The position numbers and the translations under genes were made by a program. The notes beneath the pieces are model-generated. The model searched no databases. It was not told where the DNA came from and was given only the letters and a program-made list of their open reading frames with translations. Shown here piece by piece: positions 1 through 64,000 of a stretch of 64,000 bases of DNA. Position 1 is the stretch's first letter; every line of letters starts with the position of its first letter. Source of the stretch: a bacterium (lineage in GTDB: Bacteria; Vulcanimicrobiota; Vulcanimicrobiia; Vulcanimicrobiales; Vulcanimicrobiaceae); assembly GCA_021832345.1 (NCBI GenBank), contig JAKBKY010000002.1:186001-250000 (forward strand). The letters run 5' to 3'.

Positions 1-947
1 TCGAGGGCGTTGTGCTGGCTGACCTGTCTCCACGGCATGATGCCGACAAGCACGATGGCCACGGCGCAGTAGATGACGGTGCCGATCGCAAGTGAACCGA
101 TCACGCCCATGGGGACGTCACGTTGCGGAACCTTGCACTCCTCGGCCGTCGTCGTGGCGGTGTCGAAACCGATGTAGCTGAAGAAGACGAGCGCGGCCGC
201 CGGGACGATGCCCACCCCGCCGCCGCCCGAGAAGGGTTTGAGGTTCCCCCAGCCGAGCGGAATGAACGGCGTCCAGTTCTGGGGATGGATCAACGAGATA
301 CCGGCGACGACGAAGACGACGAGCGCGCCGATCTTTAAGACCACGAAGATATTATTGGTCGTCGCCGTCTCACGGATGCCGATGGACAGCAACGCCGAGA
401 GCAGCAAGACGAAGACGGCCCCGATCACGTCGACCTGCGAGTGTGCGATATCCCAGTTGGCGGGAATCCACCATGCGCCGTGGATCATCAAGTGCGACTG
501 CTGCATCCACAGCGGGATGGTAATGCCGAAGGCCTGGTGCACGAGGTCTTGGATCGCCGCCGAGAACTGCTGTGCAACCGGAGCGGCACTGATGCCGTAC
601 TCAAAGAGCAGTGCGAAGCCGATGATCCAGGCGACGAGCTTGCCGAGGGTCGCGTAGGCGTAGGTATAGGCGCTGCCGGCGAGCGGCACCATGGATCCAA
701 GTTCAGCATACGAGAGCGCCGCAAAGAATGAAGCGGTACCCGCCAGCAGGTAGGAGATGATCACACCGGGGCCGGCCATATGAACGCCGGGCCCGATGGT
801 GGTGAAGATACCGCCGCCGATCATGGTCCCTAGACCGATGGCGATCAGATCTTTGCCGGTTAAGGCGCGTTTGAGGATCCGTTGTTTGCTCAGAGCCCGC
901 AGTTTTTCAAGGTTCGTCGTAGCAAAAAGCCGACCGATAAAAGACAT
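1..947 (-). CDS. APC-family amino acid permease (partial, C-terminus beyond the window)
   Basis: Read on the minus strand, an open frame begins with ATG at 947 and runs off the window edge, giving about 315 residues. It starts MSFIGRLFATTNLEKLRALS and soon reaches the hallmark TM1 segment IGLGTMIGGGIFTTIGPGVH. Further helices follow, including a SYAELGSMVPLAGSAYTYAY stretch and a FFSYIGFDTATTTAEE stretch. These match cationic amino acid transporters of the APC superfamily (YfnA/CAT type), which import amino acids across the cytoplasmic membrane. The substrate cannot be told from sequence. The gene diverges from the Nudix gene with about 120 bp between starts. Confidence 0.9.
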   Translation of the reverse strand, partial: MSFIGRLFATTNLEKLRALSKQRILKRALTGKDLIAIGLGTMIGGGIFTTIGPGVHMAGPGVIISYLLAGTASFFAALSYAELGSMVPLAGSAYTYAYATLGKLVAWIIGFALLFEYGISAAPVAQQFSAAIQDLVHQAFGITIPLWMQQSHLMIHGAWWIPANWDIAHSQVDVIGAVFVLLLSALLSIGIRETATTNNIFVVLKIGALVVFVVAGISLIHPQNWTPFIPLGWGNLKPFSGGGGVGIVPAAALVFFSYIGFDTATTTAEECKVPQRDVPMGVIGSLAIGTVIYCAVAIVLVGIMPWRQVSQHNAL

Positions 948-1069
948 TGGGGCCGGGGGTTCGCAAGGCCGCCTCAAGCGTCCCCCCAAGAGGGTCGCAT
1001 CCCCCCTCGTATCGCAGGGTTGCCGTCGGTACGGGGTCGGCGCAGCGCAGCGTTGAAGCCTCGGCCATT

Positions 1070-1630
1070 GTGGCTGGATATGAGCGTCGGCAGCGGCGAG
1101 AGCTGTATCGCAATCCGTATATCGCTCTCGAGGTCCATGAGGTGCTCTCTCCGGCGGGGGTGACCGGCGAACACGTGTTGATCGTTACGCCGGCGTCGTG
1201 TGCGGTGATCGTGGACGACGAGGGTGATCTGCTCTTTGCTCGTCAGGCACGCTTTGCCGCAGAATCGGAGGTTCTCGAAGTCGTCAAAGGCGGCGCTGTG
1301 GCCGGCGAGGCACCCTTGGAGTGCGCCAAGCGCGAACTACGGGAGGAACTCGATGTGACGGCGGCATCGTGGCAGGCGCTCGGCATTCTGCATGAGATTC
1401 CCTCGATCGTCGCGCCGCCGGTGAGCCTCTTTCTCGCGCGGAAGATCGAGCATCTCCTGGACGAGGCGCCGAGGGTTGAGCAGATCGAGCGCATCGAACT
1501 GGTGCGGATCCCCGCCGACCGAGCGATCGCGGCTGCGGTCGTCGGCGGGATCGATGACGCCGTTACGATGGCGGCCTTACTGCGCTATGCCGCAGCGACC
1601 GGCCGGTTGCGATCGCTCGGCGCCGATTAG
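1070..1630 (+). CDS. Nudix hydrolase, ADP-ribose pyrophosphatase-like
   Basis: The protein carries a Nudix box, GGAVAGE followed by AKRELREELDV. It differs from the consensus REUxEExGU in having Asp where Gly is usual. The N-terminal part RNPYIALEVHEV and the central beta grasp are typical of ADP-sugar pyrophosphatases (NudF/YqkG), which cleave ADP-ribose to AMP and ribose 5-phosphate. The frame is open from TTG at 947, but the first 40 codons look non-coding and overlap the divergent permease start, so GTG at 1070 is preferred. The stop overlaps the convergent adenosyltransferase stop within TTAG. Confidence 0.8.
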   Translation: MAGYERRQRRELYRNPYIALEVHEVLSPAGVTGEHVLIVTPASCAVIVDDEGDLLFARQARFAAESEVLEVVKGGAVAGEAPLECAKRELREELDVTAASWQALGILHEIPSIVAPPVSLFLARKIEHLLDEAPRVEQIERIELVRIPADRAIAAAVVGGIDDAVTMAALLRYAAATGRLRSLGAD

Positions 1631-2232
1631 CGCGGTGCGGGCGGTGCGCTGCTCGCGTTCCAGAGGTACTCCGGTTCGCGCAGCTCAGCGTTGATCCAGC
1701 GCGACCAGACAAAGAGCGCATCCGAGAGGCGATTGAGAAACCGCTGCGTATCGAGCGCGATGGTGTCCTCATCCTCCCGCAGCGCCACGAGCAGGCGTTC
1801 TGCGCGGCGGCAGATGGTACGCGCGAGGTGTAGAAAGGCGCCTGCGGAGCTGCCGCCTGGATGAATGAAAGTGTCGAGCGGCGCGAGGTCCCGCTGCGCT
1901 TCGTCGATTGCGCGCTCTAGGGCGGCCGTATCGGCTGGACCGATGAACGGCATCCCGGCCCGGCGGTTCTGCGGCAGCGTTGCGAGGTCGCTGCCGAGGT
2001 TAAAGAGGGCATCTTGCGTCCAGGCCAGCCAGGCGTCGAGCCGGTGTGCGCGCTCGTTCGTGGCCGGCACCCCGCGCAGCGCCGTGCGGGCCAGGCCGAT
2101 GGCGCTGGAGAGCTCATCGACCGTGCCGTAGGCTTCGAGGCGCGCCGCGTACTTCTTGACGCGCGCTCCGCCGACGAGCCCGGTCGTCCCATCGTCTCCG
2201 GTGCGCGTATAGATACGGGTGAACTTGGGCAT
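1627..2232 (-). CDS. Cob(I)yrinic acid a,c-diamide adenosyltransferase, PduO type
   Basis: ATP:cob(I)alamin adenosyltransferases attach the 5'-deoxyadenosyl group to cobalamin. The N-terminal motif TRTGDDGTTGLVGGARVKK with the following EAYGTVDELSSAIG and the C-terminal HPGGSSAGAFLHLAR...CRRAER are the conserved ATP- and corrinoid-binding blocks of the PduO family. The length (201 aa) is normal. ATG at 2232 (MPKFTRIYT) gives the usual N-terminus; GTG at 2250 is an in-frame alternative. No other cobalamin gene is adjacent. Confidence 0.9.
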   Translation of the reverse strand: MPKFTRIYTRTGDDGTTGLVGGARVKKYAARLEAYGTVDELSSAIGLARTALRGVPATNERAHRLDAWLAWTQDALFNLGSDLATLPQNRRAGMPFIGPADTAALERAIDEAQRDLAPLDTFIHPGGSSAGAFLHLARTICRRAERLLVALREDEDTIALDTQRFLNRLSDALFVWSRWINAELREPEYLWNASSAPPAPR

Positions 2233-2322
2233 CGGCGATGGTGATTCCACTCCGGCCGGCACGCACCCCGTCGGCGTTGCCCGGAAGGCCGCGCTGCTTC
2301 GCCGGACGAACCGGGGCGGGTC

Positions 2323-3786
2323 ATGTCGGATACATCGAACGGCTCACCCGTCGTCAAGGAGATTCCTCCTAAAGAGGCCGATCTGTCGGCATGGTATACG
2401 GCGGTCTGCCTCAAGGCGGAGCTCGTCTCCTACGCTCCGGTTCGCGGCTGCGTGGTGCTGCGACCCTACGGCTACGGACTCTGGGAGAACCTGCAGCGGG
2501 ACTTGGATCTGCGCTTCAAGGCGACGGGCCATGAGAACGCCTACTTCCCGCTCTTGATCCCCGAGAGTCTGCTCATCCGCGAGGCCGAACATGTCGAAGG
2601 TTTTGCACCTGAGGTTGCATGGGTGACGCATGGCGGCCAGGAAAAGCTGAGCGAGCGTCTGGCGATTCGCCCGACCTCTGAGGCGATGATCGGCACGATG
2701 TACGCGCAGTGGGTACACTCGCATCGGGATCTGCCCATTCTCATCAACCAGTGGGCCAACGTCGTGCGCTGGGAGAAGGCCACGCGTCCGTTCTTGCGAA
2801 CGATGGAGTTCCTCTGGCAAGAGGGGCACACCGCGCACGCGTCGGCGGCGCAGGCACGCGAAGAGACCCTGCGCATGCTCGACGTCTATCGCGATTTTGC
2901 AGAGACCGTCGCCGCGGTGCCCGTGATCTCGGGCGTGAAGAGTGCCGGCGAACGCTTTCCGGGTGCGGTTGAGACCTACTCGATCGAGGCGATGATGCCG
3001 GACGGCAAGGCCCTCCAATCGGCAACGTCGCACGATTTGGGGCAAAACTTTGCACGAGCCTACGGCATCTCGTTCACCGATGTGGATCAACAGATCAAAT
3101 TTGCGTATACGACGTCGTGGGGAATGTCCTGGCGTATGTTGGGAGCGATGATCATGACGCATGGCGATGACCGTGGCCTGCGGCTTCCTCCCAAACTCGC
3201 GCCGTTGGAAGCGGTTGTGGTGCCGATCGTCCGCGCAGGCGATGATCGCGCCGTCGCATCGGCACGCGAGCTGGCGGCGCACTTACAAGCGCAGGGTCGT
3301 CGCGTCAAGGCCGACGACCGCGACGAGTCGCCCGGCTGGAAGTTTACCGAGTGGGAGATGCGCGGTGTGCCGGTGCGGATCGAACTGGGGCCGAAGGATC
3401 TCGATGCCGGCACCGTGGTTCTGGTTCGTCGCGATAAGAACAAAGGCGAGGAGGGTGCCAAGACGGTGGTTGCGCGCGCGGCGCTCTCCGGCGCGTTATC
3501 GGCTGCCCTCGATGCGGTGCAGGCGGCTCTCTACGAGCAGGCGCAAGGCCAACTCGCGCGGCGGCGGTATCTGGTTCAGGAGCGCGACGAGTTTCTGGCG
3601 CGTTGCCGAAATCGTGACGGTTTCATCGAGATCGCGTGGTGCGATCGCCCGGAGTGCGAAGCGCAGGTCAAGGCGGAGACGACGGCTACTAGCCGGGTTC
3701 TGATGCCGCTTGAAGGTGAGAGCCCGGCCTGTGTGGTCTGCGCGCAGCCGGCGCGAGTACGTGCGTGCTTTGCGCAGTCGTACTGA
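2323..3786 (+). CDS. proS: Prolyl-tRNA synthetase, eukaryote/archaea type
   Basis: This class II aminoacyl-tRNA synthetase charges tRNA-Pro. Motif 2 is visible as NQWANVVRWEKATRPFLRTM, and motif 3 near SWGMSWRMLGAMIMTHGDDR. The ENAYFPLLIPESLL and RPTSEAMIGTMYAQW segments are typical of the short ProRS lacking the bacterial insertion (editing) domain between motifs 2 and 3. A C-terminal extension with Cys residues (CDRPECE, CVVC) resembles the zinc-binding tail of the eukaryote-like form. At 487 aa the length fits that type rather than the roughly 570 aa bacterial type. ATG at 2323 is used. Confidence 0.95.
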   Translation: MSDTSNGSPVVKEIPPKEADLSAWYTAVCLKAELVSYAPVRGCVVLRPYGYGLWENLQRDLDLRFKATGHENAYFPLLIPESLLIREAEHVEGFAPEVAWVTHGGQEKLSERLAIRPTSEAMIGTMYAQWVHSHRDLPILINQWANVVRWEKATRPFLRTMEFLWQEGHTAHASAAQAREETLRMLDVYRDFAETVAAVPVISGVKSAGERFPGAVETYSIEAMMPDGKALQSATSHDLGQNFARAYGISFTDVDQQIKFAYTTSWGMSWRMLGAMIMTHGDDRGLRLPPKLAPLEAVVVPIVRAGDDRAVASARELAAHLQAQGRRVKADDRDESPGWKFTEWEMRGVPVRIELGPKDLDAGTVVLVRRDKNKGEEGAKTVVARAALSGALSAALDAVQAALYEQAQGQLARRRYLVQERDEFLARCRNRDGFIEIAWCDRPECEAQVKAETTATSRVLMPLEGESPACVVCAQPARVRACFAQSY

Positions 3787-3793
3787 GGGGCCG

Positions 3794-4354
3794 GTGCGCA
3801 GTCGATTGTATCCGTGGGCCATCGTGTGTGCTCTGCTCCTCGGCGGCACTGCGGCAAACGCGTCCGCTGCCGGCGCAACGCCGAGTCGGGCATTGGCACG
3901 GATCGATGCGGCGGCGCGGGCGGAGGGCAACCGCATTGGGGTCGCACACCGGGTAGGGGTCGCGCTCTTGCGCACGCGCTGGCCCGCACAGATTCTCAAA
4001 GTACGGGTCGATGGCGCCGCAGGCGAGGTGGTCCTGGGGCTCTTGCTCTCAGGCGAGAAGTTTCATCGCCCGCTCTCTCGTCGTACGTTTGCACAGGAGG
4101 TCGTGGCCACCGCCGAGCGCAGTTTTGCCGCAGCGCCCGTCTCCGAAGTCGACGTCTGGGCGGTGATCCCGATCAGGGTAGCGCGCGGCGCGATCGTCTC
4201 CGGGGATCTGGCCGTTCCGACCTCGCGAACGGTCTTTAGCGTCAGCGTCGCGCGAGGCGAGACGCCCGCCCATCTGCTCCACCGCCTGCTGGCGGGCCAA
4301 TCTGTCTATTGGAACGAGGAGTGGGCTGGGGTGAATCTCAAACAGAGGCCGTAA
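3794..4354 (+). CDS. Secreted protein of unknown function
   Basis: GTG at 3794 is preceded by a GAGGGG Shine-Dalgarno-like stretch and gives a clean signal peptide (MRSRLYPWAIVCALLLGG, cut near ANASAAG). The in-frame ATG at 3710 would overlap proS by 77 bases and is less likely. The mature part, about 160 aa, has alternating hydrophobic beta-like stretches and no motif I recognise. Its TAA shares one base with the ATG of the M16 peptidase downstream (TAATG), so the two are probably co-translated. An extracytoplasmic partner of the peptidase is possible but unproven. Confidence 0.6.
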   Translation: MRSRLYPWAIVCALLLGGTAANASAAGATPSRALARIDAAARAEGNRIGVAHRVGVALLRTRWPAQILKVRVDGAAGEVVLGLLLSGEKFHRPLSRRTFAQEVVATAERSFAAAPVSEVDVWAVIPIRVARGAIVSGDLAVPTSRTVFSVSVARGETPAHLLHRLLAGQSVYWNEEWAGVNLKQRP

Positions 4355-5610
4355 TGTATCGCAAGACCATACTGCCCAGCGGCATTCGCGTCGTCACTGA
4401 GTATATGCCGGCGGTTCGCTCCGCGACGGTGGGGATCTGGGCCGACGTCGGCTCTGCCGCCGAGCAACGCGAGCAACGCGGCATATCGCATCTCGTCGAG
4501 CACATGCTGTTCAAAGGGACGGCGAACCGGTCGGCGCGCGAGATCGCCGAGGCGATGGACGGGGTCGGTGGGAGCCTCAATGCGTTCACCGACAAGGAAG
4601 CTACCTGCTACTATGCGCGAGTCATCGACCGGCATCTCGATCTGGCGGTCGATGTTCTGACGGATATGTTCTTGCACTCCACGCTCGACCCGGAGGAGCT
4701 GGCCAAAGAGCAGAGCGTCGTGCTTGAAGAGATCAAGACGTACGATGATTCGCCGGATGAATCGATTCACGATCTCTTCATCCAAACGATGTGGAGCGAT
4801 GCGAATTTGGGCGAACCCACCATCGGTTTTGCGCAAACGGTGACCAAGCTCACCGCGCCCGACCTGCGCGCGCATATGCGCGCGCGGTACGCTCCTGCAA
4901 GCGTGGTCGTGGCGGCGGCCGGCAATGTCGATCACGAGACATTTGTGGCGCTCGTCGCAGACCGTTTTGCGGGCTTTTCCGGTACCGGGCACGCGGTCGT
5001 TGCAGAGCGGCCCAGGACGACGCCGGGGATCCGTTTCACGCATAAGGATAGCGAGCAGGCCTATGTCGTGCTCGGCAGCCGCGGGCTCTCGGTGCGCGAC
5101 GAACGCAGGTACGTGCTTTCGCTGCTCGACACGCTGCTGGGCGGCGGAATGTCGAGCCGGCTCTTTCAAGAGATTCGCGAGAAGCGCGGCCTGGTCTATA
5201 CCGTCTATTCGTTTCAGGCGGCCTACCGAGAAGCCGGCCTCTTCGGCATCTATGCGGGCACGTCGCCGGCCAAACTGCAGTCGTGCCTGGACGTCGTGCG
5301 CGAGCAGCTAGCCGTAATCGGCGAGGTGCCGATCAGCGACGCCGAGCTGCGCTTGGCCAAAGAACACATCAAAGGCAGCCTCACCCTCTCGCTCGAGAGT
5401 ACCTCCAGCAGAATGATTCGGCTCGGGCGCAATGAGTTTGCCTTTGGACGGCACGTTCCGCCGGAGGAGATCGAAGCGGGCGTGGAAGCCGTTGCGGCCC
5501 AGGAGGTGCGCTTGCTCGCGCAAGAACTCTTCGCGCCGAGCGAACTCGGCCTCTGCGTTCTGGGGCCGATTGACGCCGAGGCCATCGCCTGGGACCGCAG
5601 CGCAGCCTAA
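4354..5610 (+). CDS. M16-family zinc metallopeptidase (processing-peptidase-like)
   Basis: The inverted zinc motif HLVEH lies about 50 residues in, within GISHLVEHMLFKGT, and the third zinc ligand is the Glu of ESVVLEEIKTY-like QSVVLEEIKTYDD. Both halves of an M16 chain are present (418 aa), including the second-domain RGLVYTVYSF segment. The family includes mitochondrial processing peptidase beta and Bacillus YmxG/MlpA. ATG at 4354 overlaps the previous stop and begins MYRKTILPSGIRVV, the usual family start. Cytoplasmic; the substrate is unknown. Confidence 0.9.
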   Translation: MYRKTILPSGIRVVTEYMPAVRSATVGIWADVGSAAEQREQRGISHLVEHMLFKGTANRSAREIAEAMDGVGGSLNAFTDKEATCYYARVIDRHLDLAVDVLTDMFLHSTLDPEELAKEQSVVLEEIKTYDDSPDESIHDLFIQTMWSDANLGEPTIGFAQTVTKLTAPDLRAHMRARYAPASVVVAAAGNVDHETFVALVADRFAGFSGTGHAVVAERPRTTPGIRFTHKDSEQAYVVLGSRGLSVRDERRYVLSLLDTLLGGGMSSRLFQEIREKRGLVYTVYSFQAAYREAGLFGIYAGTSPAKLQSCLDVVREQLAVIGEVPISDAELRLAKEHIKGSLTLSLESTSSRMIRLGRNEFAFGRHVPPEEIEAGVEAVAAQEVRLLAQELFAPSELGLCVLGPIDAEAIAWDRSAA

Positions 5611-5611
5611 C

Positions 5612-6490
5612 GTGAATTTCGTCGCGCTCCCCTTTTGGACGTGGCAGCTCTTGGTTGCCATGGGGATCAATGTCATCGTTCAAGCGATTCAGATCGGCGC
5701 CTACGCAGCACGCCTAGCCGGCGTGCGTACCGGTCGAATCGCAACGTCGATCTCGCTCTTTAACCTGTTCGTCACTGCGAGCCGCCTAGCGACCCTGCTC
5801 TACACGTTGATGCTGGGCCCGCTCTCCGATCGTGCAGGCAACGCCGTCGCCACCTTGTTGAAGCACCATATGACGAGCCAGATCGACGGCGTGACGCACG
5901 TCTTCGCTCTGCAGTTACGCATGATCGTCGTGGCAGGTACGGTTGGAACGATCCTAGGCAGTCTGTTGCTGCCCATGTTTACCTATATGTACATGCGCGG
6001 CGTCCGCTCCTTCGAGCGAACGAAGTCGCTGCCGCATTCATTGATTCGGCTCTTCGATCCCCGGATTATCATGGATATTCTGCGGCACGTGCGGCTGCCG
6101 AAATGGAGCGAGATCCGGGCCTTCTCTCCGCGTCACATTCCACGGCGCCTGCTGATCTTTAACGTACTGGTGACGGGCATCTACGCCATCGGCGTGGTTG
6201 CCGCCTACTATGCCAGCGTCCTAGACGTCAGCGTGGCGAGAACGGCGCTTGGAATATCGGGCATCATCAACGGGATCGGCACCATTGCCTTTACCTTCTT
6301 CGTCGATCCTACATCCTCGATCATCGTGGATGAGGCCGTCAAAGGCGAGCGGCCACATGACGACGTAAAGGCAATGGTCTTTTACTTGGCGCTCACGGCG
6401 ATCGTCGGCTGGATCTTGTCGCAAGTTTTGCTCTGGCCGTCGGCAGCGGTAATCGCCGACGTCGCACGCTTGGTAAACCATCGCCACTAG
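5612..6490 (+). CDS. amj: Amj-type lipid II flippase (DUF2837 family)
   Basis: The 292-aa polytopic membrane protein begins with GTG one base after the M16 stop. It shows the Amj signatures SLFNLFVTASRLATLLYT near residue 50, LGPLSDRAGN, and TAFTFFVDPTSSIIVDE-like IAFTFFVDPTSSIIVDEA near residue 230. In Bacillus, Amj moves lipid-linked peptidoglycan precursors across the membrane as an alternative to MurJ. I see no MurJ in the window, so whether this is the main or a backup flippase is open. Confidence 0.85.
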   Translation: MNFVALPFWTWQLLVAMGINVIVQAIQIGAYAARLAGVRTGRIATSISLFNLFVTASRLATLLYTLMLGPLSDRAGNAVATLLKHHMTSQIDGVTHVFALQLRMIVVAGTVGTILGSLLLPMFTYMYMRGVRSFERTKSLPHSLIRLFDPRIIMDILRHVRLPKWSEIRAFSPRHIPRRLLIFNVLVTGIYAIGVVAAYYASVLDVSVARTALGISGIINGIGTIAFTFFVDPTSSIIVDEAVKGERPHDDVKAMVFYLALTAIVGWILSQVLLWPSAAVIADVARLVNHRH

Positions 6491-6825
6491 ATGGGATGAG
6501 AAGGCCGGTCCCCCGGAACTTGTCAATAGATATGGAACCGGCAATTTTTGTTTTCGTGTGAGTGTCAGGCTGCCGCCGCAGTCTCGGGCGGCGGGTTGAT
6601 CCAGATTGAAAGAGGGCATCGCGATTATACCGCTTGACAAGTTCCAATCGACCTTTTCGGCGCTCGGTGGCCCATACGTCCGTCTCTCGCGACCCCAACG
6701 GGGGCCAAACCCCGAACTATATCGTCGGGCCGCGCTCTGCAAGCAGGACTACCGGCATTTTGGCATAGAAAGGCGTGGTCATCTGGGGGATACCCGTTGA
6801 GTCGGACAATAAGGAGTATTCAGAA
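6491..6825. other. Gene-poor lower-GC intergenic stretch
   Basis: No convincing coding frame. The stretch contains the 12-bp inverted repeat GGAACTTGTCAA / TTGACAAGTTCC at 6515-6526 and 6634-6645, and ends in the AAGGAG ribosome-binding site of the small peptide gene. Base composition is visibly more AT-rich than the flanking operons. Confidence 0.6.
6515..6645. repeat. Perfect 12-bp inverted repeat pair 131 bp apart
   Basis: GGAACTTGTCAA at 6515-6526 is the exact reverse complement of TTGACAAGTTCC at 6634-6645. The outer bases do not match, and inward similarity is weak (TAGATAT versus GCGGTAT). The pair could be the ends of a degraded insertion or two facing binding sites. No transposase frame is seen between them. 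Confidence 0.45.
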
Positions 6826-6966
6826 ATGCAAGTTAGTGGCATTCAATCGACTGCGTTCCTGCAACCAAATCCTAATCCAACTCCGAATCCAAAGCCGGGC
6901 CCATCACCAGATCCGTCACCATCACCGACGCCTCCCCCTCGCGCACTCTTCGACGCGTTAGCATAG
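6826..6966 (+). CDS. Small Pro/Asn-rich peptide (46 aa)
   Basis: ATG at 6826 follows a strong AAGGAG at 6811-6816 with 9 nt spacing. The peptide starts MQVSGIQSTAFLQPN and continues as an alternating Pro-rich run (PNPNPTPNP, SPDPSPSPTPPP) ending FDALA. It has no signal peptide or membrane segment. Coding status rests on the ribosome-binding site and the in-frame repeat; the Pro-rich tract could also be a fragment of a longer lost gene. Confidence 0.45.
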   Translation: MQVSGIQSTAFLQPNPNPTPNPKPGPSPDPSPSPTPPPRALFDALA

Positions 6967-7017
6967 GTAAACAGGCAGAGGGGCTGTACATTTCGTGTCG
7001 GACTCCCTGCACACATA

Positions 7018-7731
7018 ATGTTCTCGAATATACGCATAGCAATTATCTCAGTACTCGCCATCGCTGCCCTTCCGCTTGCGGTACACGCTCATGTAAGAAC
7101 CTCTCGCAGTCAACTCACCAACGGCATGGCGCCGCTATACATCCCTTTCGCGCCTGGAAGCAATCACCGAGTAGAAGCGGAGCTTATACTGCCTGCCGTA
7201 CCTGCGAACAAGTCGTGGTACGCAAACTGGGTGATGATCGTTGGCCAAGCGAACAATAGCGCACATCCGGTATTTTTCCAGGCTGGTGAAATACGGCGCC
7301 CGGGTGTTTACCATGGGGAGCACGTATTTATCGCCTGGCAAGGTGCCACGGACAAACACGTCGTCTACCGAGACCTTAACCCACTTGGCCAAGGCATGCA
7401 CAACGTTGCTATTGTAGAGAAACGCAACACATTCACCGCCTTTGTCGACGGCAAACCCGTTGGCTTTTCGATGAAAATTCCTATGCTCAAACCGTACGCT
7501 CAAATCGGCCCTGAAGTATACGCCCAAGGTGATACGCTCTCTGGAACGGTTGAGAAGGTGCGTGTTTCAGCGAATGGCCGTCGGACAAATGTAGATCCTG
7601 CAACCGTATGTCATTACAAGAATCACGGTGTGGCACTCAGCCATAACGGATCGACGTTTATAGCATCCGGAACGTTCGACCAATTGAGGGAAAGCGGCTT
7701 TACGGGAGAGTGTGCAGGGATTCCCACATGA
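7018..7731 (+). CDS. Secreted protein of unknown function, lectin-like length
   Basis: The 237-aa product begins with a clear signal peptide (MFSNIRIAIISVLAIAALPL, cleavage near VHAH). The mature domain is rich in beta-type segments with aromatic and Gly residues (SWYANWVMIVGQ, VDGKPVGFSMKIP) and two Cys near the C-terminus (VCHYKN, GECAGIPT). Spacing of strands suggests a concanavalin-like jelly roll, but I recognise no family. The gene is less GC-rich than its neighbours and uses A/T-ending codons more often, which suggests a horizontal origin. No good ribosome-binding site precedes ATG 7018. Confidence 0.6.
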   Translation: MFSNIRIAIISVLAIAALPLAVHAHVRTSRSQLTNGMAPLYIPFAPGSNHRVEAELILPAVPANKSWYANWVMIVGQANNSAHPVFFQAGEIRRPGVYHGEHVFIAWQGATDKHVVYRDLNPLGQGMHNVAIVEKRNTFTAFVDGKPVGFSMKIPMLKPYAQIGPEVYAQGDTLSGTVEKVRVSANGRRTNVDPATVCHYKNHGVALSHNGSTFIASGTFDQLRESGFTGECAGIPT

Positions 7732-7964
7732 GCTCGAGTTCGGTGGAATAGAATGGCAAAGTTGTTGAAGCATCTGGCCCTTACCGTTTGACATGTGTTC
7801 AATGCGAATCATTTTTGGTCGAGTTCGAGGAGCAAGGAGCGCTGAATGACGGCGTCATTTGAGCGACGAGCGACGAAGAAATCAGCGAAAAGGATCGCAG
7901 CCGTAGGCCATTTGTTGAACGCATGGACGATACTCCGACAGCCTCCTCCTAGGAGAGTCTGTTG

Positions 7965-8621
7965 ATGCGTACCTTCGGTCGGTTTGCTCTCCTACTCGCG
8001 GGGCTGCTCGCACTGAGCGCTTGTGCCGGCTCGGTCGAGCACTGGATTGCGCAAACGCGGGTTCATCAGGGCAACGCCGAACTGGCGCGACACAACTACC
8101 ACGACGCTGCGCTGGCCTATCTCTTAGCGTTGCGCGTTGCCCCGCATGACATGCGAGCCAGGCGCGGCTATGTAGCGGCATCGGCCGCCATCGCGCACAT
8201 CGATTATACGCAGGGGAACTTCGAGGACGCTCTGGCCACGATCAACGCGGCCGGGAAATTTGACCCTAGGAGCGTTCGACTACAGGCGCTCCGTACCGCG
8301 ATAACCCAAGCTCAGCTCAAGCGCGAGATCGTCATCTCCAACTATCCGACTTATCGCGCCGCGGCGAAGGAGCTCTTTAGCGCGTACTTACAACTCGACA
8401 CGCTAACCAAGGTCGTGCGCAAGAGCTTGACGCGCTTCTCGTATACCTACGATACCCAAGACCTCACCAACGCCATCAAGCAGTCCTACGAGCTTCAGTT
8501 GGATGTGACCAAGGATACCAATCGCCTGATTCTCTATCGGCAGTTGGTGGAGTCGGGCGTGCCTTCGTCAAGCCACGGAGCGGTCTCGGCCGGAGCCGGT
8601 TCGATTCTGCCCTTACCGTAA
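7965..8621 (+). CDS. TPR-like lipoprotein
   Basis: ATG at 7965 has AGGAG at 7951-7955; the TTG two codons' distance upstream in frame is not needed. The N-terminus MRTFGRFALLLAGLLALSAC is a lipoprotein signal with lipobox LSAC. The body contains tetratricopeptide-type helices (QGNAELARHNYHDAALAYLL and YTQGNFEDALATINAAGKFD), then a helical C-terminal half. TPR lipoproteins act as envelope scaffolds; the partner is unknown. The 3' end overlaps the convergent GT39 gene by 9 bp. Confidence 0.75.
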   Translation: MRTFGRFALLLAGLLALSACAGSVEHWIAQTRVHQGNAELARHNYHDAALAYLLALRVAPHDMRARRGYVAASAAIAHIDYTQGNFEDALATINAAGKFDPRSVRLQALRTAITQAQLKREIVISNYPTYRAAAKELFSAYLQLDTLTKVVRKSLTRFSYTYDTQDLTNAIKQSYELQLDVTKDTNRLILYRQLVESGVPSSSHGAVSAGAGSILPLP

Positions 8622-10232
8622 GCGGCAGACGCCGCGTGCGTTGAGAAACTGCCGTCCCTGTCCGGCGCGCTCCGCACGTCGAAACGCACGCCAGAAGGAC
8701 CGAGTCCCGGGTTTGATGAGGGCGTCGTTCGTGATGTAGACCGGCCACGCGGCTTTGGGATCGAGCAGCGGAAAGCGTTGCATCCACGCGCAAAGCTCCA
8801 GGTTGCGGCGGAAACGCTGATCTTCGATGGCGATGAAGTAGCGTGCGCCCTTGCGAATCGCGCTCTCTTCGTCGAAGGGCGTCCACAGGTAGGGATCCTC
8901 CTCCCAACCGTAGCGATCGATGTAGTACAAGATATCGGGGCCGTAGTGCCCCATCACGACGAGCGCATGTTTTGGAAGCTCGTGGTCGAGCGCGACGGCC
9001 CGCCGGTAGGCGTTCTTGCTGTAGAGGTAGTAGGGCGCGACGGCACGTTGGCCGGTCACGAAGGCACTGCCAAAGGCGACGACGGCCGCCAGAGCCGCGG
9101 CGCTTCGCATGAGCCCAGACGTGCGAGTCAAGAGGCCCGCAACTCGAGCGAGCGCCCCGCCCATTGCCAGCGCCAGCGGCGGCAAGAGTAAGAACATGTA
9201 GTAGTCGACTCGCTCGACGGTGACCACCACATAGACGTAGGCCAAGCCCGCGGCCAGCCACGAGGTCACCAGCCACGGCGCCCGTGCCGAGCGCGGCAGG
9301 ATGAGGATCGCGATGATTGCCCACGGCCACCACCCGGCGATCATCGTGCGCGTGAGCAAGACGAGGACTGCGCCGAAGGCCTGGCCTTTGAGGATGAAGC
9401 CATGCCAGGACGCAAAGGCAGCGATGAGTCCGGGGATGACATGGAGGGTTACGATACCGCTTGCCCAGTGCCATTCGGCATGCGCGTTGACGGCGCGACC
9501 GTAGAGCGCGAGGATCACGAGCGGAATCACGATGAGCACGGCAATCGCGCTCCAGCGCATCGTGCGTCCGGAGCGGGCGCGGTCGAGAACCGAGAAGCCG
9601 ACCGGCGCGAGCGCCACCAGCGAGACCGGTTTTGCCAGGTAGGCCAGTGCCAGCAACGCACTACATCGAGCTAAGCCTCGGCGCTCCAATGTGGCGTCTT
9701 CGAGCAGATAACGCGCCGTGGCATAGACGGCGGCCGTCATAAAGAAGACCATCGTCGCGTCGGGCGTGAAGGTGCGACCGTAGTACACACTGCCGGGAAA
9801 GACGGCGAAGAAGAAGGCGGTCGCCAGGCCTGCGAGCGGACTGGCAAAGAGCCAGCGCCCGAAGAATGCCAGGAGGCCGACGGTCCCCAGGCTGAATCCG
9901 ATACTGATGAGCCGTCCGAAGATCTCATGCACGCCGAAGATCTTGTAGAGCGTCGCTGCCAGGAACGGCACGATCTGCAGTTCGAGTTCGACGTAGTTCG
10001 GCGGCGGCCCATCGTAGTTGGTCTGTGGGTAGAGAATGTTGTATTTGAGCGCAGCGAAGTTGCGGGCGATGCTCGCGGTATCGCCCTGGCGCCAGCCGGG
10101 ATGGTCGAGCAGCGGGGAGTGAAGCCCTTTGCTGCGCAGGAGCGCCCCGAAGAGCAGAATCAGCAACAGGCCGAGCGCGAACCACGAGAAGCGGAACGCG
10201 CCGAGCTTTAGTTCACGTGTTTGAATGTCCAA
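8613..10232 (-). CDS. GT39/ArnT-like membrane glycosyltransferase
   Basis: The 539-aa polytopic protein resembles PMT_2/ArnT dolichyl- or undecaprenyl-phosphate sugar transferases. The first periplasmic loop carries HPGWRQGDTASIARNF with the catalytic-type Asp, followed by many helices (ALRSKGLHSP, VYYGRTFTPDATMVFFM). It would transfer a sugar from a polyprenyl-phosphate donor to a protein or lipid outside the membrane. The start is a TTG at 10232 inside the end of gtrA; no earlier or better start or ribosome-binding site is seen, so translation is probably coupled. Confidence 0.85.
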   Translation of the reverse strand: MDIQTRELKLGAFRFSWFALGLLLILLFGALLRSKGLHSPLLDHPGWRQGDTASIARNFAALKYNILYPQTNYDGPPPNYVELELQIVPFLAATLYKIFGVHEIFGRLISIGFSLGTVGLLAFFGRWLFASPLAGLATAFFFAVFPGSVYYGRTFTPDATMVFFMTAAVYATARYLLEDATLERRGLARCSALLALAYLAKPVSLVALAPVGFSVLDRARSGRTMRWSAIAVLIVIPLVILALYGRAVNAHAEWHWASGIVTLHVIPGLIAAFASWHGFILKGQAFGAVLVLLTRTMIAGWWPWAIIAILILPRSARAPWLVTSWLAAGLAYVYVVVTVERVDYYMFLLLPPLALAMGGALARVAGLLTRTSGLMRSAAALAAVVAFGSAFVTGQRAVAPYYLYSKNAYRRAVALDHELPKHALVVMGHYGPDILYYIDRYGWEEDPYLWTPFDEESAIRKGARYFIAIEDQRFRRNLELCAWMQRFPLLDPKAAWPVYITNDALIKPGTRSFWRAFRRAERAGQGRQFLNARGVCRLR

Positions 10233-10621
10233 TATTTGTTCAGAAAAAAGTTGAGGAGTACGCCCGCAAGCGTGGCGATGAACCAGGTTGTCGTGAAGTG
10301 ATGAAAATGCTCTCGCTCCGCCACGACAAAGACCACCTTCCCCAGCAGCAGAGCCAGCGCCGAGACGATCAGGAACTGCATGCCCTCAAGCCAAGGCGTG
10401 CGACGAGAGCGAAACGTCCAGATGCGATTGAGCGCGTAGTTGGAGACGCCGCCGACCATAAACCCGATCGCAAAATCGGTAAAATGCGATAGCTGCGTCG
10501 TCTTTGCCAGGACGTGAGCGATGATGAAGTTGACGATGAGCCCCGTGGCGCCGACGAGACCAAACTTAACGAACTGGCGTACGCCGCGGCGCGCGACGAT
10601 GCTCTCTAGGCTGCTAGGCAA
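10208..10621 (-). CDS. GtrA-family membrane protein
   Basis: Four hydrophobic helices with the GtrA hallmarks FVKFGLVGATGLIVNF near the start and NRIWTFRSR and NKYWTFKHVN after helices 2 and 4. GtrA proteins are thought to flip polyprenyl-phosphate sugars for envelope glycosylation, which suits a place between two polyprenyl-sugar-using transferases. TTG at 10621 overlaps the upstream PIG-V stop by a few bases; the longer frame from 10681 runs inside that gene. Confidence 0.85.
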   Translation of the reverse strand: MPSSLESIVARRGVRQFVKFGLVGATGLIVNFIIAHVLAKTTQLSHFTDFAIGFMVGGVSNYALNRIWTFRSRRTPWLEGMQFLIVSALALLLGKVVFVVAEREHFHHFTTTWFIATLAGVLLNFFLNKYWTFKHVN

Positions 10622-12050
10622 CCCAGTACCAATCTGCAAAGAGAACGGTGAAGAGGCCGAGCAACGGCAGCGAGAACGCAACGATGGCGGTATTCACCCA
10701 CGGTTTGCCGCCCCAACGCGCGAGAATGGCGAACATCGGGAAGAGGACGAGCGCAAAGCGCGGCATGCTCATGAGGCTGGAGGTGGACATTGGAACGAGG
10801 ATCGAGAGCCCCATATAGGCGATGTAGGAGGGGCGCAGGCGCTTCCACCCGCCCACGAGGACGCCGATCATCAGCGCGGTGAACGCGAGTTCGAGGGCCT
10901 GATTTGCAATCGTATTCCCACGCGTCGCATGCACCATGAGGGTGACGGAGTTGATGACGCTCACCCAGGGAGGCGCCAGGTGCCGGTGCCAGTGCGCTTG
11001 CACGTGGGAGAAGTAGAGTGGATCTCCCCGCAGGACCCACAGATAGCCCATGTAGAGGGCCATGCCGAATGGAATCAAGGCGCCGATGCACAGTTGACGT
11101 AGCGCCGAGGACCATCGATCGCGGTATGCCGCAAACCACTCAAAGAAGAAAGGAGCCAGAAGCAGCACCCCTTCGACTCGCGTGAGCGCCGCCAGGCATC
11201 CGAAGATGCCGGCCGCCCACCATTTTTTCTCGCGCATGTAATAGAACGATGCGACCGTCAACATGAAGAAGAGTGATTCGGTGTAGACCGCCGAGAAGAA
11301 GATTGCTGATGGAAAGATCGAGATGTAAAAGATCGCGCGACGTGCCACCGCTCGATCGTACTCATGTGCGAGGAGTTTATAGAGGTAGAGCAGGCCGAAG
11401 AAGAAGCAGGCATTGGAGATAAGAAACCCGGCGATGAGGTGGTTCCCGAGGAATGAGCCTAGGGCGGCGATGGTGAGCGGGTAGAGCGGAAAGAAGGCCA
11501 TGTCGGTGCCGAGGTAGCCTCGTTCGGCGATCGTAAGATAGTGCACCGCATCCCATCGGCCCCAGACGGCCAGCAGCAGATGGCTCGATTCGCTGACGTG
11601 GGTGCCTGCTCGCTGGCCGATCGTGACGGCGGCGAGCTCTGCGATGACGATGATTGCGCTGCGCGTGAGGACAAAGGTGACCAGAACGTCGCGTACCGTC
11701 TGATTGAAGCGTGCCGCGATGCCGACCTTCACAAGTGCCGCGAGCAGGGCGCAGGCGACGAAGAGGCGCGCGCCGTGGGTAAGCTCGGGCGGCAGCGCAA
11801 AGCTGAGCCAGAGCAGCAGCATCGGTATCCACGCCAGAGCGTCATACTGCAGGGAACGCGCCAGCGTAATGCCCGTGCGACGGGCGAGGTAGCCCGCGTA
11901 TGCTCCCCAGAGATAGAGGACGGCGATGATGCCCACGGCCACCAGCACCGGCAGAGCGAGATCGGAGAGGACGGGGTTTTGCAGGGCGGGTAGGGCCACG
12001 TACCATGCGAAGAAACCGAGCGTCGCGCCCGCTAGGGCGACGGAGAGCAT
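10614..12050 (-). CDS. PIG-V-like mannosyltransferase
   Basis: The 478-aa polytopic protein has the PIG-V family core WGRWDAVHYLTIAERGY, then MAFFPLYPLTI, SAVYTESLFFML and LTRVEGVLLL. The eukaryotic relative adds a mannose during GPI synthesis; bacterial relatives use polyprenyl-linked sugars. ATG at 12050 has GGGGAG 7 nt upstream, locked in a hairpin at 12058-12080. GTG at 12128 is an in-frame alternative that would turn the hairpin into coding sequence. First gene of the three-gene membrane glycosylation group. Confidence 0.85.
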   Translation of the reverse strand: MLSVALAGATLGFFAWYVALPALQNPVLSDLALPVLVAVGIIAVLYLWGAYAGYLARRTGITLARSLQYDALAWIPMLLLWLSFALPPELTHGARLFVACALLAALVKVGIAARFNQTVRDVLVTFVLTRSAIIVIAELAAVTIGQRAGTHVSESSHLLLAVWGRWDAVHYLTIAERGYLGTDMAFFPLYPLTIAALGSFLGNHLIAGFLISNACFFFGLLYLYKLLAHEYDRAVARRAIFYISIFPSAIFFSAVYTESLFFMLTVASFYYMREKKWWAAGIFGCLAALTRVEGVLLLAPFFFEWFAAYRDRWSSALRQLCIGALIPFGMALYMGYLWVLRGDPLYFSHVQAHWHRHLAPPWVSVINSVTLMVHATRGNTIANQALELAFTALMIGVLVGGWKRLRPSYIAYMGLSILVPMSTSSLMSMPRFALVLFPMFAILARWGGKPWVNTAIVAFSLPLLGLFTVLFADWYWVA

Positions 12051-12057
12051 CGCGATA

Positions 12058-12080
12058 CTCCCCGCGCTGTGCGCGGGGAG
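12058..12080 (-). promoter_or_regulatory. Hairpin covering the ribosome-binding site of the PIG-V gene
   Basis: CTCCCCGCG and CGCGGGGAG form a perfect 9-bp stem with a 5-nt loop. On the minus-strand mRNA the 3' arm ends in GGGGAG, the likely Shine-Dalgarno sequence 7 nt before ATG 12050. If that start is right, the stem would hide the site. Confidence 0.45.
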
Positions 12081-12179
12081 CGGTAAGGGTACGCGGTAGC
12101 GGGGCGCCTGGGAGCGTGGGGCGGACACGACGCGCAGACTTAAAGGAATCGTTCGGCTTCCCTTTGTAGCCAGGGGGCT

Positions 12180-13169
12180 ATGGCAGTTACCACGTCGACG
12201 TTGCTCCGCGATCCCGTCGGATCGCTCGATTTCGTGAAGGTGACCGAGAGCGCCGCGATGGCGGCTTCGCGCTGGATGGGTCGAGGTGAGCGCGATGCGG
12301 CGGACGGCGCCGCCGTTGAGAAGATGCGCGAAACTCTGGGTGAGATGCAGATCTCCGGTCGCATCGTCATCGGCGAGGGAGAGCGTGATGAGGCGCCGAT
12401 GCTCTTCATCGGCGAGGAGCTGGGGCTCGGCGGATTTGAGGTCGATATCGCCGTCGATCCGGTTGAGGGTACCAATCTTGTCGCCAACGGCCTGCCCAAC
12501 TCCATCGCCGTGATGGCCATAGCGCGGCGGGGCGGACTGCTCCATGCGCCCGACTCCTACATGAAGAAGCTGGCGGTCGGTCCTAAGGCAGGGCCCTTCG
12601 TTCACATCGATGCGCCGGTTCGAGAGAACCTGGAAGCCGTGGCGAACGCTCTTGAGAAGCCGATCAACGACGTTTGCGTCGTGATCCTCGATCGGCCGCG
12701 CCACGCGGATCTCATCCGCGAGGTGCGGGAGGTCGGCGCGAGGATCAAGTTGATCTCCGACGGGGATGTCGACGCCTGTATTGCGACATCGATCGAGAGC
12801 ACCGGAATTCACGTGGCGATGGGAACGGGCGGCGCTCCGGAGGGCGTCTTGGCCGCCGCTGCGATCAAGTGTTTGGGCGGCAACTTCATGGGGCGGCTCG
12901 AGCCGCGCAATGAAGGCGAGGCCCAACGGGCACAGGCGATGGGGTTCGGCAAGCTCGACCGTGTGCTGACGCTCGACGACCTGGTGATGAGCGATGAGGT
13001 CGTCTTCTGCGCGACCGGCATTACCGACGGCGACCTCGTGCGGGGGGTGCGGTTCTTCGGCAACCATGCCAAGACCCATACGATCCTCGTGCACTCTGCG
13101 GGTACGATGCGTTTCATCGAGACCGTCCATCGCCTAGGGGCGCGCCCGCTGGCGACCGCCGCGCGTTAG
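12180..13169 (+). CDS. glpX: Fructose-1,6-bisphosphatase class II
   Basis: GlpX hydrolyses fructose 1,6-bisphosphate to fructose 6-phosphate in gluconeogenesis. The protein shows the family blocks [40 protein letters not shown] (metal-binding acidic residues), [16 protein letters not shown], and the late [20 protein letters not shown]. The length of 329 aa is standard. ATG at 12180 has a GGGGG stretch just upstream and begins 130 bp from the divergent PIG-V gene. Confidence 0.95.
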
Positions 13170-13208
13170 CGCAAACCCGCGGCGGTTTAGCGCGTTATAG
13201 GGCGGGCG

Positions 13209-14603
13209 ATGAAGCGATCTCTCTACGACCTTGTCGTCGTCGGTGCCGGCTCCGGCGGTTACGCAGCCGCGCGCACTGCGCGGGAGTGCGGCGCAACGGT
13301 CGCTCTCGTCGACCACGGTCCGCTTGGCGGGCTGTGCATCTTGCGTGGATGCATGCCGAGCAAAGCGCTCTTAGCCTCGAGCGACGCATTGCAGGACGCG
13401 CGCGAGGCACATCTGCTCGGCATTGAGGTTGCGGGCGCGCACGCGGACTTCGAGCAGATCATGGCTCGTAAGCGAACACTCGTCGCGCAGTTTGCGCAGG
13501 ATCGCATCGCCGGCATCGAGACGTTCCCGACCTACGTCGGGCAGGCACGCTTCCTTGGCGGAAACGAGTTGGCGGTCGGTGACGATGTGGTGCTGGCGGC
13601 AAAGAAGTTTATCCTCGCAACGGGGAGCGTGGTGGCGCCGGTTGCCATCGATGGGCTGCGCGAGGTTGGTTATCTTGATAGTGATGATGTCTTAGAACTG
13701 CGCGAAGTGCCGGCGTCGGTTGCCGTCCTTGGGGGCGGCTACGTCGGCTGCGAGCTCGGACAGTTTCTGGCGCGGCTTGGCTCCAAAACCACCATGATCG
13801 TGCGCGCTGCGCGGTTGCTCTCGTCGGTGGATGCCGATATCGGCGAAGCGTTAACCGGCTACTTTCGCGAAGAAGGGATCGAGATCTGCACCGCAACGCA
13901 GGTTCTACGGGTGGAGCGGCGTGCCGAGAAGAAGGTCTTGCACGTTGTGGCCGACGGCGTGCATGGTGAGATCATCGTCGATGAGATCTTCTATGCGCAA
14001 GGCCGGGTTCCCAACATCAGTGGGCTTGGCCTGGAGGCCGCGGGCGTAACCGCCCATGCCATCACCGGCATCGACGTCGACGACACGCTACGAACGTCCA
14101 ACCCCGATATCTACGCGGTGGGTGACGTGACGGGAGAGTACCTGCTCGTTCACGTGGCGATCTATCAAGGGGAACTCGCCGCCCGCAACGCGCTCGGAGT
14201 CGATGTGCAGGCAGCGGATTATGCGTTGCAGTCGGCGCACACGATTTTCAGTGATCCACAGATTGCGGTGGTCGGCAAGACGGAGCGTCAGCTCCTGGCC
14301 GCGGGCACGGGCTTTCTGAAAGGCACCTACGCCTTTGCCGAGCACGGCAAAGCCATGTGTTTAGGCAAGACCAAAGGATTCGTCAAGATGCTGGCGTTGC
14401 CTGAGGACGGGCGTATTCTTGGGGCCGCCGTCATCGGGCCGCAGGCCTCGGAGCTCATTCATGAAGTCATCGTTGCGATGCACTACGGTGCGAAGGTGCA
14501 GGATTTTATGCGAATCGTGCATCTGCATCCAACGCTGGCCGAGATTTGGACCTATCCCGCCGAGGAGTGTGCCTCGCGCCTGACGGTCGAGATGGCGGGG
14601 TAG
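13209..14603 (+). CDS. Dihydrolipoamide dehydrogenase-like FAD/NAD(P) oxidoreductase
   Basis: The 464-aa flavoprotein has the FAD motif VVVGAGSGGYAAARTA, the redox-active disulfide C-x4-C in GGLCILRGCMPSK, an NAD(P) motif VAVLGGGYVGCELGQFLARLG, the second FAD contact DIYAVGDVTGEY and the C-terminal His-Glu pair in HLHPTLAEIW. It belongs to the LpdA/mercuric reductase/Gor group. The Leu and Ile in the active-site loop differ from classical LpdA, and no 2-oxoacid dehydrogenase gene is adjacent, so the disulfide substrate is uncertain. Confidence 0.85.
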   Translation: MKRSLYDLVVVGAGSGGYAAARTARECGATVALVDHGPLGGLCILRGCMPSKALLASSDALQDAREAHLLGIEVAGAHADFEQIMARKRTLVAQFAQDRIAGIETFPTYVGQARFLGGNELAVGDDVVLAAKKFILATGSVVAPVAIDGLREVGYLDSDDVLELREVPASVAVLGGGYVGCELGQFLARLGSKTTMIVRAARLLSSVDADIGEALTGYFREEGIEICTATQVLRVERRAEKKVLHVVADGVHGEIIVDEIFYAQGRVPNISGLGLEAAGVTAHAITGIDVDDTLRTSNPDIYAVGDVTGEYLLVHVAIYQGELAARNALGVDVQAADYALQSAHTIFSDPQIAVVGKTERQLLAAGTGFLKGTYAFAEHGKAMCLGKTKGFVKMLALPEDGRILGAAVIGPQASELIHEVIVAMHYGAKVQDFMRIVHLHPTLAEIWTYPAEECASRLTVEMAG

Positions 14604-14613
14604 GCGCGCGATC

Positions 14614-15513
14614 GTGAAGGTGGCGATCGTTCAGTTCAAGCCGCGCAAGGGTTGTTACACGGAGAATCTCGCCGCTGCGACGCAGGCCTTTGCGCAGATG
14701 GGCGCACAGGGTCTGCCGGATCTCGTGGTGCTGCCCGAAGCGGCTCTGACCGGGTACTTTCTCGAAGGTGCCGTCTACGAACTGGCGCAGTCTGCGCAGC
14801 ACTGCGCGCGGGACCTGGCGGCAGCCTGGCGGCAGGCGAACGGTGCTGCTCCGGTCGAGCTTGTCTGCGGGTTTTATGAGAACGATGCAGGCACGTACTA
14901 CAACAGCGCGCTCTACCTTACGATCGAGCCGGACGCCTATCGCATCGTCCACGTGCACCGCAAGCTCTTTCTGCCCACGTACGGCGTCTTCGACGAGGAT
15001 CGCTTCCTGTCGCGCGGCAGGCGCGTTGCCGCCTTCGAGACGCCCTTCGGCCGGGCGGCGATACTGCTCTGCGAAGACCTGTGGCACAGCATCGTTCCCA
15101 CAATGGCCGCGCTCAAAGGCGCGCGGCTCTTGATCGTCCCCAGTGCCGCACCCGGGCGCGGCATCGATGCTTCGTGCGCCGGGGAGTTGACCAGCGTAAC
15201 GCGTTGGCGAGAGCTGCTGAGTCTCACGGCGGGCGAACATGGCGTCTTCATCATCTACGCCGGGTTGGTGGGATTCGAGGGCGGCAAGGGGTTCACCGGT
15301 TCTTCGAGCGTCGTCGATCCGCACGGCGTCGCACTCGTGCGAGCCGACGCACTCGATGCGTGCATCGTACGGGCTCAACTCGACCTGCGTGAGATCGACG
15401 CGGCGCGCGCGAACCTGCCTCTTCTCGGAGACCTCAATGCGGTGCTGTGCGATCTCTTCCTCGATGATGAGTTGCCGTTGCCGCACTGCCGGTGCGATGC
15501 TTCCAGTCGTTGA
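14614..15513 (+). CDS. Nitrilase-family amidohydrolase, likely glutaminase partner of NadE
   Basis: The Glu-Lys-Cys triad of carbon-nitrogen hydrolases is visible: Glu in VVLPEAALTG, Lys in HRKLFLPTYGVFDE and Cys in AILLCEDLWHS. The KLFLPTYGVFDE block is typical of the glutaminase domain of glutamine-dependent NAD synthetases. The reading frame overlaps the NadE gene by 17 bp, so it probably supplies ammonia in trans. The start is GTG at 14614. Confidence 0.85.
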   Translation: MKVAIVQFKPRKGCYTENLAAATQAFAQMGAQGLPDLVVLPEAALTGYFLEGAVYELAQSAQHCARDLAAAWRQANGAAPVELVCGFYENDAGTYYNSALYLTIEPDAYRIVHVHRKLFLPTYGVFDEDRFLSRGRRVAAFETPFGRAAILLCEDLWHSIVPTMAALKGARLLIVPSAAPGRGIDASCAGELTSVTRWRELLSLTAGEHGVFIIYAGLVGFEGGKGFTGSSSVVDPHGVALVRADALDACIVRAQLDLREIDAARANLPLLGDLNAVLCDLFLDDELPLPHCRCDASSR

Positions 15514-16345
15514 AGCGCAGGCGCGCTACACCGATCCGCCGGGGATCGACGCAGCGCTTGCACAACGTTGGCTAGTCGCGTTTCTGCGCGAAGAGTTGGT
15601 GACCAGGCGCGGTATGAGCCGGGCGGTTCTCGGCCTCTCCGGCGGGATCGATTCTGCGCTCACGGCCTACCTCTGTGTTCAAGCGCTTGGACCGGAGTCG
15701 GTCTATGCGTTTCGCCTGCCGTACACGACGTCGAGTGCGCAGAGTTTAGAGGATGCGGCGCTGGTCGTGAATGCTCTTGGGATCCACTGTCGCACGATTG
15801 ACATCGCTCCCGCAGTCGACGGGTATCTCAAGCTGGAACCCGATGCGAACGCGCGCAGGCGTGGGAACGTCATGGCTCGCGTGCGCATGCTCGTACTCTT
15901 CGATCAATCGGCCAAGCTCGACGCTCTCCCCATTGGAACGGGGAACAAGACGGAGCGACTCCTGGGCTACTACACCTGGCATGCCGACGATGCTCCCCCC
16001 ATCAATCCGCTCGGCGATCTCTTTAAGACCCAGGTCTGGCGGTTGGCAGAGTTCATGGGCGTCCCGGCGCAGTTGATCGATAAGGCGCCGAGCGCCGATC
16101 TGGAGCCTAACCAAACCGACGAGGCGGACCTCGGCATCTCGTATCCGCGAGCCGATGCGCTGCTCGCCCAACTGCTCCAGGGTGCCGTCGATGCGCAGTT
16201 GATCGAGCGCGGATTCGACCCGGCGCAAGTGCGCGTGGTGCGAGCTCGGCTCGACCGGACGCACTGGAAACGACATCTGCCGACCACGGCGATGCTCTCG
16301 AACACCGCGATCAACGAGTTCTACCTTCGTCCGGTGGACTATTAA
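15497..16345 (+). CDS. nadE: NAD+ synthetase (ammonia-transferring domain)
   Basis: The ATP pyrophosphatase loop LGLSGGIDSALTAYL lies near residue 50, and GTGNKTERLLGYYTWHADDAPPINPLGDLFKTQV covers the deamido-NAD and ATP contacts. The 282-aa chain lacks an attached glutaminase domain, and a separate nitrilase gene lies directly upstream. It amidates deamido-NAD to NAD+. ATG at 15497 was chosen because it starts the conserved domain; the longer open frame runs within the upstream gene. Confidence 0.92.
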   Translation: MLPVVEAQARYTDPPGIDAALAQRWLVAFLREELVTRRGMSRAVLGLSGGIDSALTAYLCVQALGPESVYAFRLPYTTSSAQSLEDAALVVNALGIHCRTIDIAPAVDGYLKLEPDANARRRGNVMARVRMLVLFDQSAKLDALPIGTGNKTERLLGYYTWHADDAPPINPLGDLFKTQVWRLAEFMGVPAQLIDKAPSADLEPNQTDEADLGISYPRADALLAQLLQGAVDAQLIERGFDPAQVRVVRARLDRTHWKRHLPTTAMLSNTAINEFYLRPVDY

Positions 16346-16356
16346 GGCAAGCTTGT

Positions 16357-16962
16357 ATGCGAGTCTTCTATCCGGTCAGCTTAAATCTTGCCGGGCGCCG
16401 GTGCGTCGTCATCGGCGCGGCCGACGATCGCGAGGCGATCGAAAAGGCGCAAGCCTTGAGAGAATCGGGTGCCGATCTCCTTTGGATCACCGACGTTCCC
16501 GGCTTGCGCGACGGTGACGTGTGCGACGCCTTCTTCGTGATCTCGACGCCTCAGGATGAGATACTCTCCGCGCGGTTGCGGGCGCTCGCCGATCGACACC
16601 GGTTCTTGCTCTGTTGCATCGATCAACCGGCGTATGGGTTTGTCGCCATGGCGTCGATCGTCAAAGCGGGTCCGGTACGGGTTGCGATCTCGACGGCAGG
16701 CCTCGCGCCTCGCGTCGGCAAGGTGCTCAAGGAGAGTTTAGCGCAGGCCATGGATACGCTCTTCGAACGCTTCGTCGATTGTTTGGCGACGCAGCGGCAG
16801 CGGGTACACCGTGCGCATCCTTCACCCGATGAATCGGGCGTGCGGCGGCGCGCCATGATCGACGCAGCGAAGGGCTTCGAGGCTGACGTGGTGTTTCGCT
16901 ATCCGACTTGGTTTGAAGAGGAGTTGCGCAGATGTGGCCCGAGCATCGATGAACAACGTTGA
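16357..16962 (+). CDS. Siroheme-synthase N-terminal domain-like protein
   Basis: The layout follows Met8p/CysG-N (precorrin-2 dehydrogenase and ferrochelatase): an N-terminal NLAGRRCVVIG strand, FFVISTPQDEILSARL, CCIDQPAYGFVAMASIVKAG and AISTAGLAPRVGKVLKESL. The usual Gly-rich NAD loop (GGGxVA) is replaced by GAADDRE, while the Asp of the IDQP region is kept. The protein may have lost dehydrogenase activity or bind a different cofactor. 201 aa, between nadE and cinA. Confidence 0.7.
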   Translation: MRVFYPVSLNLAGRRCVVIGAADDREAIEKAQALRESGADLLWITDVPGLRDGDVCDAFFVISTPQDEILSARLRALADRHRFLLCCIDQPAYGFVAMASIVKAGPVRVAISTAGLAPRVGKVLKESLAQAMDTLFERFVDCLATQRQRVHRAHPSPDESGVRRRAMIDAAKGFEADVVFRYPTWFEEELRRCGPSIDEQR

Positions 16963-18214
16963 GCTGATTGCGGTCGGCACCGAGCTTCTGCTCGGTCAAC
17001 TCGTCGATACGAATACGGCGTTCATCGCGGCGCAACTCGCGCAGGTGGGTATCGATGTCTATGCCACGCACGCCGTGGGCGACAACCGTGGGCGCATTGC
17101 GCGGGCGATCTCGGATGCTTGGCAGCGCAGTGACGGCGTCATCCTGACCGGAGGGCTGGGTCCGACGGTCGACGACCTCACCAAAGAGGCAATCTGTGAT
17201 GCACTGGGCGTCGCCGCCGAGTTTCATGAGCCCAGTCTTCAGACGATGGAGGCGATGTTTGCCGCTCTAGGCCGGCCGATGCGCGAGAATAATCGGCGGC
17301 AAGCCTATCTTCCGCAGGGGAGTACGGCATTGCCCAACCCGCATGGAACGGCACCGGGAGTTCTGGCATTTCGCGGGGACGGCAAGTTCGTCGCGGCGCT
17401 GCCCGGCGTTCCCGGTGAGATGCGTCCCATGCTGCTCGAGCAACTGCTTCCGCGTTTGCGGCAACGCTTTGCACTTGAGCAGATGATCGTGACGCGCGTC
17501 CTGCATACCGTCAACCTCGGTGAATCCGAGATCGATCACCGGATCGTCGATCTCTTCGAGCGCGGGGAGAACCCCAAGATTGCGGTCTTGGCGCACGACG
17601 CGCTCTGCGACGTCAAGATCATGGCCAAGGCCGGCTGCGCCGCCGCCGCGCAGGCGTTGATCGCCGATGTGGAGCCGGTGCTGGGTGAGCGCTTGAAGGG
17701 CTTCGTGTACGGCGTCGACGAGATGACGCTCGAGGGGGCGGTCCATAAGGCGTTACGACAGCTTGGCAGCACTCTTGCGGTTGCAGAATCCTGCACCGGC
17801 GGCCGTATCGCGGCCGCACTGACGGCCGTCCCTGGTGCCTCGCGGTCGTTCGTCGGTGCCGTTGTGGCGTATGACAATGCGGTCAAGGAGTCCCTGCTCG
17901 ACGTGGATGCCGATCTCTTGGCTCGCGAGGGTGCCGTCAGCGAGGCCGCGGTGCGCGCCATGGCGCTGGGCGTGCGCCGGCGTCTGGGCAGCGATGTGGG
18001 TCTGGCAACCACCGGCATTGCGGGTCCGGATGGGGGGACTTCGAGCAAACCCGTCGGCCTGGTCTGGCTTGGACTCGCCTTGCCCGGCGGCAGAGTCGAA
18101 ACTCGCGAGCTCCACATTCCCGGCGATCGCGCGCGGGTCGCGAGTCGAGCGACGATCGCGGCGTTGGGGCTGGCCTGGAAGCAACTGGCCGCTTCCCCCG
18201 GGTCACCCGGGTGA
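16949..18214 (+). CDS. cinA: CinA: MoCF domain plus nicotinamide-nucleotide amidohydrolase
   Basis: The N-terminal half shows the competence/damage-inducible MoCF fold (ELIAVGTELLLGQLVDTNT, ILTGGLGPTVDDLTKEAI). The C-terminal half is the PncC-type deamidase (VAESCTGGRIAAALTAVPGASRSF and GLATTGIAGPDGG), which converts NMN to nicotinate mononucleotide. This ties it to NAD recycling beside nadE. ATG at 16949 is within the previous gene's last codons (14-bp overlap). Confidence 0.92.
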   Translation: MNNVELIAVGTELLLGQLVDTNTAFIAAQLAQVGIDVYATHAVGDNRGRIARAISDAWQRSDGVILTGGLGPTVDDLTKEAICDALGVAAEFHEPSLQTMEAMFAALGRPMRENNRRQAYLPQGSTALPNPHGTAPGVLAFRGDGKFVAALPGVPGEMRPMLLEQLLPRLRQRFALEQMIVTRVLHTVNLGESEIDHRIVDLFERGENPKIAVLAHDALCDVKIMAKAGCAAAAQALIADVEPVLGERLKGFVYGVDEMTLEGAVHKALRQLGSTLAVAESCTGGRIAAALTAVPGASRSFVGAVVAYDNAVKESLLDVDADLLAREGAVSEAAVRAMALGVRRRLGSDVGLATTGIAGPDGGTSSKPVGLVWLGLALPGGRVETRELHIPGDRARVASRATIAALGLAWKQLAASPGSPG

Positions 18215-18418
18215 GCGGGCGCGCCCGGTTGACGGGCGATTGTCGTGTCGGCGGGGAACTTTCAATCACGTGTGAACGTACCTCATCGAAGGGGTCAGCT
18301 CACGCGAGCGGTTGGCCTTTCGGAGCCTCGCGGCGGAAGAGTTCGATGCTTCGTTTTGCTCAGACGCCGGCCGGCCGGAGTGGTAGAGATCACTGCAGGT
18401 GAACCAAGGAGAGAGATG

Positions 18419-20608
18419 ATGCGTTCCTCGTCTGTTGACCGGCTTATCGGTTTACTGCTGTCGGCAACGCTGCTGGCCGCCTGCAGCGCCGCCGGTGGCG
18501 GCGGAATTATTCCGACACCGCCGTCGCCGCCGCCGACGCAGAGTTGCGTCACGGGACTCTCGACCATCGCCTCAAACGGTACGCCGATGCCGCGGCCGAC
18601 CTCGATCTCACCGACGCCCTCGCCGATAACGATCAGCTCGAACCCTTCGGGGCTCACGGTCTTCCTCGACGGCGGCAACGTGGGGTTGACGCCCGTCTCG
18701 ACGACGCCGCAGTTTGCCGCGGCGATGCACCAGATTGCGTTCTCGCCGAGCAACGGGGCGCCGACCTATACCGTCTGCTTCGATCAGACGGCCGAAGCGT
18801 CGCTGCCGATCTACTACAACCAGCGTGCCGATACGCAAGGCAGTGTCACCGTCACGACCCAGAGCGTCATGCGCCGGACGAGCGCGGCTTTGCCGGTCTC
18901 TGCCGCCATGGTGCGCCGTCTTCCGACCTCGGGCGGGGCGCCCGGCTCCGCCTTTGCGCCGAACCTCATCGAGGTCGAGTACAACGGCAGTGCCGTGCGA
19001 GCGGGGCGCGTCGATCCCGCAGAACTTGAAGCTGCCGCCGGCGTCCGCTCGGCGCGGACGATCTCGCCGCCGGGGCTCTCCTACGTGGATCGCGTGCTGG
19101 TCGTGCCGGCGCGGAAGCGCGATGCGATTGCGGCGCGTCTTCGCGGTCAGCCCGGCGTCGTTAGCGTGAGCTACGCGCAGTATCGCTACCCCAAAGATGT
19201 TCCGGTCTACCCGACATCTCCCGGGTATGCGTCGGCACCGCAGTGGGATATGGGTTTAGCGACGCTTCCGACGATCGATATGCCCTACGCATGGGGCAGT
19301 AGCGCAGGATTCGGCTCCGCGTCGATTCCGATCGCTATCATCGACACCGGTATCGATACAAGCGTCTCGAATACGTTCGTGCAGGATGACCTCATTCCTA
19401 AAATCACCTACGCGGAGTCGGACGTCAACGGCACGACCACGCCATGCCCGGCGGCACCCATCACCGGCTGCACCACCGTCCAGGACGACGACGGCCACGG
19501 TACGGATGTCGCCGGCATCGCCGGTGCCATCGATACGGCGGCGCAGGGGTTCGCGGGCACCGCAGGCGGAACGTCGATGCAGATCTATAAGATATTCTCC
19601 GGGTCGAGCGCACTAACAACCGACGAAGCGCAAGCGATCTATGATGCGGTTGTTCAAGGGGCGAAGGTCATCAACTTGAGTCTGGGTTCATGTCAGCAAC
19701 CTGGTTCCGGACCCGATCCCTTTGAAGAGAACGCGGTGGAGTACGCCCTGTCGCAAGGCGTCTTCGTTGCCGCTGCGGCCGGAAACGAACGCAATCAATC
19801 GAGCAGCTCGTGCCCCGGTGGGGGTTTGACCCTCGATTACCCGGCCGCGTATCCGGGCGTGATGGCCGTTGGGGCGAGCGCTCTGCACGACGGCGGAACC
19901 GGCAACCCCTCGCAGGCAACCGAATACGTGGCCTCCTACTCGAACACGGGACCGGGGCTAGGCGTGGTTGCACCGGGTGGGGATCCAAGCTCGACATCGG
20001 ATAGCGATCCGTTGCATTGGATCACCAACCTCTACTCGACGACGGGAAATCCCCCGTGTACCAACCCCGCGCAGTGTGCCGTTGAGATCGCCGGCACCTC
20101 GATGGCCACGCCGCACGTCGCCGGAGCGGCGGCGCTGATGCTCTCGGCCAATTCGAGTCTCACCCCCGCACAGCTCAACCGGATCATCGATTCGACCGCC
20201 GATGATATCGGCGATCCGAACCAAGGCTACGGGCGGTTAGATGTCTATCGTGCCATGGCGGTCGTCACCGGCACCCTGCACCCGCCCGCGTATGTGCCTA
20301 GCGGCATGCAATTGGTGGTCTTCGCCTACACCAACTCGGGCGCCGTCAACGCCGCGCCGCAGATCATCGACGAGACCTTCCCGCAGGGTATCCTGGTGAA
20401 CCAGAACGGAAGCTTCCGCATCGCCGATATCCCGGCGACCGCCGGGGCGTATAAGATCGGCGTTTGGTACGATGCCAACGCAGACGGGAAGGTTGATGCG
20501 GGTGACTACTTTGGTGCCTCCGGGTCCTGTACGCCGAACGCCCCCTGCACGAGCGCACAGAGTATCTCGGTGGCGCCGGTCACGAGTTCAGGCTTTGCGC
20601 TCCCCTGA
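18419..20608 (+). CDS. Subtilisin-like (S8) serine peptidase, lipoprotein
   Basis: The start has AAGGAG at 18406-18411; tandem ATGs lie at 18416 and 18419. A lipoprotein signal ends at LLAAC, followed by a Pro-rich linker, a PEGA-like segment (ISSNPSGLTVFLDGGNVG) and an inhibitor-like prodomain. The catalytic triad is Asp in IAIIDTGID, His in DDDGHGTDVAGIAG and Ser in GTSMATPHVAG. The C-terminal about 100 aa include a Ca-binding-like DANADGKVDAGD. It likely acts outside the membrane. 729 aa. Confidence 0.9.
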   Translation: MRSSSVDRLIGLLLSATLLAACSAAGGGGIIPTPPSPPPTQSCVTGLSTIASNGTPMPRPTSISPTPSPITISSNPSGLTVFLDGGNVGLTPVSTTPQFAAAMHQIAFSPSNGAPTYTVCFDQTAEASLPIYYNQRADTQGSVTVTTQSVMRRTSAALPVSAAMVRRLPTSGGAPGSAFAPNLIEVEYNGSAVRAGRVDPAELEAAAGVRSARTISPPGLSYVDRVLVVPARKRDAIAARLRGQPGVVSVSYAQYRYPKDVPVYPTSPGYASAPQWDMGLATLPTIDMPYAWGSSAGFGSASIPIAIIDTGIDTSVSNTFVQDDLIPKITYAESDVNGTTTPCPAAPITGCTTVQDDDGHGTDVAGIAGAIDTAAQGFAGTAGGTSMQIYKIFSGSSALTTDEAQAIYDAVVQGAKVINLSLGSCQQPGSGPDPFEENAVEYALSQGVFVAAAAGNERNQSSSSCPGGGLTLDYPAAYPGVMAVGASALHDGGTGNPSQATEYVASYSNTGPGLGVVAPGGDPSSTSDSDPLHWITNLYSTTGNPPCTNPAQCAVEIAGTSMATPHVAGAAALMLSANSSLTPAQLNRIIDSTADDIGDPNQGYGRLDVYRAMAVVTGTLHPPAYVPSGMQLVVFAYTNSGAVNAAPQIIDETFPQGILVNQNGSFRIADIPATAGAYKIGVWYDANADGKVDAGDYFGASGSCTPNAPCTSAQSISVAPVTSSGFALP

Positions 20609-22106
20609 GACGGCGTCCTCCGGCGCAGATCTGGGAGAGTACTGCCGCTTCGCGGAGGCGGTTCCGCAGATCACCTGGATCGCCGATCGAATGGGCCGGC
20701 CGGAGTACTTCAACGCGCGGTGGTTTGAGTATACCGGTCGGTCGGAGGCGCTCTGCCTTGGCCTTGGGTGGCAGCAGCTCGTTCACCCGCACGATCTGGT
20801 TCGTATGACCGAGGCTCGGCGTCGCACCCTGGAGAGTGGCGAAGACTTCGAAGTCGAGTATCGATTACGCCGCCGGGACGGCGTCTATCGCTGGTTCTTA
20901 GCACGCTCCGTTCCCATACGCGCTGCGGACGCGAGCATCTGGAAGTGGTTTGGGACCTGCACGGATATTCACGATCAGAAGCACGCCGAGGGCGTCTTGC
21001 GTCTCTTCGCGAGTGCCGGGCGGCTCTTCGGCGAAACCTTGGATCCCGTGACCATCGCCGGTCACGTGGCCGATCTGCTGGTGCCGGAGTTTGCCGAGGC
21101 GATCGACGTGTTCATCGTCCGCGACGGCGCCTTGGAGCGTCTCGTGTCGCGCCCGTCCTCGGAGACGACGAGCGTGGTGCGTGCAGAGGCGATCGAACGC
21201 TGTATCGCGATGCGGCAGACGATGCGCATGGCCGACGGTACGCGCTTGCTGCCGCTGATCGCCCGTGGAATCTGCTTCGGAGCGCTGCGCATCGTCGTGC
21301 GCGATGAGGCCCGCTTCGCCCTCGAGGACCTGCAGGTGGGCAACGAGCTGGGCCACCGTGCCGCCGTCGCGCTGGACAATGCCCTGCGCTATCAGCGCGA
21401 GCATTGGGTCTCCGAAGAGCTACAACGTGCCATTCTCCCTCCGCGCTTGCCGAGCGTGCCCGGTGCGCGGCTGTCGTGGGCTTACGTGCCCGCCGCCAGT
21501 GAGTTGTTGGTGGGCGGCGATTGGTACGATGCGTTCGCGTTAGATGATGGCCGGATCGGCCTGTCCATCGGCGATGTGACGGGGCACGGGTTGGATGCAG
21601 CGGTGGTGATGGCGGAGATGCGCCAAGCGGTGCGCTTCGCGGCGATGGAAGGCTTCGAGCCGCAGCGTGTGCTCGATCACGCCGACCGCATGTTGCGCAG
21701 CCAACGCCCGGAGGCGATCGCGACGGCGGGTTTCGGCATCTACGATCCCACCGCGCGAACGTTGGTCTATGCGAACGCCGGTCACCCGTCGCCGCTGCTC
21801 GCGTCGGATGATGCAGAGGTGAGCGCACTCGACGTCGATGGTCTGCCCTTGGGAATGCGTAGTCTTGGCAGCGGCGCGCAGCGGGGGGTCGAGCTCGCCT
21901 CGGGGACGCTCGCGGTCTTCTATACCGACGGCTTGACCGAATACGGCCGCGATGCGCTTGGCGGCGAGATCCGCTTGCGGGCAGCCGTCGCGGCGCAGCG
22001 GCAGACGCCCGGGAAGGACTCGGCGCGTTGCATCTACGCGCGGGTCATGCCGGAGCATCCGGAGCACACCGACGACACGGCGCTGCTCACGCTCTACGTG
22101 GAGTAA
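20595..22106 (+). CDS. PAS-GAF-SpoIIE (PP2C) serine phosphatase
   Basis: A PAS domain (FAEAVPQITWIADRMGRPEY, ending in IHDQKHAE) is followed by a GAF-like region and a C-terminal SpoIIE phosphatase (SELLVGGDWYDAF, ISIGDVTGHGLDAA-type LSIGDVTGHGLDAAVVMAEM, YANAGHPSPLL, FYTDGLTEYG). Such RsbU/RsbP-like enzymes dephosphorylate anti-anti-sigma factors in stress switches. No anti-sigma gene is in the window. TTG at 20595 overlaps the peptidase stop by 14 bp; the true start is uncertain. Confidence 0.85.
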   Translation: MRSPETASSGADLGEYCRFAEAVPQITWIADRMGRPEYFNARWFEYTGRSEALCLGLGWQQLVHPHDLVRMTEARRRTLESGEDFEVEYRLRRRDGVYRWFLARSVPIRAADASIWKWFGTCTDIHDQKHAEGVLRLFASAGRLFGETLDPVTIAGHVADLLVPEFAEAIDVFIVRDGALERLVSRPSSETTSVVRAEAIERCIAMRQTMRMADGTRLLPLIARGICFGALRIVVRDEARFALEDLQVGNELGHRAAVALDNALRYQREHWVSEELQRAILPPRLPSVPGARLSWAYVPAASELLVGGDWYDAFALDDGRIGLSIGDVTGHGLDAAVVMAEMRQAVRFAAMEGFEPQRVLDHADRMLRSQRPEAIATAGFGIYDPTARTLVYANAGHPSPLLASDDAEVSALDVDGLPLGMRSLGSGAQRGVELASGTLAVFYTDGLTEYGRDALGGEIRLRAAVAAQRQTPGKDSARCIYARVMPEHPEHTDDTALLTLYVE

Positions 22107-23125
22107 CCCACGGCGCAGAGCGCGCGCTGGGTGACGAGCGCTTCTTCGAAGGTCGGCAGCGCATTGGATTCCCGGCTACCGTCGATGCGCGCGAGGAACG
22201 CATCGTAGAGTTCCATCAAGAGCGGGACGTGGTCGTTGATCGCCGCAAATCGAGCGTAGGTGGACGGCTTGCAGCCAAGTTCAGACGTCTCCTCGTCGTC
22301 GACGCTGAAGAGGCGCATGGAGGCCAGATCCGTGCCGCTGGCGATGGCCGTGCGTCCTTCTGCGTGTGCCGCAAAGGTGAGCGAACGTACCGCAGTTGTC
22401 GCATCGACGCTCACGCGCGCTACCAGACCGGAGCCATACTCCAAGAGCGCGAAGGCACCGTCGTCGACATCGCTCGTGAACGGGCCCACCTCGTCGCGCC
22501 GGTTGGGGTTGGCGGTCCGTAGCAGACCCGCCACGTGGACCGGAGGCCGTCCCGCATACCAGTTCGCCGTGTCGATGAGGTGCGAGAGCAGGGCACCGGC
22601 GATGCCCCCACCGCGGCGTCGCTCGAACCACCACCCACGCGCTCGTAGCGCACTTGCGCTCAGGCGACCGTCGAGATGGGTGATCTCGATCTGGCGCAAT
22701 GGCGTGAGGTGCCCGTTGTCGATCATCTCCTTGATCGCGGCACGCTCGGCCACCCAGCGGAACTCGTGGACGACTCCACAGATGGCCGGGCTATCCGTTG
22801 CGGCTGCACAGAGTTCTTCGGCTTGCGCCACGTTCAGCGTGAAGGGCTTTTCGCAGAGCACGTGTTTGCCGGCGGCCAAACATGCGAGCACGTCGTCGCG
22901 GTGGGCGAACGGCGGCGATGCAACCACTACCGCATCGAGCGCAACGCCGTCGAGCATCTGCGCGCATGAAGCGAAAGCATGCGGGATAGCGCGGTTGGCC
23001 GCGATCTGCGCAGCGCTGTGCGGTGAAGCCAGCGCTACGACGTCGAAACGGGGATGCGCAAGCAGAGCCGGCAGATGGGAGCTCACCCCAAAGCCGGCAC
23101 CGACGATTCCAATGCGAATGTTCAT
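22094..23125 (-). CDS. Gfo/Idh/MocA-family oxidoreductase
   Basis: The Rossmann motif GIVGAGFGVSSHLPAL starts the protein, and the catalytic-region EKP appears in HVLCEKPFTLN. These NAD(P)-dependent enzymes oxidise or reduce sugars, inositols and related alcohols. ATG at 23125 overlaps the aminotransferase TGA (ATGA). It is the last gene of the LuxE/LuxC operon and ends 13 bp inside the convergent SpoIIE-phosphatase gene. 343 aa. Confidence 0.88.
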   Translation of the reverse strand: MNIRIGIVGAGFGVSSHLPALLAHPRFDVVALASPHSAAQIAANRAIPHAFASCAQMLDGVALDAVVVASPPFAHRDDVLACLAAGKHVLCEKPFTLNVAQAEELCAAATDSPAICGVVHEFRWVAERAAIKEMIDNGHLTPLRQIEITHLDGRLSASALRARGWWFERRRGGGIAGALLSHLIDTANWYAGRPPVHVAGLLRTANPNRRDEVGPFTSDVDDGAFALLEYGSGLVARVSVDATTAVRSLTFAAHAEGRTAIASGTDLASMRLFSVDDEETSELGCKPSTYARFAAINDHVPLLMELYDAFLARIDGSRESNALPTFEEALVTQRALCAVGYST

Positions 23126-24426
23126 AAGGCCTCCGTCTGCGCGATGGCGCGTTCGAGAAGATCGATGGCTCGATCGAGTTGCCGCTCGCCGATGACCAGC
23201 GGCGGTGCGACGACAAGGACGTTCCCGGTTGGGCCGGACTGTAGGGTGATGACCCCAAGAGCGAGCGCTTGCGCGACGACCCGTGCGGCAAGGGCGCCGT
23301 TCGCCAACTCGATGCCCCACAGCAGGCCGCGTCCCCGCACCTCCCGCACGCAGGCGAGTCGGCGCAGGACCGCTAGCCGCTCACCGAGCGGCACGCCGAG
23401 CCGCTCTGCGCGCTCGACCAGCCGTCCGCGTTCGAGTTCACCGATGGTTGCGAGCGCCGCCGCCGCGCCCATGGGGTTGCCTAAGTAGGTGGAGGTATGC
23501 AGCGCTTCTCCGCTTGAGAGCGGCCAGGCATCCATAATCTTCCCTCGCGCAACGGTCGCCGAGATGGGGAAGCCGCCGCCCAGCGCCTTTCCGACGCAGA
23601 TGATGTCCGGCACGACGTCTTCGTGTTGAGCTGCGAACCACGAGCCGGTTCTCCCGAATCCAGTGTAGATCTCATCGAAGATCAGCAGCAGGTGGAGCTC
23701 GTCACAGAGTGTGCGCAGACCGGGTAGCCAACCAGGCGGCGGGACGATGCACCCGCCTCGCCCCTGGATCGGCTCGACGATCATCGCTGCGATATCGCTG
23801 CGCCCGCGCAACCGATCGCGCATCGCTGCAAGAGCGTGCGCCGCGCTCGTAGCACCCGCGCGTGGATACTCGAGCAGGAGCGTCGTATTCGGGAGCACCT
23901 CCGCGAACGGCGTGCGAAACTTCTCGATGCCGCAGAGCTCGAGCGCCCCGAGCGAAAGCCCGTGATAGCCGCCGGCGAAGGCCGCAAATGCCGGCTTGCC
24001 CGTCGCGAGGACGGCGGTCTTCATGGCGGCCTCGACGGCCTCAGAGCCCGTCGTCGAGAGGAAGGCTTTATCCAAACCCGCCGGCAGAATCTGCACCAGG
24101 CGTTCGAGAAGCCGGCTGCGAGCCTCCGTGGGATGCACGTCGCCCATCCCGTGGACAAGGCGCGACGCTTGATCGGCGATGGCCGACACGACGTACGGGT
24201 TGGCGTGGCCGACATTGGCTACGCCGAAGGCCGAGGTAAGATCGAGGTAGCGATTGCCGTCGACATCGGTGACGACGACACCCTGCGCCGACTCCCAAAA
24301 GACCGGGAAGTCGTCCGCGAGATAGGCGACGTTGCGAGACTCGTAGCGCTGGAGTCCTGCGCGCAGTTGAAGGCTCAACGGGCCGGGAATGCTCGTGCGA
24401 ATCGCTTCAACGTCGTCGGTACTCAC
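23122..24426 (-). CDS. Class III PLP-dependent aminotransferase
   Basis: The chain shows DGNRYLDLTSAFGVANVGHANP, STTGSEAVEAAMKTA (phosphate binding), LIFDEIYTGFGRTGSWFA with the PLP-contacting Asp, and GKALGGGFPISA with the Schiff-base Lys. The family transfers amino groups to aldehydes or ketones (GABA, ornithine and diamine aminotransferases). A GTG at 24426 overlaps the LuxC TGA (GTGA); an in-frame GTG at 24441 is also possible. Placed after an aldehyde-forming pair, it could make an amine. Confidence 0.9.
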   Translation of the reverse strand: MSTDDVEAIRTSIPGPLSLQLRAGLQRYESRNVAYLADDFPVFWESAQGVVVTDVDGNRYLDLTSAFGVANVGHANPYVVSAIADQASRLVHGMGDVHPTEARSRLLERLVQILPAGLDKAFLSTTGSEAVEAAMKTAVLATGKPAFAAFAGGYHGLSLGALELCGIEKFRTPFAEVLPNTTLLLEYPRAGATSAAHALAAMRDRLRGRSDIAAMIVEPIQGRGGCIVPPPGWLPGLRTLCDELHLLLIFDEIYTGFGRTGSWFAAQHEDVVPDIICVGKALGGGFPISATVARGKIMDAWPLSSGEALHTSTYLGNPMGAAAALATIGELERGRLVERAERLGVPLGERLAVLRRLACVREVRGRGLLWGIELANGALAARVVAQALALGVITLQSGPTGNVLVVAPPLVIGERQLDRAIDLLERAIAQTEAL

Positions 24427-25646
24427 GCCATCGTTACCCACTTGATGAAATCGGCTATTCGAGGACGACCGCCGTGCGTCGCGTCGAGTGGCGGCCGCTG
24501 AAGCCGGCCGAACGTTGCGACGCGATTGACCCGTGCCTGCAGCGCGATCTTCGCGATCTCGGGAGAGAGTTCCGGGAGCGCCATCGCCTCAAGCGCTAGG
24601 CCGTGCCTCCGGAGATAGGCGAGCATGTCGTCAGGGCCGTCCACCGCCCGCACCTCAAGGATTCTCCCCAGAAAGAGCGGCGGTTCGTCCATCGGCGGAT
24701 CGACCACGAGTGCCCAGCTCCCGTTCGTGCCTGCGTACACGGCTCCGCCGGCGTTGGCCGCGCGAAACGCGGCCGTGCGACGAGCCTGGGCGGCGGCCGG
24801 TGTTGGTCCCGGCGGGAACTCCACGACTGCGCGCTCGAACGCAGCAGCGAGAAGTTCGGCCATGCGCGCCGTGCTGACCGCTGCGCCGCGTTGTGCAAAG
24901 AGCGCGTGCAGACTCAAACACCCTTCGCCGTCGTAGAGCACCGCATCGCGTGCGGCGCCGTCCGCCAACACCGCTGCGGAGCGTTCATCGCGCAATGCCT
25001 CGCGCGTGATGTAGCCGACGCTCGCCATTGGGCCGAATCCTAGGAAGCGCGCCATCGGTGCGCAAGCCGCACGGATGCGCAAAAGCGCTCGGTCACCGCC
25101 AAACGCGACGACGGCATCGAACGGCTGAAGGTCGTACACTTGCGTATCGGAGTCCCACGTGAGCGCTTGGGCGGCGTCACGCATCTCGCCGAGCTCTTGG
25201 GCCAAGGTGTCGCAGAATGCGCCCAACAGTCCATCCGCGCGATCCTTCACCACGATGTCACACTTGGCGAGGAGCGCAAAGATCGCGGGCAGCAACGCGA
25301 CGCCGATGGTCGTGCGGCTACTGATGATGCAGACGCGGCCGATGGGGCTCGCATGGGTCGGCGACGAACCGGGTCGTTCAACGAAGCCGTCAAGGACGTC
25401 GAGGCCTCCGAGCTCGCGGGTGACGACGCGTGCCAGCGCGCCGGTGTCGATCTCGTCGAAGAGGGCATCCAGGGCATACTCGACGACGGGCAACGCATAT
25501 CCGGTGCGCGCCGCCAGCCGATCGATCGTGCGCACGCGCGGTGCGAAGTCCTCGTTTCGCCAGCGTTGCGCCGCATCGCCGATCGCGGCGAGAATGCGGC
25601 GTGCCGGGATCTGTGAGAGAGCCGTTACGCCGTGCCGGTCAGACAC
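24423..25646 (-). CDS. LuxC-like acyl-CoA/acyl-protein reductase
   Basis: The 407-aa protein matches the LuxC acyl reductase family (PF05893 type): SPIGRVCIISSRTTIGVALLP, QPFDAVVAFGGDRALLRIR, and the probable acyl-accepting Cys in YDGEGCLSLHALFAQRG near residue 243. The family reduces activated fatty acids to aldehydes with NADPH. GTG at 25646 overlaps the LuxE stop by 8 bp. No luciferase gene (luxAB) is nearby, so a role in light emission is unlikely here. Confidence 0.85.
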   Translation of the reverse strand: MSDRHGVTALSQIPARRILAAIGDAAQRWRNEDFAPRVRTIDRLAARTGYALPVVEYALDALFDEIDTGALARVVTRELGGLDVLDGFVERPGSSPTHASPIGRVCIISSRTTIGVALLPAIFALLAKCDIVVKDRADGLLGAFCDTLAQELGEMRDAAQALTWDSDTQVYDLQPFDAVVAFGGDRALLRIRAACAPMARFLGFGPMASVGYITREALRDERSAAVLADGAARDAVLYDGEGCLSLHALFAQRGAAVSTARMAELLAAAFERAVVEFPPGPTPAAAQARRTAAFRAANAGGAVYAGTNGSWALVVDPPMDEPPLFLGRILEVRAVDGPDDMLAYLRRHGLALEAMALPELSPEIAKIALQARVNRVATFGRLQRPPLDATHGGRPRIADFIKWVTMA

Positions 25647-26733
25647 CGTGGCGTGCACGCAGGGTTTGCGCATCGAGGGAGCAGCCCCGCGGCTCACTAC
25701 CCTCCTGCCGTCCGTGCAAGAGGATTCCATCTTGGGTCTCTACCCCCAGATCGTCGCTGGCGATAGCCACGCACGACGAACGATTGGCCAGATCCACATG
25801 AACGAGCGTACCGAGCGTTCCCGGCGCCAAGCGCCGGTCGTTCTCGCCGATGGCGTAGGCCCGCAGCCACGGCGGCGCACGTTTGACGCGCGTGGCTACG
25901 TCGTCGTACCACTGCGAGGTGAGTTCGGTCATCCCGTACTCGGCGATAATGCGGTTGGGCGGGATGCCGAGTCGCTGCGTGAGGCCGGCGTAGAGTTGCT
26001 CGCGGTCGATTACGCGACTGCGCCCCTTGAATCCGCCGGTCTCCATCACGCGCGATCCGGCCGGAAGTTCGAGGTGAACTCCACGTTCGGCGACGAGGTC
26101 AAGGAGCGCCACGAAGGCGAACGCCGTGCCCGGAATACAGACGGGTTGCCGGTCACGGATCGCCTCTTGAGCGTCGGCCAGGAATGCTTCGATGAAGAAG
26201 TCGTCGCCGCGCAGATACCACCCGGTCGCCGCGTCGCCGCGCTCCGCGCAGATGCGGCCAAGCATGTATCCAAGCGAGGAATCGGGACGATCCGAGGGGT
26301 TGGGAACGAGATTGAGGTAACGCAGCCGCGCTCCGTCGGAGAGCACGAAACGGTCGAATCCGGCCAGGAGCGCCGCGTCGTAGAGCGTGCGCGTCTCCAT
26401 GTAGTGCCGGCCGCCGATGCCCGAAGTCGTTCCGCTCGTCACGAAGGCGAGCGCCGCGAGGGTTGGGTCGAACGTTGCCAGCGTGGTCTCTCGGTACGCC
26501 GATGTGGGGACGGGCGGGATGCGATCCCACGACGGCGGCATGGCCTCAAGCGTGACGCCCAGGCTCGCGCAGTAGCGAGCGTAGGGTGCGTTGTAACGTA
26601 GCTGGTGCGCGAAGATCGCGAGCGCCAGTTCGTCGAACTCGGCATCCGTGAGGGCGGTGCCCGCCATGTGCCAACGCCCGATGACCCGTAGGATCTCCGC
26701 ATCGAGAGCTTGGGCCTGCCGTTGGTAACTCAT
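25639..26733 (-). CDS. LuxE-like acyl-protein synthetase
   Basis: The 364-aa chain has the adenylate-forming signatures of LuxE/PaaK relatives: AFVTSGTTSGIGGRHY (P-loop-like), VMETGGFKGRSR and IAEYGMTELTSQWYDD. LuxE activates a fatty acid as acyl-AMP and holds it for LuxC. ATG at 26733 overlaps the CoA-binding gene stop (ATGA). The acid substrate is unknown; the pair with LuxC strongly implies acid-to-aldehyde reduction. Confidence 0.85.
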   Translation of the reverse strand: MSYQRQAQALDAEILRVIGRWHMAGTALTDAEFDELALAIFAHQLRYNAPYARYCASLGVTLEAMPPSWDRIPPVPTSAYRETTLATFDPTLAALAFVTSGTTSGIGGRHYMETRTLYDAALLAGFDRFVLSDGARLRYLNLVPNPSDRPDSSLGYMLGRICAERGDAATGWYLRGDDFFIEAFLADAQEAIRDRQPVCIPGTAFAFVALLDLVAERGVHLELPAGSRVMETGGFKGRSRVIDREQLYAGLTQRLGIPPNRIIAEYGMTELTSQWYDDVATRVKRAPPWLRAYAIGENDRRLAPGTLGTLVHVDLANRSSCVAIASDDLGVETQDGILLHGRQEGSEPRGCSLDAQTLRARHGV

Positions 26734-27146
26734 CGACGCTCCGACTCCACCTTGATGCAGCGATCGACGACGACATCGAGCCCAGCTTCGTCGGCCAGGC
26801 GAATGGCCGCGTCGTTGATCACGCCGTATTGAAACCAGATCGCGCGCGCGCCGACGGCGATCGCCTCGCGGGTGAGCTCCAGGACCTCGCTTGGCTTCCG
26901 AAAGACATCGACGATGTCCGGCGCGCCGCGCTCCTGTGCGTAGGCGGTCAGGCTGCCGTAGGCTTTGATGCCGTCGAGCTGCGTCATCGCCGGATTGATC
27001 GGTGTCACTTCGAAGCGACCCTGTGTGCGCAGGTAGGAGAAGACGGTGGAACTCGGGCGCACGGGGTTCTTGGATGCGCCCACCAAGGCGACCGTGCGAC
27101 TGCGCTTCAGCAACGCTCGACACTGCCTGGCGGTGGTGAGAATCAT
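26730..27146 (-). CDS. CoA-binding domain protein (YccU-like)
   Basis: The 138-aa single-domain protein has the CoA_binding_2 pattern: TVALVGASKNPVRPSSTVFSYL, VTPINPAM, and IWFQYGVINDAAIRLADEAG followed by DRCIKVE. It has the nucleotide-binding fold of succinyl-CoA synthetase alpha without catalytic parts. Its ATG overlaps the stop of the truncated PLP frame upstream and its stop overlaps the LuxE start. It may bind CoA or acyl-CoA for the reductase pair, which is inference. Confidence 0.85.
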   Translation of the reverse strand: MILTTARQCRALLKRSRTVALVGASKNPVRPSSTVFSYLRTQGRFEVTPINPAMTQLDGIKAYGSLTAYAQERGAPDIVDVFRKPSEVLELTREAIAVGARAIWFQYGVINDAAIRLADEAGLDVVVDRCIKVESERR

Positions 27147-27316
27147 GTCGGCACCTGCACTGCCGCTGCGGTACGCAGGCCCCCTTCGAGGCCGGCCATG
27201 CGTTCTTCGACGTGTGCGGTTTGGAAGATCGGGGCCGCGTGCGAGCCGGTGGCGGGGCCGGGCGGCGTCCCCGCGTGGATGGCGCGGGGGGAGAGGCCCA
27301 AGGTGTGATCCTGCAT
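27143..27316 (-). pseudogene. Truncated Cys/Met-metabolism PLP enzyme remnant
   Basis: The 57-aa frame from ATG 27316 reads LGLSPRAIHAGTPPGPAT then APIFQTAH, the N-terminus of cystathionine gamma-synthase/O-acetylhomoserine sulfhydrylase proteins. It then jumps to EERMAGLEGG, which in intact relatives lies about 30 residues later, and stops soon after. An internal deletion and loss of the catalytic body are the simplest reading. It keeps an ATGA overlap with the next gene and may survive as a coupled leader frame. Confidence 0.65.
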
Positions 27317-27350
27317 GATTTGCTGGGTTCGCCGCGTAACCTCAGCCATC

Positions 27351-28634
27351 ATGGGCATGACTCTCACAGAAAAAATCCTCGCGCGCCACGCCGGCGTCGA
27401 CCGCGTATCGCCGGGAGAGATCATCAACGCCAAGGTCGACCTCGTTCTGGCGAACGAACTCTCTGCTGCGGTGGCCATCGGCGTCATGCGCAGCATCAAA
27501 GGCGGCGGTCGCGTCTTCGACCACTCGAAGATCGCGCTCGTCGAAGATCACCTCGTTCCCGCCAGGGATGCGCAGTCTGCCAAGCTCGCCAAACTCATGA
27601 AGGATTTTGCCGCGGAGCAGCAGATCGAGCATTTCTTCGATGTGGGGCGCGGAGGCATCGAACACGTCGTCTTACCCGAGGAGGGGTTGGTCGCCCCCGG
27701 TGAAGTGATCGTCGGCGGCGATTCGCATACCTGTACCTACGGGGCGCTCGGCGCGTTTGCGACCGGTATGGGTTCGACGGATATCGCGGCGGCGTTCCTG
27801 CTCGGCGAGGTGTGGCTCAAAGTGCCTGCCACGATCAAACTCGTCTACGACGGCGCGCTGGGCCACCTGGTGTACGCCAAGGACGTGATGCTGGCGACGG
27901 TGGGGGCGCTCGGCATCGACGGCGCCACCTATCGTGCGCTCGAGTACCACGGCTCTACCATCGATGCGCTCTCGATCACCGGCCGCATGACCATGGCGAA
28001 CATGGCCATTGAGGCCGGCGCAAAGAACGGGATATTCCACGCCGACGCCAAGGCGCTCGCCTACGTGCGCAGCAAGACGGAGCGTGATTTCATCGTGGAA
28101 CGAGCCGACGCCGACGCGGTCTACGAACGCGTGTTGCGTATCGACGTTGCCGCGCTTGAACCGCAGATCGCGTGCCCGCATACGCCGGATAACGTGCACC
28201 CCGTCTCGCAGGTGACGCGTGAGGAGATCCTCGTCGATCAGGTCTTTATCGGGTCGTGCACCAATGGCTACATCGAGGACCTTCGCGTGGCCGCGAAGAT
28301 TCTCGAAGGGAAGAAGATCGCATCGAACCTGCGGGTCATCGTGAACCCGGGCTCTCAGAAGGTCTGGATGCAAGCGGCGCAAGAGGGGATCCTCACGACC
28401 TTGGCCGCTGCAGGTTGCGCCGTGAATACGCCCGGGTGCGGCGCCTGCTTCGGCGGTCACATGGGGACGCTCGCTGACGGTGAGCGTTGTCTCTCCACCA
28501 CCAACCGGAACTACGTCGGGCGCATGGGTTCACCGAAGGCAGAGGTCTATTTGGGCTCTCCTGCAACCTGCGCCGCTTCGGCGCTGACGGGGCGCATCAC
28601 CGATCCACGCGTTCTGGAACTAGCCGGCGTTTAG
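27351..28634 (+). CDS. leuC: 3-isopropylmalate dehydratase large subunit
   Basis: The large subunit of the leucine-pathway isomerase binds a 4Fe-4S cluster: Cys ligands in FIGSCTNGYIEDL and in NTPGCGACFGGHMG. Early motifs GDSHTCTYGALGAFATGMGS are typical. At about 427 aa, with a separate small subunit next door, it is the archaeal/Firmicute-like form, so homoaconitase-type activity cannot be excluded. ATG at 27351 (MGMTLTEKIL) is preferred; ATG 27357 also fits. Diverges from the LuxE operon. Confidence 0.92.
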   Translation: MGMTLTEKILARHAGVDRVSPGEIINAKVDLVLANELSAAVAIGVMRSIKGGGRVFDHSKIALVEDHLVPARDAQSAKLAKLMKDFAAEQQIEHFFDVGRGGIEHVVLPEEGLVAPGEVIVGGDSHTCTYGALGAFATGMGSTDIAAAFLLGEVWLKVPATIKLVYDGALGHLVYAKDVMLATVGALGIDGATYRALEYHGSTIDALSITGRMTMANMAIEAGAKNGIFHADAKALAYVRSKTERDFIVERADADAVYERVLRIDVAALEPQIACPHTPDNVHPVSQVTREEILVDQVFIGSCTNGYIEDLRVAAKILEGKKIASNLRVIVNPGSQKVWMQAAQEGILTTLAAAGCAVNTPGCGACFGGHMGTLADGERCLSTTNRNYVGRMGSPKAEVYLGSPATCAASALTGRITDPRVLELAGV

Positions 28635-28644
28635 GAAGAGGAAG

Positions 28645-29148
28645 ATGGAACAGAAGCTACGCGGACACGCGCACAAGTACGGCAAGAACGTGGACACCGA
28701 CGTCATCATTCCGGGGAAGTACTGCAACCTCATCGATCCGGTGGAGTTGGGCAAACACGCGCTTGAGGGGCTCGATCCACAGTTTACGGCGAAGGTCAAA
28801 GCCGGGGACATCATCGTTGCCGATACGAACTTCGGCTGCGGCTCGAGCCGGGAGGTCGCCCCAATCGCGATCAAGGGTTCGGGTGCCTCGGCAGTCGTCG
28901 CCAAGAGTTTCGCGCGGATCTTCTATCGCAATGCCCTCAACATCGGCCTGCCGATCTTCGAGTGCCCGGAGGCGGTAGATGCGATTGAGAACGGCGACGA
29001 GATCGAAGTGGAACCGGCGACGGGGGTCGTTCGTAACGTGACGAAGGGCACGATCTTTGAGGCTGCAGCGCTTCCGCCGTTCATGCAAGCGTTGATCGAA
29101 GCCGGCGGGTTGGTTCCCTACGTCGAGAGGCGCCTCGGCGGGATGTAG
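28645..29148 (+). CDS. leuD: 3-isopropylmalate dehydratase small subunit
   Basis: The 167-aa swivel-domain subunit shows GKNVDTDVIIPGKYCN, IIVADTNFGCGSSREVAP and AVVAKSFARIFYRNALNIGLP, all standard for LeuD. It pairs with LeuC to interconvert 2- and 3-isopropylmalate. A GAGGAAG ribosome-binding site precedes ATG, 11 bp after leuC. Its 3' end overlaps the convergent secreted-protein gene by 31 bp. Confidence 0.93.
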   Translation: MEQKLRGHAHKYGKNVDTDVIIPGKYCNLIDPVELGKHALEGLDPQFTAKVKAGDIIVADTNFGCGSSREVAPIAIKGSGASAVVAKSFARIFYRNALNIGLPIFECPEAVDAIENGDEIEVEPATGVVRNVTKGTIFEAAALPPFMQALIEAGGLVPYVERRLGGM

Positions 29149-29696
29149 GGAGTGTTCGCTCCGCCGAGCCCGCCCCCCATGCCGCCCGGCGAGATGTCTT
29201 CCATGAAGTTGTACTTCGGGCGGTACGCGGCCGTAAAGGCGATGTGGGCCTTGGGCTCGCGCAGCATGCCCAGCATGTCGGTCGTTCCGGAGAGTCGTCC
29301 TTTAAAGACGAGCTTCGTGCCGTCGATGTAGGCTACGATGACCTTGACGAACTTGCCGCTGACCGTGCCGTGCAGGCGAAACTGTTTGCCGTGCTGGTTG
29401 AGGTAGGTGCCGAAGAGCGTCGTGCCGCGTTGGTGCAACTTGAAGTGCGTGTAGGTCGTATGGGGCCCGCGCTGGATCTGGACCTCCCAGACGCCCGATA
29501 TACCGATGCGACCCGGCGGCGGCGGCTTTGGTGTCGCCTTTCCGGTGGGGACGGCCGTGCGGGCCGGAAGCGGTGCCGGCGGCAGCGCCCTAGGAGTGGC
29601 CGTGGGCTCGGGCTGCGCAGGCCCGGCCGCAGCAGCGGCGCCGCCGCCGGCGAGCAGGCTGCAAGCGATGAATGCGGATAGGATCGGGTGCTTCAC
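29118..29696 (-). CDS. Secreted Pro-rich protein of unknown function
   Basis: The 192-aa product has a signal peptide (MKHPILSAFIACSLLAGG, cleavage near AAAAAG), a Pro/Ala-rich linker (PTATPRALPPAPLP) and a beta-rich domain (ISGVWEVQIQRG, TLFGTYLNQHG, FKGRLSGTTDML) that looks like a lipocalin-type barrel of short strands. The C-terminus is Gly-rich. No family recognised. It overlaps leuD convergently. Confidence 0.6.
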   Translation of the reverse strand: MKHPILSAFIACSLLAGGGAAAAAGPAQPEPTATPRALPPAPLPARTAVPTGKATPKPPPPGRIGISGVWEVQIQRGPHTTYTHFKLHQRGTTLFGTYLNQHGKQFRLHGTVSGKFVKVIVAYIDGTKLVFKGRLSGTTDMLGMLREPKAHIAFTAAYRPKYNFMEDISPGGMGGGLGGANTPYIPPRRLST

Positions 29697-29815
29697 GGGT
29701 CTCCTCTTGATATCTGCGGATTTCTACTTTTTTATAAACGTCGGGCCAGGGCGGTTAATCTCGCAACGATGGATTTTCCCTGCTTCCCGACCGGCGTCGC
29801 ATCCTCAAGCGTTGG

Positions 29816-30367
29816 TCACCGTGAGGGAGAGGCGTTGCCTGAAGGCGGTGTAGAGGCGGGCAAGCGGCGCGGTTCTTTATACAACTGAATCCGGCCGGCG
29901 CGCAATGGGAGCGAGCTGACCTTCGCGGCGGATATGACCACGCTCGCATCGCGAGCCAGTGCAAGGTTCGGACCGCGTTGCGGGCACGAGACATCCGGTG
30001 AGGTCCAGGTGTGCCACACCACGCGCGTCGTCGTCCCGAAGGAAGCGCTCTTCATGCAGCTCATCCCCGCCGCGTGGGCATCGCGAGCAGCCTGCGTATC
30101 GGCGAAGAACCGCGCCGTTGCGGCGCGTGGAACTCGAAAAGCGCGGGGAGCATCGACCGGCTTGCCGTCCCGCATGGCGACGACCTGCCCCATCCCGTTG
30201 GACCAGAACTTGATCCGCCACCCATTGAAGTTCGTCGAGCCGCTGTTGACGATCACCGCGCCGTCGAGGCAGGCGGCCAAAGTGGGCAAGGCGATGAGGG
30301 CTGCGCCGGCGAGCGCCAGCATCGCGAAGGCTTGCCTTGGCAGGAAGTGTAAAGATTGCCGACGCAT
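29816..30367 (-). CDS. Secreted protein of unknown function
   Basis: ATG at 30367 starts MRRQSLHFLPRQAFAMLALA, a signal-peptide-like segment ending near AACLDGA. The mature part contains GSTNFNGWRIKFWSNGMGQV and SCMKSASFGTTTRV; two Cys lie in SCMKS and SCPQRG. The GSTNxxG-W motif recalls small secreted domains but I cannot name a family. In-frame ATGs at 30424 and 30385 are less likely. It is divergent from the lipoprotein gene at 30438. Confidence 0.55.
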   Translation of the reverse strand: MRRQSLHFLPRQAFAMLALAGAALIALPTLAACLDGAVIVNSGSTNFNGWRIKFWSNGMGQVVAMRDGKPVDAPRAFRVPRAATARFFADTQAARDAHAAGMSCMKSASFGTTTRVVWHTWTSPDVSCPQRGPNLALARDASVVISAAKVSSLPLRAGRIQLYKEPRRLPASTPPSGNASPSR

Positions 30368-30437
30368 ACGCGCTACTTCTCCCATGGGTTCCTGGGTGTC
30401 GTCTCGATGGACGCTCATCCTCAACGGTTCCCGGTTG

Positions 30438-31817
30438 ATGCACTATTTTAACAAGCGAGGGCCAGTACTCTTGAAAATCCGTTTGCTTCTCGGGGGGTTC
30501 GCCATATTGGCGGCCGGTCTCGTCGCCTGCGGCGGTGGTGGAGGAGGCGGAGGCAACATCATCCCAAGCCCGCCGCCATCTACCACGGCACCTCCGCCTC
30601 CACCGCCGGTCTCGTCGCCGGCCGTCTACAGCGGGACGTTACAAAAGAACGACACCTACGCATATCCGGCATCCTCACCGCTGCCGAGCACCTCGGCGAA
30701 TGCTACGGTGACGCTGAACGTTTCAACCGGGAGTTCGACGAATCCGTTCGGCCAAGGCGGAACAGACCAGCATAGCGTCCAGAGCGACGCCTTCCCGTTG
30801 CAGACGACGGTCGAGACGACCGACTCCTGGGTGAACCAGCTCTCCAACGGCCAGGTCGTTCTCTACGGCTTCCAGTCGGCCGACAACGTCACGCCGACGC
30901 CGAATTCGGTGAGCTGGCAGTATGCCAACCCGCAGATTCTCGACGAGCTCCCCGAGACGAACGGCGCGAGTTGGACGAACGTCCCGCAAGCGACGGTTCT
31001 CGAGAACGATGCGGATGGATTCATCGCGAAGCGGGCGATCAACAGCGATGGGTCGTATACGGAGAACGACATCTACCCGACCGGCTTCAAGAACACGATT
31101 ACGGTGAACTCGGACGGGAGTGGCTCCTACCTCGGCACGGGCTGGGCCCAGTACGGAACCAACGGCTTCACCTACAGCGCCCCGACGAACGGCGTGATTA
31201 CGATCAAACTGGCCCCGCCGACCCCCGTTGGGACGGCTACGCCTGCGCCGCCGACCGTCTTTGCCACGCCGGCTGCGTGGTTTGCCCCGTCGCCGACGCT
31301 CTATAGCCAGAGTACGACCGTGACCACGGGCGTCACGTTCCCGGCTTCCTGCGCCGTGCCGGCTACGTACGGCGCCACGGGAAACGATATCGACCAGGTC
31401 ACGAGCCGGATCGATCCGGTGGTCGGCTTTACCGACAACCAAACGATCCAAACGTACACGGCTCCCGGCGTCGGATCCGTCTGTGTGGTCATGAACGACG
31501 GCACCGACTATTACTATGACTATTCACAGGACCTCGGTTTCTTGACGATCGGCATCAGTTCGACGCCGATGCACGTCGCGACGATCGCGCAGACGTTGAC
31601 GCTGCAATCCGGGCCGCCGGCGATTATCGTTGCGCGGCGCTCTGCGGCAGCATCAGGGGGCCGCCCCGTGATGCTCTCTCCCGAGACCATCGCGGTCGGC
31701 CGGGCTCGGTTCATGGCCGCCGTGGAGCGTGAACATGCCAAACATGTGCAGGCAATGCGCACCTTCTTCACTCGTTATCTTCACGAGCGCCAGCTCAATC
31801 AAGGAGGAGTGCGATAA
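30438..31817 (+). CDS. Lipoprotein co-translated with a sedolisin peptidase
   Basis: A lipoprotein signal ends at GLVAC, followed by a Gly run and a Pro-rich spacer (PSPPPSTTAPPPPPP). The 350-aa body is Thr/Ser/Asn-rich and beta-type, with no domain recognised. Its TAA overlaps the S53 peptidase ATG (TAATG), with AAGGAGGAG serving that start, so the two are probably made together as envelope partners. ATG 30438 is used; TTG 30471 (MKIRLLLGG) would give a more compact signal peptide. Confidence 0.65.
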   Translation: MHYFNKRGPVLLKIRLLLGGFAILAAGLVACGGGGGGGGNIIPSPPPSTTAPPPPPPVSSPAVYSGTLQKNDTYAYPASSPLPSTSANATVTLNVSTGSSTNPFGQGGTDQHSVQSDAFPLQTTVETTDSWVNQLSNGQVVLYGFQSADNVTPTPNSVSWQYANPQILDELPETNGASWTNVPQATVLENDADGFIAKRAINSDGSYTENDIYPTGFKNTITVNSDGSGSYLGTGWAQYGTNGFTYSAPTNGVITIKLAPPTPVGTATPAPPTVFATPAAWFAPSPTLYSQSTTVTTGVTFPASCAVPATYGATGNDIDQVTSRIDPVVGFTDNQTIQTYTAPGVGSVCVVMNDGTDYYYDYSQDLGFLTIGISSTPMHVATIAQTLTLQSGPPAIIVARRSAAASGGRPVMLSPETIAVGRARFMAAVEREHAKHVQAMRTFFTRYLHERQLNQGGVR

Positions 31818-33955
31818 TGCGCACGTCGCTTAGAATCGTCGCGGCGAGCCTCGTCGCAGCTCTTGCCCTCGTCGCCTGTGGCGGCGGCGCAAGCGTATCA
31901 TCGCTTCCGCACGGCTCAACGCAACAACAAGTTCCCGCCCCTACGCTGCCCTATAGCGGACCGCCGCAACTGGCGAACTTTACGTGGGGCCAATCGGCGC
32001 TGCAACAAGCACAAGCGCAGTACATCGGGCCCATCACCAATGGCGGCATCGCCATGAACGTCGCGGTGAAGTTGCAAAACCAAGCCGGGCTGCTGCAGTA
32101 TGCCCAAGAGGCGAGCAATCCGCACTCGCCGCTCTATCGGCGCTTCTTGACGCCGCAGGAGATCGGCAATCGCTTCGGCGCGAGCCTGCCGAACTATCAA
32201 GCCGTTGCCAACTACTTCGCCTCGAACGGCATCTCGGTCGGCGGTTGGCCGCAACGATTGCAGTTGTCGCTAGCCGGAACGGTGCAGCAGTTCTCGAAGG
32301 CGTTCGGCACCCAGTTTGGACTCTATCGCGCCGGCACCACGACATTCGTGGCGCCGATGCAGGCTCCGCACGTGACGCAACCGATCCCGATGACGGCAGT
32401 CATCAATATGGTGCAACTGCCGATGAATCATACCTACCTCATTCGCGGGTCCGCCGCGGATTTTGGTGGCTACTCGCCGGCGATGATCGGCAAGATCTTC
32501 GATTACAGCGGCGCGTGGGCAAACGGCCTGACGGGCAAGGGAATCACGATCGGCATCGTCGGCACCGGGCCGATCTCGTCGAAGGATGTGCCGGCCTACG
32601 GTGCAACCTTCAACGCTCCGGTGGCGAACGTGCAGCAGATGAACGTTACCGCGCAGCCGGCATCCACGCAAAACAACAATACCGGGACGGCAACCTTCGA
32701 CGGCAATCCCGGTGGGCTGGCAACGCCGCCGCCCGTTACCAATCCGAACTGTGCGCAGGGCAGTCCGCCGAACTACAACACCTGTAACCCCGAAGACGGC
32801 GAAGCGCAACTCGACACCGAGCAGACCGCCTCGCTTGCGCCGGGTGCCCAAGTGGACTTCTATCTGGCGTACAACCCGACTATGTGTGTGAACACGACCA
32901 CGGGCGCGGAGAGCCCGCCGCCCTGCGCCAGCGGTTCCGTGACCTATCCGTTGCTTGGCATTCAGCTCTCCGACGACGAGATCCAGCAGGCGATCGCCGA
33001 TAACGTTGTGGATGATCTCTCGCTCAGCTATGGGTTAGGCGAGAACTCGGCCCTCAACTACTACTTCAACTCGAGTGGACAGGGACCGGGGCCTGCCGAG
33101 TTTGCGGCGCTCGCCGCCGAAGGCATCGCGGTCTTCGTCTCCTCGGGCGACACCGGCAACCAGAGTTGCTTTGACCCGAATACGGGCGCGCCGCTGGCGA
33201 CCCCGTGCGTCTCCTACCCCGCCAGCGACCCGTCGGTAACTGCGGTCGGCGGCGTGAATGCGCCAGCGAACGACGCCGGTAACCTCATCGGGCAGATCAC
33301 CGCATGGGCCGATCAGACCACCGGCGGCGGCCCCGGTGACTTCGCCAACGACGTCGGCTCGGGCGGTGGAGTCTCGCAGTACTTCACGGTGCCGCCTTGG
33401 CAGAACGGTGTGAAGACCCCCACGAACTCCAATCCGCCTAGCCCGCAGCTCAACGGCTACCGTGGGGTACCCGATGTGGCGCTCATGGCGGATCCGGCGA
33501 CCGGGCCGGCGCTCTTGATGAACGCCGCGTTTCCCGGCTATAAAGTCCTCGGCGCCTCAGGCGGAACCTCCGCTGCAGCGCCGGAGATGGCCGCGATGTG
33601 GGCGCTGGTGCTGCAGGCCTGCAGCCAGACCTCGACCTGCGCAACCGCTGGTGGAGCGCATCCCTACCGCCTAGGGAACGCCGCGCCGATCCTCTACACG
33701 ATCTACGGCCAGGGCTACGCCGGTGAGACAGGCAGCCCCAGCGGCTTCACGCCGCAGTTGACCTACGCGCAGACGTTCTACGACGTCCTCTACGGGGAGA
33801 ACCAAGCCAACACCCCACCAGGCTCCGGTGCCACGCCGGGTCCACCGATTACCGGCTGCTGTACGGCGGGGCCCGGTTACGATCTCGTGACCGGCCTGGG
33901 AGCGCCCTTTGCCGGTCACCTGATCCAAGCCATTACGGGAGTAGCCACGCCGTAA
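31817..33955 (+). CDS. Sedolisin (S53) serine-carboxyl peptidase, lipoprotein
   Basis: A pro-kumamolisin-type propeptide follows a lipoprotein signal (LALVACGGG). The catalytic Glu and Asp lie in EDGEAQLDTEQTASLAPGA, the oxyanion Asp in VSSGDTGNQS, and the Ser in ASGGTSAAAPEMAAMW. The Ca-binding Asp of the C-terminus is in GPGYDLVTGLGAP. S53 enzymes are acid-active, so an acidic habitat is plausible. 712 aa; strong AAGGAGGAG before the ATG. Confidence 0.92.
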   Translation: MRTSLRIVAASLVAALALVACGGGASVSSLPHGSTQQQVPAPTLPYSGPPQLANFTWGQSALQQAQAQYIGPITNGGIAMNVAVKLQNQAGLLQYAQEASNPHSPLYRRFLTPQEIGNRFGASLPNYQAVANYFASNGISVGGWPQRLQLSLAGTVQQFSKAFGTQFGLYRAGTTTFVAPMQAPHVTQPIPMTAVINMVQLPMNHTYLIRGSAADFGGYSPAMIGKIFDYSGAWANGLTGKGITIGIVGTGPISSKDVPAYGATFNAPVANVQQMNVTAQPASTQNNNTGTATFDGNPGGLATPPPVTNPNCAQGSPPNYNTCNPEDGEAQLDTEQTASLAPGAQVDFYLAYNPTMCVNTTTGAESPPPCASGSVTYPLLGIQLSDDEIQQAIADNVVDDLSLSYGLGENSALNYYFNSSGQGPGPAEFAALAAEGIAVFVSSGDTGNQSCFDPNTGAPLATPCVSYPASDPSVTAVGGVNAPANDAGNLIGQITAWADQTTGGGPGDFANDVGSGGGVSQYFTVPPWQNGVKTPTNSNPPSPQLNGYRGVPDVALMADPATGPALLMNAAFPGYKVLGASGGTSAAAPEMAAMWALVLQACSQTSTCATAGGAHPYRLGNAAPILYTIYGQGYAGETGSPSGFTPQLTYAQTFYDVLYGENQANTPPGSGATPGPPITGCCTAGPGYDLVTGLGAPFAGHLIQAITGVATP

Positions 33956-33972
33956 GGCGCACACTCTACCCA

Positions 33973-34008
33973 GGCAAGAGGGGGTGCCGGCCGGCACCCC
34001 CTCTTGCC
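33973..34008. terminator. 36-bp perfect palindrome between S53 gene and rpmE
   Basis: The left half GGCAAGAGGGGGTGCCGG at 33973-33990 is the exact reverse complement of the right half at 33991-34008. It lies 17 bp after the peptidase stop and would form a very stable hairpin in either RNA. There is no U-run after it, so it is a likely but not canonical terminator. Confidence 0.5.
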
Positions 34009-34013
34009 ATGCC

Positions 34014-34022
34014 TGCTATACT
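34014..34022 (+). promoter_or_regulatory. Extended -10 promoter for rpmE
   Basis: TGCTATACT is an extended -10 element (TGn plus TATAAT-like). Predicted transcription would begin about 7 nt later, only 2-3 nt before GTG 34032, which would make the rpmE message leaderless or almost so. Confidence 0.4.
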
Positions 34023-34031
34023 GTGAGCGTT

Positions 34032-34304
34032 GTGAGAGAGAAGATTCATCCGAAGTGGTATCCCGAAGCGAGCGTCCACTGCGCTTGTGGAAGCGCGTTT
34101 ACGACCGGTTCGACCGTGCCGAAGATCTCGGTCGAGATCTGTGCGGCCTGTCATCCGCTCTTTACCGGTCAGCAGAAGCTCATCGATACCGCCGGACGCG
34201 TCGACAAGTTCAATCAGCGGGCTGCCTTGGCGCAGAAGAAGCAAGAGGAAGCGGCTGCTCGTAAGGCTGCGCGTGAGGCGAAGGCAGCGGCCAGCCAAGC
34301 ATAG
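34032..34304 (+). CDS. rpmE: 50S ribosomal protein L31
   Basis: The product begins MREKIHPKWYPE, close to the usual L31 start, and has the zinc Cys pairs VHCACGS and ICAACHPLF. A long Lys/Ala-rich tail extends it to about 90 aa. GTG at 34032 is preferred; GTG at 34023 is possible. No Shine-Dalgarno precedes either, in line with a near-leaderless message. It stands before prfA and prmC, as in Bacillus. Confidence 0.88.
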   Translation: MREKIHPKWYPEASVHCACGSAFTTGSTVPKISVEICAACHPLFTGQQKLIDTAGRVDKFNQRAALAQKKQEEAAARKAAREAKAAASQA

Positions 34305-34399
34305 CTTCCTCCCAGCGTTCCTAGGCGAGTCGTGAGTGCGGCTCGCTTTTTCTTTGCAGATGCCAATGGGCAGACTCGCTTGAGAGAGGAGAGGAGACG

Positions 34400-35491
34400 A
34401 TGTCGGCAGGGATCGACCTCTATGCGGCACGACTCGATGCGATGGTAAGGCGTTTTGAGGAGATCGAGCGCGAACTGGCGAGTCTCGGCGGCACGTTCGA
34501 TCGAGAGCGCTACACTGCGCTCGTCAAAGAGCGCGCCGCGCTGGAACCGACGGTCGCCGCCTACGCCGCGCTCCTTGAGACGAGCCGTCAACTCGAGGGT
34601 AGCCGGCGCCTCGTAGAGAGCGATGACGTCGAGTTACGTGCCTTGGCCGAGGAGGAGATTGCCACCCTGGAGCTGCGTCTTGAAGAGCTGGCAGCGCGAG
34701 TCGGAGAGTTGATGCTGCCCAAGGATCCCGACGATGAGAAGGACATCTTTGTCGAGATCCGTGCCGGCGCCGGTGGCGATGAAGCGGGCATCTTCGCAGG
34801 CGACCTGGCGCGCATGTATCTGCGATACGCCGAAGAGCAGGGGATGAAGACGGAGCTGGTGTCGGAGAGCATCGGGGATGCCGGCGGGTACAAAGAGATC
34901 GTCTTTGCGGTCAAAGGGAACGCCCCCTACGCGCACTTTAAGCATGAGTCGGGTGTCCATCGGGTGCAGCGCGTGCCTGCCACGGAAGCTCAGGGACGGA
35001 TTCATACCTCAACGGCCACCGTCGCCGTTCTTCCTCAGGTTGAAGACGACGTCGAGGTTGAGATTAAGGCCGCCGACCTGCAGATCGATACGTATAAAGC
35101 GAGCGGAGCCGGTGGGCAGTACGTCAATAAGACGGAGTCTGCCATCCGCATCACTCATGTACCGACCGGGATCATCGTCGCCTCGCAGCAAGAACGCTCG
35201 CAGATGCAGAATCGCGAGCGAGCCATGCAGATGCTGCGCGCGCAGCTTCACGAACGCAAACGCCGCGAGCGGGAAGAGGCGACCGGAACCATGCGGCGCA
35301 GCCAAGTCGGAACCGGCGATCGCTCGGAGAAGGTCCGTACCTATAACATTCCGCAAGATCGCGTGACGGATCATCGGATCAACCGGAGCTTTGGGAACCT
35401 TCGTGGGATTCTTGACGGAGACATAGCGGAGATCGTCGCGGCGTTGCGCAAAGATGAACGGGCACGCCTGCTTGCCGGATCGAGCGCCTAA
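34400..35491 (+). CDS. prfA: Peptide chain release factor 1
   Basis: RF1 releases peptides at UAA and UAG. The GGQ loop lies in SGAGGQYVNKTESA, and the tripeptide determinant reads PAT in RVPATEAQGRIHTS, the RF1 form. Helical domain 1 precedes it. 363 aa. GAGAGGAGAGGAG before ATG is a strong ribosome-binding site. Confidence 0.95.
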   Translation: MSAGIDLYAARLDAMVRRFEEIERELASLGGTFDRERYTALVKERAALEPTVAAYAALLETSRQLEGSRRLVESDDVELRALAEEEIATLELRLEELAARVGELMLPKDPDDEKDIFVEIRAGAGGDEAGIFAGDLARMYLRYAEEQGMKTELVSESIGDAGGYKEIVFAVKGNAPYAHFKHESGVHRVQRVPATEAQGRIHTSTATVAVLPQVEDDVEVEIKAADLQIDTYKASGAGGQYVNKTESAIRITHVPTGIIVASQQERSQMQNRERAMQMLRAQLHERKRREREEATGTMRRSQVGTGDRSEKVRTYNIPQDRVTDHRINRSFGNLRGILDGDIAEIVAALRKDERARLLAGSSA

Positions 35492-35509
35492 GGTAGCGAA
35501 GAGCGCGCG

Positions 35510-38100
<2,591 letters not shown>

Positions 38101-38120
38101 ACGCGCTCGACTGCACCGCG

Positions 38121-38843
38121 GTGATCCTCACGCGGAACGAAGAGGCGGCTCTCCCGGCGGCAATCGCGAGCCTGCCGGATGGGGTAGCGATACTGGTGCT
38201 TGATGCTGAGTCGACCGACGCGACACGGCAGGTAGCCGCCCTTGCCGGCGCAACGGTTCTGCGTCGCAGTTGGACCGACTTCGTCGACGCGCGACGCTAT
38301 GCGCTGACGCAGGTCCGCACGCCGTGGGCCTTGATGCTCGACGCGGACGAGCGCATGGACGAGGAACTGCGTGCCTCCTTGCTGGCTGCCGGCGATGACG
38401 CCGATGCCTATGCGCTGCGGCGTACGACATTCTTCTGCGGTCGCGCGCTGCGCGCGTGGCGAAACGAGCGACTGGTGCGTCTCTTTCGCCCGGACCGCGT
38501 TCGATTACTGGCGCAGCCGGCTGCGGGCGGGCGCTCCGCCCTGCACGAGCGTTGGATCTGCGATGGTCGTCTGGGGGAGCTCACGGGAACGCTGCTGCAC
38601 GACTCCTATCCGGATCTGGCCAGTTATCGGCGAAAGTATCGGCACTACACCGCGCTTGAGGCTGCGGGCGCGGATGGTTCGTTTGCGAAGGCGGTAGGCG
38701 TGACCCTCGTCGCCGCGCTGCGCTTTGGCGCAGCCGTCGCACTGCGTGGGGCCTGGCGGGATGGTTGGCGCGGAGTGTATGTTGCATGGTGGTCGGCGTG
38801 GTATCCCGCTGCCGTGGCGTGGAAGGCGCTGCGCGCATCGTGA
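38121..38843 (+). CDS. Family 2 glycosyltransferase (WaaE/KdtX-like)
   Basis: The GT2 signatures TRNEEAALPAAIASL, VLDAESTDATRQVA and MLDADERMDEEL are present, with the metal-binding DAD. The C-terminal half has the ERLVRLFRPDRVR pattern of lipopolysaccharide-core-type transferases. The usual first beta strand (TAVILTRNE) begins upstream of GTG 38121, so the real start may be the CTG at 38097 next to the pyrG stop. Its TGA overlaps the next gene's GTG. Confidence 0.8.
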   Translation: MILTRNEEAALPAAIASLPDGVAILVLDAESTDATRQVAALAGATVLRRSWTDFVDARRYALTQVRTPWALMLDADERMDEELRASLLAAGDDADAYALRRTTFFCGRALRAWRNERLVRLFRPDRVRLLAQPAAGGRSALHERWICDGRLGELTGTLLHDSYPDLASYRRKYRHYTALEAAGADGSFAKAVGVTLVAALRFGAAVALRGAWRDGWRGVYVAWWSAWYPAAVAWKALRAS

Positions 38844-39856
38844 CGCGCATCGCTCTGGACGCGCGGATGACGCGACGCATGTCGGTGGGCATGCGCGCCT
38901 ACGCGACGGAGTTGATGGAGCGCTTGCCGCGCGTCGCGCCGGAGTATGCCTACGTGCCGGTTGGGAGCGGCGAGAACTTCACTTGGGACGAACAGGTCGC
39001 CTTGCCGCTGGCGTTGTGGCGCAGTCGCGCGTCGCTAGCCCACTTCATGTCGCTCTACGTGCCTGTTCTGCGACCGGTTCCCTTTGTCCTGACGATCCAC
39101 GATCTGATCCATCTGCGTTTGCCGGCTTTGCACCGGCGTCGGGTCGGCCCGTACTATGCGACGGTCATCCGCCATGCGTGCGCGCGCGCGGCACGCGTCA
39201 TCACCGATGACGCAGCCACCGTCGAGGACCTCGAGCGTTTTCTTGGAGTGCCGCCACGTAAGGTTTGCGTGATTTCGCTCGGGGTCAACGAACGGTTCTT
39301 CGAGAGCTGCGATCCACGCCCGGCGCCGCGCCCATACCTGCTCTATGTGGGGAACCATCGCCCCCATAAGAATCTCACCACTCTCTTCGATGCCTGGTCT
39401 TCCTTATCGGAACGTTTCCCGGTGGATCTCTATGTGACGGGTCCCGATGACTTCGCCGGCGCGCTGCAAGCGCGTAGCTCCGATCGGCGTCGCATCGTGG
39501 CCTTAGGGGACCTCAACGACGAGCAGCTCCGCGCCGCCTATGCAGGCGCACGCGCCCTGGTTCATCCAGCGCTCTGCGAGGGGTTCGGTCTGCCGTTGCT
39601 GGAGGCGATGGCCGTCGGCACGCCGGTGGTGGCGAGTGCCGAGTCGACGCCGGGGATCTTGGCCCAGAGCGTCCTGCGCTTCCCGGCACGAGATGCTCGG
39701 GCGCTTCAGATCGCCCTGGAAGACCTCCTGGCCGACGAGGGCTTGCGCAGCCGGCTCGTCAACCAAGGGAAGATGGTGGCGCGAGCGTGGTCCTGGGATC
39801 GATGTGCCCGCGCGACCGCGAATCTCTACCGTGAGGTATTAGAAGAATCCAGATGA
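38840..39856 (+). CDS. Family 4 glycosyltransferase
   Basis: A GT-B transferase with the donor-site signature LVHPALCEGFGLPLLEAMAVGTPVV and upstream PYLLYVGNHRPHKNLTTLFDA. It probably uses a nucleotide sugar for envelope polysaccharide. GTG at 38840 overlaps the upstream TGA, and its TGA overlaps the next ATG. 338 aa. Confidence 0.88.
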   Translation: MTRIALDARMTRRMSVGMRAYATELMERLPRVAPEYAYVPVGSGENFTWDEQVALPLALWRSRASLAHFMSLYVPVLRPVPFVLTIHDLIHLRLPALHRRRVGPYYATVIRHACARAARVITDDAATVEDLERFLGVPPRKVCVISLGVNERFFESCDPRPAPRPYLLYVGNHRPHKNLTTLFDAWSSLSERFPVDLYVTGPDDFAGALQARSSDRRRIVALGDLNDEQLRAAYAGARALVHPALCEGFGLPLLEAMAVGTPVVASAESTPGILAQSVLRFPARDARALQIALEDLLADEGLRSRLVNQGKMVARAWSWDRCARATANLYREVLEESR

Positions 39857-41388
39857 GAACGTGGAGGAGCCGATCAGCGCTGGCGCTCGCCACCTGCTTG
39901 GTAAGCGTCCCGGCGTTCGCGCTGCCGACCCCCAGCCCCGCGCCAAGTGGTACGCCGGCACCGATTGCGCTCGTGATCAACGGTCAACGCCTGGCGCTCA
40001 AGCCGCCGCCGCGCTTCGTCAAGAATCACCTCTTGGTTCCCGTACGCCGGATCGTTTCGGCGCTGGGGCTCGACTTTGAGCAGCGCGGCGAGCGGATCAT
40101 CATCCATGTCGGGGATCACACCGTCGCGTTCTCCATTGGGAGCCGTCACGCGCAGATCGACGGGCAGAACGTGCGTCTCGAAGCGGTGCCGGTGATCGTG
40201 AAGAACGTGCTCTATGCGCCGCTGCGATTCTTTACGCAAGCCATCGGGGCGCAGGCACACTTCGAGCGCAAGACAAACGCCGTGGTCATCACGGCCGATA
40301 TCATCGGGACGAGCGGAAACGGTAGGACCGTACACCATGGGGTCGTCGAGCAGCGCGGCACGGTCACAGCCGTAGATCTCGACTCCGATCCTGCGACGAT
40401 CACCTTGTCTTTCGTCGGCACGACGCAGACCATCCCCATCGCGCCGGACGCCGTGATCTTACTGCACGATGTCAACGCCGACGTCTCGGTACCGGCTCAA
40501 CTGCAAGACGTTCGCCCCGGTTACTTCGCCACCGTACGCTTGGCGAAGAAGGGTCTTGCAACGCGCATCGTGGCGGCCTACGGATCGCGTAGCGGGCGGG
40601 TTGCTGCGGTATCGGGAGACCTGATCGTGCTTGCCGATGGGCACGTGATCGTGCCCTCACGCGATACCATCGTCTCCATCGACGGCAAGGCGGCCAGTGC
40701 CGATCGAGCAAAGGTAGGGGACCGTGCGACCATCCGTTACAACGTGCGAACCGACGAGGTGCAAGCTATTCTCCTGGCTCGGGCAGCGACCGCGCAGAAC
40801 GCCGCAGCGGCAGGCGCGGCGATCACGGATGTGTCGCTCGACACGAACTCGCCGTTGCGTACGGGAGAGACGGTGACGGTGCGCATGCACGCTACGCCGG
40901 GGGGCGCGGCAAGCTTCGACATTGGGCCGTTTCTCTCTGATGTCGCCATGGCAGAGCGGCGCCCAGGCGAGTACGTCGGGAGCTATACCGTGCCGCCCGG
41001 GGTCAACTTCGTTGACGTTCCGGTGACGGCGCACTTGCAGATTGGGGCCGCGTCGCTTGAGCGCACGGCGCCAAACCGTCTCTCGGCCGCAACGACGCCG
41101 CCCGGGGTCGTCGCCGTCGGCCCTAGGGCGGGAGCGGTGGTCTCAAGCTCGCGCCCGGCGATCTATGCGCGGTTCGTCACGACTGCCGTACCGGTCAATC
41201 CATCAAGCGTGGTGCTGCGAGTCGACGGGCACGATGTGACTCCAAGCTGCGTGCGCACGCCGAACTTTATCGAATACCGTCCGCACCTCGCGTACGGGAA
41301 CGGACCGATGCACGTACAAGTGCAGTTGGCCGATATGGCGGGCAACGTCACGACGAAGTCTTGGACCTTTACGATTAGCTCACCCTGA
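39853..41388 (+). CDS. Secreted protein with copper-amine-oxidase N-like stalk domain
   Basis: A signal peptide (ALATCLVSVPAFA) is followed by a Cu-amine-oxidase-N-like domain (LVINGQRLALKPPPRFVKN, LLVPVRRIVSALGLDFEQ, LYAPLRFFTQAIGAQ). Two further beta regions resemble OB/RNA-binding-like modules (GTVTAVDLDSDPATIT) and an Ig-like C-terminal domain. Such proteins are common in the envelopes of Terrabacteria. 511 aa; ATGA overlap with the glycosyltransferase. Confidence 0.75.
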   Translation: MRTWRSRSALALATCLVSVPAFALPTPSPAPSGTPAPIALVINGQRLALKPPPRFVKNHLLVPVRRIVSALGLDFEQRGERIIIHVGDHTVAFSIGSRHAQIDGQNVRLEAVPVIVKNVLYAPLRFFTQAIGAQAHFERKTNAVVITADIIGTSGNGRTVHHGVVEQRGTVTAVDLDSDPATITLSFVGTTQTIPIAPDAVILLHDVNADVSVPAQLQDVRPGYFATVRLAKKGLATRIVAAYGSRSGRVAAVSGDLIVLADGHVIVPSRDTIVSIDGKAASADRAKVGDRATIRYNVRTDEVQAILLARAATAQNAAAAGAAITDVSLDTNSPLRTGETVTVRMHATPGGAASFDIGPFLSDVAMAERRPGEYVGSYTVPPGVNFVDVPVTAHLQIGAASLERTAPNRLSAATTPPGVVAVGPRAGAVVSSSRPAIYARFVTTAVPVNPSSVVLRVDGHDVTPSCVRTPNFIEYRPHLAYGNGPMHVQVQLADMAGNVTTKSWTFTISSP

Positions 41389-41423
41389 CCGAGGCTGACG
41401 CAACGGAGGAAAGGAACCGTGCG

Positions 41424-41759
41424 ATGAGATGTATCTTCTGCGGGATTGCGTCGGGGGCGTTGCCTGCCGGCGTAATGTATCGCGATCCCGAGCTGATCGC
41501 GTTTGCCGACCTCAATCCTGCGGCTCCGACGCACCTCTTGGTCTGCACCATCGCCCATTACGACTCCGCCGCCCAGCTCGAAGAGCGCGACGCTGCGCTG
41601 CTGGGTCGTCTCTTTGCCGCCGCGACGCGGCTTGGTCGAGAGCGCGGCGGTGGCGGATTTCGACTCGTGGTCAACACCGGGAACGACGGCGGACAGACCG
41701 TCGACCACGTCCACGTCCACGTTTTGGCCGGCCGACACATGGGGTGGCCGCCGGGGTAG
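41424..41759 (+). CDS. HIT-family nucleotide hydrolase
   Basis: The histidine triad reads VDHVHVHVLAG near the C-terminus, and the N-terminal CIFCGIASG Cys pair matches the zinc-binding start of Hint-like proteins. HIT enzymes cleave nucleotide phosphoramidates and dinucleotides. It lies upstream of rpsU as in several Gram-positive genomes. 111 aa. Confidence 0.9.
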   Translation: MRCIFCGIASGALPAGVMYRDPELIAFADLNPAAPTHLLVCTIAHYDSAAQLEERDAALLGRLFAAATRLGRERGGGGFRLVVNTGNDGGQTVDHVHVHVLAGRHMGWPPG

Positions 41760-41868
41760 CAGCCGGGAAAGCGTTTGACGGGGCCCGGTGCCCGTGATAG
41801 GATTCCGTGTCGAGCTATTGCGCCTCCGGCAGACCGGGCGGCGCGCATGAAAGGGGGGTTGTAGAAGC

Positions 41869-42039
41869 ATGGAAGTTCGCATTTCGCCGGGCGAGACGAT
41901 TGAGAGCGCCCTGCGCCGCTTCAAGAAGGCCACCCAGAAGGCCGGGATACTGGCCGAGGCGCGCAAGCACGAACACTACGAGAAACCGAGCGTTCGCCGC
42001 AAGAAGAAGTCGGCAGCCGCCCGCAAGCGCCGCCTCTAG
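41869..42039 (+). CDS. rpsU: 30S ribosomal protein S21
   Basis: The 56-aa product starts [20 protein letters not shown] and ends in the basic [14 protein letters not shown] tail, standard S21. An AAGGGGGG tract precedes ATG 41869 by about 10 nt. The stop is followed after 1 base by the yqeY GTG. S21 heads the same block in Bacillus. Confidence 0.92.
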
Positions 42040-42040
42040 C

Positions 42041-42490
42041 GTGGGGGAGCTCAAGGAGCGCATCGCCGGCGATCTTGTGACGGCGATGAAGGCGCGGGAT
42101 CAACTTCGGGTCGATACGTTACGTTCGGCCCTCTCTGGTTTTACCTACAAGCGCACGGAGGCCGGCCAGGAACTCTCCGACGCCGATGAGCTCGACGTGG
42201 TGCGGCGTTTAGCCAAGCAGCGCAGCGATGCCCTCGTGGAGTTTGAGAAGGCCGGCAGAGCAGAGCTCGCCGGGAAAGAGTCCGCCGAGCGCGAGATTCT
42301 GCTCGCGTACCTGCCCGCGCAGAAATCGCCGGAGGAGGTGCGTCACCTGGTGCGTCAGGCGCTCTCCCAACTACCGGCCGAGGCGCGCAACCAGGGAGCC
42401 GCGATGAAGGTCGTGATGCCGGGCCTGAAGGGCTTGGCCGACGGCAATCTCGTGCGCCGGATCGTTACCGAAGAACTCGCGGGTCTGTAA
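42041..42490 (+). CDS. yqeY: GatB/YqeY-family protein
   Basis: The 149-aa all-helical chain (LKERIAGDLVTAMKARD, TLRSALSGFTYKR, LLAYLPAQKSPEEV, DGNLVRRIVTEEL) matches YqeY, related to the tRNA-binding tail of GatB. It may recognise tRNA; its role is not settled. GTG 42041 comes right after rpsU, and the pair is a conserved neighbourhood. Confidence 0.9.
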   Translation: MGELKERIAGDLVTAMKARDQLRVDTLRSALSGFTYKRTEAGQELSDADELDVVRRLAKQRSDALVEFEKAGRAELAGKESAEREILLAYLPAQKSPEEVRHLVRQALSQLPAEARNQGAAMKVVMPGLKGLADGNLVRRIVTEELAGL

Positions 42491-42515
42491 CTTCTCGCCT
42501 CCCGTCCGGGTAGCC

Positions 42516-43289
42516 ATGCACATGACGATCAGTCGCGTGCGTCTGGCTCTGTGGACGGCGCTCGTATGGTTTGGCGCCGTCAGTGTGGTGGCGGCGGCCT
42601 CCCTACCGCCCACGCCGAGCGCCGGATCAGGAGGCCTGCTCCAGTTCCTGACGGATCCCATCGTCAGCGGGATTCTCTTGACGGTCGGCATCTTGGGCCT
42701 GCTCATCGAGATGCAGACCCTCTTCGGCATCGCCGGGGTCATCGGAGTCTTGGCGCTGGCGCTCTTCTTTGGGTCGCACGTGCTGGCCGGCTTCAGCAGC
42801 GCTCTAGTGCTCTGGTTAGCGGTTCTGGGCCTGGTTGGGATCCTGTGGGAGCTGCACGTCGTTCCCGGACATGGGCTACCGGGGATCCTGGGTGCGGTGG
42901 CCCTCCTGTTGGCGGTTCTGTTCGCATTTGGGTTTCCGTTCTTCTTTATTGCGCTGGAGACGACGTCGACGTCGCTCGTACTCTCGGTCATCGGGTTCTG
43001 GTGGGTCGCCCGAGCATTCCCCGAGAATGCTTGGTTTAAGAAACTGACCCTGTTGGCAACGCAGGGGCCCGAGTATGTCACCAGCACCGACCGCGGCTAT
43101 CTGCGAGGCCGATTTGGGACTGCAGCCTCACTGCTGCGGCCATCCGGGCACGCTATCATCGACGGCGAACGCGTCGATGTCTTAACGGAGGGGGAGTTTC
43201 TTCCGGAGGGAACACCCATCCGAGTCACTCGCGTCGAAGGCGCTCGCGTCTTCGTCGAACCCATGTCGCTTCAACCGCTACCACGATAA
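42516..43289 (+). CDS. nfeD: NfeD-like membrane protein
   Basis: An N-terminal signal-like helix is followed by four or more membrane segments and a C-terminal OB fold ([32 protein letters not shown]). NfeD proteins pair with flotillins in membrane microdomains. It lacks the ClpP-like protease domain of long NfeD. ATG 42516 or 42522; floA follows. Confidence 0.85.
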
Positions 43290-43299
43290 AGGAGTGTCT

Positions 43300-44298
43300 G
43301 TGATCGCTATCGGCGTGACGGTCGTATTCTTCGTTGCCGTCATTTTGTTCTTCACGTTCCTGTACTACTTCCCCGTGGGGATGTGGATTCGCACCATGGC
43401 GGCCGGCGTTCCGCTGGGCTTGATTTCCCTGGTGCGGATGCGCTTCATCGGCATTCCACCGGGAGTGATCGTCACCAACTACGTACGGGCTCGCAAGGCC
43501 GGGCTGGATGTCAATGTGGACCAGATGCAGTCGCACTATCTCGCCGGCGGTAACCTTGAAAACGTGACGCTGGCACTGATCGCGGCTCAGCGCGCTCAGA
43601 TTCCACTGGCTTGGCAACGGGCGGCCGCGATCGATCTAGCCGGCCGCAATGTAGTTGAAGCTCTCCAGACATCGGTCAACCCGAAGGTCATCGAAACGCC
43701 GATCTTTCAAGGTGTGGCGCAGAACGGCATCCAGCTCAACGTGAAGGCACGCGTCACGGTGCGCAGTAACCTGGATCGCTATGTCGGTGGTGCCGGCGAG
43801 CAGACGATCATCGCACGGGTGGGCGAGGGCGTCGTCGCGGCGGTCGGTGCTGCCGTCGATCATAAACAGGTGCTCGAGTACCCGGACAGCATCAGCAAAG
43901 CCGTGTTGGCCAAGGGATTGGACGCCGGGACCGCGTTTGAGATTGTCTCGATCGACATCGCCGATGTCGATGTCGGGAAGAACATCGGCGCAGATCTGCA
44001 GATGAGCCAAGCTGAAGCCGATCGGCGTATCGCGCAGGCGAAGGCCTCCGAGCGCCAATATGCGGCGATGGCGGCCGAGCAAGAGCAGAAGGCGCAGACG
44101 CAGGCCATGCGGGCGAAGGTCGTGGAGGCTGAGGCGGCGATTCCAATGGCGATCGCTAAGGCGTTTGAGAGCGGAAACCTCGGGGTAATGGATTACTACC
44201 GGCTCAAGAACTTGCAGGCCGATACCGATATGCGCGGGGCTATCGGTGCAACGACGGACTCACCCGGTGCCGGCGCGCCGACCGTCCCGCAGAAGTAA
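43300..44298 (+). CDS. floA: Flotillin-like protein FloA
   Basis: FloA scaffolds functional membrane microdomains. An N-terminal hydrophobic segment, [19 protein letters not shown], precedes the PHB-type domain ([33 protein letters not shown]) and the coiled C-terminal [16 protein letters not shown]. 332 aa. GGAG at 43291-43294 favours GTG 43300 over GTG 43294. NfeD-floA is the usual pair. Confidence 0.92.
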
Positions 44299-44301
44299 CC
44301 G

Positions 44302-44694
44302 ATGCATTCGGGCGACCCGCTGATCTACGTCTGGGTCGGGCTGTTCGCCGTCGGTGCGCTCACCAGCCTGTCCAAGAGCGCCCGTCGCGCTGCCGGGCGC
44401 GCTCGCCCTCGCACTACCTATCCCAGGCCGCAGCCGGCACCCGCTGCCGCGCCGCCTCCCCGGTCCCGCGCCGCGCCTGCGGCGCAGCCTGCACCCGCCG
44501 CCGAGCCGTCCCCCTACGCAGAGGCTGCGGTTCTGCAGGAGGCGATCGCGCCGCAGGCAGCGGGAGAGAGCGTGAGCGCCGGGCGTCGCCTCTTCGAGGG
44601 ACGTGGAGAGCTTGTGCGTGCGGTGATCGCAGCGGAGGTGCTCGGTACGCCCATTGCGTTACGAGCGCGGGAAAGGACGCAACCTTTGTGGTAG
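44302..44694 (+). CDS. Small Pro/Ala-rich membrane-anchored protein
   Basis: One N-terminal hydrophobic helix (LIYVWVGLFAVGALTSLSK) precedes a Pro/Ala-rich linker and a short helical C-terminal part (GELVRAVIAAEVLGTPIAL). It takes the place of the small yqfB-type genes between floA and phoH in Bacillus, but I see no sequence match. ATG 3 bp after floA; probably translated. Confidence 0.6.
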   Translation: MHSGDPLIYVWVGLFAVGALTSLSKSARRAAGRARPRTTYPRPQPAPAAAPPPRSRAAPAAQPAPAAEPSPYAEAAVLQEAIAPQAAGESVSAGRRLFEGRGELVRAVIAAEVLGTPIALRARERTQPLW

Positions 44695-44701
44695 CACCTG
44701 C

Positions 44702-45664
44702 ATGGGAGTCATCACTCTGGAAGCGACTGGACACGGTAGTCTCGACCTAAGCAGCCTTGGCGATCGGCTACGCCTCTTCGGCGAGCATGACCGCAATCTC
44801 ACCGCCGTGGAGCGTCATCTCGGCGTGTCTTTGCATGCGAACGGTGATCGGCTGGAGATAGCCGGTAACGGCAACGCGGTAGACATCGCGCAGCGCGTCT
44901 TGCATCGTCTGCTCACCGTTGCACAGGCTGGGATGATCGTCACTCCGGAGGATGTTGCGCTCGCGACCGCCGATGTGCGCAGCGGGAGCTCGGAGACGAT
45001 GCCGACGACGTTGTGGCGCACTGGGCGGGGCCGTGAGATCCGAGCGCGGACCGCGGGGCAACGGGCCTTTGTCGCGGCGATGAGCGCGCACCCTTTGACC
45101 TTCGGCATCGGTCCGGCCGGTACGGGCAAAACCTTCCTTGCCGTGGTGATGGCCGTGCGTGCGCTCAAGGAGCGTACGGTTGCTCGGGTAGTGCTCTCGC
45201 GTCCGGCAGTTGAGGCAGGCGAGAAGCTCGGGTTTCTTCCGGGCGACGTGCGTGAGAAGGTCGATCCGTATCTGCGCCCGCTCTACGATGCCTTGGCTGA
45301 ACTGCTGGACGACGGCGTCGTCGCGAAGTATCTGGAGCGTGGGACGATTGAGATTGCGCCGCTCGCTTTCATGCGGGGGCGGACTCTCTCCGATGCTTTC
45401 ATCATCCTCGACGAAGCGCAGAACGCTACCGGCGAACAGTTGAAGATGTTCTTGACGCGCTTAGGGGAAGGATCCCGTATGGTCGTCTCCGGTGACATCA
45501 CGCAGATCGATCTGCCGCGAGGAGCGCGCAGCGGTCTCCCGGAGGCTCCGGCACGCTTTTCGAGCATCGAAGAGATTGCGGTGGTGCGTCTCACCGAGAC
45601 GGATATCGTGCGGCATCCTTTGGTTTCGAAGATCGTCCACGCCTACGCCACGGAGTTGGCGTGA
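44702..45664 (+). CDS. phoH: PhoH-like ATPase
   Basis: Walker A GIGPAGTGKTFLAVV and Walker B FIILDEAQNATGEQL with SGDITQIDLPRG are textbook PhoH. PhoH proteins bind RNA and may help ribosome biogenesis alongside YbeY. ATG 44702; the upstream open frame starts in the previous gene. 320 aa. GTGA overlap with ybeY. Confidence 0.92.
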   Translation: MGVITLEATGHGSLDLSSLGDRLRLFGEHDRNLTAVERHLGVSLHANGDRLEIAGNGNAVDIAQRVLHRLLTVAQAGMIVTPEDVALATADVRSGSSETMPTTLWRTGRGREIRARTAGQRAFVAAMSAHPLTFGIGPAGTGKTFLAVVMAVRALKERTVARVVLSRPAVEAGEKLGFLPGDVREKVDPYLRPLYDALAELLDDGVVAKYLERGTIEIAPLAFMRGRTLSDAFIILDEAQNATGEQLKMFLTRLGEGSRMVVSGDITQIDLPRGARSGLPEAPARFSSIEEIAVVRLTETDIVRHPLVSKIVHAYATELA

Positions 45665-46140
45665 TCCACTATCGTAACGACGTTCGCGGCAGCGGCGTGG
45701 ATGGGCGCAGACTCAAGATGCTGGCGCGTAAGTTGCTTGTCGCGGCGGGCGAGTCCGGATCGACGCTCTCGCTGTGGCTCGTCGATGATGCCGCGATTGC
45801 GGAGCTGAACCGCCGGCATCGCGACAAGCGCGGGCCGACCGATGTCTTGAGCTTTCCCTTGGAACCCGAGGCGCCAAGCGTGTCGCTGCTTGACGACGGC
45901 AGCGTGCCCCCCGAGCGACTGCTCGGTGACGTCGTTATTTCGGTAGAGACGGCACGCAGGCAGGCTGCCGTCTACGACGCCGACTTGGATGCTGAGCTAA
46001 CACGCTTGCTGATCCATGGCCTGCTCCACATCCTCGGGCACGATCACGAACGTCCCGGCGAACGCGCGTTGATGGTCGCGCAAGAGCAGCGTCTCGCCGC
46101 TGCGATCGGCATGGCATGGCCCTACGAGCAGGAACGTTGA
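45661..46140 (+). CDS. ybeY: Endoribonuclease YbeY
   Basis: The metal site HGLLHILGHDHE (H-x3-H-x5-H) lies near the C-terminus, and NRRHRDKRGPTDVLSFP precedes it. YbeY matures 16S rRNA and checks ribosome quality. 159 aa; GTG 45661 overlaps the phoH TGA. Confidence 0.93.
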   Translation: MIHYRNDVRGSGVDGRRLKMLARKLLVAAGESGSTLSLWLVDDAAIAELNRRHRDKRGPTDVLSFPLEPEAPSVSLLDDGSVPPERLLGDVVISVETARRQAAVYDADLDAELTRLLIHGLLHILGHDHERPGERALMVAQEQRLAAAIGMAWPYEQER

Positions 46141-46907
46141 TGCCGCATCGCGGGCAGGTGAGCGGACACGATCGAGAGCCGCACTTTCATCCGGTCGAGC
46201 GCAGCAAGCTGCTACGCTCGTTCCACCACGCGATCGAAGGCGTGCTCTACACGGCGCGCACGCAGCCGAACCTTCGCGTGCACTTCACGATTGCCGTGCT
46301 CGTTCTCTTGGCGTCATTACTGCTTCGGCTCGATCGCGTCTACGTTGCGATCCTCGTGCTGACGATCGGCATGGTCCTTGCCCTGGAACTGCTCAATACG
46401 GCGGTCGAAGCAGTCGTCGATCTGTTGACCGCGACCCATCACCCGCTGGCGAAGACCGCGAAGGATGCTGCGGCCGGAGCGGTGTTTATCGCTGCCATCG
46501 CGGCGGTGGTCGTGGGGTATCTGGTCTTCTATCAGGGCATCTTCGTGGGCGGCTCACGCGTCTTTCGCGCCGTCGCCGGCGTCCCGGCAAACCTGGTCTT
46601 GGTGACGTTGGCCGTCGTTGCGATCGGTGTGGTGGTTCTCAAGGCCCGGGCCGGGCGCGGAGCGGCGCTCCAGGGCGGTGCGGTCTCCGGCCACGCAGCC
46701 CTAGCCTTTGCCGGAGCGACCCTGCTCGCACTGCTCTACGGGACGGCGCTTGGCGCCGTCCTGGCCTACGGCCTGGCGTTGCTAGTTGCCCAGAGCCGCG
46801 TCGAGGGCGGCATCCATCGCCCCTTTGAGGTTCTCTGGGGCGGGGTGCTGGGTAGCCTTGGGGCATTGGCGATCTACCTGCTGGCTCGTCCGTTCGGTGT
46901 GCTATAA
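46140..46907 (+). CDS. DgkA-type lipid kinase fused to a PAP2-like domain
   Basis: Residues 20-130 follow undecaprenol/diacylglycerol kinase (GVLYTARTQPNLRVHF, LELLNTAVEAVVDLLT, KTAKDAAAGAVFIAA). The C-terminal 120 aa carry PAP2 motifs SGHAALAF and SRVEGGIHRPFEVLWGG, with Glu for the usual Asp and a weak first motif. It could both phosphorylate and dephosphorylate a polyprenyl or diacyl lipid. ATG 46140 overlaps the ybeY TGA. 255 aa. Confidence 0.85.
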   Translation: MPHRGQVSGHDREPHFHPVERSKLLRSFHHAIEGVLYTARTQPNLRVHFTIAVLVLLASLLLRLDRVYVAILVLTIGMVLALELLNTAVEAVVDLLTATHHPLAKTAKDAAAGAVFIAAIAAVVVGYLVFYQGIFVGGSRVFRAVAGVPANLVLVTLAVVAIGVVVLKARAGRGAALQGGAVSGHAALAFAGATLLALLYGTALGAVLAYGLALLVAQSRVEGGIHRPFEVLWGGVLGSLGALAIYLLARPFGVL

Positions 46908-46908
46908 T
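46900..46908 (+). promoter_or_regulatory. Extended -10 element (TGCTATAAT)
   Basis: TGCTATAAT overlaps the last codons of the DgkA-PAP2 gene. No clear -35 is seen, but an extended -10 need not have one. It would drive the CorC-like gene with a leader of about 90 nt. Confidence 0.45.
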
Positions 46909-46948
46909 GGCGCCGCATTGTCGGCTCCACGTCATCCTCAACGCCCCC

Positions 46949-46976
46949 GAGCGCAGCGTGTGCTGGGGGCTCTCTC
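46949..46976 (+). promoter_or_regulatory. Leader hairpin before the CorC-like gene
   Basis: GCCCCC and GGGGGC pair around an AGC/GCT inner stem with one bulged G. The hairpin falls inside the predicted leader. It could be an attenuator or a weak terminator; a poly-U tail is absent (TCTCTCG follows). Confidence 0.35.
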
Positions 46977-47007
46977 GCCCGCCGCCTCACGCTAGGATGC
47001 TCCGGCG

Positions 47008-48318
47008 ATGATCCTGGGCGGGCACTCGCTCGAACTCCTCGCTCTGCTTGCCCTGCTCGTGGTGGCGGCCTTCTTTGCCGCCTCCGAAGGGGCTTTAATC
47101 TCGATTTCGCGCCTGCGCGCTCGAACGTTGGTCGAACGCGACCAGCGCGGCAGCCGCGACGTGCAGAAGCTCGTCGACGATCGCCATTTCTTTCTCATGG
47201 CCATCCTCACGGGGAACACGATCGCCCTCTTAGCGGCCGATTCGCTGGCCACCGATCTCTTCATCAGGCTGGGCTACCCCCATGCCGCCGTCCTTTCGAC
47301 GGTCGCCATGACGATCGCGCTCTTGCTCTTCGGTGAGATTATCCCGAAGACCATTGCGGTGTCGGATGCCGAGCGCTGGGCCCTACGGTTGGGCCCGCCG
47401 ATGCGGCTGGTGGCGTTTCTGCTGCTACCGCTGGTGCGCTTTGAATTGGCCTTCACCGAATTCGTGCTGCGGCCGTTTGGGATCAAACATGCCGCACAGC
47501 TCTTCGTGACCGAGGATGACATTCGGACGCTCGTCAACGTCGGTGCGGAACAACGCGTCATCGAAGAGCAGGAACGCGAGATGATTCACTCGGTCATCGA
47601 GTTCGGAGACACGATCGTTCGGGAGATCATGACCCCGCGCCCGGAGATGATCGCGATCTCGATCGACGAATCACCACGCCGCGCCTTGGACCTGGTGATC
47701 GCTGAGGGCTACTCGAAACTGCCGGTCTATCAAGAATCCAAAGACGATATCGTCGGCGTCGTTCACGATCGCGAACTGCTCATCGCACTTGCAAACGGCA
47801 CCCTCGCGCATACCAGTCTGCGCGCGCTCATGCGCCCCGTTGTCCACGTGCCGGAGACGAAGAAGCTCGCCGATCTTCTTCGCGAGATGCAGCGCGACAA
47901 GTTTTCCATGGCCATCGTCGTCGACGAGTACGGCGGTACCGCCGGCCTGGTTACCATGGAGGATCTGCTGGAAGAGATCGTCGGAGAAATTCGAGACGAG
48001 CACGACGAAGATGAGCAGGAAGAGATCCGGATTCTCTCCGACCGCGAAGCGCTGGTGGATGCGGGAACGAACATCGATGATGTCAACGAGAAACTCGGGG
48101 TCGCGCTTTCGACCGAGGACTTCGAGACGATCGGCGGGTATACGGTAGGACTCTTCGGTAGGCTCCCGATCGAAGGCGAAGAAGTGGCTGCCGATGCTCA
48201 TACGCGCTTGCGCGTCGAACGGACGCGGGGTAGACGGATTCTGACTGTACGCGTCTACACGAACGGCGCTCCGGAGGCGCAGACGCAGGCTGACGGCACA
48301 CCGCTTTCGACACCGTGA
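47008..48318 (+). CDS. HlyC/CorC-family protein (CNNM, CBS pair, CorC domains)
   Basis: The order is an N-terminal DUF21/CNNM membrane domain ([30 protein letters not shown]), a CBS pair ([35 protein letters not shown]) and a C-terminal CorC/transporter-associated domain ([13 protein letters not shown]). The family is linked with Mg/Co efflux. It holds the place of cdd-era in the Bacillus order. 436 aa. Confidence 0.92.
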
Positions 48319-49067
48319 GCCGGTCGCGCCGCTTCTCTACCGCTGGAATCGTGCTGCGTGCGCGACCGCTCGGCGAAGCCGACCGGATCGTGACGCTCTT
48401 CACGCAAGAGTACGGCAAACTCGATGCCCTGGCCAAGGGTGCACGGCGGCAACGTAGCGCGTTGAGCGGCCGGCTTGAGTTTGCCAACGCTTGCCGCTTC
48501 GAGATGCATCGCGGACGCACGCTGGATATCATCGTTTCAGCGCAGATCCTGGCCGTCTACTGGCAGCGGTTGTTGGAGCCGGCTACCTACGCCGCCGCGC
48601 AGGTAGTGGTGGAGTTGGTCGATATGTTCTGCGAGCCGGAGTTGGCGCTGCCCGAGGTCTATGCGCTCTTGAGCGGTGCCTTAGCCGCTATGACCACCTG
48701 CGGCGACGCGTTGGCGCTTCTAACCCGCTTCGAACTGCGTCTGCTCGATGCCCTAGGCTTCGCTCCGCCGACCGACGCATGCATCGCCTGCGGTGCGCCG
48801 CTGCCTGCCGGGGCCTTTCTCGACGCGCAGGCGGGCGGGTTTCTGGGACCGGAGTGTCACCAAGCGTGGCAATCCTTGCCTAGTCTAGACGCCGATGACA
48901 TGGCGAATATTGCGGCACTTGCGGCACCACGAGGGGGAGCGGTGCGAGCGGCGCTCTTGGCACGTCCTCGAGTGGCCGGCGCCATCGACAGCTTGGTCGA
49001 TCACCACCTTGGGAAGCCGCGCAAAGCGGGAGCGCATGCCCGCGCCTTCGTACGAGGCACGGCGTGA
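48315..49067 (+). CDS. recO: DNA repair protein RecO
   Basis: The N-terminal OB fold reads STAGIVLRARPLGEADRIVTLF and KLDALAKGARRQRSAL. The zinc Cys lie in ACIACGAPLP and LGPECH. RecO loads RecA onto single strands with RecR. 250 aa; GTG 48315 overlaps the upstream TGA, and its own end overlaps ruvX. Confidence 0.9.
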   Translation: MSRSRRFSTAGIVLRARPLGEADRIVTLFTQEYGKLDALAKGARRQRSALSGRLEFANACRFEMHRGRTLDIIVSAQILAVYWQRLLEPATYAAAQVVVELVDMFCEPELALPEVYALLSGALAAMTTCGDALALLTRFELRLLDALGFAPPTDACIACGAPLPAGAFLDAQAGGFLGPECHQAWQSLPSLDADDMANIAALAAPRGGAVRAALLARPRVAGAIDSLVDHHLGKPRKAGAHARAFVRGTA

Positions 49068-49489
49068 GCGTCTTGGCTTTGGACGTCGGTGAGCGCCGTA
49101 TCGGCGTTGCCGTCTCCGATCCGGCGCGACACTATGCATTGCCCGTCGGGGTGATCGATCGCACGAACCTGCAAGCCGATCTCAAAGAGATCGCTGCGTA
49201 TCTGCAGTCCTATGACGCGCAGGAACTTGTGGTCGGAGATCCCGTTACGCTGCGGGGTGAACGGGGGTTCGCCGCGGAGAAGATCGACCGATTCGTTGGG
49301 CGTTTGGCAGAGATCTTCCACGGGCCCATCCATCGCGTGGACGAGCGATTGACGACTGCGGCCGCCACCAAAACCCTGATCGCGGCGGACGTTTCGCGCA
49401 GCAAGCGTAAACGCGTTGTCGACAAGCTTGCCGCCGCACTGATCCTGGAAGCATTTTTGGCTCGCCGTCGGCTTGGGAGCGACGCATGA
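49064..49489 (+). CDS. ruvX: YqgF/RuvX family nuclease (pre-16S rRNA nuclease)
   Basis: The RNase H-like core has the first Asp in LALDVGERRIGVAVSDP, ELVVGDPVTLRGERG, and DERLTTAAATKTLI. It processes 16S rRNA ends. 141 aa; GTG 49064 overlaps the recO stop and the end overlaps mltG by 4 bp. In Bacillus the homologue (yrrK) also neighbours mltG and a DUF1292 gene. Confidence 0.92.
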   Translation: MSVLALDVGERRIGVAVSDPARHYALPVGVIDRTNLQADLKEIAAYLQSYDAQELVVGDPVTLRGERGFAAEKIDRFVGRLAEIFHGPIHRVDERLTTAAATKTLIAADVSRSKRKRVVDKLAAALILEAFLARRRLGSDA

Positions 49490-50481
49490 CGCGCCTGCGC
49501 GGTATGCGCCGTGTCCTGGTGGGGGCATTGATCGCCGTCGTCCTTGCAGCCGGCGTCGGCTGGTACGTGTTGGCCGGTGCGCAGGCCCTGCCGGCCCGGC
49601 GTACCGACGTGATCATCCCGCGTGGGCTCACGTTCGCGCAGATCATCGTGCGTCTGCAGCGCAGCCGCGTCGTAGGCAGTGCCCTGCCGCTGCGCCTTCT
49701 CGCACGGCTGCGCGGCGTCGAGGATGAGGTCCGCGCCGGCGAGTACCGTTTCGCTCCACACTTGAGCGCGGCGCAGGTCTTGAGCGCGCTCCTGCACGGT
49801 GGGGCACAGACCGCCGCGTGGGTAACGATTCCGGAGGGATTCACCGCCAAACAGATCGCGGCGCGCCTGGCGGCCGATGGCATCGGCAGTGCGCAAGCAT
49901 ACGAGGCCGCCTTCATGCGCGATACGCTCGTTGTGGACGGTACGCTCACAAAGAATCTGGAGGGCTTCCTCTTTCCGGATACGTACCTGATTCCGCTTGG
50001 CGCCTCGCCGCGCGAGGTGGTTCGTATCTTAACGAGCCAGTTTTTCAAAGAGCTTCCCAGGCATGCGGGACGGTTGGCCGCTCGGCTGGGGTACAGCGTT
50101 CCCCAGGTGGTGACGGTTGCATCCCTGATCGAACGTGAGGCAAAGGTTGAGAGTGAACGATCGATCATGGCGGGTGTATACTATAACCGGCTACGGATCG
50201 GTATGCCCCTGCAGGTCGATGCGACGATCGAGTATGCGCTGGCGCACCATGCCAGCGTCGTAACGCTGCATGATCTTCGCATCAACTCGCCGTACAACAC
50301 CTACGAGCACCTTGGGTTGCCCCCAACGCCGATCGCCAATCCCGGGCGAGAATCGCTGGAGGCTGCCTTCCATCCGGCGAAGACTCCGTATCTCTACTAC
50401 GTCTACAAGGGCCACGGCCGCCATGCCTTCGCTCGGACTCTGGCTCAGCAGAATGCCAACGTCGCAAAGTATCTCAAATAG
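49486..50481 (+). CDS. mltG: Endolytic murein transglycosylase MltG
   Basis: One N-terminal helix anchors a LysM-like and YceG domain. Signatures are LEGFLFPDTYLIP and the catalytic-Glu ASLIEREAKVESER, then LPPTPIANPGRESLEAA. MltG ends growing glycan strands. 331 aa; ATG 49486. Confidence 0.93.
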   Translation: MTRLRGMRRVLVGALIAVVLAAGVGWYVLAGAQALPARRTDVIIPRGLTFAQIIVRLQRSRVVGSALPLRLLARLRGVEDEVRAGEYRFAPHLSAAQVLSALLHGGAQTAAWVTIPEGFTAKQIAARLAADGIGSAQAYEAAFMRDTLVVDGTLTKNLEGFLFPDTYLIPLGASPREVVRILTSQFFKELPRHAGRLAARLGYSVPQVVTVASLIEREAKVESERSIMAGVYYNRLRIGMPLQVDATIEYALAHHASVVTLHDLRINSPYNTYEHLGLPPTPIANPGRESLEAAFHPAKTPYLYYVYKGHGRHAFARTLAQQNANVAKYLK

Positions 50482-50491
50482 GAGCACAGCC

Positions 50492-50788
50492 ATGTCTTCC
50501 AATAACGGCGACGGTTCGCCACGAGGCCCGCTCGAACTCAAAGAGGTTCTGCAGATCGAAACCGACGAAGGGCAGACGCTGGCCTTCGAAGTCGTCGGCG
50601 TACTGGAAGACCCTGACGATAGTGCGTCCTATGCGGTCTTGATGCATGAAGGCGAGGATGATGAAGAGCAAGAGTTCATCGTCACCGACATGCAGGGGAA
50701 CCTGCTCGAAGACGACGAGCTGGCACAGGATATTCTGGACGAGTTCCTTGTCTTCGCCGAAGAGGCCGGCGACTCAGGAGAAGGCTAA
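50492..50788 (+). CDS. DUF1292-family acidic protein
   Basis: The 98-aa acidic protein has the DUF1292 core ELKEVLQIETDEGQTLAFEV and YAVLMHEGEDDEEQEF. AGGAG precedes ATG 50492. The ruvX-mltG-DUF1292 set is conserved in Gram-positives. Its TAA is also the first base of the next frame's ATT. Confidence 0.85.
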   Translation: MSSNNGDGSPRGPLELKEVLQIETDEGQTLAFEVVGVLEDPDDSASYAVLMHEGEDDEEQEFIVTDMQGNLLEDDELAQDILDEFLVFAEEAGDSGEG

Positions 50789-51921
50789 TTCGCGTCCTGT
50801 TCCTATGCGCTAACGTGGGAGTCGGGCACGTTGCGGCCGCGCGCGCCATTGGCGCCGCCCTGCGCGAGCGGAACCCTGATGTGGAGATCGACGAGGTTGA
50901 CTCCTACGAGTACGCAGCGCTGGTCGTTTCGCGGATCGTCTCCGACGGCTACGTGCGCATGGTTACGACGGTCCCACAGATGTATCGCTACGTCTATCAC
51001 CGGGCCGAGCGCGCGAGCCACGTCGGTCCGCTCCGCGCCTGGGCACATCAGTTCACGGCGAGTAACCTGCGTCCGCTCCTGCAGCGTTTGCGCCCCGATG
51101 CAGTCGTCTGTACGCATGCCTTTCCATGCGGAGCGATGGCCGAATATCAGCGCCGATACGCCGACGCGCCCCCAGTCGTGGGCGTCGTCACGGACTACGC
51201 TCTGCATGCTTTCTGGGTGCATCGATCGATCGACGCATATGCCGTGGCGACGCCCGAGTTAGCGCAGCAACTGCGCGTCTTAGGGTTGCCTCCCGATCGG
51301 GTTGCGGCGACTGGAATCCCGGTTCATCCACGGTTTGCTGCAGCGGTCCTACCTCAGGCGCGCCACGACCTCGGTTTGCCGCTGGATCGCCGCGTGGTCC
51401 TCGTGATGGGCGGAGGGCTTGGCATCGGGCCGCTGGCGCGTGTGCTCAAGGCGCTCGACGATTGCCGCGAGCCGATCTGCGCCGTGGCACTCGTCGGCAA
51501 CAATGAGCCATTGCGGCGACGCCTCGTTCGAGCCGCCGACGCCCTGGGTTATCCCGTGCGCGTCGTGCCGTTCGTTGAAAATGTTGAGACCTATATGCGC
51601 GTCGCCGATCTCCTCGTCACCAAGCCCGGCGGCTTGACCCTCGCCGAAGCGCTCGTCACGGGCGTGCCGCTTGTCTTAGTTCATCCGTTGCCGGGCCAAG
51701 AAGAGCGCAACGCGGCGGTCGTGGTGGCCGGGGGCGCGGCGGTGCGCGCACCGCGAGTTGACGGAGTCGGCGAACTCGTCTCCACGCTTCTGCGCAACCC
51801 ATGGCGCCTGCGCGCGATGTGCATCGCTGCACAGACGCTGGCGCAGCCCCACGCCGCCGAGCGCATCGCCGACATCGTCATGAACCTGGCACCTCATCCG
51901 CAAGGAGTGGTTGTTGCATGA
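50788..51921 (+). CDS. MurG/MGDG-synthase-like GT28 glycosyltransferase, likely ATT start
   Basis: The protein has an N-terminal GxGH loop (VLFLCANVGVGHVAAARA) and a C-terminal donor loop LVTKPGGLTLAEALVTGVP. It should make glycolipid from a nucleotide sugar. The first usual start, GTG 50815, would remove the first beta strand. ATT 50788 has AGGAGAAGG directly upstream at 7 nt and overlaps the previous TAA, so it is the better start; CTG 50797 is possible. 377 aa. Confidence 0.8.
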   Translation: MRVLFLCANVGVGHVAAARAIGAALRERNPDVEIDEVDSYEYAALVVSRIVSDGYVRMVTTVPQMYRYVYHRAERASHVGPLRAWAHQFTASNLRPLLQRLRPDAVVCTHAFPCGAMAEYQRRYADAPPVVGVVTDYALHAFWVHRSIDAYAVATPELAQQLRVLGLPPDRVAATGIPVHPRFAAAVLPQARHDLGLPLDRRVVLVMGGGLGIGPLARVLKALDDCREPICAVALVGNNEPLRRRLVRAADALGYPVRVVPFVENVETYMRVADLLVTKPGGLTLAEALVTGVPLVLVHPLPGQEERNAAVVVAGGAAVRAPRVDGVGELVSTLLRNPWRLRAMCIAAQTLAQPHAAERIADIVMNLAPHPQGVVVA

Positions 51922-52508
51922 AACTCCCTTCCAACAGATGGTACGCGTTTTGGCTCGCGCTCGTGCGCATCTATGCAGGGCTGTTTTGGCTCTCGCACGG
52001 CGTACCGAAGTTCCTGGATTCGGCAGCCTTCATGCCGCCGAACGGCTATCTTCCACAGTTTATCGCTCATGCGCAGACCCATACGTCGGGCTGGTACCAC
52101 GGCTTTCTCGTCGGCGTCGTCGCCCCCAACATTGGGATCTTTGCCGAACTTGTTCGACTCGGTGAGGTGTTGGTCGGCTGCTCCCTGCTCTTCGGTTTGT
52201 TTACGCGCCTAGGCGGAGCGTTTGGCGTGCTGCTGGCACTCAACGAGCTCGCTGCGAAAGGCGGGCTGACCTCGTTTGGCGTGCTGGGAGGGATGGGCGT
52301 CGTGGCCCTAGTGCTCTCGGCGATTAACGTCGTTCTGCCGACGGGGAGGATGCTCGGCATCGATGCATTGCTGGGCCATCCGGGCGTGGCCGCAGCGGCA
52401 CGGATCGCCCAGCCGCCACACGTCGACGCGGAGTTGGTGGAGGAGCCCGAACCGGCGGTTGCCGGTTCCGACGTTTCGCGAGGTTCCGGCGAGGGCCCCG
52501 TGGTATAG
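51918..52508 (+). CDS. DoxX-family membrane protein
   Basis: Four helices with the DoxX pattern LVRIYAGLFWLSHGVPKF, LVRLGEVLVGCSLLFGLFTRLGG and LALNELAAKGG. DoxX relatives take part in redox or thiosulfate chemistry; the role here is unclear. AAGGAG precedes ATG 51918, which overlaps the upstream TGA. The C-terminal 40 aa are acidic and variable. 196 aa. Confidence 0.8.
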   Translation: MKLPSNRWYAFWLALVRIYAGLFWLSHGVPKFLDSAAFMPPNGYLPQFIAHAQTHTSGWYHGFLVGVVAPNIGIFAELVRLGEVLVGCSLLFGLFTRLGGAFGVLLALNELAAKGGLTSFGVLGGMGVVALVLSAINVVLPTGRMLGIDALLGHPGVAAAARIAQPPHVDAELVEEPEPAVAGSDVSRGSGEGPVV

Positions 52509-52509
52509 T
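52504..52509 (+). promoter_or_regulatory. -10 element of tRNA-Ser (TATAGT)
   Basis: TGGTATAGT gives an extended -10 at the end of the DoxX gene, 17 nt before the tRNA. No clear -35 is seen. Confidence 0.4.
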
Positions 52510-52525
52510 GCTCGCGGTCCGCAGT

Positions 52526-52615
52526 GGAGAGATGGCCGAGCGGCTGAAGGCGGCGGTTTGCTAAACCGTTATACGACGTCAAGTTGTATCGAGGGTTCGA
52601 ATCCCTCTCTCTCCG
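52526..52615 (+). tRNA. tRNA-Ser (GCT)
   Basis: A type II tRNA: acceptor GGAGAGA pairs with TCTCTCC, anticodon loop TTTGCTAAA has GCT, a variable arm and GAGGG-TTCGAAT-CCCTC T-arm. Discriminator G; CCA not encoded. Confidence 0.95.
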
Positions 52616-52688
52616 AGTGCGGTTTGTACCGGGAGGGATCGGTGCCGGAGAGTCGTAATCGGGCAGCGGTGCTCGGCGCGGTGCGCAT

Positions 52689-52762
52689 GCGGTCGTAGCT
52701 CAATTGGATAGAGCAACAGGCTACGAACTTGTAGGTTGGGGGTTCGAGTCCCTCCGACCGCA
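52689..52762 (+). tRNA. tRNA-Arg (ACG)
   Basis: Acceptor GCGGTCG pairs with CGACCGC; the D-arm is GCTC/GAGC; the anticodon loop CTACGAA has ACG, which needs TadA to become ICG. T-arm GGGGG-TTCGAGT-CCCTC has one G-T pair. tadA lies 2.4 kb away. Confidence 0.95.
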
Positions 52763-52779
52763 GGCTATGCATCTCGCCT

Positions 52780-52900
52780 TCATTCGTTGCTTTGCACGAC
52801 GCTGGTTTTAGTGTCTCTTCGGGATGAAGATGATGGTGCTGAGCTGATGAACTACTCCACCTAACGCGATGCGTACAGGGTGGAGTTTCGTGTTGCTCAC
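52780..52900 (-). ncRNA. Candidate TnpB omega RNA / right end
   Basis: On the minus strand, sequence after the tnpB stop holds an ACTCCACC/GGTGGAGT 8-bp stem (52854-52861 and 52879-52886) and an unpaired stretch toward the tRNA-Arg end. In IS605 systems the guide RNA overlaps the tnpB 3' end and reads into the flank. Ends here are estimates. Confidence 0.35.
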
Positions 52901-54135
52901 GCGGATTGCGCGAGGCACCCGGTCGGTTCCCGGCCGGCGATGGTTCGGTATGCTGCCAGGAGCATACAAACAGACCACCAGAGATTCACACGCGCAGCGT
53001 TCTGATCGCGCGAGAGGATTAAGCCGCAGGCGCAAATGTGCATCCGTTCGGAGAGCGCTTTCTTGCGCTGTTTCCAACAGCCGGAGCACGTCTGGCTTGG
53101 CTTGACCTTACGCGATGGAACCTCGATGAACGCAATACCAGCCTCTGCCGCTTTGTATCGAATCATATCGAGAGATTTGCGTGGAGCGGTGGCGAGAATC
53201 TCACGATTCAAGCCTGCCTTTTGGGCGACATTGCGCCCAGGGGATTCGATTGTTCCTTTCGCCGATCGGGTCATGTTCTTGATCGCGAGCGTCTCGGTGG
53301 CGATCAGCCACGACTGTGCGACGATCTTTGCCGATTGTTGGCGCAGGAAGTCCAACCGCTTGGCGGCGGTCTTGCGATGGATCGCGGCGACGGGGAGGCG
53401 AGCCTTCGCGCGGTTCTTCGAGCGCTTGGCCTTGCGCGCGAGGTTCTGTTGCGCGGACTCTAGCGCGGCCTGCGCCTGCCGCGTGAAGCGCGGATTCTCA
53501 ATGGCCGAAAAGGTCGCGTTTTCATGCGCGATGGTGGCAAACGTCTCAACACCCCAATCCAGACCGATCGCCTGCGTTCCGCCCGTTCGCTGCGGTCGGC
53601 ACGAAACCGAGAGCGAGGCGTACCAGCGTCCGGCCTTACGCTGGATTTCGCAGGTCTTCGCATCGCCCGGCGTACGAGCGCGACCGCGTACGGAGATCGT
53701 GCCGATGCCCGAGAGACGCAGCTTGCCGTGCCGGTTGCCGTCTCCAGGCGTGAACCGGAAGCCATCGCCGTGCGTCTTGTATCCCCAGCCGGAGAAGCGG
53801 TCGAAGGCTTTGAAACGCGGGAATCCCGGCGTCGCGCCGTTTTTGCAACGCGAGAAGAAAGCCTGAAAGGCGAGGTGCAAACGGTGCAGCGTCACCTGGG
53901 CCGACTGCGCGTTCAGTGCAGCGTAACGTTCGTCAGCGGCGCGCAACTCGGTAAGATCGCGCGACTGGTCGTATGCTGACAGGCTCTTACGTTGCAGCCT
54001 CCAGGCGGCGATCCGCTGTTCGAGTGCCGCGTTATAGAGCCGCTGGTGCAGGCCGAGCATATCCAAGAGTGCCGCTTCCTGCGAGCGCGAGGGATAGAGA
54101 CGATAGACGACCTTGCGCGAGACGGCGGACTCCAC
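52897..54135 (-). CDS. tnpB: TnpB RNA-guided nuclease
   Basis: The RuvC-type triad is present: Asp in IGLDWGVETFATI, Glu in LIATETLAIKNM and Asp in LSRDQNAARVN. The zinc ribbon reads QTCSGCWKQ... ICACG. The N-terminal YRLYPSRSQEAAL and helix-turn-helix-like region are family-typical. TnpB cuts DNA at a site set by its omega RNA. GTG 54135 starts MESAVSRKVVYRLYP; 412 aa looks intact. Confidence 0.9.
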   Translation of the reverse strand: MESAVSRKVVYRLYPSRSQEAALLDMLGLHQRLYNAALEQRIAAWRLQRKSLSAYDQSRDLTELRAADERYAALNAQSAQVTLHRLHLAFQAFFSRCKNGATPGFPRFKAFDRFSGWGYKTHGDGFRFTPGDGNRHGKLRLSGIGTISVRGRARTPGDAKTCEIQRKAGRWYASLSVSCRPQRTGGTQAIGLDWGVETFATIAHENATFSAIENPRFTRQAQAALESAQQNLARKAKRSKNRAKARLPVAAIHRKTAAKRLDFLRQQSAKIVAQSWLIATETLAIKNMTRSAKGTIESPGRNVAQKAGLNREILATAPRKSLDMIRYKAAEAGIAFIEVPSRKVKPSQTCSGCWKQRKKALSERMHICACGLILSRDQNAARVNLWWSVCMLLAAYRTIAGREPTGCLAQSA

Positions 54136-54153
54136 ATTCTCAGCATACCAGGC

Positions 54154-54179
54154 CCGAGTGCCAACACGGTGGCATTCGG
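54154..54179. repeat. Subterminal hairpin upstream of tnpB (left end)
   Basis: CCGAGTGCCA and TGGCATTCGG pair over 10 bp with one G-T pair and a 6-nt loop, 19 bp before the tnpB start. Such a hairpin is typical of IS200/IS605 left ends. Confidence 0.5.
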
Positions 54180-54259
54180 TGAGCGCCCTGCTGGGCACTG
54201 CGGCGCTTCACCACCAGCCAACGCCGGGAGACGCCGTATGGTTGGAGCACTGCGCCGCT

Positions 54260-54607
54260 TCAGGGGTAGTCGAAGTCGATGCGTTTGAAGCCACGGAGAA
54301 AGTCTAAGCCGATCAGGACGTTGCGACCGGTAAAGCCCCGAGAGATGCTCGTGTCCGACGCGACGTTGTGCAGGTCGACGCGATAGATGAGGCCGACCCG
54401 TTCCACGCTCCCTCGAGCCAGGACCCTGGTACCTCTCGTGGCGACTTCGCGCATGCGAAGTCCATGGAGTGAGCCGTCGTTGAACTGCCGGCCGACGTAC
54501 TGACGGTGGAGCGCCAAGAGCGCTTGGGCGCTCGCCGGCGCTGCCGGTACCGCGGCCGGGTGCCCAAGAAAAAGAAGCGCGCCGAAGAGCGCGAGGTATC
54601 GTTTCAC
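54260..54607 (-). CDS. Secreted protein with aspartyl-protease-like C-terminus, probably reduced
   Basis: GTG 54607 gives a signal peptide (MKRYLALFGALLFLGHPAAV). The C-terminus GRNVLIGLDFLRGFKRIDFDYP-type ending (GLDFLRGF, DFDYP) matches the tail of retropepsin-like aspartic proteases (GMDFLRRF...DYP). The catalytic D-S/T-G segment is absent. An internal deletion or a non-enzymatic relative are both possible. It abuts the TnpB element. Confidence 0.5.
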   Translation of the reverse strand: MKRYLALFGALLFLGHPAAVPAAPASAQALLALHRQYVGRQFNDGSLHGLRMREVATRGTRVLARGSVERVGLIYRVDLHNVASDTSISRGFTGRNVLIGLDFLRGFKRIDFDYP

Positions 54608-54722
54608 GAAGCGCTTGCTTTGGCGCGCGCGGCTTTTGCCCTGCTTCACGTGCCTTTTGGGGAGGCGCGGGGCGATAGGGGTTGAAACCAAGTCGGGCTC
54701 CTGGTAGATTACCGAAGGTCGC

Positions 54723-54794
54723 GGCTCGGTAGCTCAGTGGTAGAGCAGGGGACTCATAAGCCCTTGGTCGTAGGTTCGAGTCCTACCCGAGCCA
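54723..54794 (+). tRNA. tRNA-Met (CAT)
   Basis: Acceptor GGCTCGG pairs with CCGAGCC, D-arm GCTC/GAGC, loop CTCATAA has CAT, and T-arm GTAGG-TTCGAGT-CCTAC. It looks like an elongator tRNA-Met; the last pair of the anticodon stem is A-G. tRNA-Ile (k2C) is not excluded. Confidence 0.92.
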
Positions 54795-54836
54795 TGTGGG
54801 CCTCTGCGTAGGCCGCTCTTCGAAGGAACATGATCG

Positions 54837-55073
54837 ATGTCGACCATTCCGTGCGACTTCTGCCCTCATCCCGTCGATCGGACGCAGATGGAGGAGATTG
54901 AGATTTCGCACTACGTCCCGGATTCGTCCGGCGACGACCTCGCCTATGCGCGCACGTACTTTTTCGGGCATCCCGACTGCGTGCGCAAGTTCTACCGTAG
55001 CCTCGTCGACCACAAGTTAGATCTCTTCAAGCACATTCCAAACGCGGGCTCTCCATCCGACGGGCCTCGCTAA
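54837..55073 (+). CDS. Small protein with an N-terminal CxxC
   Basis: The 78-aa product starts MSTIPCDFCPHPVDRTQMEE and later has HPDCVRKFYRS, so a zinc site of the type C-x2-C...H-x2-C is possible. GAAGGA precedes ATG 54837. It sits between two tRNA genes and no family is recognised. Confidence 0.6.
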   Translation: MSTIPCDFCPHPVDRTQMEEIEISHYVPDSSGDDLAYARTYFFGHPDCVRKFYRSLVDHKLDLFKHIPNAGSPSDGPR

Positions 55074-55078
55074 CTCAT

Positions 55079-55152
<74 letters not shown>

Positions 55153-55169
55153 CCAAGAGACTGTACAAC

Positions 55170-55664
55170 ATGAACCACGCACGAGCCGACGAGCAGCATA
55201 TGCGCCGGGCGCTTGAACTAGCGCTGGCAGCACAGGCTGCCGGCGACGTGCCGGTGGGCGCGGTCTTGGTCTGCGGCGAGGTGGTCGTTGAGGCCTACAA
55301 CGAGAAGGAACGTCGCCCGGATGCCACGGCCCATGCTGAGATGTTGGCGCTCCAAGCTGCGGCCCAACGCTTGGGCGCCTGGCGTCTCTCGGGTGCGACG
55401 TTGTATGTCACCAAGGAGCCGTGCGTCATGTGCGCCGGCGCGGCGATCGCCGCGCGCATCAGCCGCCTGGTTTATGGGGCTGCCGATCCCAAGGGCGGGG
55501 CCGACGGCGGGGCGTTCGACATTCTACGGTCATCGCGGACCAACCATCGCATCGACGTGCACGGCGGCGTACTGGCCGCCGAAGCTTCAGCGCAGCTTGC
55601 GCGCTTCTTTCGCGATCGCCGAATCGAAGAGTCTTCGGCAGGGAACGGCGGTTGCTCGCGGTAG
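55170..55664 (+). CDS. tadA: tRNA-specific adenosine deaminase
   Basis: TadA turns A34 of tRNA-Arg(ACG) into inosine. The deaminase zinc site is HAEMLAL and PCVMCAGA, with VPVGAVLV upstream. 164 aa. ATG 55170 follows tRNA-Arg(CCG); the substrate tRNA lies upstream in the same cluster. Confidence 0.93.
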   Translation: MNHARADEQHMRRALELALAAQAAGDVPVGAVLVCGEVVVEAYNEKERRPDATAHAEMLALQAAAQRLGAWRLSGATLYVTKEPCVMCAGAAIAARISRLVYGAADPKGGADGGAFDILRSSRTNHRIDVHGGVLAAEASAQLARFFRDRRIEESSAGNGGCSR

Positions 55665-55684
55665 TATGGGCGCGGCCGGTTCAT

Positions 55685-55775
55685 GGAGAGGTGGTCGAGT
55701 GGTTGAAGGCACCCGCCTCGAAAGCGGGCAGACGTGTTGAGCGTCTCGAGAGTTCGAATCTCTCCCTCTCCGCCA
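55685..55775 (+). tRNA. tRNA-Ser (CGA)
   Basis: Acceptor GGAGAGG pairs with CCTCTCC, loop CCTCGAAAG has CGA, a long variable arm and GAGAG-TTCGAAT-CTCTC follow. Discriminator G and an encoded CCA end at 55775. Confidence 0.95.
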
Positions 55776-55782
55776 GCGGCGG

Positions 55783-56136
55783 TCATGCCTCCCGCGCCGT
55801 CCTCGGCGAGACCGCAAGGCCGAGGAACACGAGCACCGCCTGATTGAGCCGCAGGATGTCCTCGTCGTCCAATCTGCCGACGCGCGCGCCGACCTTGGTC
55901 TTCGGGACGGTGGTGATCTTGTCCACCATCAGGCGGCAGGCCGCGCGTAAGCCATTGCGTTCGTTCGGCTCCACCGGCAGGCGGAACAGCGGCGCATCGG
56001 TCTCATCCGTTGTGAATGCGTAGACAGTGATGGAATCCGTCGCGTCGAAGCGATCGTCCTGGACGATGACGACTGGGCGCGGCTTGCCCCCATACTCCTT
56101 GCCGCCGGCGACGATCCAGATGTCGCCGCGCCTCAT
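55783..56136 (-). CDS. mazF: MazF-like toxin endoribonuclease
   Basis: PemK/MazF toxins cut mRNA. The N-terminal RRGDIWIVAGGKEYGGKPRPVVIVQDD and DKITTVPKTKVG match the family. ATG 56136 overlaps the antitoxin TGA by 4 bp. 117 aa; ends beside tRNA-Ser. Confidence 0.9.
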   Translation of the reverse strand: MRRGDIWIVAGGKEYGGKPRPVVIVQDDRFDATDSITVYAFTTDETDAPLFRLPVEPNERNGLRAACRLMVDKITTVPKTKVGARVGRLDDEDILRLNQAVLVFLGLAVSPRTAREA

Positions 56137-56357
56137 TCATCACCCGCGACCGAGAGCGCGTCGATGAACGCCTGATCGTCGAACGCATGGGCGCTGGCCG
56201 CGATGGCAAGCGACTGGCGATGCGCTTCGGAGCGGAAGGCGGGGGAACGCACGTCCGGCACCCAAATCTGGATCGGGCGTAGACCCTGCTCGCGCAGCCG
56301 CTCGCGATGTTCTCGCACTTTTACGCGCGAGAGCTTAGCGCTTGATGTCGAGGCCAT
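56133..56357 (-). CDS. mazE: MazE-like antitoxin (DUF3018)
   Basis: The chain VKVREHRERLREQGLRPIQI and WVPDVRSPAFRSEAHRQS is the DUF3018 antitoxin type paired with MazF. GGAGG lies 6 nt before ATG 56357, so this start beats ATG 56363, which touches it. 74 aa. Confidence 0.85.
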   Translation of the reverse strand: MASTSSAKLSRVKVREHRERLREQGLRPIQIWVPDVRSPAFRSEAHRQSLAIAASAHAFDDQAFIDALSVAGDE

Positions 56358-56374
56358 AACCATCCTCCAAATAA

Positions 56375-56403
56375 GTTACATGTAACCTATCATGGATCGT
56401 CAG
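56375..56403 (-). promoter_or_regulatory. mazEF promoter with palindromic operator
   Basis: GTTACATGTAAC (56375-56386) is a perfect 12-bp palindrome. On the minus strand CTGACG and TGTAAC, 17 nt apart, could be -35 and -10, with the operator over the -10 so the MazEF complex could block it. Confidence 0.45.
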
Positions 56404-56508
56404 GTTTGGCCACTCCTTTCACCGTTCGCCGCCCTGCTGAACCAGCGCCGGCGGGCAATGGGCCAACGACGTCGTGGTCGCTCAATGTGCGCTAACGTGT
56501 GCGTTGGA

Positions 56509-57402
56509 TCACCGCCGTTCCCGACGCGCATCAACATGCTTCTTGAAGGCGTCCCTGGGCGGCCTCCGTGTCGAAGCCGGACGAGGTAATGGAGAGGGAC
56601 TTGCCGACTGCACCGCTTGCGGTGAAGCTGCCGAGGACGGGGACGCCGTGGGCGCGGGCGATGACGCCGGCGATGGCAGTGGCGACGGCGACGGCACGAG
56701 CGACGCACTCGGGGGCGTGGTCGGGAATGCGAAATGGTCGAACGTCACATCCGCGATGACGGGGAACGTGAGAAATGCCGCGTGTTCGGTCGCTGAAAAC
56801 ACTCCGTGCGTGATGAGCCAGTGACCGTCGACGGTTGAGAAATCCAGAACGATCGTCATGTCGTGCTGCGTATCGGTCAGCGCGATGCGCGCCGGTAGGC
56901 GCGTCTGCGGATTCTCGACGATCTCCGATGGGTAGAAGCCGGTGATGCGCGGCGTTGGGGCGATGAGAAAGTGAAGATGCCCAGGCGCTGAGTCCGCGGC
57001 GTAGGTTGGATCCCAGAAACTTGCATACGGCACGACCATCGTGACGCTGGGGTTGGGGAGCGGAATCGGAAACTCCAACGGGTTGCCCCGCGTCAGCGTG
57101 ATGTCGATGCTCTTGAGGTTGGCGAAGTATCCGAACGAAAACTGCGAGAGCGGATCGAAGTACGGAATGATTGGAAACGCCTCGCCCATGCGGCGGGCGC
57201 CGCGCGGCAGGTCGTGCATGACGGCCAGGTTATCGGCGACGCGCACGGCGACGCTCCGGTTAATGTTCTGCGTGCGCCCCAGGGTCGGCGCACTGATATG
57301 CGTTTGCTCGCGGTAGGTCATATAGGCCGGCGCAGCGCTCGTATAGGCCTGCGTCGTACGATTGACCAGCAGCGCGAGGGCAAGATCGGGTGAGAGCATC
57401 AT
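56509..57402 (-). CDS. Unknown beta-rich protein with Pro-rich C-terminal tail
   Basis: ATG 57402 (57399 also) starts after the divergent amidohydrolase region. The body of about 220 aa has beta-type segments (SVTMVVPYASFWDPTY, APGHLHFLIAPTPRITG, DMTIVLDFSTVDGHW). The last 80 aa are Ser/Pro-rich then basic. No family recognised. The in-frame start at 57552 would overlap the next gene on the opposite strand. Confidence 0.55.
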   Translation of the reverse strand: MMLSPDLALALLVNRTTQAYTSAAPAYMTYREQTHISAPTLGRTQNINRSVAVRVADNLAVMHDLPRGARRMGEAFPIIPYFDPLSQFSFGYFANLKSIDITLTRGNPLEFPIPLPNPSVTMVVPYASFWDPTYAADSAPGHLHFLIAPTPRITGFYPSEIVENPQTRLPARIALTDTQHDMTIVLDFSTVDGHWLITHGVFSATEHAAFLTFPVIADVTFDHFAFPTTPPSASLVPSPSPLPSPASSPAPTASPSSAASPQAVQSASPSPLPRPASTRRPPRDAFKKHVDARRERR

Positions 57403-57453
57403 TGTCGCGGTTTCGGCGAAGGAAGGATGAGGACCGCTCCACAAGAGCGACCC

Positions 57454-58635
57454 ATGGATCAGTGGCGGCCGATACCAGCGCACGTGACCCAACGGGTCGT
57501 CGATCTTCGGCGCGCGATCCATCGGCGACCGGAGCTCGGATTTGAAGAGCACGAAACCGCGGCCTTAGTCGAGGGCGAGCTCGCTGCCTTGGGCATCTCG
57601 CATCGTCGTGTCGCCGGAACCGGCGTCGTCGGCGTGGTGCGTGGAGCGCGCGGCGGGCGGGTCGTCGCCTTGCGAGCCGATATGGATGCACTGCCGATCG
57701 ACGAGCGAACGGGGCTGGCCTATGCCTCCGAGGTGCCCGGCCGGATGCACGCCTGCGGACACGATGCCCACACGGCGATGCTCTTGGGCGCTGCTCGCGT
57801 ACTTGCCGCCGACAGAGAGCATCTCCGGGGCAGCGTGGTGCTGCTCTTTCAGCCGGCAGAAGAAGGTCCGGGCGGGGCAGCGCCGATGCTGGAGGCCGGG
57901 GTCCTGGACGACCCGCCGGTCGATGCCGCGGCGATGCTGCATGTCGATGCGCGGTTGCCCGCCGGTACCCTCGGGATTACACCCGGGCCCGTCTGCGCCG
58001 CCGCCGATGAGTTTGGGATCGTGGTGCGCGGGCGCGGCGGCCACGGCGCCTACCCTCACACGGCGCTGGACGCGATTCCCGCCGCCGCCGCGATGGTGCT
58101 CGCGCTGCAAAATATTGCGGCCCGAGAGACGGACCCGCTGCGCAGCGTAGTCTTGACCATCGGCACGATCGAGGGCGGATATCGTAATAACGTCATTGCG
58201 GATACGGTGCGGATGACGGGCACCTTGCGAGCCCACGATCCGGATCTGCGCGAGGGACTTGAACCGAAGGTTCGGCGGATTCTCCTGGGCATCGCCGCAG
58301 CCTATGGGGTTGAGGTCGACGTTGAGGTCATACGAGGGTATCCGCCGGTCGTCAACGATCGCTTCCTTGCGGAGGAGTTCTCGCGTGTGGTCAGCGGCAA
58401 TGGGATCCCCGTCATCGCAGCTGAACCCACCATGGGAGCGGAAGACTTCGCGTATTTTGCGCAGCGCGTACCGGGGTTGATGATGCGCCTTGGCATTCGC
58501 AACGAGGCGCTGGGGACGGTCCACTCCGGGCACTCCCCGCTGTTTGCGCTTGACGAGGCGGCCCTACCCGTAGGCATCGCGGCGTTGGTGGGTTTCGTGC
58601 GATGGGCGACGACCCTACCGGAGTACTCGCGGTGA
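57454..58635 (+). CDS. M20D amidohydrolase (hippurate hydrolase/IAA-amino acid type)
   Basis: The metal sites are the Cys and His of MHACGHDAHTAM, the Glu pair of FQPAEEGPGG and His in VHSGHSPLF. M20D enzymes remove acyl groups from amino acids. ATG 57454 is used; ATG 57427 also has a GAAGGA. 393 aa; GTGA overlap with the next gene. Confidence 0.9.
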   Translation: MDQWRPIPAHVTQRVVDLRRAIHRRPELGFEEHETAALVEGELAALGISHRRVAGTGVVGVVRGARGGRVVALRADMDALPIDERTGLAYASEVPGRMHACGHDAHTAMLLGAARVLAADREHLRGSVVLLFQPAEEGPGGAAPMLEAGVLDDPPVDAAAMLHVDARLPAGTLGITPGPVCAAADEFGIVVRGRGGHGAYPHTALDAIPAAAAMVLALQNIAARETDPLRSVVLTIGTIEGGYRNNVIADTVRMTGTLRAHDPDLREGLEPKVRRILLGIAAAYGVEVDVEVIRGYPPVVNDRFLAEEFSRVVSGNGIPVIAAEPTMGAEDFAYFAQRVPGLMMRLGIRNEALGTVHSGHSPLFALDEAALPVGIAALVGFVRWATTLPEYSR

Positions 58636-59132
58636 CCACACCGGAGTCACAAGAGCCTCGCATCCGCGAGCAGCCGCGATGGATCGTCGGCAGCATCGAT
58701 GTAGATGCCTCCGCAGAGGAGGCCTTCGCGTCGCTGCGTACGGTGGAGCGTTGGCCGGCATGGCTGACGTTCTTGCACAGTGCGCGCCTGGGAGAGCCGC
58801 GCGCGCCGCTCCAGATTGGAAGCGACGTCATCTTGCGTTCGGTGATCCCAGGCGAGCCCGAGGAGCTCTACGAGGTCGATGCGTATATCGAAAACTTCCA
58901 TCTCTCGCTTGTGGGCGCATACTCCACCCGCCGGCGGCTGGATTTCCGGCTCGAACGGCGGACCAGCCGCTGCCGAGTTCACGTAAGGATCGCCTACCCG
59001 GCTTACTACGGTCGCCTGGGCGCCATCATCGACGGCATCACGGTACGCCGTCGCCTCAATGCCGAACTCGCCCGGTCGTTGCTCCAGTTCAAGGGGTTGG
59101 TTGAGTTAGCAGTCATTGACCAAGACTGCTAG
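58632..59132 (+). CDS. SRPBCC-fold (START-like) protein
   Basis: The sequence VGSIDVDASAEEAFASLRTVERWPAWLTF and YEVDAYIENFHLSLVGAYST looks like a polyketide-cyclase/SRPBCC lipid-binding protein, which holds hydrophobic ligands. No catalytic motif. GTG 58632 overlaps the upstream stop; ATG 58602 is the alternative. 166 aa. Confidence 0.7.
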   Translation: MTTPESQEPRIREQPRWIVGSIDVDASAEEAFASLRTVERWPAWLTFLHSARLGEPRAPLQIGSDVILRSVIPGEPEELYEVDAYIENFHLSLVGAYSTRRRLDFRLERRTSRCRVHVRIAYPAYYGRLGAIIDGITVRRRLNAELARSLLQFKGLVELAVIDQDC

Positions 59133-59150
59133 GTCCGGTATACTTCGCCT

Positions 59151-59471
59151 ATGCCGTTGTACGATTACCAGTGCGCGACGTGCCACGCCGTGACCGAGGT
59201 TCGCCATGGGTTCGGCGAGGTGCATGAGGCGCCGTGCCCAAGCTGTGGGGGCAAGCTGATGCGCGTCTTCAATCCAGCGCCGATCCTCTTTAGGGGCTCG
59301 GGTTTCTATGCAACCGACTCCCGTGCAAGCGCCTCCCAGGCCTCGGCCGCCGCGGAGAAGACCGCAGCGCCGCAGACGCCTGCGCCGACCGAGGCCAAGC
59401 CCGCAGCCGCGCAAGGGCAGCCTGCGGCCTCACCGGCGAAACCGGCTGGGTCGTCGGAGAGCGCCGCCTAA
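59151..59471 (+). CDS. FmdB-like zinc-ribbon protein
   Basis: MPLYDYQCATCHAVTEV and APCPSCGGKLMRVF form the CxxC...CxxC zinc ribbon of FmdB. The rest is a Pro/Ala-rich tail. The role is regulatory in Methylophilus but not known here. Its end overlaps the convergent methyltransferase by 4 bp. Confidence 0.85.
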   Translation: MPLYDYQCATCHAVTEVRHGFGEVHEAPCPSCGGKLMRVFNPAPILFRGSGFYATDSRASASQASAAAEKTAAPQTPAPTEAKPAAAQGQPAASPAKPAGSSESAA

Positions 59472-60610
59472 GGCGGCGAGTTCGGGTCTTCCGGCGGCTC
59501 CCATTCCCACCCAAACGGGGAGACCGCAGCGGGCGTGGCCGGTGCGCCGGCGTCGTGAGGCGGAACGGCGAAGGGCATCCCAAAAGGTGGTACAGAGTGC
59601 TCGGCACTCGGCGGTGGGGGCGCTCCAAAGGGTAACCCAGGCACAAATGTGGGCGGCGGCTCGAGGTGAGCGGCCCAGTTCGGTTGCGGCGAGCTTCCCG
59701 GGGAGGAGGCCGGCGGCGCGGACGGTGGCGGCACGGACGGTGTCGCAGGAGCCGCCGGGGTCGCAGTGGGTTCGACCGGCGGGAACTCGTAACCGGCCGC
59801 CGCCGTAACTTCGCGGACGCTCGGTATCGGCGCTGTCGCAGTGACGAGAGCCGGGGGCTCTTCTCGCGCCGAGAACTGCGGAATCGGCAGCTCGCCGACG
59901 GGGGCGCCGACCAGGATGTACCGCGGCTGAGGCAACAGCAGCGCATCGCTGCGTGCCACGATCGCGCGTAACTCCTCAAGATAGTTTTGCGGGATATCCT
60001 CGACGCGCATGGTGGCCAGCAGCAGCGCGATCGTATCGGCCAGGTACTCTCGCGGTGGAACCTTCGCAAAGGCAAAGACGTGTTGCGAAATCTCGGCCTT
60101 CGTCGACTGCAACAGTTTCTTCCAATACTCCAGCGGTTGGTAGTACTCGAACTGACCGAGTTCGCGTTTCGCTTGCGAGTAGAGGAGCGCGATGCGTTTG
60201 CCGAGCGGGTCGGTTGGCGGAGCGGGTTCGACGATGGCGACTCGCCGTGCAACGCGGGCGAGCTCGGAGACGACCTGCGCGTGGAAGAACGGGTCGACCT
60301 CATGCAAATAATGTGAGGCTACGGCCAGGTCGAATGAGCGCTCTTTTGCCGGGATGACCGACGTACTCCCGCGCATCAGCGTCGCGCCAAGCGAGGCGAA
60401 CCGGCGGATGACGTCGTCTCGATGCTCGATGACCGTCACGCGCGCGTCGATCGCGCAGGCGCGTCGTACGAGCCCACCGTCTGGGCCGTAGCCGCAGATG
60501 AGCACGCGCATCTCCGGTTCCACGACGAGCGCCTCCCACACAAGGGTCTCGATCCGGCGAGCCTCGCGGTCGAATTCGTCGGCGGTGTAGACCGGAGCGT
60601 GAGCGTTCAT
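59468..60610 (-). CDS. Class I methyltransferase-like protein with Pro-rich tail
   Basis: A SAM-like core (MRVLICGYGPDGGLVRRA, VTVIEHRD, FDLAVASHYLHEVDP) covers residues 30-180. The last about 140 aa form a Pro-rich low-complexity tail (TPSVPPPSAPPASSPG). The target is unknown. ATG 60610 overlaps the aroA stop (ATGA). 380 aa. Confidence 0.7.
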   Translation of the reverse strand: MNAHAPVYTADEFDREARRIETLVWEALVVEPEMRVLICGYGPDGGLVRRACAIDARVTVIEHRDDVIRRFASLGATLMRGSTSVIPAKERSFDLAVASHYLHEVDPFFHAQVVSELARVARRVAIVEPAPPTDPLGKRIALLYSQAKRELGQFEYYQPLEYWKKLLQSTKAEISQHVFAFAKVPPREYLADTIALLLATMRVEDIPQNYLEELRAIVARSDALLLPQPRYILVGAPVGELPIPQFSAREEPPALVTATAPIPSVREVTAAAGYEFPPVEPTATPAAPATPSVPPPSAPPASSPGSSPQPNWAAHLEPPPTFVPGLPFGAPPPPSAEHSVPPFGMPFAVPPHDAGAPATPAAVSPFGWEWEPPEDPNSPP

Positions 60611-61887
60611 CGCGGCAAGAGTGTTCGCCATCTCTCCAAGAACCCCGGGAAGCTGACATCGATGCAATCGGGGTCATCCACCCGGAGCGGGCCGGCGCCT
60701 GCCGCCAGGGCCGCTGCGGCCATAGCGGTTCGGTGGTCGCCACGGGTCAGGATCACGCCTTCTCGGCTACGCGGTCGGCCGCCGTGGACGACGATGCCGT
60801 CACGCAGAGTCTCGTAGGCGATGCCCACGGCATCGAGGAGCTGCTCGATGGCGGCGATGCGGTCGGATTCCTTCATGCGCAGGTCACCGATGCCCGTAAT
60901 GCGCGTGCTTCCCTCGGCGAAGGCCGCCGCGACCGCGAGCAGCAGAATCTCGTCTACGGCACGCAGGGCCAGAGCGGGGTCCACAACTGCGCCGTGGAGG
61001 GGCGCGTAGCGAACCAGCAGATCGGCGACCGGCTCACCGCCGAGCTCTCGTAGGTTGCGTTGCTCGATGGAGGCCCCCATCCGCACCAGCACCTCGAGGA
61101 GACCGGTACGCGTTGGGTTGACGCCGACGTCGCGTACGATGATCTCACTACCTGGGCTGACGGTCGCTGCCACGATTGCGGAACCGGCGGAAGAGAGGTC
61201 GCCTGGTATCTCAATGGGAGCGTCGCGAAAGCGTGGAGGTTCTCGCAGCGTCGTCTGATGGGCGTCGTACTCGATCGTCGCGCCCAAAGAGGCGAGCAGA
61301 CGCTCCGTGTGGTCGCGAGAACCTCGGTCGCCGGTGATCGATATGGGCACGCGAGCGTAGAGGCCCGCCAGCAGCAACGCGCTCTTCACTTGTGCGGATG
61401 GGGAGAGCAGAATGAAGTTGCGGGTCTGTGGCGTTGCAGTGCCTTCGATGCGCAGCGGCAGTCTCCCGGAAGTGGTTTCGATGCGGGCGCCGAAGGCGCG
61501 CAACTGCGCCGCAACCGGCTCCATGGGACGCGCACGCAACGAGGCGTCGCCATCGAGCGTCGCATGCAGATTCGCACCGGCGCAGAGCCCCGCAAGCATG
61601 CGTGCGGTCGAACCGGAGTTCATGCAGTCGATCGTAGAGGCCGGATCGACGAGCCTGCCGCCGCACACGATCGTCTCCTCGGCATCGTGTCTGACCTGCG
61701 CGCCGAGCGCCACCAACGCCTGCGCGGTCGCCCGAACGTCACGACCGAGGTTGAGGTTCACGATGCGGGTGGGTCGATCGTTCGCGGCGGCGACCAGAAG
61801 CGCGCGGTGAGAGATCGACTTGTCACCGGGAACGCGAAGTTCACCGCGCAGGGCGCCTTGACCCATCTCCGTCAGCGACTGCTGCAT
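60607..61887 (-). CDS. aroA: 3-phosphoshikimate 1-carboxyvinyltransferase (EPSP synthase)
   Basis: AroA joins PEP to shikimate 3-phosphate. VPGDKSISHRALLVAA, NSGSTARMLAG, IPGDLSSAGSAIVAA and LRMKESDRIAAI are standard. ATG 61887; the open frame upstream runs through the tRNA-Leu gene and is not coding. 426 aa. Confidence 0.94.
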   Translation of the reverse strand: MQQSLTEMGQGALRGELRVPGDKSISHRALLVAAANDRPTRIVNLNLGRDVRATAQALVALGAQVRHDAEETIVCGGRLVDPASTIDCMNSGSTARMLAGLCAGANLHATLDGDASLRARPMEPVAAQLRAFGARIETTSGRLPLRIEGTATPQTRNFILLSPSAQVKSALLLAGLYARVPISITGDRGSRDHTERLLASLGATIEYDAHQTTLREPPRFRDAPIEIPGDLSSAGSAIVAATVSPGSEIIVRDVGVNPTRTGLLEVLVRMGASIEQRNLRELGGEPVADLLVRYAPLHGAVVDPALALRAVDEILLLAVAAAFAEGSTRITGIGDLRMKESDRIAAIEQLLDAVGIAYETLRDGIVVHGGRPRSREGVILTRGDHRTAMAAAALAAGAGPLRVDDPDCIDVSFPGFLERWRTLLPR

Positions 61888-61915
61888 GCGTGGGATGATT
61901 CCTAGGAGGATAGTA

Positions 61916-61999
61916 TGGTGGGGAAGGTGGGATTTGAACCCACACGGGTTGCCCCGGCCGCTTTTGAGGCGGCTGCGTCTGCCGTTCCGCCACTTCCCC
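61916..61999 (-). tRNA. tRNA-Leu (CAA)
   Basis: On the minus strand acceptor GGGGAAG pairs with CTTCCCC, the loop CTCAAAA has CAA, with a variable arm and GTGGG-TTCAAAT-CCCAC. Discriminator A and an encoded CCA end at 61916. Confidence 0.95.
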
Positions 62000-62012
62000 G
62001 AGAGTCGAGCGG

Positions 62013-62181
62013 CTAGGAGGCTGTCGGAGTTAAGCACGCTTCCGTCTTTGGGCCGCCTTTTACCCGAATATTTCGTTGCTCATCAGTCACGAAGCTACGG
62101 CTTCGCTCCTTCTTCGCGCCTCGTCTCCGAACAAAATTCGGCGCCAAATCCGAAAACAGCTTAACTCCGATAGCCTCCTAG
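62013..62181. mobile_element. 169-bp MITE-like element
   Basis: Ends 62013-62035 and 62159-62181 are inverted repeats matching at 22 of 23 positions. Inner CTA-GGAGG and CCTCC-TAG suggest TA duplications, as made by IS630/Tc1-type transposases, with 20-bp ends GGAGGCTGTCGGAGTTAAGC. A CGAAGC-TACG-GCTTCG hairpin lies near the middle. No coding frame. It begins 14 bp from tRNA-Leu. Confidence 0.6.
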
Positions 62182-62318
62182 GGCCGATTCGTGCGCATCA
62201 GGCGGCGGGCCTGCGTCGCATTCGCTGCCCGCAGCACGCCGAGGCGCAGCGTCACGCAATCTTGGACGAACACCAGGCCCACAAGTAGGAGCTGACCCTC
62301 GCGCCGAACTGCGGTCAG

Positions 62319-63362
62319 GTGTCTACTGCACTCTCGCCGCTGGCGACGCTCCTGGGTACGCAAGGGGCGATTCTCGTCGATGTCGTCGATAGCCCGGCGT
62401 TAGCGGAGAATCCACTCGGCGATGCCGCCGCGCGGCCGGTCGTGGTCTACCTTCCGCCGGGTTACGATCCGCAGGGGTCGACTCGCTATCCGGTCCTGTA
62501 CTGCTTGCACGGCTATACCGGCGATGCGGCGGCGCTCGTGAGTGCGCGGCCCTGGGAGACCAACGTCGTGCAGTGGATGGATCGCTTGCTTGTCGAGCGT
62601 CGCATGCCTGCGGCGATCCTCGTGATTGTCGATGGGTTTACGAGGTTGGGTGGCTCGCAGTATGTCGATTCCGTCCATAATGGCCTGTATGCGACCTACG
62701 TGGTGCGAGACGTCGTGGGGCACATCGATCGAACCTACCGGACGATTGCCGGCGAAGGCGGTCGAGCAGTCTTCGGCAAGTCATCCGGCGGGTTTGGTGC
62801 GATGCACCTCATTCTTGAACACCCAGGGACGTTTGCAGCCTTTGCGTCTCACAGCGGGGACGCCTACTTTCGCTATGCGCATCCCCCCTCGTTTCCGGCG
62901 GCGCAACGAATCCTTGAGGCGCACCACTGGGAGATCGCCGCCTTCGTTGCAGCCTTTGAATCGGCGCACAAGCGCCCAAAGAGCGAGTACGTGACCATGG
63001 AGATGCTTGGTTACGCGGCCGCGTACTCTCCTCGAAGTGCCGTGGCCTTCGATCTCGATCTGCCTTTCGATCGGATCAGCGGAGAGCTTCGAGAGGATAT
63101 CTTTGCACGATGGCTGGCGTTTGACCCGGTTGAACGCGCCTCAAGACATCGCGCGGAACTAGCTCGCCTCCGTCTACGTTATCTCGACTGTGGCCGGCGC
63201 GACGAGTATGGGCTCGACATCGGCGCACGAGCCATGACCCAGCGCATCCGCGATCTCGGTTTGCAGGTCGAACACCAGGAGTTTGACGACGATCATCGCA
63301 ACGTCGGGTACCGCTACGAAGTCTCCCTCCCTTTGCTGACCGAGGTCTTGGATCGAAATTGA
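62319..63362 (+). CDS. Alpha/beta-hydrolase esterase (esterase D/FrmB-like)
   Basis: PGYDPQGSTRYPVLYCLHGYTG gives the oxyanion region, and the nucleophile Ser is in FGKSSGGFGAMHL; the late DDHRNVGYRY carries the likely catalytic His. Esterase D-like enzymes cut acyl esters. GTG 62319; 347 aa. TTG/TGA overlap with the next gene. Confidence 0.85.
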   Translation: MSTALSPLATLLGTQGAILVDVVDSPALAENPLGDAAARPVVVYLPPGYDPQGSTRYPVLYCLHGYTGDAAALVSARPWETNVVQWMDRLLVERRMPAAILVIVDGFTRLGGSQYVDSVHNGLYATYVVRDVVGHIDRTYRTIAGEGGRAVFGKSSGGFGAMHLILEHPGTFAAFASHSGDAYFRYAHPPSFPAAQRILEAHHWEIAAFVAAFESAHKRPKSEYVTMEMLGYAAAYSPRSAVAFDLDLPFDRISGELREDIFARWLAFDPVERASRHRAELARLRLRYLDCGRRDEYGLDIGARAMTQRIRDLGLQVEHQEFDDDHRNVGYRYEVSLPLLTEVLDRN

Positions 63363-63934
63363 AGTTACGAAGCTTTGCGATATGCCTGCTCATCCTCATG
63401 TCCGCAGGCAGCGCCTCGGCACAGGTGGCCGCACCAACGCCCGCACCGACTCCGACACCCAACCCAACGTACAGCGATCGCGCGCTCCATTACGCACCAC
63501 CGCCGGGGTACGTCCCACTGATGATTCGACACATCCCATCGGCGGAGTTGCCCGGCCCCGTCGTCGTTGCCGCATGGGGTCGAAATTTTCGCCAAGAGAA
63601 TCAGAAGCTGATCGAAATCACGTTGCGGCCATATACCGAATCGACGCACTCTTTTCGTGTCGACATTGCCAATCAGCTACGCGACAAGATTAACGGCATC
63701 GTTATCATCAATCAAGGGATCGTCAAGACCAGTAACGGGATGCCGGCCTACTTCTTGAAGATCATCACCGGCAGTGGATTTACGCGCATGGTTATTCGCG
63801 AGCTTGCCTGGAGCGACGGCGTCCGCGGCGTGCAGCTATCCATTGCCAGTCGCGTGGGAATGGTGAGCAATCAAGAAGCGCTACGCGCGCTCGAACGCGC
63901 CTATGCCGTCCGCTATCCGCAAGGTCAGCCCTAG
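63359..63934 (+). CDS. Secreted protein of unknown function
   Basis: A TTG at 63359 overlaps the esterase stop and starts a signal peptide (MKLRSFAICLLILMSAGSAS). A short Pro/Thr tract (PTPAPTPTPNPTYSD) precedes a domain of about 140 aa with VSGRNFRQENQKLIEITL-like text (WGRNFRQENQKLIEI). Unknown family; co-translated with the esterase. Confidence 0.6.
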   Translation: MKLRSFAICLLILMSAGSASAQVAAPTPAPTPTPNPTYSDRALHYAPPPGYVPLMIRHIPSAELPGPVVVAAWGRNFRQENQKLIEITLRPYTESTHSFRVDIANQLRDKINGIVIINQGIVKTSNGMPAYFLKIITGSGFTRMVIRELAWSDGVRGVQLSIASRVGMVSNQEALRALERAYAVRYPQGQP

Positions 63935-63948
63935 GAATCCGTCGGTTT

Positions 63949-64000
63949 CTAGCCTAAGGTGGTCTCCAGATCTTCCAGGAGATCTTCACAATCTTCGATG
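63949..64000 (-). CDS. C-terminal end of a minus-strand gene (partial)
   Basis: The last bases read on the minus strand as IEDCEDLLEDLETTLG and then TAG. The acidic helical pattern looks like coding sequence, but 16 residues are too few to name it. Confidence 0.4.
   Translation of the reverse strand, partial: IEDCEDLLEDLETTLG

Follow-up and report, generated by a model that had tools for sequence, protein, structure and literature searches.

The minus strand of the window, by which we mean the whole stretch of 64,000 nucleotides that was analysed, carries a LuxE-LuxC-aminotransferase operon at positions 22094–27316. The conserved unit of this operon is the LuxE-LuxC-aminotransferase trio, and the PLP remnant and CoA-binding gene that accompany it are optional. 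On balance, we favour a core, growth-linked operon in which a free carboxylic acid would be turned into an aldehyde and the aldehyde, probably, into a primary amine. From homology and conserved catalytic residues, LuxE is predicted to adenylate the acid with ATP and to load the acyl group onto its own C-terminal Cys351, after which the acyl group would move to Cys243 of LuxC and the thioester would be reduced to the aldehyde by NAD(P)H. The family and gene order of the class III PLP enzyme suggest that it would then aminate the aldehyde, and a Gfo/Idh oxidoreductase may carry out a further redox step, only in the taxonomic order containing the source genome.

The operon is composed of six frames, all on the minus strand, with overlaps of 4–19 bases between neighbours. 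All six are present and read as the earlier note had described them, joined by ATGA, GTGA or a few shared bases. From the remnant to the Gfo/Idh gene, the junctions are ATGA, ATGA, an 8-base GTGTCTGA overlap, GTGA (19 bases if an upstream GTG is used) and ATGA. The first ORF (27143–27316) matches PRK05994 at its N-terminus (E 9e-5), placing it with O-acetylhomoserine sulfhydrylase-type genes (Cys/Met-PLP). Set against the gene of about 430 aa in relatives (range about 415–470 aa), its first 28 or so and last 10 or so residues are alike and the middle is gone; this short PLP ORF is a deletion relic of the full-length gene in relatives. The next gene (26730–27146) encodes a CoA_binding_2 protein (PF13380, E 4e-34), a variable neighbour and not part of the core. 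It is followed by the gene for a LuxE-like acyl-protein synthetase (25639–26733; PF04443, E 1e-12), with predicted ATP-dependent acid activation and self-acylation, and by that for a LuxC-like acyl reductase (24423–25646; PF05893, E 9e-35), which has a GTG start with longer in-frame starts possible. The fifth gene encodes a class III PLP enzyme (23122–24441; PF00202, E 8e-106, 354.6 bits), a predicted aldehyde transaminase of a new subfamily, and the last encodes an accessory Gfo/Idh/MocA-type NAD(P) oxidoreductase (22094–23125; PF01408, E 2e-26, and PF22725). Promoter and terminator scans gave nothing above chance.

LuxE is detected in 111 of 117 genomes of the class. Among the 97 genomes in which both genes were located, LuxC directly follows LuxE in 74 and lies within 5 kb of it in 11 more; the remaining 12, every one from genus g5, have kept LuxE but not its linkage to LuxC. 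With that exception, related genomes keep the gene order rather than scattering it, and the order LuxE-LuxC-aminotransferase(-Gfo/Idh) recurs across relatives in three families of the class. Of the six-gene operon proposed earlier, the trio with or without Gfo/Idh therefore stands as a recurring unit, but the PLP remnant and the gene for the CoA-binding protein are neighbours that vary and lie outside the pathway. The CoA_binding_2 gene is missing beside LuxE in families f2 and f3 and in several f1 lineages. The Gfo/Idh gene belongs to the unit only within the order of the source genome, being present in f1 and f2, whereas the two f3 loci that were read have no such gene adjoining their trio. 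A chance or decaying cluster with no common function might be suspected from the deletion relic in the source genome and from the varying neighbours (LeuCD, CinA and a subtilase), but the recurrence of the gene order argues against chance; with class-wide conservation, invariant catalytic residues and an order kept across three families, that reading is largely refuted and highly improbable. In three of the f1 genomes with a wide gap between LuxE and LuxC (about 1.3 kb), a further enzyme was considered and rejected, as the gap holds an opposite-strand, lipoprotein-like gene. In seven of eight loci from genus g5, rpoA-rplQ is followed immediately, on the same strand, by LuxE; this arrangement suggests expression with growth and a growth-coupled role.

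Reduction of an acid to an aldehyde by LuxE and LuxC is well supported by residue conservation and phylogeny. LuxE scores 48.0 bits against PF04443, above the curated cut-off of 24.9, and LuxC scores 120.7 bits against PF05893 (cut-off 21). Invariant in 32 LuxE homologues are the SGTT and EYGMTE motifs, D328, R342 and C351. The last of these (codon 25681–25683, in the C-terminal RGCSL; 32/32) is the predicted acyl-carrying residue and is comparable in its C-terminal position to Cys364 of luminous LuxE. The predicted acylated nucleophile of LuxC, C243 (codon 24918–24920, in YDGEGCLSLH), lies in a YDxxxCxS motif, is likewise invariant (32/32), and aligns with Cys286 in YDQQACFSTQ of luminous LuxC. 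Both luminous cysteines belong to the described LuxE/LuxC mechanism, in which Cys364 is the acyl-carrying C-terminal residue of LuxE (PMC8301110). Neither the two acyl cysteines nor the adenylation motifs vary, so that the pair would retain the full acid-to-aldehyde chemistry as first proposed, and the inactivity of the LuxC Cys region or LuxE motif that had been envisaged is not indicated by these residues. The only solved-structure relatives found are LuxE and LuxC of 7xc6 (E 4e-11 and 2e-5, respectively). Scores against the long-chain equivalogs NF052244 and NF052251 stay below their cut-offs (41 against 550 and 43.5 against 750 bits). In the LuxE tree, the protein groups (97/98) with LuxE of non-luminous LuxE-LuxC-SDR clusters and not with luminous LuxE, a placement that strengthens the acid-to-aldehyde assignment.

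LuxE and LuxC are known chiefly from bioluminescence, where they supply the aldehyde to luciferase. The luciferase family PF00296 has zero matches in the whole 98%-complete genome, which confirms the stated absence of luxAB near the operon, extends it to the entire genome, and disposes of a luciferase encoded elsewhere. With luxAB missing, the locus is not a lux bioluminescence system. The luminous LuxC-LuxE fatty acid reductase (7xc6) shares both families, the acyl-cysteine relay and the use of ATP and reduced nicotinamide. However, the LuxE described here has only about 20% identity to its luminous counterpart, LuxD, LuxA and LuxB are missing, the host is non-luminous, and an aminotransferase and Gfo/Idh lie downstream. 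The closest LuxE proteins found outside the class (29–37% identity, same clade) are those of plasmid LuxE-LuxC-SDR clusters in Pantoea, Azospirillum, Lactiplantibacillus and Niallia. There too, LuxE-LuxC is followed by one carbonyl-acting enzyme, but an SDR, predicted to convert the aldehyde to an alcohol, takes the place of the aminotransferase, transporters are often present and Gfo/Idh is not. Those clusters are accessory plasmid genes, whereas the operon is a class-wide core. LuxE and LuxC domains also adjoin in LuxE plus LuxC-PaaK fusion clusters of other families of the same phylum; these differ in that LuxC carries a fused AMP-binding domain, that LuxE belongs to another clade, and that no class III aminotransferase of the operon clade adjoins them.

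The case for amination of the aldehyde by the class III PLP enzyme is weaker, though still plausible. The enzyme is assigned to the class III aminotransferases by its PF00202 match and by its PLP Schiff-base lysine, K285 (codon 23587–23589), which aligns with GabT K268 and is invariant in 34 of 34 sequences. In the aminotransferase tree, operon copies from three families fall into a single clade (99/99), separate from the other class III enzymes of the genome. Fold and lysine thus fit the amination proposed in the earlier note, but the residues that handle the usual substrates do not. The Glu-Arg pair and the substrate Arg/Lys of GABA-AT, OAT and PatA are missing: R228 (codon 23758–23760; R in 34/34) replaces the gateway glutamate (E211 in GabT, E in PatA), position 410 is V, S, T or A in place of GabT R398, and an invariant L162 stands in place of GabT R141, the substrate-carboxylate arginine. 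An aromatic residue stands where GabT has Q242. The Glu-Arg pair has been tied to 2-oxoglutarate binding (PMC4244111), so its loss puts the usual glutamate half-reaction in doubt. These losses would also suit a PLP enzyme acting as a mutase, lyase, racemase or decarboxylase on an aldehyde-derived compound, with the acid-to-aldehyde step still correct; in the same alignment, class III enzymes that lack the pair include the aminomutase HemL, along with BioA, which uses SAM as donor. We consider this unlikely, given that the enzyme is clearly nearer to PatA, GabT, BioA and argD-type transaminases than to HemL, and that its position after an aldehyde-forming pair, the SDR's place in other clusters, suits amination.

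Transamination therefore stays the preferred reading, and TamA/TamH are a proven case of a cascade that runs from acid through thioester and aldehyde to amine and uses a class III transaminase (PMC9594044). That tambjamine system resembles the operon in activating an acid, reducing a thioester to an aldehyde and using a class III transaminase to form the amine, each of which is predicted here. It differs in having a class I adenylation domain with an ACP, and a transaminase to which an AAR-type reductase is fused, with no LuxE or LuxC; it also uses L-Glu and makes a specialised natural product. In the operon, LuxE, LuxC and the aminotransferase are separate genes. ArgB-ArgC-ArgD and LysZ-LysY-LysJ also activate an acid, reduce it to a semialdehyde and aminate it with a class III aminotransferase, but on amino-acid substrates and with a kinase and semialdehyde dehydrogenase replacing LuxE and LuxC.

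This identical logic (kinase or ligase, reductase, class III aminotransferase) would allow an amino-acid or diamine pathway in which a side-chain acid is reduced by LuxE and LuxC and then aminated in the ArgB-ArgC-ArgD style. Consistent with it, a search for ProA gave no match, and the 85% of the genome that was read (1.99 of 2.34 Mb) yielded neither proB nor proA. Against it, ArgB-, ArgC- and ArgD-type genes are present, located separately in the source genome, as are HemA and HemL, and no substrate-carboxylate arginine is left in the aminotransferase. A RocD ornithine aminotransferase (TIGR01885, 508 bits, above cut-off) can supply proline without ProA and leaves no proline gap to fill, so replacement of the missing ProBA by LuxE-LuxC was rejected. 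Replacement of ArgC/ArgD or HemA was rejected as well, since ArgC/ArgD-type and HemA genes exist. An amino-acid role is accordingly rated as rather improbable.

Literature on LuxE-LuxC with an aminotransferase yielded flagellin-glycosylation clusters and lux reporters and no such operon. A scan of the whole genome collection with one query sequence yielded only a Selenomonas contig, as a LuxC relative; the resemblance to LuxC proved false, and the contig's aminotransferase is of the ordinary kind. In this non-luminous class, LuxE and LuxC are near-universal and are coupled to a PLP enzyme whose class III subfamily is new and does not have the residues by which glutamate is usually handled. Were the acid and the amine to be identified, the acyl-cysteine relay would have a defined core role in metabolism, and acids would have a route to amines that depends on neither CoA nor a carrier.

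As to the product, the leading guess is a component of the cell envelope or of membrane lipids. One special case of the favoured pathway, with a long-chain fatty amine or amino-alcohol as its product, is a possibility that we hold with reserve. Luminous LuxE and LuxC work best on myristate (PMC9646698), and the cultured relative Vulcanimicrobium is rich in iso-C14:0 and has 3-hydroxy iso-acids (PMC9758169). The fatty product named in the earlier note is nevertheless not borne out: besides the low identity to luminous LuxE, the operon has no dedicated LuxD-like thioesterase, and outside the class the nearest relatives of its LuxE come from LuxE-LuxC-SDR triads, some of which have genes for small-molecule transporters alongside, a hint that the acids are small.

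The CDP-alcohol phosphatidyltransferase family (PgsA/PssA) is almost entirely missing from the class, which makes the membrane chemistry of the class a directly testable question. This near absence speaks for the fatty product and makes a role in an unusual membrane lipid attractive but unproven. It is a speculative suggestion that the amine from the operon serves as a building block for an undescribed lipid of the membrane or envelope, one that takes the place of phosphatidylethanolamine and phosphatidylglycerol. The polar lipids of Vulcanimicrobium are not reported as aminolipids (PMC9758169), which counts against the pathway. If the lipid reading were true, LuxE-LuxC would be essential housekeeping chemistry and not a light-organ or plasmid accessory. 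A second BioF-like enzyme was considered as a serine palmitoyltransferase and rejected, and with it a link to sphingolipids; it adjoins a Tdh-like dehydrogenase and reads as a 2-amino-3-ketobutyrate ligase.

The operon lies on the minus strand and is composed of six overlapping frames, read in the window sequence from 27316 to 22094. With ORF starts predicted by overlap with the neighbouring frame, the LuxE/LuxC junction is an 8-base overlap and every other junction is readable as a 4-base overlap. The first short frame (27143–27316, minus strand) resembles the N-terminus of O-acetylhomoserine sulfhydrylase, and the frames that follow were assigned by profile search to the Pfam families CoA_binding_2, LuxE, LuxC, class III aminotransferase (AT) and Gfo/Idh. 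The corresponding PLP gene is full length in relatives, mostly 415–470 aa, while the window keeps only approximately the first 28 and the last 10 codons; judged from its sequence, the frame is a deletion relic. No clear full-length O-acetylhomoserine sulfhydrylase copy was seen in 85% of the host genome (11 contigs, 2.34 Mb, 98% complete), which encodes one LuxC scoring over the family cut-off. Judged by gene content, the host is probably a member of the Eremiobacterota (Vulcanimicrobiota).

The phylum-wide search covered 149 genomes, 117 of them in the same class as the host genome. LuxE was found by search with alignment in 111 of the 117 class genomes; outside the class, the search of the 149 genomes gave only weak LuxE matches (best E-value 3e-10). 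A single-query search found LuxC in 100 of the 117, its E-values understating presence in a divergent third family. Judged by coordinates, 74 of the 97 genomes with both genes placed have LuxC directly after LuxE on the same strand and 11 more have it within 5 kb; in the other 12, all belonging to a single genus, g5, the two are unlinked. In 20-kb neighbourhoods, two families belonging to one taxonomic order share the arrangement LuxE-LuxC-AT-Gfo, and an MFS transporter gene comes after LuxE-LuxC-AT in that third family of the class. What is conserved is thus the LuxE-LuxC-AT trio, which Gfo/Idh joins within a single order. Across relatives, the CoA-binding and PLP genes are variable neighbours.

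Among 32 aligned LuxE sequences, the motifs SGTT and EYGMTE (E265, G267, M268, E270), together with D328, R342 and C351 (within RGCS), are invariant, and so is C243 among 32 aligned LuxC sequences. In alignment with the structure 7xc6, C243 pairs with the cysteine that is acylated in luminous LuxC, Cys286 of the segment YDQQACFSTQ; luminous LuxE carries the acyl group on the C-terminal Cys364 (PMC8301110). Since these active-site residues are kept, the chemistry can be transferred to the operon with fair confidence: an acid would be converted to acyl-AMP, passed to the LuxE cysteine and then to the LuxC cysteine, and released as an aldehyde. The EKP lysine of Gfo/Idh is kept in 29 of 31 sequences.

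The LuxE of the window is approximately 20% identical to luminous LuxE and 29–34% identical to the LuxE of plasmid clusters from Pantoea, Lactiplantibacillus, Niallia and Azospirillum. The LuxE tree places the class and these plasmid clusters on one side (97/98); the other holds a luminous fragment, on a long branch of unsure exact position, and the LuxE of LuxC-PaaK clusters. In these last, from other families of the phylum, LuxC is fused to a PaaK-like AMP-binding domain with a separate LuxE adjoining (L044:728–3352, L046:9104–11761). The plasmid-borne clusters occur in unrelated bacteria (L210:8727–12074, L211:8751–14592, L212:1624–6321, L215:5667–10370), three of the four with a directly adjoining transporter gene, and are apparently a mobile carboxylate-reduction module. 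Their gene order is LuxE-LuxC-SDR in Pantoea, Lactiplantibacillus and Niallia. An NCS2-type permease adjoins the two Firmicute triads and an ABC transporter accompanies the Azospirillum set, where it lies between LuxC and the reductase; the presence of transporter genes beside related triads suggests small acids as LuxE substrates. The SDR presumably makes the alcohol, whereas its position in the window's operon is held by the PLP enzyme.

This PLP enzyme (AT) retains K285, which is invariant in 34 aligned aminotransferases. Together with operon copies from other families it forms its own clade (99/99), separate from the other class III enzymes of the host genome taken into the tree. In an alignment with GabT and PatA of E. 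coli, AT carries Leu162 at the position of Arg141, Arg228 in place of Glu211, an aromatic residue where Gln242 would stand and S/T/A/V instead of Arg398 (GabT numbering). In the PatA structure, the Glu-Arg pair binds 2-oxoglutarate and an Arg/Lys binds the substrate carboxylate (PMC4244111). As both the pair and the substrate Arg/Lys are replaced, AT probably does not accept substrates with an acid group in the manner typical of such enzymes. The alignment weakens the case for conversion of the aldehyde to an amine by glutamate, while amination itself, as the earlier note had proposed, may still occur. The nearest proven logic is TamA/TamH of tambjamine biosynthesis, which makes amines from fatty acids by way of an aldehyde, with the help of a class III transaminase (PMC9594044), although its protein families differ from those of the operon.

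A whole-genome family search found no luciferase-family protein encoded in the host genome. In genus g5, LuxE directly follows rpoA and rplQ (both named from their sequences) on the same strand at seven of eight loci (L217–L221, L223 and L224), unlinked from LuxC-AT-Gfo; the eighth ends at a contig edge. This location and the near-universal presence of the genes point to a growth-coupled housekeeping role. Replacement of an amino-acid pathway step by LuxE-LuxC was also considered, but ArgBCD-type genes, HemA/HemL and a RocD-type ornithine aminotransferase (contig C3:293621–294760) are present, so no obvious gap calls for such a role. ProA was not found in the host genome, nor was proB in 85% of it with an E. 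coli query; ornithine may serve as a source of proline through the RocD-type enzyme. In addition to HemL, the genome encodes another glutamate-1-semialdehyde aminomutase-like enzyme (contig C7:68709–69671; L174:8553–9908), which shows a weaker likeness to GntE.

The whole-genome family search also found no CDP-alcohol phosphatidyltransferase (PF01066: PgsA/PssA) in the host genome, and one was found in 14 of 14 control genomes. PF01066 was matched in 5 of the 117 class genomes versus 21 of the 32 others of the phylum. A motif search of 85% of the host genome agrees, E. coli queries for pssA, psd and clsA were negative in the same portion, and the PLD-family matches are unlike a PssA or cardiolipin synthase. 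CdsA (contig C11:180689–181462), PlsX and PlsY are present, as is Lgt (L131:8626–9729), which normally uses phosphatidylglycerol. The absence of PF01066 may reflect either unusual membrane lipids or, given Lgt, an unrecognised transferase; the presence of Lgt speaks against a phospholipid-free membrane. The link between this absence and the operon comes down to one co-occurrence at the level of the class, which proves nothing, though it makes a lipid role of the operon's product worth testing. In Vulcanimicrobium, the presumed cultured relative, none of the polar lipids was identified (they comprise one polar lipid, four glycolipids and seven lipids) and the dominant acids are iso-C14:0 and 3-hydroxy iso-acids (PMC9758169).

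Elsewhere in the window, a TnpB/OrfB of the IS605 kind (52897–54198; PF01385, PF07282, PF12323) lies just past a tRNA-Ser/tRNA-Arg pair.
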